NCBI GenBank assembly: GCA_913047625.1 | Contig: CAJWUJ010000013.1 | Span: forward strand, 1 to 40,015 | Length of the DNA: 40,015 bases | Direction of reading: 5' to 3' | Source of the DNA: an uncultured Dehalococcoidia bacterium | GTDB taxonomy: Bacteria; Chloroflexota; Dehalococcoidia; Lucifugimonadales; CAJWUJ01 | Part shown: positions 1 to 40,015 of the stretch, piece by piece | Layout: the number at the start of each line of letters is the position of its first letter | Numbering within the stretch: the first letter of the stretch is position 1 | The notes under the pieces: model-generated | Databases searched by the model: none | Seen by the model: only the letters and a program-made list of their open reading frames with translations | What the model was told of the DNA's origin: nothing | Made by a program: the position numbers and the translations under genes

Positions 1-946
1 CAGATACTGAAGCAGGATGATTCTTGTTGATTACTTCTTGATCGATGTCAATATGAATTAATTGTTGTGAAGATTTCAATGCGGTAGGGCCACGCATTTG
101 CTGTGTTAGCCTTGTACCTATAGCCAGTACGACATCTGCTTTTTCAGCATACCATCCTGAACTGCCGTGCCCGTAATAACCGACTCCTCCAGACAGTTGA
201 TGATTTTCTGGTATTGATCCCTTTCCTTCAGGTGTTGTCACGACAATTGCTCCAAGAACTTCTGCTAGTTGAGTCAGCACTTTTGCGGAGTCGGAAATTA
301 TTACTCCTCCTCCAGCCCATATGATGGGTCTTTGAGCTTTTGCAAGAATTGCAGAAGCTTGATCAATATCGTGTAGATTTAAAGCGGGGGTCTTACGTTG
401 GGCAGCAGGACTTGGTGCTGCAGAGCCTCTGGCAGCCAAAATATCTGGAGGTATTTCTATGGCTGTGGGTCGAGGCCGATTAGATTTCATTGCTTTAAAG
501 GCTTTGTTGATATCTGAGGAAATATCACTAACCTTGTGACTTGTACTATACCATTTAGTTATTCCCTTTAATGTCTCAATTTGTTGATGGATTTCATGGA
601 GTTGACCTGTTTGTAATCCGAGAAAATTGCTAGGGATTTGACCTGCCAAAAGCATTGTGGGTGAGGAACATGCATACGCAGTACCTAAAGCTGCGGAAGC
701 ATTTTGAACACCTGGTCCTGGTACGACGAGCGCCACTGCTTCCGGAGCACCTCTAACACGGTTATAACCGTCTGCCATATAAACAGCTGTTTGCTCATGT
801 CGAACAGTGATTAGGTCGATGTCTGATTGCCCGTAGAAAGCGTCATAAAGATGCATGATCTGGTTTCCAGGCAATCCGAAGGCGGTCTTTATCCCTTCTC
901 GCTTGAGGCTTTCTACTGCAACTTGTGCGCCTGTGAGATTCTTCAT
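1..946 (-). CDS. Thiamine-diphosphate-dependent enzyme, acetolactate-synthase-like (N-terminal part, cut by window edge)
   Basis: The minus-strand frame is open from an ATG at 946 to the window edge (315 codons). The protein begins MKNLTGAQVAVESLKREG and carries the N-terminal TPP-binding pyrimidine domain. The activating glutamate sits in the motif TVRHEQTAVYMADGYNR, followed by PGPGVQNASAAL, then the central Rossmann-like domain (PIIWAGGGV, ADVVLAIGTRL). This layout is that of the acetolactate synthase, glyoxylate carboligase and benzoylformate decarboxylase superfamily, which acts on 2-oxo acids. The C-terminal TPP/Mg domain lies outside the window, so the substrate cannot be assigned. A start at 954 is excluded because it hits a stop after three codons. 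The gene is divergent from the Ldh2-type dehydrogenase at 1092, which could produce a 2-oxo acid for it; that link is inference. Confidence 0.88.
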   Translation of the reverse strand, partial: MKNLTGAQVAVESLKREGIKTAFGLPGNQIMHLYDAFYGQSDIDLITVRHEQTAVYMADGYNRVRGAPEAVALVVPGPGVQNASAALGTAYACSSPTMLLAGQIPSNFLGLQTGQLHEIHQQIETLKGITKWYSTSHKVSDISSDINKAFKAMKSNRPRPTAIEIPPDILAARGSAAPSPAAQRKTPALNLHDIDQASAILAKAQRPIIWAGGGVIISDSAKVLTQLAEVLGAIVVTTPEGKGSIPENHQLSGGVGYYGHGSSGWYAEKADVVLAIGTRLTQQMRGPTALKSSQQLIHIDIDQEVINKNHPASVS

Positions 947-1091
947 ATAGACATGACCCTTTCGAGGAAACTTTTGGGGCTTTTCATGAATATGATATCT
1001 GGATGATTACTCCTGTCAAGGTTTGTTTAACGTGATACAATCCGCTGAACTTGTTAATTTATGTGCTTCATATGAACGAAGGAGTGGGGTT

Positions 1092-2171
1092 GTGACTGTA
1101 GCAGGCATACCTAATGATCATATACTTGTTGACCCAGATCGGTTGAAAACTCAAGTAGCAGCTATTTTTGAGCATCTGAAGCTACCTGTAAAGGATGCTG
1201 AAACTGTGGCTGATGTATTGGTGCAGGCTGATCTTTGGGGCATTACTACTCATGGGGTTTCTAATTATATTAAGGGGATTTACGTGCCTTTGTTATTGGA
1301 TAAAACTATAACCCCGAATCCCACCATAAAGATATTGAGTGAGGGTTCATCGATTGCTCTTCTGGATGGCGACGGTGGAATGGGTCATGTAGTTTCTGTG
1401 TACGCCATGGAACTTGCAATCGAAAAAGCTCTTAAGACTGGTATCGGGGCTGTTTCAGTAACGAACAGTACACATTTCGGTGCAGCGGGAGTCTATTCAC
1501 ACATGGCAGCCGAGAAAAATATGATAGGGATTTCTATGACGAACGCAGCACCTCGAGTAGTCCCGTTGTATGGAAAGAATGCTATGTTGGGTACGAATCC
1601 ACTCAGTATTGCAGCTCCGACAAATAAGGTACATCCTTTCTTGTTGGATATGGCTACTTCTACTGTTTCTGCAGGTAAACTTTATGTTGCTGCATTGAAT
1701 GGAGGAATGATCCCTGAAGGTTGGGCTACTAATATTGAGGGTCAGCCTACGTCTGATCCAGTTGAAGGATTAGAATCAAAACGATTACTCCCATTAGGCG
1801 GTACCAAAGACTTAGGTGGACATAAAGGCTATGGATTAGGGATTGCAGTAGACATATTGTCCGGTGTGTTATCTGGTATAGGTTATGGTAATGTACTCCC
1901 GTACAGGCACGTGGGACATTTCTTTTGCGCGGTTAATATTTCAAAATTCAGGGAAATAGATGCCTTTAAGAATATGATGGATGAAATGATATTGGAACTT
2001 CTGGATACTCCTTCTAGCAAACAAGGCGAAGCAGTATCATTTCCTGGAGAAATCGAAGCGACTACAATGGCGGAAAGAAAAAGGAATGGAATCCCTTTGC
2101 ATAACGAGGTTATTGATTACTTGGATAGCTTGGCTTCCGAGATGAATATATCTGTAAAGTTAACCACTTGA
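1092..2171 (+). CDS. Malate/L-lactate dehydrogenase family (Ldh2) oxidoreductase
   Basis: The 359-residue protein belongs to the Ldh2/MDH2 family, NAD(P)-dependent dehydrogenases of 2-hydroxy acids (malate, lactate, sulfolactate, ureidoglycolate). Family marks visible are TNSTHFGAAGVYSHMA, with the conserved His region, GTNPLSIAAP for cofactor binding, and GGHKGYGLGIAVDILSG near the C-terminus. I chose GTG at 1092 because AAGGAG lies at 1079-1084, seven bases upstream, and the resulting length matches the family. The longer frame from TTG at 1023 has no such site and adds an unconserved extension. The gene is divergent from the TPP enzyme and ends 7 bp from the stop of the convergent selenocysteine DsbA. 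The substrate cannot be read from sequence. Confidence 0.88.
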   Translation: MTVAGIPNDHILVDPDRLKTQVAAIFEHLKLPVKDAETVADVLVQADLWGITTHGVSNYIKGIYVPLLLDKTITPNPTIKILSEGSSIALLDGDGGMGHVVSVYAMELAIEKALKTGIGAVSVTNSTHFGAAGVYSHMAAEKNMIGISMTNAAPRVVPLYGKNAMLGTNPLSIAAPTNKVHPFLLDMATSTVSAGKLYVAALNGGMIPEGWATNIEGQPTSDPVEGLESKRLLPLGGTKDLGGHKGYGLGIAVDILSGVLSGIGYGNVLPYRHVGHFFCAVNISKFREIDAFKNMMDEMILELLDTPSSKQGEAVSFPGEIEATTMAERKRNGIPLHNEVIDYLDSLASEMNISVKLTT

Positions 2172-2178
2172 TGAGTTA

Positions 2179-2778
2179 TTAAGTGATACAACGTGATTCG
2201 TTTTCTATGGCTTCCTGAAAGTGCAGGGTATCGACGGCTCCTATCAAGCGTTTTTTCCCGATTAAGGCGGCCGGTATGCCTTTGAATCCTAATATCTCTG
2301 CCTGGTAGTGTTGTTCAATTACTTTTGGTAAAAAGGAATGATTTTGGAGTGCTTTCTGCACTGACACGCGGGGCAGACCAACATTTAGTGCCAATCGTTC
2401 TAAAACTGTTGTGTTACCGATGTCTTCTTGATTTTCCCAATATGCGCTATAGACTGCTAGGTGAAAACTTTTTGCCAGATCGTATTGTTTGGATAGTTCT
2501 GTAAGTTCTAGGGCATATATCGTGTAAGGTATAAAGTACGGTGATTTTATTTTAAGACCAAGTTCCTCGGCTGCTTGGCTTAAAGCTGTGGGTAGTTGAC
2601 TGTAAGTACCCGATTTCAGTCGACCCTCTTTTGGGATATCTGGTTTAAGTATAAAGCTTCTTATATCAAGCTTTATGGAAAAAGATTTAGATAGTTCATT
2701 CAATCTGCCCAGACTGATAAAGCACCAAGGTCAGGTATAGTCATGCCATAATGTGATGGTTATTGGGTTTGATACCAT
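2179..2778 (-). CDS. Selenocysteine-containing DsbA-family thiol-disulfide oxidoreductase (TGA at 2731-2733 read as Sec)
   Basis: Read from ATG at 2778 through one in-frame TGA at 2733-2731, the frame gives 199 residues. It starts MVSNPITITLWHDYT, then TGA, then PWCFISLGRLNELSK. This is the first strand and active site of a DsbA/FrnE-like thioredoxin fold with the CPWC motif as U16-P-W-C19, so Sec replaces the attacking cysteine. Downstream are the helical insertion and the C-terminal GFKGIPAALIGKKRLIGA with the cis-proline at about P169, all intact. A SECIS-like hairpin follows the TGA and tRNA-Sec is encoded 3.3 kb away. If the TGA were a stop, translation could only begin at TTG 2703 and the protein would lack the first beta strand and active site. 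The Shine-Dalgarno before ATG 2778 is weak. The protein is probably cytoplasmic, since no signal peptide is visible. Its substrate is unknown. Confidence 0.9.
2695..2721 (-). promoter_or_regulatory. Bacterial SECIS-like hairpin inside the selenoprotein gene
   Basis: On the mRNA, bases 10-36 after the UGA fold as UUUAUCAGUCU, loop GGGC, AGAUUGA-(A bulge)-UGAA. That is an 11-bp stem with one bulged A and two G·U pairs. The loop G residues fall 21-23 nt after the UGA. Bacterial SECIS elements bound by SelB lie directly downstream of the UGA, with a short upper stem and a G near the start of the apical loop at about this distance. The fold was done by hand. Confidence 0.75.
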
Positions 2779-2934
2779 TATTTGATTGACCCAGTATGCA
2801 CTAGATATTAGTATCCCTGAATCCAGATTAGTTGCAATTTTTCAGTAAGATTGCTTAATATGGATGGTAATAGGTAATACTTTGAAATATATTACCATAA
2901 ACTGGAAATCTGACATGTTTGTAGCAGGATAAAT

Positions 2935-3324
2935 TTGAATATAGATAATTATAAAGAAGGTATGGAGCTCGCAACTACAAAAGTTACGTTTGACTCTAAG
3001 TATGTACAGGCATATATCACAGCAGTTGGAGAAACTAACAGAGTTTACAGTCACGGGCTTACTGTCCCACCTTTAGCAGTTACGGCTTGGTTACTTAAAA
3101 GTGTTATTGGGTCGCTAGATTTACCAGCTGGAACGGTTCATTCGAGTCAAGAAATTGAATGTGCCGGGATTGTGCAAGTTGGTGATACGGTTACTTCCCA
3201 TGTTGAGGTAGAGCAAAATACTCAAAGAAGCCAGTGGAAATTCTTAACCTTAACCTTTCTTGTCAATAAAAACCTCGATACTGTAGTAAAAGGGAAAATT
3301 AATTTACTGATTCCAGTGGAGTAA
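2935..3324 (+). CDS. MaoC/FAS1-like dehydratase subunit (HadA-like)
   Basis: The 129-residue protein has a single hot-dog fold resembling the N-terminal MaoC dehydratase half (FAS1-like domain; HadA/HadC of mycobacteria). It lacks the catalytic D-x-N-P-x-H motif, as expected for the non-catalytic partner. It is followed after 3 bp by a catalytic MaoC protein, so the two probably form a heterodimeric (3R)-hydroxyacyl-ACP or -CoA dehydratase. The start is TTG at 2935, with AGGA at 2926-2929 five bases upstream. It opens an operon with plsX and fabG, which supports a role in fatty-acid elongation. The substrate (ACP or CoA thioester) is inferred from context. Confidence 0.8.
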   Translation: MNIDNYKEGMELATTKVTFDSKYVQAYITAVGETNRVYSHGLTVPPLAVTAWLLKSVIGSLDLPAGTVHSSQEIECAGIVQVGDTVTSHVEVEQNTQRSQWKFLTLTFLVNKNLDTVVKGKINLLIPVE

Positions 3325-3327
3325 TAC

Positions 3328-3729
3328 ATGTCATCACCAGAAGAATTAGTATCTATCAAAAAAACTGTCAATAAAGCGCAAGTTTTAGCGTATGCTGAGG
3401 CATCTGGTGATTACAATCCTATCCATATCGATGAAGAGTTCGCTGGTGGAACACCATTTGGTCGAACCGTCGCTCACGGGATGTTGATACTATCATTCAT
3501 AGCTGAAATGATGACGTCTGATTTTGGAGAACAGTGGTTGAAGACTGGTGGGCTGAAGGTTCGATTTAAGGCACCAGTCTTTGTAGGGGATACCGTGTAT
3601 ACTTTTGGTAGTCTGGATAGGATTGAAGCCGCTGCGGGCTCTGATGTACAGCTATATAGTGTAGGCTGTAAAGGTGACGATGGAACAATTTACATTACCG
3701 GCAAAGCTTCAGTCCGATTAATTCAATAG
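3328..3729 (+). CDS. MaoC-like (R)-hydroxyacyl dehydratase/hydratase (HadB-like)
   Basis: The 133-residue hot-dog protein carries the hydratase-2 motif as YAEASGDYNPIHIDEEFA, with catalytic Asp and His, and the following TVAHGMLILSFIAEMM segment. GLKVRFKAPVFVGDTV is typical of MaoC and HadB proteins. It most likely dehydrates (3R)-hydroxyacyl thioesters together with the preceding HadA-like subunit. The ATG at 3328 lies three bases after that gene's stop codon, so translation is probably coupled. No fabZ is seen in this cluster, so this pair may provide the FAS II dehydratase step. Confidence 0.87.
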   Translation: MSSPEELVSIKKTVNKAQVLAYAEASGDYNPIHIDEEFAGGTPFGRTVAHGMLILSFIAEMMTSDFGEQWLKTGGLKVRFKAPVFVGDTVYTFGSLDRIEAAAGSDVQLYSVGCKGDDGTIYITGKASVRLIQ

Positions 3730-3740
3730 GGGTTCTTACT

Positions 3741-4754
3741 ATGAATAAGCAAGGACAAGATCATATTTACCGTATTGCCTTAGATGCGATGGGGGGAGAT
3801 TTTGGACCCGCTGAAACTGTCAAAGCTGCAGTTGAAGGGTCATCTGCGCATAACGTTGATATTGTTTTAGTGGGAGAAGAAAAATTGCTTCGTAGTGAGC
3901 TGGATAAGTATGAGTACTCTTCCAGGATCTCTGTAATGCCTTCCAAAGGAGTCATTCAAGAAGGCCAGCATCCTGTTAAGGCGATTCGTTCCAATCCGTC
4001 TGCTTCAATAGTATTAGCTAATCAATTAGTGCTGGAAGGGAAAGCTGATGCTGTAGTAAGCATGGGATCTACTGGAGCTTCTATGGCTAGTTCAACGTTA
4101 GCTTTTGGTCTGCTTGAGGGATTAGACCGTCCTGCTTTGGGTGGTAATGTTTTTGGTATAGCTCCGAAAGTTTCTATTTTAGATTTGGGCAGTAGTGTCG
4201 ATTGCAGGCCAAGTCAGCTAGTGGATTTTGCTGTTATTGGATCAGTGTATGCAAAGATAATCTTAAAGATTGATAATCCTCGCATAGGTTTACTTAGTGT
4301 AGGTGGAGAAGAAGGGAAAGGTAATAAACAAACTCAGGAAACTTACGAGCTGCTAAAAAATCGCGATATCAATTTTGTAGGGAACGTGGAAGGTTTTGAT
4401 ATATTCCTTAATAAAGCTGATGTAATTGTTTGTGATGGGTTTGTCGGAAATATTCTGCTTAAATTTGGAGAAGGATTCTTGAGGGCTATGGAATATATTT
4501 TTTACAATACCTTAAAGGATTCTTTAACTGCCGAGGATAGTAATCTGATTAAATCAAGATTTCGTTCTTTAGGAAGCCAGGCAGAGAATGGAGGTGGACC
4601 TCTTTTTGGAGTTAATGGTGTGGTCGTTGTTGGCCACGGTTCATCTCGTGCAGATTCTATTATAAAGTCATTCAATGTAGTCAAACAGTGTTTAGAATTG
4701 AATTTAGTTAATGCCATACGGCAAGAATTGACAGGTACTGCAAATCCTAATTAG
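3741..4754 (+). CDS. plsX: Phosphate acyltransferase PlsX
   Basis: The 337-residue protein has the PlsX signature ALDAMGGDFGPAETVKAA near residue 13, VSMGSTGASMASS in the middle and VCDGFVGNILLKFGEG in the C-terminal third. PlsX converts acyl-ACP to acyl-phosphate at the membrane face, the first step of the PlsX/PlsY route to phosphatidic acid. The length matches the family. The gene follows the dehydratase pair by 11 bp and precedes fabG by 15 bp, the usual plsX-fab arrangement. Its partner plsY is at 7940-8539 on the opposite strand. Confidence 0.96.
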   Translation: MNKQGQDHIYRIALDAMGGDFGPAETVKAAVEGSSAHNVDIVLVGEEKLLRSELDKYEYSSRISVMPSKGVIQEGQHPVKAIRSNPSASIVLANQLVLEGKADAVVSMGSTGASMASSTLAFGLLEGLDRPALGGNVFGIAPKVSILDLGSSVDCRPSQLVDFAVIGSVYAKIILKIDNPRIGLLSVGGEEGKGNKQTQETYELLKNRDINFVGNVEGFDIFLNKADVIVCDGFVGNILLKFGEGFLRAMEYIFYNTLKDSLTAEDSNLIKSRFRSLGSQAENGGGPLFGVNGVVVVGHGSSRADSIIKSFNVVKQCLELNLVNAIRQELTGTANPN

Positions 4755-4769
4755 ACGAGAGGTATTTTA

Positions 4770-5507
4770 ATGAATTTGTCTGAAAAAGTTGCATTGGTTA
4801 CTGGTGCAGGTCAAGGTATTGGGCGAGCGATCTCATTGAAGTTATCTGAATGCGGAGCCCGAGTAGTGGTGGTTGATATAAATAATGCTGCAACTTCAGT
4901 TGTCGACGAAATTAATTCTTTAGGTGGTACTGCGTCTTTTGTCGAGGCTGATGTTTCAAATGACGAATCTGTAGAAAGAATGGTTTCCCAAGCGGTAGAT
5001 CAGTACGGTCGCATAGATATCCTAGTGAATAATGCAGGCATAAATCGGGACGCTTTAATACTGAGGATGAATGAAGCCGATTGGGATCAAGTTATAGATG
5101 TCAATTTAAAGAGTGCTTTTTTGTGTAGCAAAACAATACTAAGGTCAATGTTGCGAAATAGATGGGGAAGGATAATTAATCTATCTTCTGTAGTTGGAGT
5201 AATGGGTAATCTAGGTCAGGCAAACTACTCAGCATCCAAAGCTGGTCTAATAGGACTTACCAAAACAGTTTCAAGAGAAGTTGGGTCAAGGAATATTACT
5301 GTTAATGCCATCGCTCCAGGATTTATTATGACTGAAATGACTGCTCGGCTTCCTCAAGATGTCCAAGATAAGATTAAGTCACGTATTTCTATGGGAAGGT
5401 TTGGTTCTCCCGAGGAAATAGCAGATTTAGTTTCCTATTTGGCAAGTGATCAGGCTTCTTATATTACTGGTCAGGTGATAGGTATTGACGGAGGCATCGG
5501 CTTATAA
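4770..5507 (+). CDS. fabG: 3-oxoacyl-ACP reductase FabG (SDR family)
   Basis: The 245-residue classical short-chain dehydrogenase has TGAGQGIGRAIS (residues 11-22) for NADP(H), NNAGIN at about 87-92, catalytic S140, Y153 and K157 (NYSASK) and the C-terminal ITGQVIGIDGG. It reduces 3-oxoacyl-ACP in type II fatty-acid synthesis. The position directly after plsX, in one operon with the dehydratase subunits, makes FabG more likely than an unrelated SDR. The ATG at 4770 has GAGAGG about 9 bases upstream. No strong terminator is visible after the stop. Confidence 0.93.
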   Translation: MNLSEKVALVTGAGQGIGRAISLKLSECGARVVVVDINNAATSVVDEINSLGGTASFVEADVSNDESVERMVSQAVDQYGRIDILVNNAGINRDALILRMNEADWDQVIDVNLKSAFLCSKTILRSMLRNRWGRIINLSSVVGVMGNLGQANYSASKAGLIGLTKTVSREVGSRNITVNAIAPGFIMTEMTARLPQDVQDKIKSRISMGRFGSPEEIADLVSYLASDQASYITGQVIGIDGGIGL

Positions 5508-5709
5508 TTTGCTATGATTTCGATTTAAGGGGCTGTCGCTTTACTGCTATATTGAGCTGTGTCCCCTATATTGACGTTACACTTTGATGATCTGTACACT
5601 TAGCTGACAAGAAAAAGCAAATCTGAGTTATGTTGGTGCTTCAAATTCTGGTATTTCCGAAGGATGGATGCTTAGCAAAACTTGGTTTATATTTAAAGGA
5701 TGGTGTTTT

Positions 5710-6036
5710 GTGACAAAACCTATAGATGTTTCGGATAGCGATTTTGAAACCCAAGTCATTGAATCAGAATCTCCGGTTTTAGTTGATTTTTGGGCTGAGT
5801 GGTGTGGTCCCTGTAAAATGGTGGCTCCAGTGCTTGAAGAACTGGCAGAAGAATACAGTGGGCAAATAAAATTTACGAAGGTGGATGTCGATACGAATCA
5901 TGAGACAGCAATTCACTACGGTATTCGCAGTATTCCTACCTTGCTGGTATTTAAAGGCGGAAAACCGGTAGATCAATTAATTGGTGCAGTCCCAAGGGCC
6001 GAAATAAAAAAACGTTTGGATAATGCTCTGGGCTAG
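5710..6036 (+). CDS. trxA: Thioredoxin
   Basis: The 108-residue protein is the standard length for thioredoxin, with the active site FWAEWCGPCKMVAP (C32 and C35) and the cis-proline loop GIRSIPTLLVFKGGK. It is a cytoplasmic dithiol reductant. I chose GTG at 5710 because AAAGGA ends 9 bases upstream and the product then matches the family exactly. An ATG at 5668 would add 14 unconserved residues and has its AAGGA only three bases away. The gene lies 59 bp upstream of tRNA-Sec. It uses normal cysteine codons at both active-site positions, unlike the Sec-DsbA protein. Confidence 0.95.
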   Translation: MTKPIDVSDSDFETQVIESESPVLVDFWAEWCGPCKMVAPVLEELAEEYSGQIKFTKVDVDTNHETAIHYGIRSIPTLLVFKGGKPVDQLIGAVPRAEIKKRLDNALG

Positions 6037-6095
6037 TGCCAAACCTTTAATTGTAAATTCCCATTACATTACATCGAAGAGGAGAATGGTCCTGT

Positions 6096-6193
6096 GGGAG
6101 TGGAAGGGATCCGGTGGTTCTCTCGGTCTTCAAAACCGTTGTGGGGCTAGCTTCCTAGTCCCAGGTGGGTTCGACTCCCATGCACTCCCGCCA
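6096..6193 (+). tRNA. selC: tRNA-Sec (anticodon TCA)
   Basis: The 98-nt sequence aligns base for base in length with E. coli selC from the 5' end to the anticodon. The acceptor pairs 6096-6102 with 6183-6189 (7 pairs); an eighth position, 6103 against 6182, is G opposite G. The D arm has six mostly wobble pairs around loop CGGT. The anticodon TCA is at 6130-6132 in loop CTTCAAA. The long variable arm has 8 bp (6143-6150 with 6155-6162, loop CTTC). The T arm carries TTCGACT at 6170-6176, then discriminator G6190 and encoded CCA. This tRNA carries selenocysteine to UGA codons and depends on SelA, SelB and SelD, none of which is in the window. Confidence 0.95.
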
Positions 6194-6243
6194 TTTTTCG
6201 AAATCTAGAGTAGGGTGCGAGGTTTTTAGTTCCGGAAGACAAC

Positions 6244-7953
6244 TTAACTTAGTCGTTCTAGATCCTCTTGCTGTGCTAGTTCTCTGCCTTCATTTACGTT
6301 GACGAATTTCAAAACGAAAGTGCCGATAAATATTATAAGGAATATAGCGAACACTGCTACACGGGTATCAAATATCCCTGTCACGAAAAGATACAACATT
6401 GGTCCAAAAACAGCGGATACTCTTGATACTAATCCGAAAAACCCAAAAAACTGACCGCTCATTGATATAGGGATAATATAGGCAAAAATACTGCGAGCGA
6501 GTGCTTGACTACCGCCCATAATTAGCCCTACAACTACTCCCATCAGTAGCCACTGGATATCCGAGGAAATTCCAAGCGGTCCCCAAACCAAGTTACGAAG
6601 GGTACTTGGCCACCAGTCTATTAATCCGTCTCCAAGATGTGATGGATGTTGAGGTCCAATAACTGATGTTCCATCTAAGGTTCCACCTTCGACTAGTAAA
6701 CTAAAAGACGACTCGTTGGGGGAATCAATCTCATTTATCAATAAGTTTAGATTCTTGGTAGAAATAGTGTTTTCTTTGATAAGTGCTGTGTGCAGGCTTA
6801 CCCAAGATTTATCTGATTCAGAACTTGATAGATCTGGAAGTGTATCTAGTTTGTAGGTTTGGATTGATTCTTCATATCTGATTACATAATCGTAATCGCT
6901 AGGCTGCTGTGGTTCCAAGGGAGCGATTCCTACGCCAAACGTTATTACGATGCACCAGAGTATCAGAGAAGCAATCAGAGCATTCTTGGTGGTTTTCGCC
7001 TTTGCTATTTTGCCGAATATAATTGCTCCGGGTGCTGCAATGAATTGAATCAGAAGAATTGTAATCATATTGAATAATAGACTTACACCTAGGGTGTCAG
7101 CGGCGAACGCGCCAGCTATCGATAAGACTGTCTGGATCCCATCATTAAAAAGGAAATACGCGATCAAATATAAAACAATAATTCGGAACTTGAATAATTC
7201 TTGTACAGTTCCTTTGAGTTCACGTATAGCCATGGCAGTATGTTGGGCTATATTCATGGCAGAAATCTTTTTCAGAAGAGGTTCAGGTACTGTTTTGAAA
7301 GTCCAAAGAGACCAACCAAACCACCATACTCCAACTGACGCTATACAGAGACGTGTGACTAGATCTGTGTATTCAGTGTCTGAATACATTAGGATGGCGA
7401 TTAGGTGAATAGCTAAAAGTAAGCCGCCCCCAAGGTACCCGTAGGCAAAGCCTCTACTGCTTATTTCATCCATGTATTGTCTTGGTGCCAAATGTGGGAG
7501 AAAAGCGTTATAAAACACGCAACCCCCAGCAAAACCGATGTTTGCGATGAAGAAACAAAGCATTAACCAAGCCCAGGGGTCTTGAATATAAGATGAGAAG
7601 AAGCTTAAGACGGTGAAACTAGAACCTATAATTGTATAGATCCAGAGAAGCCGTTTTTTTATCGGGGTTTTGTCGGCTATAATTCCTAAAATAGGACTGC
7701 TTACAGCCACTACTGCCGTCGATAAAGCTACTCCTAAAGCCCATATAGAACTTCCAGTTATGGAAAAAGATCCTATCTGAGAAGAAGTACCGAAAGAAGC
7801 TTCAAATAATTCTACAAAGTAATATGGAAGAATTGCAACTGCTGCACTTGTGGCAAAAGCGGAATTTGCCCAATCGTAAAAACACCATCCCCGTATGACT
7901 TTTTTCTGCGACTTACTTAGCGTAGTTAAATCACTTTTGTCAGTCTGTTCCAT
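6244..7953 (-). CDS. MFS transporter, UMF1/Atg22-like, with a large soluble insertion
   Basis: The 569-residue membrane protein opens with KKVIRGWCFYDWANSAFATS, the hallmark of the UMF1 (Atg22-like) MFS family, and continues with about 12 hydrophobic segments. Residues about 348-460 form a polar, Ser/Asp/Glu-rich stretch between two membrane segments. Bacterial relatives are generally 420-460 residues, so this looks like an extra loop domain. The substrate is unknown; some relatives are linked to amino acid or metabolite export. ATG at 7953 is preferred over GTG at 7968 because GGGG lies 9 bases upstream. The gene overlaps the 3' end of plsY by 14 bp on the same strand, so the two are probably co-transcribed. 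Confidence 0.85.
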   Translation of the reverse strand: MEQTDKSDLTTLSKSQKKVIRGWCFYDWANSAFATSAAVAILPYYFVELFEASFGTSSQIGSFSITGSSIWALGVALSTAVVAVSSPILGIIADKTPIKKRLLWIYTIIGSSFTVLSFFSSYIQDPWAWLMLCFFIANIGFAGGCVFYNAFLPHLAPRQYMDEISSRGFAYGYLGGGLLLAIHLIAILMYSDTEYTDLVTRLCIASVGVWWFGWSLWTFKTVPEPLLKKISAMNIAQHTAMAIRELKGTVQELFKFRIIVLYLIAYFLFNDGIQTVLSIAGAFAADTLGVSLLFNMITILLIQFIAAPGAIIFGKIAKAKTTKNALIASLILWCIVITFGVGIAPLEPQQPSDYDYVIRYEESIQTYKLDTLPDLSSSESDKSWVSLHTALIKENTISTKNLNLLINEIDSPNESSFSLLVEGGTLDGTSVIGPQHPSHLGDGLIDWWPSTLRNLVWGPLGISSDIQWLLMGVVVGLIMGGSQALARSIFAYIIPISMSGQFFGFFGLVSRVSAVFGPMLYLFVTGIFDTRVAVFAIFLIIFIGTFVLKFVNVNEGRELAQQEDLERLS

Positions 7954-8539
7954 AGTTAATGACCCCACGCTTGTTCTTAAAATATTCCATTACTAGCATT
8001 CTGATTAGTAGGACGACACCTATTAGCATCATGCTGACTATTCTTATTTGAGGATATTTAAAAAATACTAAATCTGTTATTGCAGCAACAACAAAGCCAA
8101 CGATTGATGACCAGACTGCATCCCGTATAAGCAAGAGTAGTAGTATGGTTGGAACTGCTCCTATAAATATTGCCTTTGGCACAAGGTACAAGCTGACTCC
8201 AATGAGAGTAGCTAATCCTCCCCCTCCTCTAAACTTAGTAAATACTGAATAGAGGTGTCCGATTATACTAAAGGTACCAGCAAAAATGAGCCATTCGTTG
8301 TCTAGCTGAAAGATAGAAAGGACTATTAGTAAACTTAGATAGCCTTTGGCGGTATCCACTAGGAATACGAAAAAGCCTTCGCTCTTGCCTACTTTCCTGA
8401 ATGTGTTTCCAGCCCCGGGATTACCGGTTCCAATGCTGAATATGTCTATTCCTCTACGCTTACATACTATGTAGGCGGTTGGTATGGATCCGAGTAAATA
8501 CGAGGTTATAACTGATAAGATAACTTGTATGGCAAACAT
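7940..8539 (-). CDS. plsY: Glycerol-3-phosphate acyltransferase PlsY
   Basis: The 199-residue integral membrane protein has the PlsY motifs YLLGSIPTAYIVCKRRGIDI near the N-terminus, GTGNPGAGNTFRKVG (residues about 38-52) and the FRGGGGLATLIGV segment. PlsY transfers the acyl group from acyl-phosphate (made by PlsX) to glycerol-3-phosphate. The start is ATG at 8539. The gene overlaps the following UMF1-type transporter by 14 bp. It lies about 3 kb from plsX but on the other strand, so the two are not co-transcribed. Confidence 0.95.
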   Translation of the reverse strand: MFAIQVILSVITSYLLGSIPTAYIVCKRRGIDIFSIGTGNPGAGNTFRKVGKSEGFFVFLVDTAKGYLSLLIVLSIFQLDNEWLIFAGTFSIIGHLYSVFTKFRGGGGLATLIGVSLYLVPKAIFIGAVPTILLLLLIRDAVWSSIVGFVVAAITDLVFFKYPQIRIVSMMLIGVVLLIRMLVMEYFKNKRGVINYGTD

Positions 8540-8660
8540 AAATAAGTTTCAGCAAACTCTTAGTGTTCAAACATTATCCAATCCTTTTTTGGAAAAGGAA
8601 GCACAAGCATGAGAGTACACTATATTTTTGAATAAAGCTACAAGATAACTCACTAGTGAA

Positions 8661-9887
8661 TTATCCTGATATTTTATTTTCAGAACTTGTTATAGGTAGA
8701 ATGAATGAGAGAATAGCTGAGCCAATTGCAATCAATCCTGTTAAGATCACGACTCCGTGGAATTGGTGTTCCGCATATATACCCCCAGCAATCATAGGTG
8801 AAATCGCAGCCACTACACCTGTCCCAGTAAAAATTAGAGCAGTTATGGATCCTTCAGTACCTGACTCCACTTGATCCATCGCTGCCGCGGTAATAATAGG
8901 CATCACTGAAAAAATAAAAAGACCGAGTAGTCCAATTAATAAGGTGAGTAATAAACCAGAGTCTACATAGAGAAAAGAGAAGAGGATTAAAGACATTAGG
9001 GACATGGCTGTAGTAATGACAGGTTTTCTACCAATTCGGTCCGAGAGATAACCCATTAAGGGTGTCGAAACAATTCCAGCCATTGTAAGTAAAGAGACAT
9101 GCAGTCCCACCACAAAGTTTGAATAGGCAAGTACTTCTCTCATATGTAGGACGATGAATACGCCAAATGATTGGTGAATTGCGCCTCTCATCGCACCAAG
9201 TAGGATCATTGCAAGTACTACTTTATTCTTAATTAAATCTTTGGACAGGTTAAGATATTCTCTAATTTTCAAATTATTTTTATTTTGGATAGTACTTTGC
9301 TTGAATCTTAGGAGCACTATCAAAGCAGTCAGTCCCATTGGGACAGCTAATGACATCGAAAGAAAATTCCAAGAAATGCCTTCAAAATGAAACGAGAGTA
9401 ATGTTCCTCCTAAAAGGAATCCCATAATGATTGGAGAAAGAGTATTGCCTATTTGAGCACCGGTTAAATGTGCTGACATGGCCAGGCCTTTTTGATTAGG
9501 ATATAGTGCCGCTAATGTACCAAAGGCTGGGGCATGCCATAGGCTAGTGCCAGCTCCAACTGCTACTACTGCAACCAGGGTTAGTGGGTACCAATGTGAG
9601 AATCCAATTGCCATGTAGCCTATTCCCACTAAAAGCATTGATGTAGCTAATAACCGGGAGATATGTTTTCTAAACATATCTGCCATAATTCCTGCTGGAA
9701 TGTTGGTTAAAACACTTGCTACTGATTGAGTTGTGAAAATAGCACCTAGGGCAATTTCTGATATTTTCAGACTTGCTTTAATACTAGGGGACATGACTAG
9801 TAAGGCTCCCTGACCGAAGTGTTTAATACCGTGTCCTAATGACAGCCCGATCATTAGGTTTTTTGATTTGGTGTTACTCTTGTTCAT
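8661..9887 (-). CDS. MFS transporter (fosmidomycin-resistance-like topology)
   Basis: The 408-residue protein has 12 predicted hydrophobic segments. The first cytoplasmic loop is NIPAGIMADMFRKHISR and the mid-protein loop is GYLSDRIGRKPVI, the canonical MFS G-x-x-x-D-R-x-G-R-K/R pattern. SLWHAPAFGTLAALYPNQKG resembles FSR-type efflux permeases. The start is ATG at 9887. It reads away from the YbaK-like gene across a 187-bp divergent region. The substrate cannot be named. Confidence 0.85.
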   Translation of the reverse strand: MNKSNTKSKNLMIGLSLGHGIKHFGQGALLVMSPSIKASLKISEIALGAIFTTQSVASVLTNIPAGIMADMFRKHISRLLATSMLLVGIGYMAIGFSHWYPLTLVAVVAVGAGTSLWHAPAFGTLAALYPNQKGLAMSAHLTGAQIGNTLSPIIMGFLLGGTLLSFHFEGISWNFLSMSLAVPMGLTALIVLLRFKQSTIQNKNNLKIREYLNLSKDLIKNKVVLAMILLGAMRGAIHQSFGVFIVLHMREVLAYSNFVVGLHVSLLTMAGIVSTPLMGYLSDRIGRKPVITTAMSLMSLILFSFLYVDSGLLLTLLIGLLGLFIFSVMPIITAAAMDQVESGTEGSITALIFTGTGVVAAISPMIAGGIYAEHQFHGVVILTGLIAIGSAILSFILPITSSENKISG

Positions 9888-10007
9888 TTGGATTTCTTTG
9901 TAGAGTTTGCTCTTGATGGTGGTACTATGTCCACTGGATCAATGTTATGCTACATTGTCGTGTATTGCATTTTAACACGTGACTGTACCTTAATCTTGAG
10001 AAAACAG

Positions 10008-10036
10008 TTGAACTAATCGCGTGTGTTTCCTGTATT
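10008..10036 (+). promoter_or_regulatory. Candidate sigma-70-type promoter for the YbaK-lut genes
   Basis: TTGAAC at 10008-10013 and TGTATT at 10031-10036 are separated by 17 bases, each matching 4 of 6 consensus positions. The site is 38 bp upstream of the ATG at 10075 in a divergent intergenic region. The match is weak and found by eye only. Confidence 0.28.
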
Positions 10037-10074
10037 CAGGAATGTAATGCATTTTCACATAGTCAGGGGTCTAT

Positions 10075-10548
10075 ATGGAAAGAGTTGTTACTGAAATACT
10101 GCAGTTATTAAAAAATAGGGAGATTCAGTATAAACTGTTATCACATGAGCCCGTATTTACCAGTGCACAAGCTGCGCAAGTACGTAATACATCGATTACT
10201 GAGAGCGCAAAGTCCCTCGTGCTAAGTGCAGATAATCAGGCAATTTTAGCTGTGTTACAAGGTCATTTGAGAATCAAAATGAAGGATTTCAAGCGAGAGT
10301 TTGGGTTCAAGAATGTTCGCTTCGCCTCCTCTGAAGAGGTGAAGCAAGTAACCGGATTGGATATAGGAAGCATTCCTCCTATAGGCTTATTATTTGGTAT
10401 AGCTACCTATATCGACGCTGGTATAAGTGATATCGGAAATATCGTGTTCAATGCAGGATCTCACACCACTTCTTTAGTAATTCCCACTTCTGGTTTTCTC
10501 GAAATTGTCGATCCATACATTGGTAACTTTGCGGATTCGGCTAATTAA
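10075..10548 (+). CDS. YbaK/EbsC-family aminoacyl-tRNA deacylase domain protein
   Basis: The 157-residue protein has the YbaK/ProX editing fold. Visible marks are YKLLSHEPVFTSAQAAQVRNT at the N-terminus, AKSLVLSADNQAILAVLQG, then the GSIPPIGLLFGIATYIDAG loop and NIVFNAGSHTTSLVIP. Such proteins hydrolyse mischarged aminoacyl-tRNA such as Ala- or Cys-tRNA-Pro. The start ATG at 10075 has AGGGG about 7 bases upstream. It lies 18 bp upstream of lutA in the same direction, so it may be co-transcribed with lutABC, although no functional link is obvious. Confidence 0.88.
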   Translation: MERVVTEILQLLKNREIQYKLLSHEPVFTSAQAAQVRNTSITESAKSLVLSADNQAILAVLQGHLRIKMKDFKREFGFKNVRFASSEEVKQVTGLDIGSIPPIGLLFGIATYIDAGISDIGNIVFNAGSHTTSLVIPTSGFLEIVDPYIGNFADSAN

Positions 10549-10566
10549 AGACAAAGGATAGGAGCA

Positions 10567-11313
10567 ATGTCTAAAAGAATAAAAGCTAGTTTATTTATCA
10601 CTTGTCTAGTAGATCAACTTTATCCGGATGTTGGTTTATCTATGGTACGGGTTTTACAAAAAGCCGGTGTAGATGTTCAGTTCCCAGAAGGCCAAACTTG
10701 TTGTGGTCAACCTGCATTTAACAGTGGCTTTAATTCAAAGGCCTTGGACCTAGCGCACAAATTCCTGGACACTTTTGAAGACTCAGATTATGTAGTGCTT
10801 CCTTCTGGTTCATGTGGGAGCATGATAAAAGTTTTCTATGAAGATCTCTTTAAGGAAGATCCTGCATTGCAAAAGCGAATGCAAGCAGTTGCAGGACGAA
10901 CGTATGAATTTTCCCAATTCCTTGTGAATGTCCTAGGAGTTAATGACGTAGGAGCTTCCTTCCACGGCAAAGCTACATATCACGCATCCTGCCATTTGCT
11001 TAGAGAACTAGGGGCAACTAATGAATCCATCAATCTCATGAAATCTGTTCAAGGATTGGAATTTATTGCTGTTGAAAATGCTACTGTATGCTGTGGATTT
11101 GGAGGGACATTTTCCGTAAAATACCCTGATATTTCAGAAGCTATGATTGGGAAGAAACTGGATACAATTCAAGCTTCTGGTGCTGACATTGTAGTTGCTA
11201 ACGATTCAGGTTGTTTGATGCAATTAAAGGGAGCAATGGGTCGGCGTAAACTAAGAACTCGTGCAGTTCATCTTGCTGAACTTTTGGATAATAAGGTGAC
11301 GATTAATGGCTGA
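10567..11313 (+). CDS. lutA: Lactate utilization protein A (Fe-S, CCG domains)
   Basis: The 248-residue protein has two cysteine-rich CCG domains: TCCGQPAFNSGF at residues 44-55 and TVCCGFGGTFSVKYP near 178, with HASCHLLRELG between them. This is the LutA/YkgE family, related to the heterodisulfide reductase and glycolate oxidase Fe-S subunit. LutABC oxidises L-lactate to pyruvate in several bacteria. The final codons overlap lutB by 8 bp, indicating translational coupling. The three genes follow the order A-B-C seen in Bacillus. Confidence 0.93.
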   Translation: MSKRIKASLFITCLVDQLYPDVGLSMVRVLQKAGVDVQFPEGQTCCGQPAFNSGFNSKALDLAHKFLDTFEDSDYVVLPSGSCGSMIKVFYEDLFKEDPALQKRMQAVAGRTYEFSQFLVNVLGVNDVGASFHGKATYHASCHLLRELGATNESINLMKSVQGLEFIAVENATVCCGFGGTFSVKYPDISEAMIGKKLDTIQASGADIVVANDSGCLMQLKGAMGRRKLRTRAVHLAELLDNKVTING

Positions 11314-12736
11314 TATTAAGACAAAAGAATTTAAGTCCGAATCTCGGAAAGCTTTAAATAACCCGCAAATTCAAAAATCACTTGTGAGAGTGATTGATCA
11401 TTTTGGTGAGGCTCGGGTTAATGCAATCGAGGAAATAACTCCGGAAGTGTGGGAGATACTGCGAGAAAAGGCACGAACTATCAAGACTCATACTATGTCC
11501 TATTTGGATCACTATTTGGATCTAATGGAAGCTAATGTCCGTAAAAACGGGGGAGTCATGCATTTTGCAAAAGATGCTGCGGAAGCTAATGCAATAGTCG
11601 CTTCATTGATTAGTGCCAAGAATGCTAAATCCGTGATAAAAAGCAAGTCCATGATTTCAGAGGAAATGGGATTAAATCACGTGCTCGAAGAGATGAATGT
11701 TGACGTGGCTGAAACTGATTTGGGCGAATATATTATACAACTTGCCGAAGAAACTCCCTTCCATATTATTGCTCCTGCAATGCACAAATCAAAGGAAGAG
11801 GTTGCTAAGCTTTTTGTAGAAAAAGCTGGGACGAAACTTTACAAGGAAATTCCAGAGTTGGCTGAAGCATCAAGACACTTGCTCCGTGAAAAATTCCAAT
11901 TTGCTGATGTGGGTATTACAGGTGCTAATTTCATGGTGGCAGAGACAGGTACATTGGTATTAGTGACTAATGAAGGTAATGGTCGAATGTGTACTTCTGC
12001 TCCCAAAATGCATATTGCATTAGCCGGCATGGAAAAAATGCTTCCATCGCTAGAAGACTTGGGAGTATTTTTGCGTCTTTTGGCTCGTTCAGCAACAGGA
12101 CAGAGGCTTACCAGCTATACGACATTTGTCAGTGGGCCAAAAAGAGAACATGATAAGGATGGACCTGAAGAATTCCATTTAATCGTGGTTGACAATGGAC
12201 GCTCTAAAATGCTCCAAGATGTTGATCTTCGAGAAGCATTGAACTGTATTCGATGTGGGGCTTGTTTAAACAACTGTCCCATTTATCAGAATGTTGGTGG
12301 TCATGCTTATGGTTGGGTTTATTCTGGGCCTATTGGGGCAGTAGTCACTCCCATGTTAGTAGGCCTAGATCAGTCGAAAGATCTTCCATTTGCATCTACT
12401 CTTTGCGGTCGATGCAAGGAGGTTTGCCCAGTCAAAATAAATATACCTCATATGCTCTTAAGACTGCGTAATAAAAGTACTCAAAATGAAGGTGCAGGGG
12501 ACAAGCCAGGTGTAAAAGAACGGGTGTTTTTCTCACTATGGTTTTATATGGTTAAGTCGAAGTTTTTATATAAAACATCTGGTCGTATTGGTAGCGGAGC
12601 GCAAAAAATATTAAGGATGCTCAAACTCGAAAATCGAATTCCTTTCTTTGGTCGATGGACTCGTAGCCGGGATCTTCCTCTTATCCCAACTAAGTCTTTT
12701 CGGGATCGTTGGAAGGATGTTGGAACTGCTGAATAG
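11306..12736 (+). CDS. lutB: Lactate utilization protein B (LUD domain, 2x[4Fe-4S])
   Basis: The 476-residue protein has an N-terminal LUD domain (VGITGANFMVAETGTLVLVT is its signature) followed by a ferredoxin-like segment with two cysteine clusters, CIRCGACLNNCPIY and CGRCKEVCPV. The basic C-terminal tail ends the protein. This is LutB/YkgF, the electron-transferring subunit of the lactate oxidation complex. The start ATG at 11306 lies within the last codons of lutA. lutC follows 12 bp downstream. Confidence 0.94.
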   Translation: MADIKTKEFKSESRKALNNPQIQKSLVRVIDHFGEARVNAIEEITPEVWEILREKARTIKTHTMSYLDHYLDLMEANVRKNGGVMHFAKDAAEANAIVASLISAKNAKSVIKSKSMISEEMGLNHVLEEMNVDVAETDLGEYIIQLAEETPFHIIAPAMHKSKEEVAKLFVEKAGTKLYKEIPELAEASRHLLREKFQFADVGITGANFMVAETGTLVLVTNEGNGRMCTSAPKMHIALAGMEKMLPSLEDLGVFLRLLARSATGQRLTSYTTFVSGPKREHDKDGPEEFHLIVVDNGRSKMLQDVDLREALNCIRCGACLNNCPIYQNVGGHAYGWVYSGPIGAVVTPMLVGLDQSKDLPFASTLCGRCKEVCPVKINIPHMLLRLRNKSTQNEGAGDKPGVKERVFFSLWFYMVKSKFLYKTSGRIGSGAQKILRMLKLENRIPFFGRWTRSRDLPLIPTKSFRDRWKDVGTAE

Positions 12737-12748
12737 ATAGGATTAACA

Positions 12749-13471
12749 ATGGATAAGAAAGAATTCTTGCAACATGTGGAAAAATGTATTAACCGAGATG
12801 CCTTGGATACATATCCGGGTTATGAGGGTATTGATCGTTCTCTGAGTAATCAGCAGACGATTGTATCTGAAATTAAGATTAGACTTCAAAAGAACAGATC
12901 TCAAATCTTGGATAAGTTTGCTAAAACGGCAGCAATTGCTGGATGGAATTTCTTTCGTGTTGAGAACATCGAACAGGCAATTCAAAAGACGATTGATTTA
13001 TTGTCATCGATAAACCCTAAAGAGGTTCTTTGTTCTGAGGAGGAAATCGTAGCTCGTATACTGAAGGATAAACAAATTGGTAGTTTGATGAACAAGACTA
13101 AGATTATTTTTTCAGACGAAGAGAACAGAGAAGAATTGAAATTAACTTCCTTTAAGGCTGATATCGGAATTACGGGAGTTGACTATGCGATAGCTGAAAC
13201 TGGATCATGCGTCATTTTGCCTGGAATAACACTTAGTAGGCTAACCTCTCTAGCTCCTCCTCATCATCTTGCTTTAGTTGAAGTTGATAAAGTCCTCGAC
13301 ACTTTAGATGATCTCTTCGCGATCAGGAAATTAACGTTTCTTGAAGAAGAAGGCGATATGGGTAGTTATATGAACTTCATTACAGGTCCGAGTAGAACTG
13401 GCGATATTGAGCAAACTATTGTCAAAGGAGTGCATGGACCCAAGGAAGTCTCGTTGCTACTAATTGGATAG
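12749..13471 (+). CDS. lutC: Lactate utilization protein C (LUD domain)
   Basis: The 240-residue single LUD-domain protein contains ADIGITGVDYAIAETGSCVI, parallel to the signature in lutB, and SYMNFITGPSRTGDIEQTIVKGVHGP near the C-terminus. It is LutC/YkgG, the third component of the L-lactate oxidation complex. The ATG at 12749 has ATAGGA about 9 bases upstream. The stop lies 20 bp from the stop of the convergent glycerate kinase gene, and no clear terminator is visible in the gap. Confidence 0.92.
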   Translation: MDKKEFLQHVEKCINRDALDTYPGYEGIDRSLSNQQTIVSEIKIRLQKNRSQILDKFAKTAAIAGWNFFRVENIEQAIQKTIDLLSSINPKEVLCSEEEIVARILKDKQIGSLMNKTKIIFSDEENREELKLTSFKADIGITGVDYAIAETGSCVILPGITLSRLTSLAPPHHLALVEVDKVLDTLDDLFAIRKLTFLEEEGDMGSYMNFITGPSRTGDIEQTIVKGVHGPKEVSLLLIG

Positions 13472-13491
13472 TCAGAAAGTTTTATACAGGT

Positions 13492-14637
13492 TTATTGATC
13501 GAAGTTTCTTCCTACTTCAATAAGCCGAATAGCACGTTCTGCTGCCAATGCTACCAATGATTTAGCTTCATCAGTTGCCCTGGTTAAAGGCATCGGCGCT
13601 AATACTGCTGCCGTAACTCCGTCTATTCCATGCTCAAAAACCTGTTCATAGCCTTTACCAAGTGATCCAGCTATTGCGATAACTGGGATATTTTTCTTTT
13701 TGGCCCTCTTTGCTATTCCTATGGGGGCTTTGTTAAATACGGTTTGGTAGTCCATTTGGCCTTCTCCAGTTATGACCAAGTCTGCTTCCTCTAAGTATGA
13801 TTCAATCCGTAGTGTTTCCAGAACAACATCTACGCCTGGTAGCAAGTCTGCGTTAAGGAATGCCATTAGTCCTGCTCCTAAACCCCCAGCGGCCCCGGAT
13901 CCCGGAATCTGTTTAATTTCTATGTTAAGAATTTCTTTAATAGAATCTGCGAAATGGCTTAAGCATTGGTCTAGTTCTTCTATCATTGATTGAGTAGCCC
14001 CTTTTTGCGGTCCATACACAGCTGAAGCTCCAGTAGGGCCACATAGGGTATTTGAAACATCAGTGGCAACCATTATGGTCGTTTCGTGGATTCGCGGATC
14101 CATACTGGAGACATCGATGTTATCTAGGTTCTTTAAACTAGAACCTCCAGGTGGTAGATTGGTTCCGTGTTTATCAAGGAGTTTTATGCCCAGAGACTGT
14201 GCCATTCCCGCACCGCCATCATTGGTAGCACTACCGCCTATCCCGATGATTAGTTTAGAAAAGCCATTATTGAGGGCTTCCAGAATTAGCTGACCAGTAC
14301 CAAAAGTAGAGGTTATCTTCGGGTTTCTTTCTTGTTCCTGTAGTAGAGCAAGTCCCGAGGCTCGTGACATTTCTATCATAGCAGTTTGACCATCTCCTAA
14401 GGCTCCCCAAGAAGATGTAATTGGTCTTCCTAAGGGATCCTCTACTGTTGCCTGCTGGATAGTTCCTCCAGTAGTGGCAACAATTGTTTCAAGTGTCCCA
14501 TCTCCGCCATCAGCAATAGGTATTAAGGTGGTCTGAGCTTTGGGAAGGGCTCGAAGAACTCCTTCTTCAATAGCCTGAGCAGCTTCCATACCCGAGAGAC
14601 TTTCTTTAAATGCCTGAGGAGAGATTAGGATTTTCAT
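13492..14637 (-). CDS. Glycerate kinase (type I, GarK/GlxK family)
   Basis: The 381-residue protein begins MKILISPQAFKESLSGMEAA, the family's N-terminal signature, and has TLIPIADGGDGTLETIV, LIIGIGGSATNDGGAGMAQ and ADLVITGEGQMDYQT. The enzyme phosphorylates D-glycerate (usually to 2-phosphoglycerate in this family) with ATP. The length is normal. It is the last gene of a minus-strand run with gmk, aroA and a hypothetical protein, 29 bp after gmk. Convergence with lutABC puts two small-organic-acid functions side by side, but they are not co-transcribed. Confidence 0.93.
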   Translation of the reverse strand: MKILISPQAFKESLSGMEAAQAIEEGVLRALPKAQTTLIPIADGGDGTLETIVATTGGTIQQATVEDPLGRPITSSWGALGDGQTAMIEMSRASGLALLQEQERNPKITSTFGTGQLILEALNNGFSKLIIGIGGSATNDGGAGMAQSLGIKLLDKHGTNLPPGGSSLKNLDNIDVSSMDPRIHETTIMVATDVSNTLCGPTGASAVYGPQKGATQSMIEELDQCLSHFADSIKEILNIEIKQIPGSGAAGGLGAGLMAFLNADLLPGVDVVLETLRIESYLEEADLVITGEGQMDYQTVFNKAPIGIAKRAKKKNIPVIAIAGSLGKGYEQVFEHGIDGVTAAVLAPMPLTRATDEAKSLVALAAERAIRLIEVGRNFDQ

Positions 14638-14666
14638 GATTTCATTATAGGAGTATTTGAAAGTTT

Positions 14667-15266
14667 TTAGAACTGGTCATCATCTTTTTTGAGGATTGAT
14701 TCGATTGACTGAACTGTTTCTTGGAGTTTGTTGTCGTGATTGATAATAACGTGATCAAATAACTTGGATTGGTCTAGTTCTTGCTTGGCTGCGGAAAGGC
14801 GTATCGAGAACTGTTCTGAAGATTCAGTTTTTCGTTTGGTTAGGCGTTGAACAATGGCTTCGTAGTGAGGCGGACTGATAAAAATTAACAGAGAATCTTG
14901 AATCAACTTACGTATGGTAAATGCTCCTTGTACGTCTGCTTTAATGATCACATCAAGGTTTTTCTCTAAAGCATCTATCACTTGAGATTTAGGTACACCA
15001 TATTGATATCCGTAAACTTCAGCATGTTCCAGAAACTTATTCTCTTCCAGCAAATTATTAAATTGTGTTGGAGTCAGAAAAATGTAATCGATACCATTTA
15101 CTTCTTTATTGCGCTTCTTTCTAGTTGTGGCTGTTACAACAAAATGCCTATACTGACCATTTTTCTTCAGTTCTCTAATTACCGAGTCTTTGCCCACGCC
15201 GCTGGGACCTGAAATGACCACTACTCGACAGTTATTGGGAGGTAATATGATCTTTTCTGAATCCAT
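14667..15266 (-). CDS. gmk: Guanylate kinase
   Basis: The 199-residue protein has the P-loop VVVISGPSGVGKDSVIREL, the GMP-binding TATTRKKRNKEVNGIDYIFL region and the KTESSEQFSIRLSAAKQE lid segment. It phosphorylates GMP to GDP with ATP. The P-loop contains Asp after GK rather than the more usual Ser/Thr first, but the following Ser is kept. The ATG at 15266 lies 5 bp after the aroA stop, so the two genes are in one operon. Confidence 0.95.
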   Translation of the reverse strand: MDSEKIILPPNNCRVVVISGPSGVGKDSVIRELKKNGQYRHFVVTATTRKKRNKEVNGIDYIFLTPTQFNNLLEENKFLEHAEVYGYQYGVPKSQVIDALEKNLDVIIKADVQGAFTIRKLIQDSLLIFISPPHYEAIVQRLTKRKTESSEQFSIRLSAAKQELDQSKLFDHVIINHDNKLQETVQSIESILKKDDDQF

Positions 15267-15271
15267 AATAG

Positions 15272-16567
15272 TTATGATGATTGTATTTCATCTATTCGGT
15301 GCCAGAATGTAGGGTCAGACACTGACGCAGACTCAGCTTCTTGAACAATTGTTTCTCCAGATGACAGTAGTCCTGCAATAGCTGTCATCATGGCTATTCT
15401 ATGATCTCCATGGCTACTGCAAATTGCTCCATCTAATGTTGGTTTCCCAGATATTTTAATGCCGTTGGGAAGTTCTCGGATAGTTGCACCTAGTTTCGAT
15501 AGTTCAGACACTGTTGTTTTGATCCTATCAGATTCTTTGAAACGTAATTCCCCGGCATCTTCAATAGTGGAGGTGCCTTCTGCAAAACATGCCGCTAGGG
15601 CCAAGGCTGGTATTTCGTCAATTAGCCCGGGAATTAATTCTCTCCCGATGCTAATGGAGTGTAATTCACTTGATTCTATAGTTAAATCGCAAACGGGTTC
15701 CTGCTGGTTCAAATGAGTGTATGGGTTTATTGTAATGCGTGCACCCATAGCTTGGAGTGTTTCAATGAATTGGATTCGTGATGGATTAGCACCGACTCCT
15801 TCAAGAGTAATTTTTGCGTTTGGGTGTATTGTTCCTGCCACTAGCCAAAAAGATGCAGCACTGATATCTCCTGGAATAGTTATATCACAGGCTTGCAGTT
15901 TGCCCTTTGATTCAATAGAGACTGTTAGGTCATCAACTACAATAGATGCCCCCATAGATGCTAGGAGAAGTTCAGTGTGATTTCGTGACGCCAAGGGTTG
16001 ATGAACAATAGTTTTCCCGTTTGCGAATAAGCCTGCCAATAAAATTGCTGACTTTACCTGTGCACTAGCAATTGGCATGTAATATTCAATTCCGTTAAGC
16101 TGTTGGCCACTTATGTTTAATGGAGCTAGGGTGTTATTGGATTCGCCAGAAATATTTGCTCCCATTTTAGTCAGTGGTTCGATGATTCTTCCCATTGGCC
16201 TTTTTCTCAAAGAGGAATCTCCGGTGATTGTGGTAGAGAAAGGCTGACTGGCTAAAAAACCAGTGAGTAATCGTAGTGTTGTACCGCTATTTCCTGCATC
16301 TAGCAGTTTACTGGTTTCGTTAAGGACGGCTTGATGTATTTTTATATTGTGTTGTTGGTTTGGGGTAGTATGTGATTCGATAGATGCCCCCAATTGAGTT
16401 AAACATGCAAGGGTAGACTGACAGTCTAATGATGTGGAGTAATTAAATATTTGTGCTGATCCGCCTGCTATGGCATTAAATAATGCAACTCGGTGAGAGA
16501 TAGATTTATCCGGGGGAAGCCGAAATACTCCTTCTATTGAACGTGGTTTCTTAACAATCTTATTCAA
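15272..16567 (-). CDS. aroA: 3-phosphoshikimate 1-carboxyvinyltransferase (EPSP synthase)
   Basis: The 431-residue enzyme has the N-terminal FRLPPDKSISHRVALFNAIA, LLDAGNSGTTLRLLTGFLAS, SLRKRPMGRIIEPL and the C-terminal GELRFKESDRI and HGDHRIAMM motifs. It joins phosphoenolpyruvate to shikimate-3-phosphate in the aromatic amino acid pathway. The DAGNSGTT segment carries the G-x-x-G-T arrangement found in many aroA proteins. The gene sits 27 bp after the hypothetical barrel protein and 5 bp before gmk, in one minus-strand operon. Confidence 0.96.
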   Translation of the reverse strand: MNKIVKKPRSIEGVFRLPPDKSISHRVALFNAIAGGSAQIFNYSTSLDCQSTLACLTQLGASIESHTTPNQQHNIKIHQAVLNETSKLLDAGNSGTTLRLLTGFLASQPFSTTITGDSSLRKRPMGRIIEPLTKMGANISGESNNTLAPLNISGQQLNGIEYYMPIASAQVKSAILLAGLFANGKTIVHQPLASRNHTELLLASMGASIVVDDLTVSIESKGKLQACDITIPGDISAASFWLVAGTIHPNAKITLEGVGANPSRIQFIETLQAMGARITINPYTHLNQQEPVCDLTIESSELHSISIGRELIPGLIDEIPALALAACFAEGTSTIEDAGELRFKESDRIKTTVSELSKLGATIRELPNGIKISGKPTLDGAICSSHGDHRIAMMTAIAGLLSSGETIVQEAESASVSDPTFWHRIDEIQSS

Positions 16568-16594
16568 TATTATTTTCCTGAGGAAGGTTACTTT

Positions 16595-17380
16595 CTAGTC
16601 ATATTCAAAATCGTCATCATCGTAATCGATGCCATGATCCAGTGAGGATAGCTGTGAGACTGTAGCTGCTGACTTGGATCCGCGACCAACTCTTTTTGGT
16701 AGGTCAATTAAGGCTGTTCTAAGAGTAGTAAGCTGTTTACTGGTTACTGCGGTTGGGTCTACTATTAGAACATCAATACCCACCTCTTTAAGTATATCGA
16801 CGTATTTCTCTGTGGGTGCGGTAAGGAATTCCACAAATAGATACTTTGAAACCATGCTTCTAAGAGTTGTTATTTCTAGTAGTGTTTCCAAGGGTTTTAC
16901 TGCCAGTTTGGAAGATAGTTGTAACAGGAAACCATCAACCGGAAGATCATCTAGAGATCGTAGGATTCGTTCATCTAAAGTGTTAGGAATTTGAAGAATA
17001 CGAGCAGTTGTACTTTCGTGTAGTGCTTCTAAGGGAGTATTTGCTATATCTGATACTATGAAATCACAGTTGTTTTTCTTCAGATATGTTACATCAGTAG
17101 CTTTTAGTGATGGTGGCCAAACACCCCAAGGTAGCGATGTAATATAGGCAGGTAGACTGGATAACGTATCTTTTACTTGGTTCGGCAGGTTTGATTGAAA
17201 CACGATACCGTCCATTAGAGATACTAGCTGTTCACTTTCTTTAGATTTAAAAGAGTAAGATGGGTATTTGCCTACTATCAGGATTTGAGGGTATATATTT
17301 TCGTTTGTGTTTTTGTTGAAACCAAGTTTACCACCATAGTCTTTTTGGCTTTTTTCTAGCTTATCTAATAATTTACTCAT
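16595..17380 (-). CDS. Conserved-looking hypothetical protein, probable alpha/beta barrel
   Basis: I do not recognise the family. The 261-residue soluble protein shows regularly spaced hydrophobic strands (DGIVFQ, PAYITSLPWGV, CDFIVSDI, ARILQIP, DGFLLQL, KYLFVEFL, IDVLIVDP) alternating with helical stretches, a pattern typical of TIM barrels. The C-terminal 30 residues are polar, ending in the acidic tail DYDDDDFEYD. No catalytic motif is obvious. It opens the operon ahead of aroA and gmk. It lacks a signal peptide or membrane segment. A role in central metabolism is suggested only by its neighbours. Confidence 0.75.
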   Translation of the reverse strand: MSKLLDKLEKSQKDYGGKLGFNKNTNENIYPQILIVGKYPSYSFKSKESEQLVSLMDGIVFQSNLPNQVKDTLSSLPAYITSLPWGVWPPSLKATDVTYLKKNNCDFIVSDIANTPLEALHESTTARILQIPNTLDERILRSLDDLPVDGFLLQLSSKLAVKPLETLLEITTLRSMVSKYLFVEFLTAPTEKYVDILKEVGIDVLIVDPTAVTSKQLTTLRTALIDLPKRVGRGSKSAATVSQLSSLDHGIDYDDDDFEYD

Positions 17381-17568
17381 TGGTGTATTGACACACCCCC
17401 AGTTTAGTTGTTTGGAAATAGTCTTTAGAAGTCAGACCTAAAAGCGATCCAAGAAATTCATTATTTGCGCAAATACACTAGATGTCAAACGGAATTATTA
17501 GTAGCTTGGTTACTTGCAGTTCAAGATCTCATTACTTTAGTCAATTATCTGAGTAATAAGTCAGGACG

Positions 17569-18198
17569 CTATTGTATTGTCATTTCAGTATAGGTAATGA
17601 AATGTCTGTTGAAAGTATATGGGCGAATTACTGATTTCCACTCACCTTTATCAGCAGCTTCTTGCCACTTGACGGTATTTGGAATATTAGGATCATTGAT
17701 TTCGTAAATTGCTGTGTACTTGGGACGGATGTCTGCTAAAGCGAGATACCGTGAACATTGCTGAACTTCAGGCAAAGTACACATGAATGGAGAATGTTGA
17801 GAATCGTAGAGTTGATTGAATGTACTTTCCTTAAAGGATTCTACGTCGGCCATTGCGAAATGTAGATAACCTGTATTTAACAAGAGGTTTTGGGCACTGC
17901 CTACCCATTTTAGAATAATGTTACTGTTATTCATACTATAAGTTTGTAATAGAGCTGACCATTGTCTGTGTTCTTCGATAGCTAGCCAGCTTGGCGAATC
18001 CAGTACTTTTGGTGTAGCTATTTCGTATAACGTCAGGTACTTTGGGGATGATTTATCAGTGGTGAGATAGGTTTTAATACGTTCAACTCCCTGTATTTCC
18101 GATAAATCCTTCAGACGTTTCTTTACATGATGAGTCAATAATATATTCTGATGATCGTGTCTGATATCCATACGCTCTAGATAAATATACTGTCCCAT
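17569..18198 (-). CDS. Hypothetical protein with two internal repeats (dimeric alpha/beta barrel, EthD-like)
   Basis: The 209-residue protein contains two similar halves. Each half has a strand of the form YLTLYEI or YTAIYEI, followed by a proline-containing turn and W-containing helix (SPSWLAIEEHRQW and TVKWQEAADKGEW), then a short R/Y-rich end (LLQTYSMNN and VIRPYTFNRH). This resembles a tandem dimeric alpha/beta barrel (EthD/ABM-type) fold; proteins of this fold bind or convert small aromatic molecules or haem. The function is unassigned. The gene is divergent from the GlcG-like gene at 18315. Confidence 0.72.
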   Translation of the reverse strand: MGQYIYLERMDIRHDHQNILLTHHVKKRLKDLSEIQGVERIKTYLTTDKSSPKYLTLYEIATPKVLDSPSWLAIEEHRQWSALLQTYSMNNSNIILKWVGSAQNLLLNTGYLHFAMADVESFKESTFNQLYDSQHSPFMCTLPEVQQCSRYLALADIRPKYTAIYEINDPNIPNTVKWQEAADKGEWKSVIRPYTFNRHFITYTEMTIQ

Positions 18199-18255
18199 AA
18201 AAACCTCTTTATGATGGTACTATGTAAAACTGTTTTGTTTCAAATTGTTGAGTGC

Positions 18256-18285
18256 GTGAACAGGCTATGGTATTTATGCTATGAT
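18256..18285 (+). promoter_or_regulatory. Candidate extended -10 promoter of the GlcG-like gene
   Basis: TATGAT at 18280-18285 matches 5 of 6 positions of the -10 consensus and is preceded by TG at 18277-18278 (extended -10). A weak -35, GTGAAC, lies 18 bases upstream at 18256-18261. Transcription would begin near 18292, about 20 bases before the GTG start. Confidence 0.45.
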
Positions 18286-18314
18286 TCTAGCCAGTTTAAC
18301 GTAAGGAGTATTCA

Positions 18315-18722
18315 GTGAGTTTATCATGTGAGCAAGCAGAACATGCTTTAAGAGTTGCAAAGGAAAAGGCAATTGAAATAGATAGGGGTCCAGTTGGGAT
18401 AGCAGTAGTTGATGCAAGGGGTGACCTGATTTGTTGTGTAAGAATGGATGGAGCTAGATGGTATACGGCAGATGTTGCTAGATCAAAAGCTTTTGCTTCA
18501 TCAACTTGGGGTAAAACTACAAAAGATCTGCAAGCAACGATAGCAGATAATCCTGTTGTTCGGACTGTTATATCCTTAGGGAATGATTTTATTACTCCTG
18601 CCGAAGGCGCAGTTCCCATCATTAAGGATAATGTGATTTTGGGTGCTATCGGTGCTAGTGGAGCAGATCCAGAGGCAGATGAGATTATTTCTCAGGCTGG
18701 GGTAGACGCTATAGTTAAATAA
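18315..18722 (+). CDS. GlcG/HbpS-family protein (DUF336)
   Basis: The 135-residue protein matches the GlcG/HbpS fold (DUF336): PVGIAVVDARGDLICCVRMD near residues 28-47, ADVARSKAFASSTWGK and VPIIKDNVILGAIGASGAD at the C-terminus. Family members include haem-binding HbpS and GlcG of the glycolate locus; the biochemical role of most is unclear. GTG at 18315 is chosen because AAGGAG lies at 18303-18308, six bases upstream. It ends 96 bp before the stop of the convergent HyuB gene. Confidence 0.88.
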   Translation: MSLSCEQAEHALRVAKEKAIEIDRGPVGIAVVDARGDLICCVRMDGARWYTADVARSKAFASSTWGKTTKDLQATIADNPVVRTVISLGNDFITPAEGAVPIIKDNVILGAIGASGADPEADEIISQAGVDAIVK

Positions 18723-18817
18723 AACCCTGACGGGTAGGAACTTTGAGTTCTAAGTGATCCCGTTGGATAGATTTTAAAGTCCTTGATACTATTGCTAAGC
18801 TGAATAATATTAGAATA

Positions 18818-20509
18818 TTAGTGGGAGGATCCGTATACTGATTGGGCTCGCTTTGCACTGATTTTCTCTTCAATAACGTCTTGGCGTACGAGTGTTTTAT
18901 GACGTTTGAAAGGATCTCCCCATCCGCCACCACCAGGGACATCAATCTGGAGGGTTTCTCCTGCTTTCATGTAACGCAGGAACTTTGAAGGCATATTTTC
19001 TTTGTCCTCTTGGTTGTGATTAATTGTTACCGTGGTGTTGCTGGAAGACTGACCTCCATGGGTCCCTTTAGGTGAGAATTTCATACGATCTGATCTGAGT
19101 GTTACCAGAGTGTCGTTCTGGAGATATTTGTACGTTTTCCTCATTCCTAGACCGCCTCGATATTCCCCAGCTCCTTCTGAATCTGGAAGTAGACTTACTT
19201 CTTCAACCATAACAGGGATTTCTACCTCTATAGTTTCTGCAGGTGTATTTGCTAAATTGCTTGAAAAACAATGCTGGCCTTCGAATCCGTCCCTGTTTGG
19301 GTAGGCCCCTGAAGCAACTTCTAGCCAACCGTCTACAAGAACCCAGGGTTTCCAAGGGGATTTCCCTTTGTGGTATCCCGCTAAAGTTATTGAAACTTCT
19401 GCGCCACCCGAACATGCTGATAAATGTTCAGGGAGAATTTGTTGAAATGCTCCCATCATGGTTTGAAATATTCTTATACATCCTAGATTGCGAGCTGCTA
19501 CAGGAGCTGGGATCTGTGGGTTTACGAAGCTTCCAATTGGAGCAGTAATAGTAACCGGTCTGAAGTATCCTGCAGTGTTCGGAATATCGAACCCTAGGCA
19601 TCCAAGAGCTGTTTTGGTTGCAGCGTATACCATCCCTTTAGTGGTTTGAAATAACGGTTGTATTGCACCCAAGCATTGAGGCCCCGTTCCTCTGAAATCT
19701 ACGTGGATTTCATCATGTGATTTATTAACCGTGACAGTAATTGGTATTGGTTGATCAACAAATCCGTCGTCATCAACATAGTCAGTATAAGTCCACTCGC
19801 CATTAGGCAACTTCTCTATCGCCTGACGAGTCATGGATTCAGTATAGGATAGAAGGCTCCTCGTTGACTCCTGTACTTTGATAGCACCAATATCCTCGGT
19901 TAGCTTCTGATATTCCAGTTCTCCATAATCGAGTCCGGCAATTTGCCCCATTAAATCTCCTGCTACAACTTCAGGGACGCGTACGGCTTTCTCGATTATG
20001 CGAAATAGCGTCTCATTTGGTTTTCTTTCAGAGAAGAGTTTTAAAGGAGGTATTCTTAATCCTTCTTGATAAATTTCTGTGCTATCACATGCATTTCCTC
20101 CTGCTACCCTACCTCCTATATCAGTGTGATGACTCATCGCACAGACATAAGCAACGAGAATATTTGAATGAAAAACAGGTTTAAAAAGAAAAATGTCGGG
20201 TAAGTGGCTGCCACCTTCGTATGGATCATTCGTAATGAAAATGTCTCCTGGTCGCACTTGATCTTTATATCGTTCTAAACAGCTTTCCAGTGCGGGCATC
20301 ATACCTCCAAGATGAATAGGGAGGCAGAGACCTTGTCCAATTAATTCACCGTCCTGATTGAGGATACCTGTAGAAAAATCTAATGCTGTTCTCACAATGG
20401 AAGACCGTGAAGACTTCATTACAGTAAGCGCCATTCCGTCCGAGATTCCTTCCAGTCTGTTTTTCAGGATTTCTATATGGATAGGATCAAAATTCTTAAT
20501 TGTAGTCAT
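18818..20509 (-). CDS. Hydantoinase B/oxoprolinase family protein (HyuB)
   Basis: The 563-residue protein has HyuB marks: DPIHIEILKNRLEGISDGMA at the N-terminus, GDIFITNDPYEGGSHLPDI, the CAMSHHTDIGGRVAGGN metal-site region, VDFRGTGPQCLGAIQP and a C-terminal PGGGGWGDPF. HyuB and its partner HyuA form ATP-dependent N-methylhydantoinase, acetone carboxylase-like or 5-oxoprolinase enzymes. No HyuA gene is adjacent here. The gene lies 23 bp downstream of two tandem MFS permeases on the same strand, suggesting that they import its substrate; that is inference. Confidence 0.92.
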   Translation of the reverse strand: MTTIKNFDPIHIEILKNRLEGISDGMALTVMKSSRSSIVRTALDFSTGILNQDGELIGQGLCLPIHLGGMMPALESCLERYKDQVRPGDIFITNDPYEGGSHLPDIFLFKPVFHSNILVAYVCAMSHHTDIGGRVAGGNACDSTEIYQEGLRIPPLKLFSERKPNETLFRIIEKAVRVPEVVAGDLMGQIAGLDYGELEYQKLTEDIGAIKVQESTRSLLSYTESMTRQAIEKLPNGEWTYTDYVDDDGFVDQPIPITVTVNKSHDEIHVDFRGTGPQCLGAIQPLFQTTKGMVYAATKTALGCLGFDIPNTAGYFRPVTITAPIGSFVNPQIPAPVAARNLGCIRIFQTMMGAFQQILPEHLSACSGGAEVSITLAGYHKGKSPWKPWVLVDGWLEVASGAYPNRDGFEGQHCFSSNLANTPAETIEVEIPVMVEEVSLLPDSEGAGEYRGGLGMRKTYKYLQNDTLVTLRSDRMKFSPKGTHGGQSSSNTTVTINHNQEDKENMPSKFLRYMKAGETLQIDVPGGGGWGDPFKRHKTLVRQDVIEEKISAKRAQSVYGSSH

Positions 20510-20532
20510 GTAATCACCATTTGATCACTTAA

Positions 20533-21789
20533 CTAGTCTGTAGGCAAGTTAGATCGTAGGGGTGATTTAGCTGGAGGTTTGGCCATGGCGCAGCATATTA
20601 AACCAAGAACGCCAAGTGCGGCAGTTATGAGGAATGGTATTGTATAAGTCCCGGTCGTGTCGAAAAGTATGCCTGCCATTAAAGGTCCAGCAATACCTCC
20701 TATCATGTTAGCTTGTGATAAGGCCCCTGCAACAGTTGACATGCGTTCTGTACCAAAAAACTGAGCTGCTATAACCGTTGATTGTGGCATACAAGCTCCG
20801 TAGCCTATACCAAAACATGTCGCAAAAAGAATGTAGAGCCACAGCATGTCTCCAAAATTTATCACCACTAGTACCACCATATTGATAATTAGTCCTGCGA
20901 TGTACACACTCTTGGCACTGTACTGATATGTCAAATATCCACCACCAATTTTCCCTAAGATGCTGGATAGCCCTAGAATTGCTATCAATCTTGCAGCCAT
21001 AGACGGATCTATCCCAGAATCGATTGCTCTGGGAACTAAATGTACGAGACATAGCTGAAGAATAGTCAAGGTCGTCATATTCATTCCAAATATCAACCAG
21101 AAACCCTGACTTTTTACTATGCTACTTAACGATAGGCTTGGATCTTCGTCATTCAGCAAATCTCGTTGAAGGGTAGAGCTATTTTTACGTACTGGGGGTT
21201 CTTTTGCTAATAGCGTGGCTAGCAATGCTAGAACCAGCATGATGCCCCCAAAAAACTTGAAAGTGTACCTCCATCCCTCGGTGTGAATGAAATAATCTGC
21301 CAAGGACGGCATGACTGCAGTACCAACACCAACTCCAGCAATGCTGAGTCCGAAGGCAAATCCTCTTTGCTGAGGAGGGAACCACCGCATTGTTGTGCCA
21401 GTAAGAGGTGAAAAAGTTCCTGACAGCCCAATGCCCCCAATAATCGAAAAGCAAGTAATAAATTGGAGTAAGGATTCAGCGAAGGACGCCAAAAAGAATC
21501 CTGCAGAAAATAAGCCTCCGCTTATCACGAGTACCCAGCGAATATTCCATGAATCCGCGAGTTTTCCCCATAGTACTGAACCTGAAAAGCCGATCGCTAG
21601 CAGAATCGCGAAAGCGGTAGACATAGATGTCCGAGAAAGGTTGAGATCCTCTGCGATAGGGTTAAAATAAACTCCGTTCGACGCTTGTGTGGCGCCCCAG
21701 CCAATACCGCAGTAGAGGAAGAAAATTACTACTATAACCCATTTGTAGTAGGAGGGATTTTCAGGAGAATAGTTAGAGGTATTTGGCAT
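20533..21789 (-). CDS. MFS transporter, monocarboxylate/oxalate-type (paralog 1 of 2)
   Basis: The 418-residue, 12-segment permease has WVIVVIFFLYCGIGWGATQA at the N-terminus, the loop VLWGKLADSWNIRWVL and the SPLTGTTMRWFPPQQRGFAF segment, as in OFA/MCT-like MFS proteins of organic anions. It is about 70% identical by eye to the next upstream gene over the first 190 residues, so the pair arose by tandem duplication. It sits 23 bp upstream of HyuB and 65 bp after its paralog, which fits one transcript. Confidence 0.88.
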   Translation of the reverse strand: MPNTSNYSPENPSYYKWVIVVIFFLYCGIGWGATQASNGVYFNPIAEDLNLSRTSMSTAFAILLAIGFSGSVLWGKLADSWNIRWVLVISGGLFSAGFFLASFAESLLQFITCFSIIGGIGLSGTFSPLTGTTMRWFPPQQRGFAFGLSIAGVGVGTAVMPSLADYFIHTEGWRYTFKFFGGIMLVLALLATLLAKEPPVRKNSSTLQRDLLNDEDPSLSLSSIVKSQGFWLIFGMNMTTLTILQLCLVHLVPRAIDSGIDPSMAARLIAILGLSSILGKIGGGYLTYQYSAKSVYIAGLIINMVVLVVINFGDMLWLYILFATCFGIGYGACMPQSTVIAAQFFGTERMSTVAGALSQANMIGGIAGPLMAGILFDTTGTYTIPFLITAALGVLGLICCAMAKPPAKSPLRSNLPTD

Positions 21790-21854
21790 GATGTCTTATT
21801 TAGGCTATGGAATTATGTTCCTTATACTGGAGGCTAAAGTCCAACAGGATTAGA

Positions 21855-23093
21855 TTACCGTATCGACTTGTATGGCGCACTGGCCATGATACATAAGATG
21901 ATACCGATTATCCCAATCAAAGATGCTAAAATGAAAGGTATGGTATAACTGCCTGATGTATCAAAAAGTATTCCCGCCATTACAGGACCTACTACTCCTC
22001 CCATCATATTGCCTTGCGATAAGGCGCCTGTGATAGTGGACATGTGTTCTGTTCCAAAAAACTTTACGGAAAGTAAATTAGATTGCATGATGCATGCTCC
22101 GTAGCCGATACCAAAACCAGTTGCAAAAGTGACATAAAGTAGGAGCATGTCTCCTAAATTAATGCTCAAAAGAACCGTTATCATTAGGACTACGGACGCG
22201 ACATACACTGTTCTGGGACTGAATCTGTCACTTAAATAACCACCACCAGTTTTACCTAAAATGCTTGCTAGCCCTAGGATCGCCATTAGTTTAGCTGCGG
22301 TGGAGGAATCTATTCCAGAGTCAATGGCTCTAGGAACGAGATGGACGAGGCACATTTGTAGGATTGTAACTGCAGCAACATTCATCCCAAATATAAGCCA
22401 GAATCTTCGATGTTTTAGAATAGCAGACAGTGAAGGTCCAGAATCCGGCTGGTCAAGGGATGATACTTTTCTCTGATTACCTTTATTTTTATGAGTTGAA
22501 GGCTCTTTTGCTAATAGAGTCGCTAGCAATGTGAGGATTAACATAATGACACCAAAAGTTCTGAAGGTGTATTGCCAACTTTGTGAATAAATGAGGTAGT
22601 CAGCCAGAGTAGGCATGATAGCTGTTCCTACGCCAACTCCAGCAATGCTGAGTCCGAGAGCAAACCCTCTTTGGCGAGGGGGAAACCATCTCATAGTCGT
22701 TCCAGTCAAAGGAGAAAAGGTTCCTGCTAAGCCCAATCCTCCAATGATGCAAAAACAGATAATGAATTGAGTTAAATTCTGAGCGAAAGAAGCTAAGAGA
22801 AATCCACCAGAAAACATGGAGCCGCTCATACAGAGAACCCAGCGAATACTCCAGGCATCCGTTAGTTTTCCCCACACCACAGAACCTGAGAATCCCATTG
22901 CTAGTAAAATGGCAAATGTCGTTGACATAGAGGTTCTGGACAGGTCAAGACTGTCTGCAATTGGATTAAAATAAACGCCGTTTGAAGCTTGAGTAACGCC
23001 CCATCCGATGCCGTTATAGAAGAAGAAAATCGCTACTATAACCCATTTGTATCGAGCATCGTTTGTAAGGGATATATGGTGACTGTCGTCCAT
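21855..23093 (-). CDS. MFS transporter, monocarboxylate/oxalate-type (paralog 2 of 2)
   Basis: The 412-residue permease shares with its neighbour the motifs TQASNGVYFNPIAD, DLSRTSMSTTFAILLA, SPLTGTTMRWFPPRQRGFAL and LSIAGVGVGTAIMPTLADYL. The central cytoplasmic loop, after ATLLAKEP, differs most between the two and may reflect different substrates or partners. The start is ATG at 23093. It is the first gene of the putative MFS-MFS-HyuB transcript and is divergent from the aldo/keto reductase. Confidence 0.88.
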   Translation of the reverse strand: MDDSHHISLTNDARYKWVIVAIFFFYNGIGWGVTQASNGVYFNPIADSLDLSRTSMSTTFAILLAMGFSGSVVWGKLTDAWSIRWVLCMSGSMFSGGFLLASFAQNLTQFIICFCIIGGLGLAGTFSPLTGTTMRWFPPRQRGFALGLSIAGVGVGTAIMPTLADYLIYSQSWQYTFRTFGVIMLILTLLATLLAKEPSTHKNKGNQRKVSSLDQPDSGPSLSAILKHRRFWLIFGMNVAAVTILQMCLVHLVPRAIDSGIDSSTAAKLMAILGLASILGKTGGGYLSDRFSPRTVYVASVVLMITVLLSINLGDMLLLYVTFATGFGIGYGACIMQSNLLSVKFFGTEHMSTITGALSQGNMMGGVVGPVMAGILFDTSGSYTIPFILASLIGIIGIILCIMASAPYKSIR

Positions 23094-23234
23094 GTTTAAG
23101 ACCGAGGCTCATTTTACCATTAGAATTCAGAGAATAACAGGAATAACGTTTCCACGCGGATTTAGACATGACAGTGAGATGAAAGATTTTGATCATCTAT
23201 GATACTATCAGTGAAGAGAGGACAATATCCATCA

Positions 23235-24176
23235 ATGAATTATTCACAGCTTGGTAAAACTCAACTTAACGTATCTCGGTTATGTTTAGGTACTAATTCT
23301 TTTGGTGCAGGGTATATTTCAGAGAGTGACATCAGTACTTTGGTGGCTCAGTCGCTTAGTTTAGGGATCAACTTTATTGATACTGCTGATGTTTACAATG
23401 ATGGATTATCTGAAATCCTTCTGGGGAGAGCAGTGGCGACAAATCGACATGACTTTGTTCTTGCTACAAAAGGTGGAATGCCAGTAGGACCAGATAAGGC
23501 AGAGTATGGGTTGTCGCGAGGACATATGACGAAGGCTTTAGACTCGAGTCTCCAAAGATTGGGGACTGATTATATTGACTTATACCAGGTTCATCTTTGG
23601 GATGAAGAGACTCCAATAGAGGAAACGCTCGAAGTATTGGATTCTTTCGTCAGGCAAGGGAAGGTTCGATATATAGGCTGCTCTAACTTTTCAGCAGAGC
23701 AGTTGAAGCAATCTCTGGAGATTAGTAATGATAACTCATGGGATAGTTTTAGTAGTGTTCAACCAGTGTTCAATCTTATAGATCGCGATATTGAAAAACA
23801 ACTCTTACCCTTGTGTGCAAATTTTGACATAGCTGTTTTGCCGTATCAGATTCTTATGGGCGGAATATTGACTGGAACTTATGTTCAGCATAGTGCACCT
23901 GATTCCAATACTCATATGGCCTCAAAACACGCTGGTACAGCGATGAAGAAGTACTGGAATGAGCGAAGTTTTAATATGGTAAGCGCTCTTACGAAAATAT
24001 CTGAACGTACTGGATACAGCGCTACGCAATTAATGATTGGATGGGCTTTAAACAAAGAAAGTATCACATCAGTCGTTGTAGGCAGTACGAAAATTGCGCA
24101 ACTTGAAGAGAATTTCCAAGTTATTACAGAGTCTATTCCAGAAGATGTTTTAGCTCTTGTAGATGCTTTACAGTAG
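23235..24176 (+). CDS. Aldo/keto reductase
   Basis: The 313-residue (beta/alpha)8 oxidoreductase has the AKR catalytic set: FIDTADVYNDGLSE (Asp and Tyr), VLATKGGM (Lys), DLYQVHLWD (His), and the NADPH-binding VVVGSTKIAQLEEN at the C-terminus. It reduces aldehydes or ketones with NADPH; the substrate is unknown. ATG at 23235 is chosen because MNYSQLGKTQLNVSRLCLGT is where family homology starts. AGAGGA is upstream but at a long distance of 12 bases. A longer frame from ATG 23199 is possible and less likely. Confidence 0.92.
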   Translation: MNYSQLGKTQLNVSRLCLGTNSFGAGYISESDISTLVAQSLSLGINFIDTADVYNDGLSEILLGRAVATNRHDFVLATKGGMPVGPDKAEYGLSRGHMTKALDSSLQRLGTDYIDLYQVHLWDEETPIEETLEVLDSFVRQGKVRYIGCSNFSAEQLKQSLEISNDNSWDSFSSVQPVFNLIDRDIEKQLLPLCANFDIAVLPYQILMGGILTGTYVQHSAPDSNTHMASKHAGTAMKKYWNERSFNMVSALTKISERTGYSATQLMIGWALNKESITSVVVGSTKIAQLEENFQVITESIPEDVLALVDALQ

Positions 24177-24202
24177 AGATCAACGCGAAGTAGGGAAGCG
24201 AT

Positions 24203-24232
24203 TTGACATCACTTCTGCCAGAGTGATAGACT
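24203..24232 (+). promoter_or_regulatory. Candidate promoter for a short transcript ahead of the peroxiredoxin
   Basis: A consensus-perfect -35 TTGACA is at 24203-24208, with TAGACT at 24227-24232 (3 to 4 of 6 positions) 18 bases later. A start near 24239 would give a transcript of about 130 nt ending at the terminator at 24339-24370. The match was found by eye. Confidence 0.35.
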
Positions 24233-24338
24233 CCCTCATCAAATGTATTTCGGATCTATGTGTCTGGTCAATGTCGTATGCAGGTGTACTCGTTTATAGG
24301 GTACAGTAATCAGGCATTATCTACGGTCCGATCACTTT

Positions 24339-24370
24339 ACCGCTCAGTATGAACCGAGCGGTTTTTTTTT
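24339..24370 (+). terminator. Rho-independent terminator
   Basis: The perfect 7-bp stem ACCGCTC (24339-24345) and GAGCGGT (24356-24362) encloses a 10-nt loop and runs into nine T residues (24362-24370). It lies 163 bp after the aldo/keto reductase stop and 30 bp before the peroxiredoxin start. It may end the reductase transcript, end a short RNA from 24239, or attenuate the peroxiredoxin gene. Confidence 0.85.
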
Positions 24371-24399
24371 GCCAAAAGTAGATTAAAGGGAGGTTTATT

Positions 24400-25035
24400 A
24401 TGGCTATTAGACTTGGTGATGAAGCACCTAATTTTTCGGCAGAGACTACTCAAGGGTCAATTGACTTTCATGAGTGGATAGGGGATTCGTGGGCAATTTT
24501 GATGTCCCATCCAGCCGATTTCACACCTGTTTGCACCACAGAGTTGGGGCGGGTGGCAAATTTAACTAAGGAATTTGAGAAGCGACAGACGAAAGTAATT
24601 GCTGTGAGCGTTGATCCAATTGAATCTCATGGAGGATGGATCAAGGATATAAACGAAACACAGAATGCTAGTGTGAGTTTTCCATTAATTGCTGACAAAG
24701 ATCGATCGGTTGCGTTGCTATACGATATGATTCATCCCAATGCGGATGCAACTGCTACTGTCCGTACGCTATTCGTAATAGGTCCGGATAAAAAAGTTAA
24801 GTTGACTTTCACTTATCCTCCTTCAACTGGTAGAAACTTTGAGGAAGTACTTCGGGTCTTGGATTCCTTGCAGTTGACTGCCGGTTATCAGGTTGCTACT
24901 CCTGTTGATTGGAAACAGGGTGAGGATTGTGTCGTGGTACCTGCTATCAAGACAGAGGATATTCCAGCCAAGTTCCCCAAAGGTTTTACTGAAATAAAAC
25001 CTTATCTAAGAATTACTCCTCAACCAGATCTGTAG
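24400..25035 (+). CDS. Peroxiredoxin, Prx6 subfamily
   Basis: The 211-residue protein has the peroxidatic cysteine C45 in ADFTPVCTTELGRV, the form typical of Prx6 (1-Cys-type) enzymes, and a C-terminal extension with GEDCVVVPAIK that may hold a resolving cysteine as in archaeal Prx6. It reduces hydrogen peroxide and alkyl hydroperoxides. The ATG has a strong AAAGGGAGG about 7 bases upstream. Its cysteine codons are ordinary, with no UGA. It lies between a terminator upstream and a long hairpin downstream, so it may be a single-gene transcript. Confidence 0.95.
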   Translation: MAIRLGDEAPNFSAETTQGSIDFHEWIGDSWAILMSHPADFTPVCTTELGRVANLTKEFEKRQTKVIAVSVDPIESHGGWIKDINETQNASVSFPLIADKDRSVALLYDMIHPNADATATVRTLFVIGPDKKVKLTFTYPPSTGRNFEEVLRVLDSLQLTAGYQVATPVDWKQGEDCVVVPAIKTEDIPAKFPKGFTEIKPYLRITPQPDL

Positions 25036-25052
25036 AATGTACTGAAGTTCTG

Positions 25053-25111
25053 CCTAGCCCATACATCAATAACAGAAGGTTTATAGCGTTTCTGTTATGG
25101 TGTATGCTAGG
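25053..25111. repeat. Long imperfect inverted repeat between peroxiredoxin and amidohydrolase
   Basis: CCTAGC (25053-25058), ATACA (25061-25065) and ATAACAGAA (25069-25077) pair with TTCTGTTAT (25090-25098), TGTAT (25101-25105) and GCTAGG (25106-25111). This makes 20 Watson-Crick pairs with a 2-nt bulge and a 3-by-2 internal loop, around a 12-nt loop. No T-run follows, so it is not a standard intrinsic terminator on either strand. It may be a processing or stability hairpin. Confidence 0.75.
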
Positions 25112-25125
25112 GGTGGAGTTGAATT

Positions 25126-26433
25126 ATGAATACAAAATCACCGAACCAGATCATTAAAGCTGATAGAGTCTTTGACGCAAAGTCAGGGACGTCTTTTGAT
25201 AAAGGCGCAATAAAAATAGAAGGATCAAAAATCGTTGCGATTGGGAAACAGAGTGATTTTTCCAATGTTGAAGACGCTCAAGAATATAGTTTTGAAGGTT
25301 CAACCCTTCTTCCTGGGTTAGTTGATAGTCACGTGCACCTTACTATGCCTGGAGATGGCAGTTCTGTGGAAGATGCTATGTCTTTGCCTGATGAACTCCT
25401 TACATTAAGGGCTGCTTATAATGCTAAAAATGCTCTTTTGTTGGGTACTACGACTCTTCGTGAACTTGGTGCAAAAAACTCTACCACTTTTAGGATGAGA
25501 GAAGGGATTAGTCGAGGATTGGCAATTGGTCCCAGATTGCTGCTCAGTGGTAGGCCAGTGACAAGAACGGGCGGTCATTGCTGGATGATGGGTTCTGAAG
25601 CGGATGGTGAGGATATGATTCGCAAAGAAGTGAGAACGCTTGTTCGTGAAGGGGCAGATTTCATAAAGATTATGGCTACTGGTGGAGGAACGGCTGGTAC
25701 TATTTCACATAAGACAGCCTACACTCTTGCTGAGTTATCTTCAGCGATAGACGAAGCTCATACTCATGGTCGTCTCACTGCTATTCATTGTTTGTCGAGC
25801 CAGGCAATGGAAGACGTCGTGCAATCAGGCGGCGATATGATCATACATGGGGTTTTCAACACAAGTGATGGAGCTCAGGTATTCGATCCTCGATTAGCAG
25901 AAAAAATAGCTAAGTCTGGCATTTCGGTTAATCCAACGATTCATGTCCGAAGAATTGCATTGAAAATTGCTCAACAAATCATTGATGACAGTGAAGATGA
26001 ACGGCAAACTGTTCAGAGAATGGGAGAGTTGCAGAAAAATATGCAAAATGATCCGGACAAAGCCAATATGACTCCACAAGACATTATAAGATTGCTTGAA
26101 AAAGGATTTGAAGACCGAGTAGGTAATGCTAGGAATCTTTTGGAGTCTGGAATCAAATTGATAGCTGGAACTGATAGTGGCTGGGGAGCCTATCCCATTG
26201 GTTCTTTCGTTGATGAGCTAGAATGCATGGAGATGGCTGGGCTTAATCCAGGTGAAGTATTATTATCAGCAACTATTGAGGCTGCAAAGTCTATCGGATG
26301 TGATGACCGTGTAGGCTCACTAGAAGTAGGGAAGCAGGCAGATTTACTGGTTGTGGCAGGGGATCCTACAGTGGATATAGGAACCCTTCGAAGTGTTAAA
26401 GCAGTCTTTCTTGCTGGAGAACGGGTGGCATAA
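25126..26433 (+). CDS. Amidohydrolase family protein (imidazolonepropionase/prolidase-like)
   Basis: The 435-residue metal-dependent hydrolase has DSHVHLTMPG (two metal His), FIKIMATGGGTAG (Lys bridging position), TAIHCLSSQAME and DMIIHGVFN (later His ligands) and LIAGTDSGWGAYP (Asp). It ends with the beta-sandwich QADLLVVAGDP. The family hydrolyses cyclic amides, dipeptides or esters; the substrate here is unknown. The ATG at 25126 has GGGTGGAG about 8 bases upstream. A paralog of the same general family is at 31741-32946. Confidence 0.9.
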   Translation: MNTKSPNQIIKADRVFDAKSGTSFDKGAIKIEGSKIVAIGKQSDFSNVEDAQEYSFEGSTLLPGLVDSHVHLTMPGDGSSVEDAMSLPDELLTLRAAYNAKNALLLGTTTLRELGAKNSTTFRMREGISRGLAIGPRLLLSGRPVTRTGGHCWMMGSEADGEDMIRKEVRTLVREGADFIKIMATGGGTAGTISHKTAYTLAELSSAIDEAHTHGRLTAIHCLSSQAMEDVVQSGGDMIIHGVFNTSDGAQVFDPRLAEKIAKSGISVNPTIHVRRIALKIAQQIIDDSEDERQTVQRMGELQKNMQNDPDKANMTPQDIIRLLEKGFEDRVGNARNLLESGIKLIAGTDSGWGAYPIGSFVDELECMEMAGLNPGEVLLSATIEAAKSIGCDDRVGSLEVGKQADLLVVAGDPTVDIGTLRSVKAVFLAGERVA

Positions 26434-26450
26434 CTTTCCTCTTTATGAAG

Positions 26451-27734
26451 CTAGTTTATAATTACATCCGTTGGTGATGTGTATCTAAGTTTAGGACCCA
26501 TCGTCAGAGCTATCATCGAGGCTATGCTTATCGCACAGAAAATGTATGCCGGTAGTGCGTATGAACCTGTAAGATCGTACAATTGACCGATGCACAGGGG
26601 TCCAAAGGCAATCCCAAGACTGAACGCACTGCTAAAAGTTCCTGATATTGATCCTATGTGTTTAATCCCAAAACAAATCGCACTGATTATAGGGATCAGC
26701 GTGCTAAAAGCGGTGCCTCCTATGGCTAAAGGTAAAATCAATAATACTGCGAAATTGCTGGGTGCATTAAATTCAACAATCAAGAGCATTATAAAGGGCG
26801 CGAAGAATGCCATTGATCCCGCAAATAACAGCAAGGGTTTAGTAGGAAGTTTGGCGCCAAAATAGCCATAACCGAATTTAACGAAGATTGCGATGAATCC
26901 ATTAATACTAATCAATGTACTAGCTAAACTTGCAGGATACCCGTTATCCACTATAAACGCTTGCATCTGAGTCCAAATTCCTGAAGCAGAAAATAAAGAA
27001 GTAGTGAAAAATAACAGGAGAATCCAGAATTTTGCGGTCACAGCAGCCTTACTGAGAGATAAACCGGTCAAAATGGTGGTGTTTTCACTTGAGTTCTGGG
27101 TTTGATTTTTTGAATAACCGTCTGGAACTTCTCCTATATCGGACGGGTTGGATCGTATAATAAAGATAATTAAGGGTAATTGTGTAAAAAAGACTACTAA
27201 GCCGAGAGTAGTGGAAGCATCTCGCCACCCTAACTGTGTGATTAGAAAATTAGTTACAAGAGCAAATATGACTCCTCCAAATCCGACTCCAGTGTATGCT
27301 ATTCCTATGGCTAAGCCTCTACGATTAACAAACCATCTGCCGAGTAAACTACTCATTGTTGCCATTGATGTCGCGGAGAAGCCTGTGTAAAAGAACATGC
27401 AAAGACAGTATAAATGCCAAGGTTCTTGCATGAATCGCAATAAACTAAACCCCAGCCCTAGAACGGAGGTACCAATAATCAGAACTATTCTGGAGCCGAA
27501 TCTATCAGTTCCTTTTCCTATCAAGGGAGATAAGAAAGTAATAGTCAGCATCCCTATTGTCACTGATGCGGCTAGAGTTCCTCGGGACCATTCAAAGGTG
27601 GATAACCAAGAATCAAAGTATAGAACGTATGCATATGCAATCAGTCCAAACCCGGTAAGCAAACAATACCAGCATACCCCTACAATGTACCAGCCATAGA
27701 AAGGTTTAATTGAGGTGATGGGAGATATGGCCAT
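26451..27734 (-). CDS. MFS transporter (monocarboxylate-like)
   Basis: The 427-residue permease opens with MAISPITSIKPFYGWYIVGV and shows 12 hydrophobic segments, with loop SPLIGKGTDRFGSRIVLI after the second. It resembles OFA/MCT-like organic-anion permeases and is distinct from the tandem pair at 20533-23093. I prefer ATG 27734, where homology-like sequence begins. The frame stays open to TTG 27773, which would overlap the upstream MFS gene by 17 bp, but the GGGAGG there belongs to that gene's last codons. The stop is 18 bp from the convergent amidohydrolase. Confidence 0.83.
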   Translation of the reverse strand: MAISPITSIKPFYGWYIVGVCWYCLLTGFGLIAYAYVLYFDSWLSTFEWSRGTLAASVTIGMLTITFLSPLIGKGTDRFGSRIVLIIGTSVLGLGFSLLRFMQEPWHLYCLCMFFYTGFSATSMATMSSLLGRWFVNRRGLAIGIAYTGVGFGGVIFALVTNFLITQLGWRDASTTLGLVVFFTQLPLIIFIIRSNPSDIGEVPDGYSKNQTQNSSENTTILTGLSLSKAAVTAKFWILLLFFTTSLFSASGIWTQMQAFIVDNGYPASLASTLISINGFIAIFVKFGYGYFGAKLPTKPLLLFAGSMAFFAPFIMLLIVEFNAPSNFAVLLILPLAIGGTAFSTLIPIISAICFGIKHIGSISGTFSSAFSLGIAFGPLCIGQLYDLTGSYALPAYIFCAISIASMIALTMGPKLRYTSPTDVIIN

Positions 27735-27756
27735 GATATGGGCACAGTTAGTGCTT

Positions 27757-28986
27757 TTAAAGCCTCCCTTCAAAGTGTACTCGAGTTGGTTTCCACAGGT
27801 CCGGACAAGTAAGCAGTATTATCCAGATCGCAACAAATCCAATTGCAGACATTACAAGAACAGCCACTTGTGGACCATATATTTCTGCTAGTAATCCTCC
27901 TATAAGCCATCCTATGGCAATATTACCAATTGCCATAGTGAGTATGCCCATAGCTCTGCCTCTGGCGTTTTCTTCTGTGTGCAATAGGATTAAGGTGAAT
28001 TCCATTGTTGTATAGATTCCGAGGCAGATGCCCATAAAAATCAATGCGACGAATGACAATGTGTAGTCATTAGAAATAGCAAAAAGTGCAACGCACAGAG
28101 GAGCTATAGCGACGCTGTAGGCGAACCATTTGCCGTGGCTCTTAATTAATGTACTGCGATAAGCTACGATCGAAGTACCAATCACTGCTCCTATACCGTC
28201 AGCAGCAGCTAGAATGCCAAGTCGACCTTCGTCAATAAAAAGAACATCTCGTGCAAAAGTGGGAAGAAGAGTCATAAAAGGGAAAATGAATAAATTCATG
28301 AGAACTACTAGTAGAATGGTGCTGCGGAGGATGTTGTGTTTTGCTACCAACTGGATCCCTTGCCACAGAGCACTAGCTGAAATTCCGGTTTGAGATTTAT
28401 TGCTAGTGGAGTTAACTGGAACGAAAACTAGAATGCCTGCTAGATACATTAAAGAGATGATGAGATAACTTCCAGTAGTACCCCATTGTGACAAGACTAA
28501 TCCGGCCAGTAAGGGGCCAGCTACTTTGCTGCCCATTTGGGCGATTGTATCGATGGATACTGCATTCGTTAATTTATCTTTAGTGACAAGGTCAGCTACA
28601 AAAGGTCTGCGGGCTGCGTAGTCAGCAGCGTATCCCAATCCCATAATGCCCGCAATGATATAAATCAGAGGAAGATTGATTACATTCGTTAAGCTAGAGA
28701 CAAGCATTGTTAGCATGCACAGTAAGTTAATCAACTGGATTACGAATATCATTTTGTAGCGATTAATTAGATCTGCTACAAGGCCGAGCAGTGGCCCTGA
28801 CATTACTAAAATTAATCGGACAAAAGTGACTGAGCCAACTATGGCGGGGGAATCTGTAATGACTAATACCATGTATGCGAGTACAACTAACTCCATCCAA
28901 CGTGCTGAGTACCAAAACCACATAGCTGTCCAAAGCCATCGATAATTGCGATCTGATAAAGAGATGAGAAATCTAGCAGGTGTCAT
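27757..28986 (-). CDS. MFS transporter (EntS-like / MFS_3 type)
   Basis: The 409-residue permease begins MTPARFLISLSDRNYRWLWT and has 10-12 hydrophobic segments. SDRNYRWLWTAMWFWYSARW and GPLLGLVADLINRYK resemble the MFS_3 exporters (EntS-like), and ADYAARRPFVADLV is a frequent mark of that group. It is a likely efflux pump with unknown substrate. It is followed after 22 bp by a second MFS on the same strand, although the two proteins are not close paralogs. A 174-bp divergent region separates it from the Gfo/Idh/MocA gene. Confidence 0.85.
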   Translation of the reverse strand: MTPARFLISLSDRNYRWLWTAMWFWYSARWMELVVLAYMVLVITDSPAIVGSVTFVRLILVMSGPLLGLVADLINRYKMIFVIQLINLLCMLTMLVSSLTNVINLPLIYIIAGIMGLGYAADYAARRPFVADLVTKDKLTNAVSIDTIAQMGSKVAGPLLAGLVLSQWGTTGSYLIISLMYLAGILVFVPVNSTSNKSQTGISASALWQGIQLVAKHNILRSTILLVVLMNLFIFPFMTLLPTFARDVLFIDEGRLGILAAADGIGAVIGTSIVAYRSTLIKSHGKWFAYSVAIAPLCVALFAISNDYTLSFVALIFMGICLGIYTTMEFTLILLHTEENARGRAMGILTMAIGNIAIGWLIGGLLAEIYGPQVAVLVMSAIGFVAIWIILLTCPDLWKPTRVHFEGRL

Positions 28987-29160
28987 TTAAGTAGTCATTA
29001 TTCGAGTTGGCTCAACCTAGTATGTGGTCTACAATAAGAGAACTTTGCTAAGCATTAAGGGTACAGTATACATCCTTAGTTCTAAGTAATGTATCTCTAT
29101 CAAGTGATTAGACTATAGTGAAAGGATCAATGACAAGAAAGTAATAGGGAGAATGAATTG

Positions 29161-30261
29161 ATGAGTAATCGTTTACGCGTAGGAGTTGTAGGAGCAAATG
29201 GAGAAAATGATCGTTGGGGAGCCAAGGCTCATGTGCCTGCAATCGCTGCTTTAGAAGAGTTAGAGCTGGTTGCAGTGGCTACTTCTCATGAAGACAGTGC
29301 ACGGAAAGCACAGGAGAGGAGCGGTGCAAGATTAGCATTTTCCAATTATCACGACCTAGTGAAGTCTGCAGACATTGATCTAGTGACAGTATCAGTAAAG
29401 ATTTCAATGCATCACCCTATTGTTTTAGATGCTTTAAAGGCTAAGAAACACGTGTTTTGTGAGTGGCCATTGGCTTTGGATTCTACACAAGGAATTGAGA
29501 TGTTAAACAGCGCGGAGAATTCAGGTTTGAAACATGCTGTTGCAACTCAGTCCCGATTTTCCCCAGGATTGTTGTTTATGAAGCAGCTCGTTGACGATGG
29601 AGAGATTGGCGACCCGCTCTTTTTTTCTTTAGCCCATCACTTGAATTCTTTAATGACAATGCCATCTCATCGTTGGTGGTTATTGCAGTCAGAACAGGGT
29701 GGGGGTGTGATACTAATAGCTACAGGACATGCGTTGGATATAGCCCGATGGATACTTGGGGATGTTACAGCAGTTTGTGGTAGGGCTGACACTTTCACCA
29801 AGGAAATACAATTTACAGATACCAAAGAAATACGACCGGTCTTAGCCTTAGACACTGCTTGTTTTGGTGTGCAGATGTCAAATGGCATTATGGGAACAGC
29901 GAGTACGAGTATTAGCGCTCGTGGTGGTGGCGGATTCAGGTTTGAAATTCAAGGAACTAAGGGGAGATTAGTGGCTGAAACAAACGGAATGGTGCAGTAT
30001 TCTACAGCTAGAGTCTGGAAAAGTACTGGACTAGGGGAAATACAGGAACTGGAGGTTCCCGATAGTCTTACAGTAGTGAAAGGACTGGATTCCGATAGCG
30101 CAGAATTTCACATTGCGCAGGAATTGAGAGCGTTTACAGCCTCGATACGGAATGGACAGGTATTTACACCTGGCTTTGAAGAAGGAGTTTCTTTGCATAA
30201 GATTATCGAAGCGTTAAAACGAGCGTTTCAATCAAGTAGTTGGGAAAGTGTGGAAGCATAG
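29161..30261 (+). CDS. Gfo/Idh/MocA-family oxidoreductase
   Basis: The 366-residue NAD(P)-dependent enzyme has the N-terminal Rossmann VGVVGANGENDRWGAKAH, then DLVTVSVKISMHHPIVLDAL and HVFCEWPLALDS (the E-K/W-P motif) and GHALDIARWILGDV in the substrate domain. The family oxidises or reduces sugars, inositols and related polyols; the substrate is unknown. The ATG at 29161 has AGGGAGA about 10 bases upstream; a TTG directly before it is possible but less likely. A lipoprotein gene follows in the same direction. Confidence 0.9.
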   Translation: MSNRLRVGVVGANGENDRWGAKAHVPAIAALEELELVAVATSHEDSARKAQERSGARLAFSNYHDLVKSADIDLVTVSVKISMHHPIVLDALKAKKHVFCEWPLALDSTQGIEMLNSAENSGLKHAVATQSRFSPGLLFMKQLVDDGEIGDPLFFSLAHHLNSLMTMPSHRWWLLQSEQGGGVILIATGHALDIARWILGDVTAVCGRADTFTKEIQFTDTKEIRPVLALDTACFGVQMSNGIMGTASTSISARGGGGFRFEIQGTKGRLVAETNGMVQYSTARVWKSTGLGEIQELEVPDSLTVVKGLDSDSAEFHIAQELRAFTASIRNGQVFTPGFEEGVSLHKIIEALKRAFQSSSWESVEA

Positions 30262-30334
30262 ACCTTTTTATTAAAATCATTTGGTTATGCATATGCGAAT
30301 AGGAATACTAGAAATAAACGTGAGGATTTTGAAT

Positions 30335-30793
30335 ATGCTTAAGCTTCTTTTTCTTCTCATCCCAGTGCTTGTACTGATAAGTGCATGTGCCCCGTCTGAT
30401 CGCCAGTATACAAATGAGATGGAAGAGTTACATCGGGAGTGGGATTATTTACTGACGGAGATATCTCTTTCACAGACTTCTAGCAATGATGAAGCATTGG
30501 ATACCTGGTTGCGTGAGGTTAGTAATCTTCGCCCACCTCGATCTTTGGCCTTTGAACACAATATTTATGTATCGGTTCATAAAGATTTCATTGGAATATT
30601 TAGAGTCCTTAGGGATGACTATACTGATGAGGTAACGGATACTAACATTATTAATTGTTATTTGACTACTAATCAAGTTTCAGAAGGGTTTAAGCAGGCA
30701 TGTAATTTGCTTTTAAAAGCTCAGCAGGATGTTGGATACGTGCGGGCACATTGGACCTGGGATCTACTGAAGTTGGAGTCTGTGCTACAGTAG
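30335..30793 (+). CDS. Small hypothetical lipoprotein
   Basis: The 152-residue protein starts MLKLLFLLIPVLVLISACAP: one or two basic residues, a hydrophobic core and the lipobox LISAC with the lipid-attachment Cys at residue 17. The mature part is helical, with W residues and no recognisable domain. GAGGA at 30322-30326, eight bases upstream, supports ATG 30335; an earlier in-frame ATG would hide the signal peptide behind a non-hydrophobic segment. The family is unknown to me. It is likely anchored on the outer face of the cytoplasmic membrane. Confidence 0.75.
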   Translation: MLKLLFLLIPVLVLISACAPSDRQYTNEMEELHREWDYLLTEISLSQTSSNDEALDTWLREVSNLRPPRSLAFEHNIYVSVHKDFIGIFRVLRDDYTDEVTDTNIINCYLTTNQVSEGFKQACNLLLKAQQDVGYVRAHWTWDLLKLESVLQ

Positions 30794-30917
30794 AGGGGTA
30801 CTTTGAAATCATTAAGCTAGCATGTTTCGTACGTGGCAGTCATAATAACAATATTTATCTAGAGGTGGTGATGTAAATGCTTTCACCATCAAGGCTATAT
30901 AGTAGGAGGATTTATTC

Positions 30918-31700
30918 ATGCGTTGGTGTAGATTTATTTTGGAAGGTAGGCCTTCTTTTGGTATTGTAGAAAATGATTCTGTAATTCCCGTAGATGGGAG
31001 CCCATTCGGCAACTTCGCTAAACACAAGAAGTCAGTCTCTCTAGAATCATTAGCTCTTCTTGTTCCTGTGTTACCGCAGACATTTTACGCTGCTGGCACC
31101 AATTATATGGATCATGTAGAGCGTATGGCAGAAATGACAGGTAAATCAATTAATCCCCCAAAAGCAGCTGATATTGGGTATAGGGCCAACAATGCTTTGA
31201 TCGGTCACGAGGAAGCAATTGTAATTCCTAAAGACGCTTCAGAGAAGGTTCAGTATGAAGGGGAATTGGTAGTTGTCATCGGGAAACCTGCAAAAGATGT
31301 AGCCCCTGAATCTGTCGATGAGTATATCTTTGGCTACACTATTGGTAATGACGTTAGCGAAAGGACTTGGCAGGCAGACGACAGAACACTCTGGAGAGCA
31401 AAGAATGCTGATACGTTCAAACCTATGGGACCATGGATCGACACAGATGTTGATATCAATGTAATGGATACCATCGTTCGCGTTAATGGAGAAGAAGTGC
31501 AGAACTTCAAGACTAACAATATGATCTTTGATATACCTACATATATTAGCCGGATGAGCCAATATATGACATTACATCCTGGTGATGTGATATGGATGGG
31601 GACCGATGGTGTTGGGACGAATATCAAGTCAGGAGATGTGGTAGAGGTAGAGCTTACTGGAATAGGTGTCCTACGCAATCCAGTGGTTGCAGCTGGTTGA
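30918..31700 (+). CDS. Fumarylacetoacetate hydrolase family protein
   Basis: The 260-residue protein has the FAH catalytic domain: TFYAAGTNYMDHVERM, KVQYEGELVVVIGKPAKD with metal-binding Glu residues, and GYTIGNDVSERTWQ with metal-binding Asp. The family includes fumarylacetoacetase, 2-hydroxyhepta-2,4-diene-1,7-dioate isomerase and oxaloacetate decarboxylase. The substrate is unknown. The ATG is preceded by a strong AGGAGGA. It may be functionally related to the HpcH/HpaI aldolase at 37978, since the two families occur together in aromatic-ring degradation; this is inference. Confidence 0.93.
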   Translation: MRWCRFILEGRPSFGIVENDSVIPVDGSPFGNFAKHKKSVSLESLALLVPVLPQTFYAAGTNYMDHVERMAEMTGKSINPPKAADIGYRANNALIGHEEAIVIPKDASEKVQYEGELVVVIGKPAKDVAPESVDEYIFGYTIGNDVSERTWQADDRTLWRAKNADTFKPMGPWIDTDVDINVMDTIVRVNGEEVQNFKTNNMIFDIPTYISRMSQYMTLHPGDVIWMGTDGVGTNIKSGDVVEVELTGIGVLRNPVVAAG

Positions 31701-31740
31701 TTAAATCGATGCGAATAGTTTATTGCTAGAACGGTCGAGA

Positions 31741-32946
31741 TTATAAGCGGTTTGTGATTATTCGGCCATCTTTAAGAACCATAAGTAATGTTCGTAGATG
31801 GCTAATGTTTTCTAGCGGGTTATCCCGAACTACTATAAGGTCAGCTATTTTACCAGTTTCCACGCTACCTAAGTCTTTATCAATTCCACATACCTTGGCA
31901 GACGTAATAGTTGCGGCCTTTAGTGCCTGAATGGGGCTTGCTCCATTTCGTATCCACAAACCCATTTCTAAATGAACAGCATCTTTAATTGGGCCCAAAT
32001 CAGAACCCAGTGCCATTTCCACCCCGGCATCCAGAGCTTTGCGGAACCATGTTCGATGTTCTCCGGAAGCTGCATCAGCTCTTGCCAGCATTTCATTTGA
32101 AATGTTTCTTCTTTTCAGATAGTTGCTTTCCCACTCATTAGTAATTTGATTGGGAGTAAGATGGCTGATTCCTAACGTTGGAACATATACCGTATTGGTG
32201 TCTTTCATCATTTGAATACACTCGTCGTCCATAATATAGCCATGCTCTACAGATGTGGTTCCAAGGCGAATTGCTTCCTTTACAGCTGCTGGATTTGTTG
32301 CGTGTGACATGACTGGCATGTCTCTTTGATGACAAACATCGAATGCGGCTTCAATTTCATTTGGGAGAAGGAAATTATGCCAGTGTCTGTCCCAGCCTGG
32401 CCCCATTATTCCTCCAGATAAATTCAACTTAATATGATCAACCCCATGCATGATCTGTTCACGTACACCTTTTATGAACTCCGCTGGTCCATCTAGTTGT
32501 CTTGTGAAAGGATGTCTTTTAGCATGCCCAGCTGTCGTTGTTAGAAAATATCCTGCGGCAAAAATTCTTGGTCCAATCGCATTACCGGCATTAAAAGACT
32601 CGCGCCAAGCAACATCTATCCAGTCTTCTGTACCTGCAGTTCTGATACTGGTGACCCCTCCTTCCATGATTCCTTCTGTTGCATTTAGGCCATATTTAAT
32701 GACTCTCTCAGGAATAGTGGGAGGAGCTAGATCAGGAAACATCAGATGTACATGGACATCCCAAAGTCCAGGGAGTAGCCAGTGACCTTGGAGGTCTATG
32801 ACCTCTGCTCCCTTAGCTTCAATGTTATTACCGTGGGATACTATGTTTGAAATGCGCCCGTTTACTATTTTAAGTGAAGCGTCAGGTACGGCTTCACTTG
32901 ATACACAATCTATAAGATGAAAATTCTTGAGAATTATGTCTTGCAT
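31741..32946 (-). CDS. Amidohydrolase family protein
   Basis: The 401-residue hydrolase has GLWDVHVHLMFPDL (two metal His), HIKLNLSGGIMG (Lys), MPVMSHATNPAAVKEA and TTSVEHGYIMDD (His ligands), and ALGSDLGPIKD (Asp), the full binuclear amidohydrolase set. It ends KIADLIVVRDNPLEN. It resembles imidazolonepropionase/prolidase-type hydrolases. It is related to the protein at 25126-26433 but is not a close copy. The start is ATG at 32946. It converges on the FAH-family gene, whose stop lies 40 bp away. Confidence 0.9.
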   Translation of the reverse strand: MQDIILKNFHLIDCVSSEAVPDASLKIVNGRISNIVSHGNNIEAKGAEVIDLQGHWLLPGLWDVHVHLMFPDLAPPTIPERVIKYGLNATEGIMEGGVTSIRTAGTEDWIDVAWRESFNAGNAIGPRIFAAGYFLTTTAGHAKRHPFTRQLDGPAEFIKGVREQIMHGVDHIKLNLSGGIMGPGWDRHWHNFLLPNEIEAAFDVCHQRDMPVMSHATNPAAVKEAIRLGTTSVEHGYIMDDECIQMMKDTNTVYVPTLGISHLTPNQITNEWESNYLKRRNISNEMLARADAASGEHRTWFRKALDAGVEMALGSDLGPIKDAVHLEMGLWIRNGASPIQALKAATITSAKVCGIDKDLGSVETGKIADLIVVRDNPLENISHLRTLLMVLKDGRIITNRL

Positions 32947-33015
32947 TCAATTAGTGTAACTTACCTGTACCGTTTGTTAAAGTGATTAGTTAAATAATCC
33001 GTTCTATGGCTCTAG

Positions 33016-33504
33016 CTAGCGGGTGATGTTTTTACCGCATGATGAACAAAATTTGGAATGTTGCTTAATTGGAGCGCTACAGTTGTTACAGTATTGAGGT
33101 TTTGGTAGTTGTAAATCTTGATTATGTCTGTTTGTACCTGCAGTGCCTTTGATAAATATGGACATTAGTATAAGGATTGGCAATGCTATCAGCTGTCCTA
33201 GCAAAGGAATGAAAATGAAAAGTGTGAAAAGGCCAGAGGTGTTGAAGTCATGTAGACGTTTGATCATAATAAAAAAGTGCGGAATGATGAACAAGGCCAT
33301 GAATCCAATTTGCGAAATGATCCAAATGTTTTCAAAAAGAACGATCCCAGAAATCAACTGAAAGAAAGCACCGAGGGGAATATATAAAGCTACTAAAATA
33401 AGCCATCCAAGAACATATTGCTGCCGGTTGATTCTTCCTTTGGAGGTAAAAAATAACCGTATGGGATCAAAGCGACTTGTTTTTTTAGTTGCTGGATCTA
33501 ACAT
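33016..33504 (-). CDS. DUF805 membrane protein with C-terminal zinc ribbon
   Basis: The 162-residue protein has the DUF805 pattern TSKGRINRQQYVLGWLILVA and IKRLHDFNTSGLFTLFIFI with about four membrane segments. A C-terminal zinc ribbon (C139-x2-C142 and C153-x2-C156, CNNCSAPIKQHSKFCSSCG) follows. DUF805 proteins have no settled function. The combination with a zinc ribbon suggests a cytoplasmic regulatory or assembly role, but this is speculation. The start is ATG at 33504. Confidence 0.85.
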   Translation of the reverse strand: MLDPATKKTSRFDPIRLFFTSKGRINRQQYVLGWLILVALYIPLGAFFQLISGIVLFENIWIISQIGFMALFIIPHFFIMIKRLHDFNTSGLFTLFIFIPLLGQLIALPILILMSIFIKGTAGTNRHNQDLQLPKPQYCNNCSAPIKQHSKFCSSCGKNITR

Positions 33505-33553
33505 AGTATTACAACAGTGTTACGTAAAATTATTAGCTATGGCTAATAGGTTC

Positions 33554-33664
33554 CTATAAGGTGAAAAGATCACTCACTGTCCCAGTCCATACAAGGAACA
33601 TCCAAAATAGGATAAGGACTCCTAGAAATAGTAAAGATTTAATCATTGATGAAATTGTATACAT
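33554..33664 (-). CDS. Possible 36-residue single-pass membrane miniprotein
   Basis: In the 346-bp gap between 33505 and 33850 the minus strand holds a short frame. It starts at ATG 33664 (or ATG 33646 for 30 residues) and ends in TAG at 33554. It encodes MIKSLLFLGVLILFWMFLVW and then ten polar or mixed residues, the shape of a single membrane helix. There is no good ribosome binding site before either ATG, and the gap holds nothing else I can identify. It would lie 49 bp upstream of the DUF805 gene on the same strand. Confidence 0.35.
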   Translation of the reverse strand: MYTISSMIKSLLFLGVLILFWMFLVWTGTVSDLFTL

Positions 33665-33850
33665 CAAGTACAAACTATGGCAAGGTGAATTATAGTATTC
33701 TCAGGTAGGGTTGGTTATTCTTCATATGCATATAGGAAGATCAGTTTGCTAATGCTAGGGAATCAAAATCGGCAATAAGAATACTAATATGAGACCTTGA
33801 CACACAAGTTTTCCGTACATAGAATCGTGCCCATCTGAGGTAGTTTGCAA

Positions 33851-34783
33851 ATGTCGTATACCGTTGATCCGCAATATAAATGCCAAATACAAAAGCCTAA
33901 GGATTTCGACGCGTTTTGGAAAGGTGTAACTGACCAGCTGACGGATATTCCGTTGGATCCAGAAATCTATGCAGATCCGTTGAGGAGTAGTCCCACGGTC
34001 GAGGTATTTAGAGTGTTCTACAATAGTTTGGACAGCGTTAAGATTTCTGGTTGGTATGCTATTCCTAGGACACGATCATCAGCTATGCCAGGAGTATTAT
34101 TGTTTCCTGGTTACTTGAGTGATCCACCTATACCAAAAACATGGGCGGAAAAGGGATATGCCTGTTTGTCAGTTGCTCCCAGAGGGAAGATAGGTAGTAA
34201 GCAACAGTTTGATCCCGGGTATCCTGGGCTTCTCACGCATAATATCGTTGATCCAAATACATATACATATAGGGGTTTTTATGTTGATGCCTGGCGTGCG
34301 GTGGATTTCCTTATGAGCCGGTCAGAAATTGATGATAATCGTATTGGGGTCACGGGGATAAGCCAAGGAGGGGGTTTATCAATAACAACTGCTGCAATGA
34401 GACCAGAGGTTAGTGTAGCTTCTGTCGGGGCTCCGTATCTGGTAGGCTTTATGGATTCTTTGCTTCTAACAGACACCTATCCCTATGAAGAAATTAATGA
34501 CTATTTGAGGCTATATCCAGAAAGAAAAGAGCAAGTGGAATCTACCCTTGCGTATTTCGACGGGATTAACTTTGCCGATAAAATCACTTGCCCCATTATG
34601 GTTCATCTCGGTCTTCAGGATAATGTTTGTCCTCCCGAAACAGGCTTTCATTTGTTTCGTGAATTAAAGAGTCAACAAAAAGAATTGTTTGCGTATGATG
34701 GACATGGCCATGATGCAAACAGGAAAGAGCATCAGAAAAAAATAGAGGCATTCTTTGAGAAGTATATCGGTAGTGAAATCTAG
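33851..34783 (+). CDS. Acetyl xylan esterase/cephalosporin-C deacetylase-like hydrolase
   Basis: The 310-residue alpha/beta hydrolase belongs to the AXE1-like group: GWYAIPRTRS, LLFPGYLSDPP, SVAPRGKIGSKQQFDPGYPG and TYRGFYVDAWRAVDFL. The catalytic triad is visible as S171 in GISQGGG, D257 in LGLQDNVCPP and His at 285 or 287 in DGHGHDAN. It probably deacetylates sugars or another small ester. I chose ATG 33851 because GAGGT is nine bases upstream. A paralog without the triad follows 28 bp downstream. Confidence 0.9.
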   Translation: MSYTVDPQYKCQIQKPKDFDAFWKGVTDQLTDIPLDPEIYADPLRSSPTVEVFRVFYNSLDSVKISGWYAIPRTRSSAMPGVLLFPGYLSDPPIPKTWAEKGYACLSVAPRGKIGSKQQFDPGYPGLLTHNIVDPNTYTYRGFYVDAWRAVDFLMSRSEIDDNRIGVTGISQGGGLSITTAAMRPEVSVASVGAPYLVGFMDSLLLTDTYPYEEINDYLRLYPERKEQVESTLAYFDGINFADKITCPIMVHLGLQDNVCPPETGFHLFRELKSQQKELFAYDGHGHDANRKEHQKKIEAFFEKYIGSEI

Positions 34784-34811
34784 CGATTGAGAGAAGAGGA
34801 GTAACTAGGTA

Positions 34812-35720
34812 TTGGATCGTATTAGACAGTATTGGGACGCAGTCACCGATGACTTAAACAATTGCCCTGCGAATCCCGAAATAGAGCTTATTCCGTTGCG
34901 AACTACAGGGTATGCCACGGCTTTTGGGGTCTATATAACAAGCATTGGCCCTTATAGGTTGTTTGGATATTTAAGTATTCCGAAAGGGACTGGTCCGTTT
35001 CCTGCAATTTATTATACAGCTACATATACGAGTGTACTGGATTTTTTGCCACAAGGAACATCAAACTTTACGCGAAGCCGATTCGTCACATTTTCTTTAG
35101 CAGGACGGGGACAAAGAAATGCGGATAAACCTTATGCAGCTATGTTCCCTGGTCATTTCACAAATAAAATTTCTGAACCTTATGAATATGTTTTTCGTTC
35201 TGTTACTGCTGATTGCTTAAGAGGAGCCCAGTTTTTGCTGGATTGTCCAGAAGTAAGCAATGAGAATACAGTTGTCGTAGGTAATGATTTGGCATTAATT
35301 GTAGCCAGTTTAGAAACGAGGATTAAATATTTGATGACAGCTCCTAAGCTATTTGTTGATTCTATTCAATTAGCTGGCAAGGTTATTGATTATGCTGGGT
35401 ACCCCGCGCTAGCAGAGCTCAATGACTATTTGCGTATGTATCCAGACGATTCAGATAAAGTAGCGGAAACTTTATCCTATTTTGATCTCGCTTATCATGC
35501 GACCAATATCAGTGCTAAAACATTAATTCTGGCTGGGTCTAAAGGTTCTGTTGTTGATGCAAGTGCATTGTTCCCTGTTCAATCTTCCTTGGCCGGAGCA
35601 TCTCAGATTTTTGAGTCTCAAGATTCCTCGTATAAAGATGGTTTATATTGTGAACAGTGGATTACTGAGAACCTCGTTTCACCGGACACTGATCCAATTG
35701 TTCCAGTTCATTGGAGTTAA
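34812..35720 (+). CDS. Inactivated acetyl-xylan-esterase-like paralog (pseudoenzyme)
   Basis: The 302-residue protein aligns along its length with the preceding esterase: NPEIELIPLRTTG, PFPAIYYTATYTS, SLAGRGQRNADKPYA, YEYVFRSVTADCLRGAQFLL, ALAELNDYLRMYPDDSDKVAETLSYFD (split here across separate motifs). The catalytic Ser position reads GNDLAL instead of GISQGG, the Asp position GSKGSV instead of LQDNVC, and the His position QDSSYK instead of DGHGHD. All three triad residues are lost while the frame stays intact. Start TTG 34812 has AGAGGAG about 10 bases upstream. It may be a structural or regulatory partner; function unknown. Confidence 0.8.
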   Translation: MDRIRQYWDAVTDDLNNCPANPEIELIPLRTTGYATAFGVYITSIGPYRLFGYLSIPKGTGPFPAIYYTATYTSVLDFLPQGTSNFTRSRFVTFSLAGRGQRNADKPYAAMFPGHFTNKISEPYEYVFRSVTADCLRGAQFLLDCPEVSNENTVVVGNDLALIVASLETRIKYLMTAPKLFVDSIQLAGKVIDYAGYPALAELNDYLRMYPDDSDKVAETLSYFDLAYHATNISAKTLILAGSKGSVVDASALFPVQSSLAGASQIFESQDSSYKDGLYCEQWITENLVSPDTDPIVPVHWS

Positions 35721-35721
35721 T

Positions 35722-36171
35722 TCAAAAGTTAAGGTCTGGGGTTGCATTTTCTTTCCAGGTTGAATATGAGGAAATGGTGATTTTTATTACTGGACATTGG
35801 TCTATACCCATTTTTTTATACTGATGATATTTTCTTTTTAGCAGGGTGATCGCGTATTCATGTTCAGTGCCTTCACTAATGAGTTCAGCTTGTCCTCGAA
35901 GTAATACAAATGCTAATCGGGTCCAGTCCTCAAGGTAGTCATCTATAAGAATAGCAACCTTTGGATTTGACATGATGTTTTGTACTCGTTGTAATCGCTG
36001 AATCGGAACTTGCTTGGATTTGCGATCTAATGCCATATACAAAAATGGGTCACAATAGGCGTAGCAAAACGGGATAAGATGCGGTCGTCCGTTGGTATCT
36101 GCGGTGGCCATTCGGCCTACCCTGTGTTCATGAATAAATTGCTTCACTTCTGGAGAAGGTGCATTATTCAA
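35722..36171 (-). CDS. PPOX-class probable F420-dependent enzyme, Rv0121 family
   Basis: The 149-residue split-barrel protein has HRVGRMATADTNGRPHLIPF at the N-terminus, LDRKSKQVPIQRLQRVQNIM and VAILIDDYLEDWTRLAFVLL, which closely follow the Rv0121 family of probable F420-dependent PPOX proteins. F420 or flavin binding is expected from the family, and the substrate is unknown. It ends 1 bp from the stop of the esterase-like paralog (convergent). An F420-type protein fits a Chloroflexota or Actinobacteria affiliation. Confidence 0.88.
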   Translation of the reverse strand: MNNAPSPEVKQFIHEHRVGRMATADTNGRPHLIPFCYAYCDPFLYMALDRKSKQVPIQRLQRVQNIMSNPKVAILIDDYLEDWTRLAFVLLRGQAELISEGTEHEYAITLLKRKYHQYKKMGIDQCPVIKITISSYSTWKENATPDLNF

Positions 36172-36308
36172 GGTAAATTCCTTGCTTAGATAAAGTGTAA
36201 TACATTTATTAATACTGAATTATCGCTTGACTATGGCTGACAACGAATCAGAATCCAGTGGTAAAATGGAATATAACTCATTGTACCCTATGTAAGGATA
36301 TTTGGTTG

Positions 36309-36623
36309 ATGTCTTCAAAATTAAACCAGAAAGTAGTGGAAGTAAATATTGCTACTAAAAGTTCCTTTCGTCCAACAGAGATTGTCGCTGATTTACGTAA
36401 TGTTGCAGAAACACTATATCACCCTCTTAAGCTAGCGGGATTTTGGGATGAAAGAACATCAGAGCATTTTTGTATTGATGAAAATAAAGGTGTACTGTGC
36501 AGTCATCGGACGAAGGAAGGGACTTTTTCTATAGAGTTATATTTACAAGATGATAGACCTTTATCTAAACACACGATGATTGTTAAGTTTCCACATGCCA
36601 GAATTTGGATTTTCTTGCGATGA
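36309..36623 (+). CDS. Small hypothetical protein
   Basis: I do not recognise the family. The 104-residue soluble protein begins MSSKLNQKVVEVNIATKSSF and alternates charged and hydrophobic residues, with YHPLKLAGFWDERTSEHFCI in the middle and KFPHARIWIFLR at the end. AAGGA lies nine bases upstream of ATG 36309. Its stop codon overlaps the next start as ATGA, so the two are probably coupled. Confidence 0.62.
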   Translation: MSSKLNQKVVEVNIATKSSFRPTEIVADLRNVAETLYHPLKLAGFWDERTSEHFCIDENKGVLCSHRTKEGTFSIELYLQDDRPLSKHTMIVKFPHARIWIFLR

Positions 36624-36880
36624 ATTGCAACAAGAAAGAGAAATACTTCAGTAAACACTTAGCGGATGAGTATTGTGCGGCTTACAATAACGATATTCTA
36701 GTGAACCAAGCTGAATCTTTGTGTTCGTACTGGTGTAATCGTCATAGGTCGTGGCATATTGGACATATGAATTCAAGCTACTCTACTGGTACACGCGCTG
36801 ATAGGAACCTTACGGGACTCATGGATCAAATTGCTCAAGAGCAGATCCAGAATACAGACGAAGAAAACAGTCTCGATTAG
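36620..36880 (+). CDS. Small protein with Cys/His zinc-binding-like motif
   Basis: The 86-residue protein has a central SLCSYWCNRHRSWHIGHMNS with C-x3-C and H-x-x-W-H-I-G-H. This resembles small phage- or bacterial-type proteins with a C-x2/3-C...WHIGH zinc-binding module; which residues bind metal cannot be decided here. The start ATG at 36620 overlaps the TGA of the preceding gene by two bases (ATGA). The TAG stop at 36878-36880 abuts the stop of the convergent desaturase with no gap. Function unknown. Confidence 0.68.
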   Translation: MNCNKKEKYFSKHLADEYCAAYNNDILVNQAESLCSYWCNRHRSWHIGHMNSSYSTGTRADRNLTGLMDQIAQEQIQNTDEENSLD

Positions 36881-37909
36881 TTACTTTGAGGACTGGGGCA
36901 AGGAGTCCACGGGTTCCTTTTTCAGGATGAAATCGCCTGATGCTAGCATTTCATAAACTTCGAACCCTTCTTGTATGTTTTCCGTGTTAGTTTTGCCTGA
37001 AAGCTGAACTAGGCAATTAATAGGCAAGTTTTGGTAGTTTTCTATAGCTTTTCTTAATGCTTTCTTACTTTCCAATCCCATGCGATTCAAGGATGGGGTC
37101 ATGACTTCTTTCACAATATCTCTTGGATTTCCTAGTCCGGAATTGAGTACTGCTTGTAAGAATTCTTCACCGTTTGGCATTTGGACGATTGGCATAGTGT
37201 AGCCTTTGGAAACTTTGATGAGAGCATCGAGGGTCTGCTCCGGGAAATACTTTAAATTGAGACGTACAATGTTGCAAAAGTTTGCTTCGTGAGCGCCCTC
37301 GTCCATTTCTGGGTAACGAATAGCACCTGCAGCTGCGGGGAAAAGTCTTCTTCCGTTTTCATCCATAGGCGAACCATATTCTTCCCATAGTTTCACTCGC
37401 GTATTGGTATAATTCCAGCGAGTGTGCCTTTCTTGAAAGACTGCGTAAGCAGCAAGTAGGATTAGAGTTTCCTCGTGACCTGTTTGTCTTTTGAAAGTCC
37501 AATGGTCAGAAGTAACCTCTGCTATATACTGATCAACAAATTCTTGGCTATATAAACCAGAGTCAATAAGGGTATGCCTGAAGACTTGGGAGTGCCTGCG
37601 TTCTTCGAATCCCCATTGGACATAAAGAGTTCGATTCAATGTGCTGTCACCAGAGGCTTCAACTCCTGTAAGTACGTAATCATCGACAATTACCTCAGTC
37701 CCTAGATAACCTAGTATTACTTGCTTCGTGTCTTCAGATATAAGATGCCCATATGCAGCCATTTCGTCTCTTTCTTTGAGACGATCTGCGAACCACATTC
37801 GTGCATGGGAGGCTTTGGCAACATACGATATATTGCTTTCAGCTATTTCTTTATCCAGAGCCAACTGCCTACCCTCAATGCTGTATGGCTTGGGTAGAAT
37901 GTTTACCAC
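36881..37909 (-). CDS. Acyl-ACP desaturase-like diiron protein (ferritin-like)
   Basis: The 342-residue helical protein carries two E-x-x-H iron ligands, GFEERRHSQVFRHTL and MDEGAHEANF, plus further acidic residues such as FQERHTRWN, the pattern of acyl-ACP desaturase-type diiron enzymes (FA_desaturase_2). It would introduce a cis double bond into an acyl-ACP using O2 and reductant; regiospecificity is unknown. The start is GTG at 37909, with AAGGAG eight bases upstream. Its stop abuts the stop of the small Cys/His protein on the other strand. Confidence 0.85.
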   Translation of the reverse strand: MVNILPKPYSIEGRQLALDKEIAESNISYVAKASHARMWFADRLKERDEMAAYGHLISEDTKQVILGYLGTEVIVDDYVLTGVEASGDSTLNRTLYVQWGFEERRHSQVFRHTLIDSGLYSQEFVDQYIAEVTSDHWTFKRQTGHEETLILLAAYAVFQERHTRWNYTNTRVKLWEEYGSPMDENGRRLFPAAAGAIRYPEMDEGAHEANFCNIVRLNLKYFPEQTLDALIKVSKGYTMPIVQMPNGEEFLQAVLNSGLGNPRDIVKEVMTPSLNRMGLESKKALRKAIENYQNLPINCLVQLSGKTNTENIQEGFEVYEMLASGDFILKKEPVDSLPQSSK

Positions 37910-37977
37910 TGATAGATCTCCTTTACGTACTTCAGGTAAGTATCATTATACATTACTTTTATTTGATCAGCTTTTTA

Positions 37978-38703
37978 TTACTTTGGCCGCTCCAAAATAA
38001 CTTTGGCACCCATCTCAATAAACTTGTCGCGTTCACGCCAGTTGTAATTTCGTAGCACCAGCTGAACATGGCTATTTTCCAGTAACTTAAATGCATGGTC
38101 TATACACGCTTGATCAGAGATCGACAATGGATGGTGCGGATTAGCTTCTCGGTCAAAGGAAAGGTCTGCTGGCCCCCATGAGATACAATCTATTCCAGGT
38201 AGAGCGAATTTTGGTATATTAGAGATCGCCTGTAGTGATTCTACCTGTAGCCATAGGACACCGAAGGTGTTCCACCAGGATGCATATGCCAAACGATCGG
38301 GACGATCGTTGATTTCTATTCTGCTTGTCCCTCCCCAGCTACGTTTCCCCGCAGGGCTATAGTAAAAATAATCAATCGCCTCTTGGGCAGTTGAAACTTT
38401 CTCGGTTTGCGGAACTTCGATCATAGTTGGTCCCAGATCCAGCCAGTTACCGATTTGCCATGTGTAATTTGTATGTTTGATTCTAAAGTGGACAGGAATG
38501 CCCAATTCAGCAGCATCGTGTGAGATAGAAGCGATTTTCGACTCATCTAATGGATTATGTTGACTATCTATCGATATAAAATTGTAATCTTTATCTTGTG
38601 ACCATATCCTTTGGATCTCTTCTTTAGTAGAGTCCCAAGGAACTGAAACACCCAGTGTTAACTTTCCCTTACGGATTCGATCCTTAAGATTTTCTAATGG
38701 CAT
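37978..38703 (-). CDS. HpcH/HpaI aldolase family protein
   Basis: The 241-residue (beta/alpha)8 protein has RKGKLTLGVSVPWDSTKEEI at the N-terminus, NFISIDSQHNPLD, LWLQVESLQAI with a metal Glu and WGPADLSFDRE with a metal Asp. The family cleaves 4-hydroxy-2-oxo acids with a divalent metal. The substrate is unknown. ATG 38703 is preceded by AAGGA seven bases upstream. The gene is followed by the desaturase 68 bp downstream, so the two could share a transcript. Confidence 0.9.
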   Translation of the reverse strand: MPLENLKDRIRKGKLTLGVSVPWDSTKEEIQRIWSQDKDYNFISIDSQHNPLDESKIASISHDAAELGIPVHFRIKHTNYTWQIGNWLDLGPTMIEVPQTEKVSTAQEAIDYFYYSPAGKRSWGGTSRIEINDRPDRLAYASWWNTFGVLWLQVESLQAISNIPKFALPGIDCISWGPADLSFDREANPHHPLSISDQACIDHAFKLLENSHVQLVLRNYNWRERDKFIEMGAKVILERPK

Positions 38704-38734
38704 AGGTGTATCCTTATATTGAATGCATACGCAG

Positions 38735-38767
38735 TAACTAGCTGTACTGTTTATGTGCAGCTAGTTA
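38735..38767. repeat. 13-bp inverted repeat (hairpin) between amidohydrolase-2 and HpcH/HpaI genes
   Basis: TAACTAGCTGTAC (38735-38747) pairs with GTGCAGCTAGTTA (38755-38767), with one wobble pair on RNA, around a 7-nt loop. It lacks a T-run on either strand, so it is a poor intrinsic terminator. It may be an RNA processing structure or an operator. Confidence 0.7.
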
Positions 38768-38815
38768 TGTCCTGTCGCCTAAATTGACACTGTATTTTCA
38801 CAGAGATATGTGGCG

Positions 38816-40015
38816 TTAATGGCCGTTGCCGTTGACGTTGATATCCCAGAGGCGGGCAGGGTTGTCAGAGAGTACCCGTTTCTTGGATTCATCTGAGAGT
38901 TCCGGGAAGTCCAGAATATTCTGAACCGAACGGGGTGAGATGCAATCCGGGTGCGAGTAGTCTGTTCCGAAGACGAGTCCGTCGGGTCCAACTTTTTTCT
39001 CAAGGAACGGGACGTAGTCTATTTCTTCGGGTTCGAAGGCAATGAAAGCCTGTTTTCCGAAGTATTCCTTAGGATTGCGGTTGACGGAATCTGGGACGAA
39101 TTGGGGGAACATATCGATATGTTCCTCGAGTCTATCCATGAGCCATGGAAGCCAACCTGATCCTTGTTCGACCCAGCACACTTTGAGGTTCGGGAAGGTA
39201 TCGAGGGTACCGTTGGCAATAAATCCTGCTACGGAGTATGGTGCATCTGCAGCCATAAAGAGATGTTTATAGAAGACGTTGTCGAGTCTTCTGTGAGCAA
39301 CGCCGAACTGTTGTTGCTGATGTAATGCTATAGGCATGTTCAGTTCCTGGCATGCTTCGTAGATGGGATAGTACTTTTCTTTCCATGTCCAGTCCCGTTT
39401 AAACTGTGCAGGTATATATGCTCCTCCCAATCCCAGTTCAGTTGCGGCACGTTTTACTTCTGCGACAGCCATATCAATGTCATGCATTGGAACCAAGGCA
39501 GTTCCTCTGATGCGGAACGGATCAGGTTTGCAGAACCCTGCAATCCAGTTATTCCATGCTTCACACCAGTATTTAGCTACTTCAGGGTTATCGATAAGGC
39601 AAAGAAGGTTTTGTGACATATTACCGAAAATAAACGTCACATCGACCCCTTCAATATCCATATCCTTTAAACGCTCGTTACCATCACGTTCACCTTCGCG
39701 GTTTGCCCACTCACCTTCCTGATGCCAATCAGGAAGGATACCAAAAGGTCCTGATCGATAGTCTGCGTTTGGACTGATCTTGGAATGTTCTATAACATAA
39801 ACGCGATTATATTTCATATAGGAGTTGACTGAGTTATCCCTATCAACTTCCTGTGCTCCTCCAGCACCTGTACTATCGACAAATTCTCTAGGAGCGAAAG
39901 GTTTTAAGTCGTCTGGAAAATGTTTCCAGTGTTCTGCCTTGTATTCTGTAACGTGAGAATCAGAGTCAATAGTTAGATAGTCAGGTCGTTTTCCACCGAT
40001 ATAATCTTTTGGCAT
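38816..40015 (-). CDS. Amidohydrolase-2 family protein (metal-dependent TIM-barrel hydrolase)
   Basis: The 399-residue protein has DSDSHVTEYKAEHWKHFPDD at the N-terminus, GVDVTFIFGN, PIALHQQQQFG, DTFPNLKVCWVEQGSGWLPW and LVFGTDYSHPDCISP with the conserved catalytic Asp, the layout of amidohydrolase-2 (ACMSD-like decarboxylase/hydrolase) proteins. The substrate is unknown. The ATG begins exactly at the window edge, so the ribosome binding site is not visible and a longer start cannot be excluded. The last ~150 bp are visibly G+C-richer than the surrounding DNA. Confidence 0.9.
   Translation of the reverse strand: MPKDYIGGKRPDYLTIDSDSHVTEYKAEHWKHFPDDLKPFAPREFVDSTGAGGAQEVDRDNSVNSYMKYNRVYVIEHSKISPNADYRSGPFGILPDWHQEGEWANREGERDGNERLKDMDIEGVDVTFIFGNMSQNLLCLIDNPEVAKYWCEAWNNWIAGFCKPDPFRIRGTALVPMHDIDMAVAEVKRAATELGLGGAYIPAQFKRDWTWKEKYYPIYEACQELNMPIALHQQQQFGVAHRRLDNVFYKHLFMAADAPYSVAGFIANGTLDTFPNLKVCWVEQGSGWLPWLMDRLEEHIDMFPQFVPDSVNRNPKEYFGKQAFIAFEPEEIDYVPFLEKKVGPDGLVFGTDYSHPDCISPRSVQNILDFPELSDESKKRVLSDNPARLWDINVNGNGH

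Follow-up and report, generated by a model that had tools for sequence, protein, structure and literature searches.

The window, that is the whole stretch of 40,015 nucleotides analysed here, comes from an uncultured Dehalococcoidia bacterium and carries a minus-strand frame of 199 codons which runs from an ATG (2778-2776) to a TAA (2181-2179) and is interrupted by a single TGA (Table 1). The TGA lies in the context ITITLWHDYT-U-PWCF, at the first redox residue of a (U)-P-W-C motif. Direct reading of the frame confirms the preliminary description of this DNA, which had extended it to the ATG at 2778 with exactly one TGA at the first Cys position of a C-P-W-C motif. The same description held that conventional calling would give a 174-residue product devoid of its active site, and this is what the list of ATG/GTG/TTG open reading frames contains, the short ORF from TTG 2703 being the only entry for the locus. 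A run of 183 open codons is unlikely to arise by chance (p ~1e-5 with the gene's own base composition), and the Pfam DSBA match (residues 7-191, E 5.9e-21) spans the TGA. On the 5' side of the ATG the frame is open for 21 further codons before another TGA stop, and no ribosome-binding site before the ATG was evident by eye. No NCBIfam model scored over its cut-off for the selenoprotein (the best was NF041057, 17.2 bits against 190) and PADLOC gave no match. The correct reading restores an active site to a gene which ordinary ORF calling shortens, and the same miscalling would hit other genomes of the order.

Table 1. Features of the locus, in positions of the window.
Feature	Position	Strand	Basis or remark
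Selenoprotein gene, FrnE-like DsbA-fold oxidoreductase, 199 residues, Sec16 (U-P-W-C), predicted	2179..2778	-	Single internal TGA; Pfam DSBA; TGA homologues
TGA codon very probably read as selenocysteine, residue 16	2731..2733	-	Among the homologues read, 42 have TGA at this residue and 34 distinct ones have TGC/TGT
SECIS-like mRNA hairpin; seven pairs between nt 17-23 and 28-34 around a GGGC loop (nt 24-27)	2700..2717	-	Numbered with the U of UGA as 1
Short 174-aa ORF from TTG 2703, without the active site	2179..2703	-	Product of ordinary gene calling
Thioredoxin gene	5668-6036		TIGR01068 over cut-off
tRNA-Sec gene, anticodon TCA	6096..6193	+	ARAGORN; Rfam RF01852, 70.4 bits

The convergent neighbour of the selenoprotein gene is an Ldh_2 gene (1023-2171). 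Divergent from it lie several consecutive genes, whose matches are MaoC-like, FA_synthesis and short-chain dehydrogenase, together with the thioredoxin, and then the tRNA-Sec gene, which is 3,318 bases from the selenoprotein ATG. Five other read-through frames in the window were listed by a script and were unconvincing by eye. The script, which required one and only one TGA between two TAA/TAG stops, is no complete screen; it missed the selenoprotein gene itself because of the earlier in-frame TGA upstream. At 33797-34783 an in-frame TGA stands 13 codons past a possible start and ahead of a 312-aa ORF, which is probably chance upstream sequence.

The AlphaFold2 model of the protein, made from an alignment of 20, has a pLDDT of 95.4 and a pTM of 0.90, and in it residue 16 immediately precedes a helix (17-29). 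The best solved fold match is Deinococcus FrnE (E 8.6e-12, query TM 0.85), and the best sequence match is again Deinococcus FrnE (E 3.8e-8), whose CPWC is aligned on the TGA. Pro169 is invariant in the homologue alignment. Only 15 residues stand before the motif and therefore there is no room for a signal peptide. The C-terminal CxxxxC of many FrnE proteins is absent, and the window protein has a single further Cys after Cys19, at 181 residues from the Sec. In 21 of 30 genes the sequence from the Sec onward contains no such residue other than Sec and the Cys at +3; the other nine, the window's included, have one more Cys. The designation of the gene as a DsbA-family selenoprotein with a U-P-W-C active site, given in the preliminary description, is borne out by the Pfam DSBA match, the fold match to FrnE and the conserved TGA.

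It is unlikely, though worth weighing, that the product is a selenocysteine protein of another kind, akin to kappa-class glutathione transferase or 2-hydroxychromene-2-carboxylate isomerase and acting on small molecules instead of protein disulfides. Such folds do appear among the structural matches, ranked behind FrnE and SCO1869, and no DsbB- or DsbD-like protein was found among the nine neighbouring proteins scanned. Against this, FrnE ranks first by both sequence and fold, and U/C-P-W-C with the invariant Pro169 is the arrangement of a two-residue redox enzyme; kappa glutathione transferase and the isomerase use a single Ser. For a FrnE-like oxidoreductase, it could be possible that Sec16, which stands where helix 1 begins, attacks the disulfide of the substrate or another electrophile and that Cys19 resolves the intermediate via a selenenylsulfide. 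A cytosolic thiol donor, perhaps the thioredoxin encoded nearby or a small thiol, would then recharge the enzyme; an outside donor should do so because the CxxxxC is absent and Cys residues are few. The enzyme could thus help in oxidative-stress repair by reducing or isomerising disulfides, and would not be a periplasmic disulfide maker.

The reading of the TGA itself was followed through the homologues. A homologue exists in 112 of the 250 genomes of the same order, which by name we take to be SAR202, and 109 of these 112 have a TGA-containing match among the matches listed. Of the other three, G150 has a Cys form and G044 and G058 are outside the matches listed. By hand count, 135 of the 150 matches listed, all from the order, contain exactly one TGA and 15 contain none; weaker matches lie outside these 150, and the position of the TGA was read in 42 copies. 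These 42, the window's among them, are all of the 30 loci and 12 of 20 further regions picked to include forms without TGA, and in every one (42/42) the TGA stands at the U of UPWC or UPFC. The remaining eight regions have TGC in four (CPHC in L037-L039, CPWC in L040) and CPHS in L042 and L043, and in L041 and L044 the motif pattern had no match.

Cys forms were also found by an alignment scan with DYICPWC as its pattern, so that it was limited to Cys forms. It gave 36 loci from named genomes, from which L087, L088, L091, L095 and L098 were left out of the reading, and all 31 loci read have TGC or TGT at the site. After removal of L072, a duplicate of L040, there are 34 distinct Cys forms; they belong to Chloroflexota, Thermodesulfobacteriota, Armatimonadota, Actinomycetota and others. 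The two kinds of homologue which the preliminary description had proposed to look for, with Cys aligned at the TGA and with TGA at the same residue, thus both exist. The window protein is divergent, with 26-41% identity to the 21 other aligned homologues, and the alignment is conserved on both sides of the TGA. A single-sequence scan of the genome contigs gave no relative, and the family-level homologue search covered the bacterium's own genome. On plasmids, tblastn gave 186 records, all below 60% identity; among the five listed, four are annotated as "DsbA family oxidoreductase" and one is unannotated. Taken from the alignments, the UGA is very probably a conserved sense codon, for selenocysteine, at the catalytic position.

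The genome to which the window belongs (1.55 Mb, 91% complete) codes for SelA (528 bits, contig C9), SelB (304.5 bits, contig C1) and SelD (362.8 bits, contig C16). All three genes, whose presence had been left to be checked, are therefore there, in addition to the tRNA-Sec 3.3 kb from the selenoprotein gene. Nor did the homologues or the genome bring up any of the outcomes that the preliminary description had named as refuting it. SelD (G000:C16:10874-11797; L103) has one in-frame TGA near its N-terminus, in SSAG-U-AAKF, and is therefore probably a second selenoprotein. SelA, SelB and SelD are all over cut-off in 175 of the 250 genomes, as sorted by hand, which points to wide use of selenocysteine across this Chloroflexota order. 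Among the 216 genomes with two or more sel genes 104 have the homologue, as compared to 8 of the 34 with fewer (Fisher p 0.009, uncorrected for kinship and incompleteness); the E-values for this test were sorted by hand, and the below-cut-off numbers agree with the search tallies.

Three genomes which bear the homologue, G054, G198 and G150, have none of SelA, SelB and SelD over cut-off. G054 (74% complete) and G198 (56% complete) have the TGA and a tRNA-SeC. Only one of the three proteins is over cut-off in the homologue-bearing genomes G021, G152, G197, G212 and G215. In G212 the best tRNA-Sec match is a tRNA-Ser, yet its Sec-type gene has TGA, and we attribute the missing match to the 78% completeness of this genome. 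A separate group, G075-G088 (genera g43 and g44; small genomes, 55-95% complete), has neither SelA, SelB or SelD over cut-off nor the homologue, an apparent loss of selenocysteine use.

G150 (SHYT01000012.1; Dehalococcoidia, deep Lake Baikal), with a 91% complete genome, provides a control within the order. The codon at the site is TGC. None of SelA, SelB and SelD was over cut-off in this genome and no tRNA-Sec was found; ARAGORN identifies the best RF01852 match (50.7 bits) as a tRNA-Ser. G148 and G149, which belong to the same family, have TGA together with SelA, SelB, SelD and a tRNA-Sec (73.5 and 70.3 bits, respectively). The proteins of G148, G149 and G150 group together in the tree with support 100/95. 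The order thus offers natural Sec/Cys pairs in sister genomes.

A hairpin after the UGA, which the preliminary description had suggested looking for, was found in the set of 42 genes, and the stem in the window pairs at 7 of 7 positions and closes a GGGC loop, in line with the bacterial SECIS type, in which a small apical loop contains a G. A stem of 6/7 or 7/8 pairs at this offset is present in 34 of the 42 TGA genes; within the same genes, 123 of 6816 control positions have one. Compared with synonymous shuffles the mean z at the UGA is -1.63, with 21 of the 42 genes below -1.64, while six control offsets give means of -0.07 to -0.33 with 2 to 5 of 42 below that value. Eleven genes share the window's register; nine of them have C-G and two have U-A at the pair 21-30, so that both sides have changed. 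Raw folding energies average -14.4 at the UGA and come to the same level 90-105 bases downstream (-14.0, -14.4), and therefore only the shuffle-corrected figure singles out the UGA. One locus, L045, has no such stem. RNAalifold on the 42 ungapped sequences returned no structure, in our reading because there are two hairpin registers. The folding energy of the window segment did not stand out, since its z of -0.89 is not significant and 20% of the synonymous shuffles are at least as stable. The hairpin is convincing for the set and not for the window alone.

Ordinary termination at the TGA, or an error in the sequence there, which would leave a pseudogene or a 174-aa protein, is very improbable. 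The ORF listing does yield the 174-aa frame, and the window's own hairpin is not significant when taken alone, but a stop or an error would not be expected to recur at the same residue in all 42 TGA genes read, with TGA-containing matches in 109 of 112 genomes among the matches listed, conservation on both sides of the codon and the Sec machinery in the genome. General reassignment of UGA in the lineage, for example to Trp, so that the residue is not Sec, would also let the in-frame TGA be read through but is more improbable still, since TGA terminates 4 of the 36 main ORFs counted in the window and UGA is hence still a stop, homologues have Cys at the site, and a tRNA-Sec with anticodon TCA is present. 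We thus regard with high confidence the gene as one predicted to code for a cytosolic FrnE-like oxidoreductase of the DsbA fold, whose first redox residue would be a selenocysteine inserted at the UGA by SelB and Sec-tRNA(Sec) with the aid of the hairpin.

In a tree of 76 rows, built without L041-L044 and with L072 removed as a duplicate of L040, the Sec/Cys label changes four times as compared to a mean of 25 in shuffles. The window gene, on a long branch (1.61), is placed with support 96/87 beside a clade of UPFC (TGA) and CPHC (TGC) forms, inside the Sec clade. The tree tool flags the window gene (L001), L045 and L096 as long branches; the joining of L045 with L096 may be false, and one of the four changes depends on this possible long-branch artefact. 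Sec seems to have been changed to Cys at least twice within the order, in a tree whose root is not fixed. CPHC or CPHS paralogues occur in G207, G206, G212, G217 and G219 (L037, L038, L039, L042 and L043), and each of these genomes also lists a TGA-containing copy. We lean towards the view that the Sec form of FrnE is an old and widespread state in the order and that single lineages swapped Sec for Cys. One such swap would have gone along with the loss of all the Sec machinery (G150), and one or more others would have struck a gene duplicate (UPFC to CPHC) where the genome keeps a Sec copy. If this is true, the order would be a ready set of matched Sec and Cys enzymes for asking what selenium buys.

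DsbA-like selenoproteins with UxxC have been in print since 2005. In the available text of these sources, nine sequences assigned to COG2761 were described from the Sargasso Sea (PMC1088965), 63 sequences of "DsbA 1", more abundant in marine samples, were counted in the GOS data (PMC2398784), 45 DsbA-like selenoproteins were reported in 41 organisms (PMC5029168), and the type is covered in two reviews (PMC9312934, PMC13188914). Three selenoproteins in Chloroflexi and four DsbA-like ones appear in PMC1794560, whose available text does not link the two, and deep-sea Chloroflexi have Sec formate dehydrogenases (PMC5736913); because of these two reports selenoproteins in Chloroflexi are not new. 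The preliminary description was right to suspect that the family may not be wholly new, DsbA-like UxxC selenoproteins being already published (PMC1088965, PMC2398784, PMC1794560, PMC5029168, PMC9312934, PMC13188914). In the literature searched on SAR202, Dehalococcoidia and Chloroflexi with selenoproteins, as far as its available text goes, no Sec DsbA in Chloroflexi was found, and no account of the gene's wide presence in the order or of its Sec/Cys switches. As DsbA-like UxxC selenoproteins are already published, the window gene is a divergent addition to a known type of enzyme.

Form 1 of the DsbA-like selenoproteins, of which PMC13188914 names NIP15863.1, shares with the window gene the Pfam DSBA domain (PF01323), UxxC, a stem-loop after the UGA and Cys homologues. 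The likeness rests on PF01323, UxxC and the resemblance to FrnE, form 1 being compared by its description. Chloroflexi are not named as hosts in the available portions of PMC1088965, PMC2398784 and PMC5029168, and the window copy is divergent. Exported or periplasmic DsbA has in common with the window protein the thioredoxin fold with a helical insert and Pfam DSBA; the window protein differs in having no room for a signal peptide and a Sec in the motif, and the fold search places FrnE ahead of DsbA structures. FrnE of Deinococcus radiodurans (PDB 5cnw, 5coh, 5xwh) has the same fold, a CPWC that falls on the UPWC and no signal peptide, but Cys where the window protein would have Sec. According to the available part of PMC8945050 it is proposed to reduce disulfides in the cytoplasm, and its mutant shows sensitivity to cadmium and diamide. 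Its C-terminal CxxxxC, proposed there to regenerate the enzyme, is lacking in the window protein, as it also is in the FrnE proteins from Streptomyces roseofulvus and Deinococcus maricopensis (PMC8945050).
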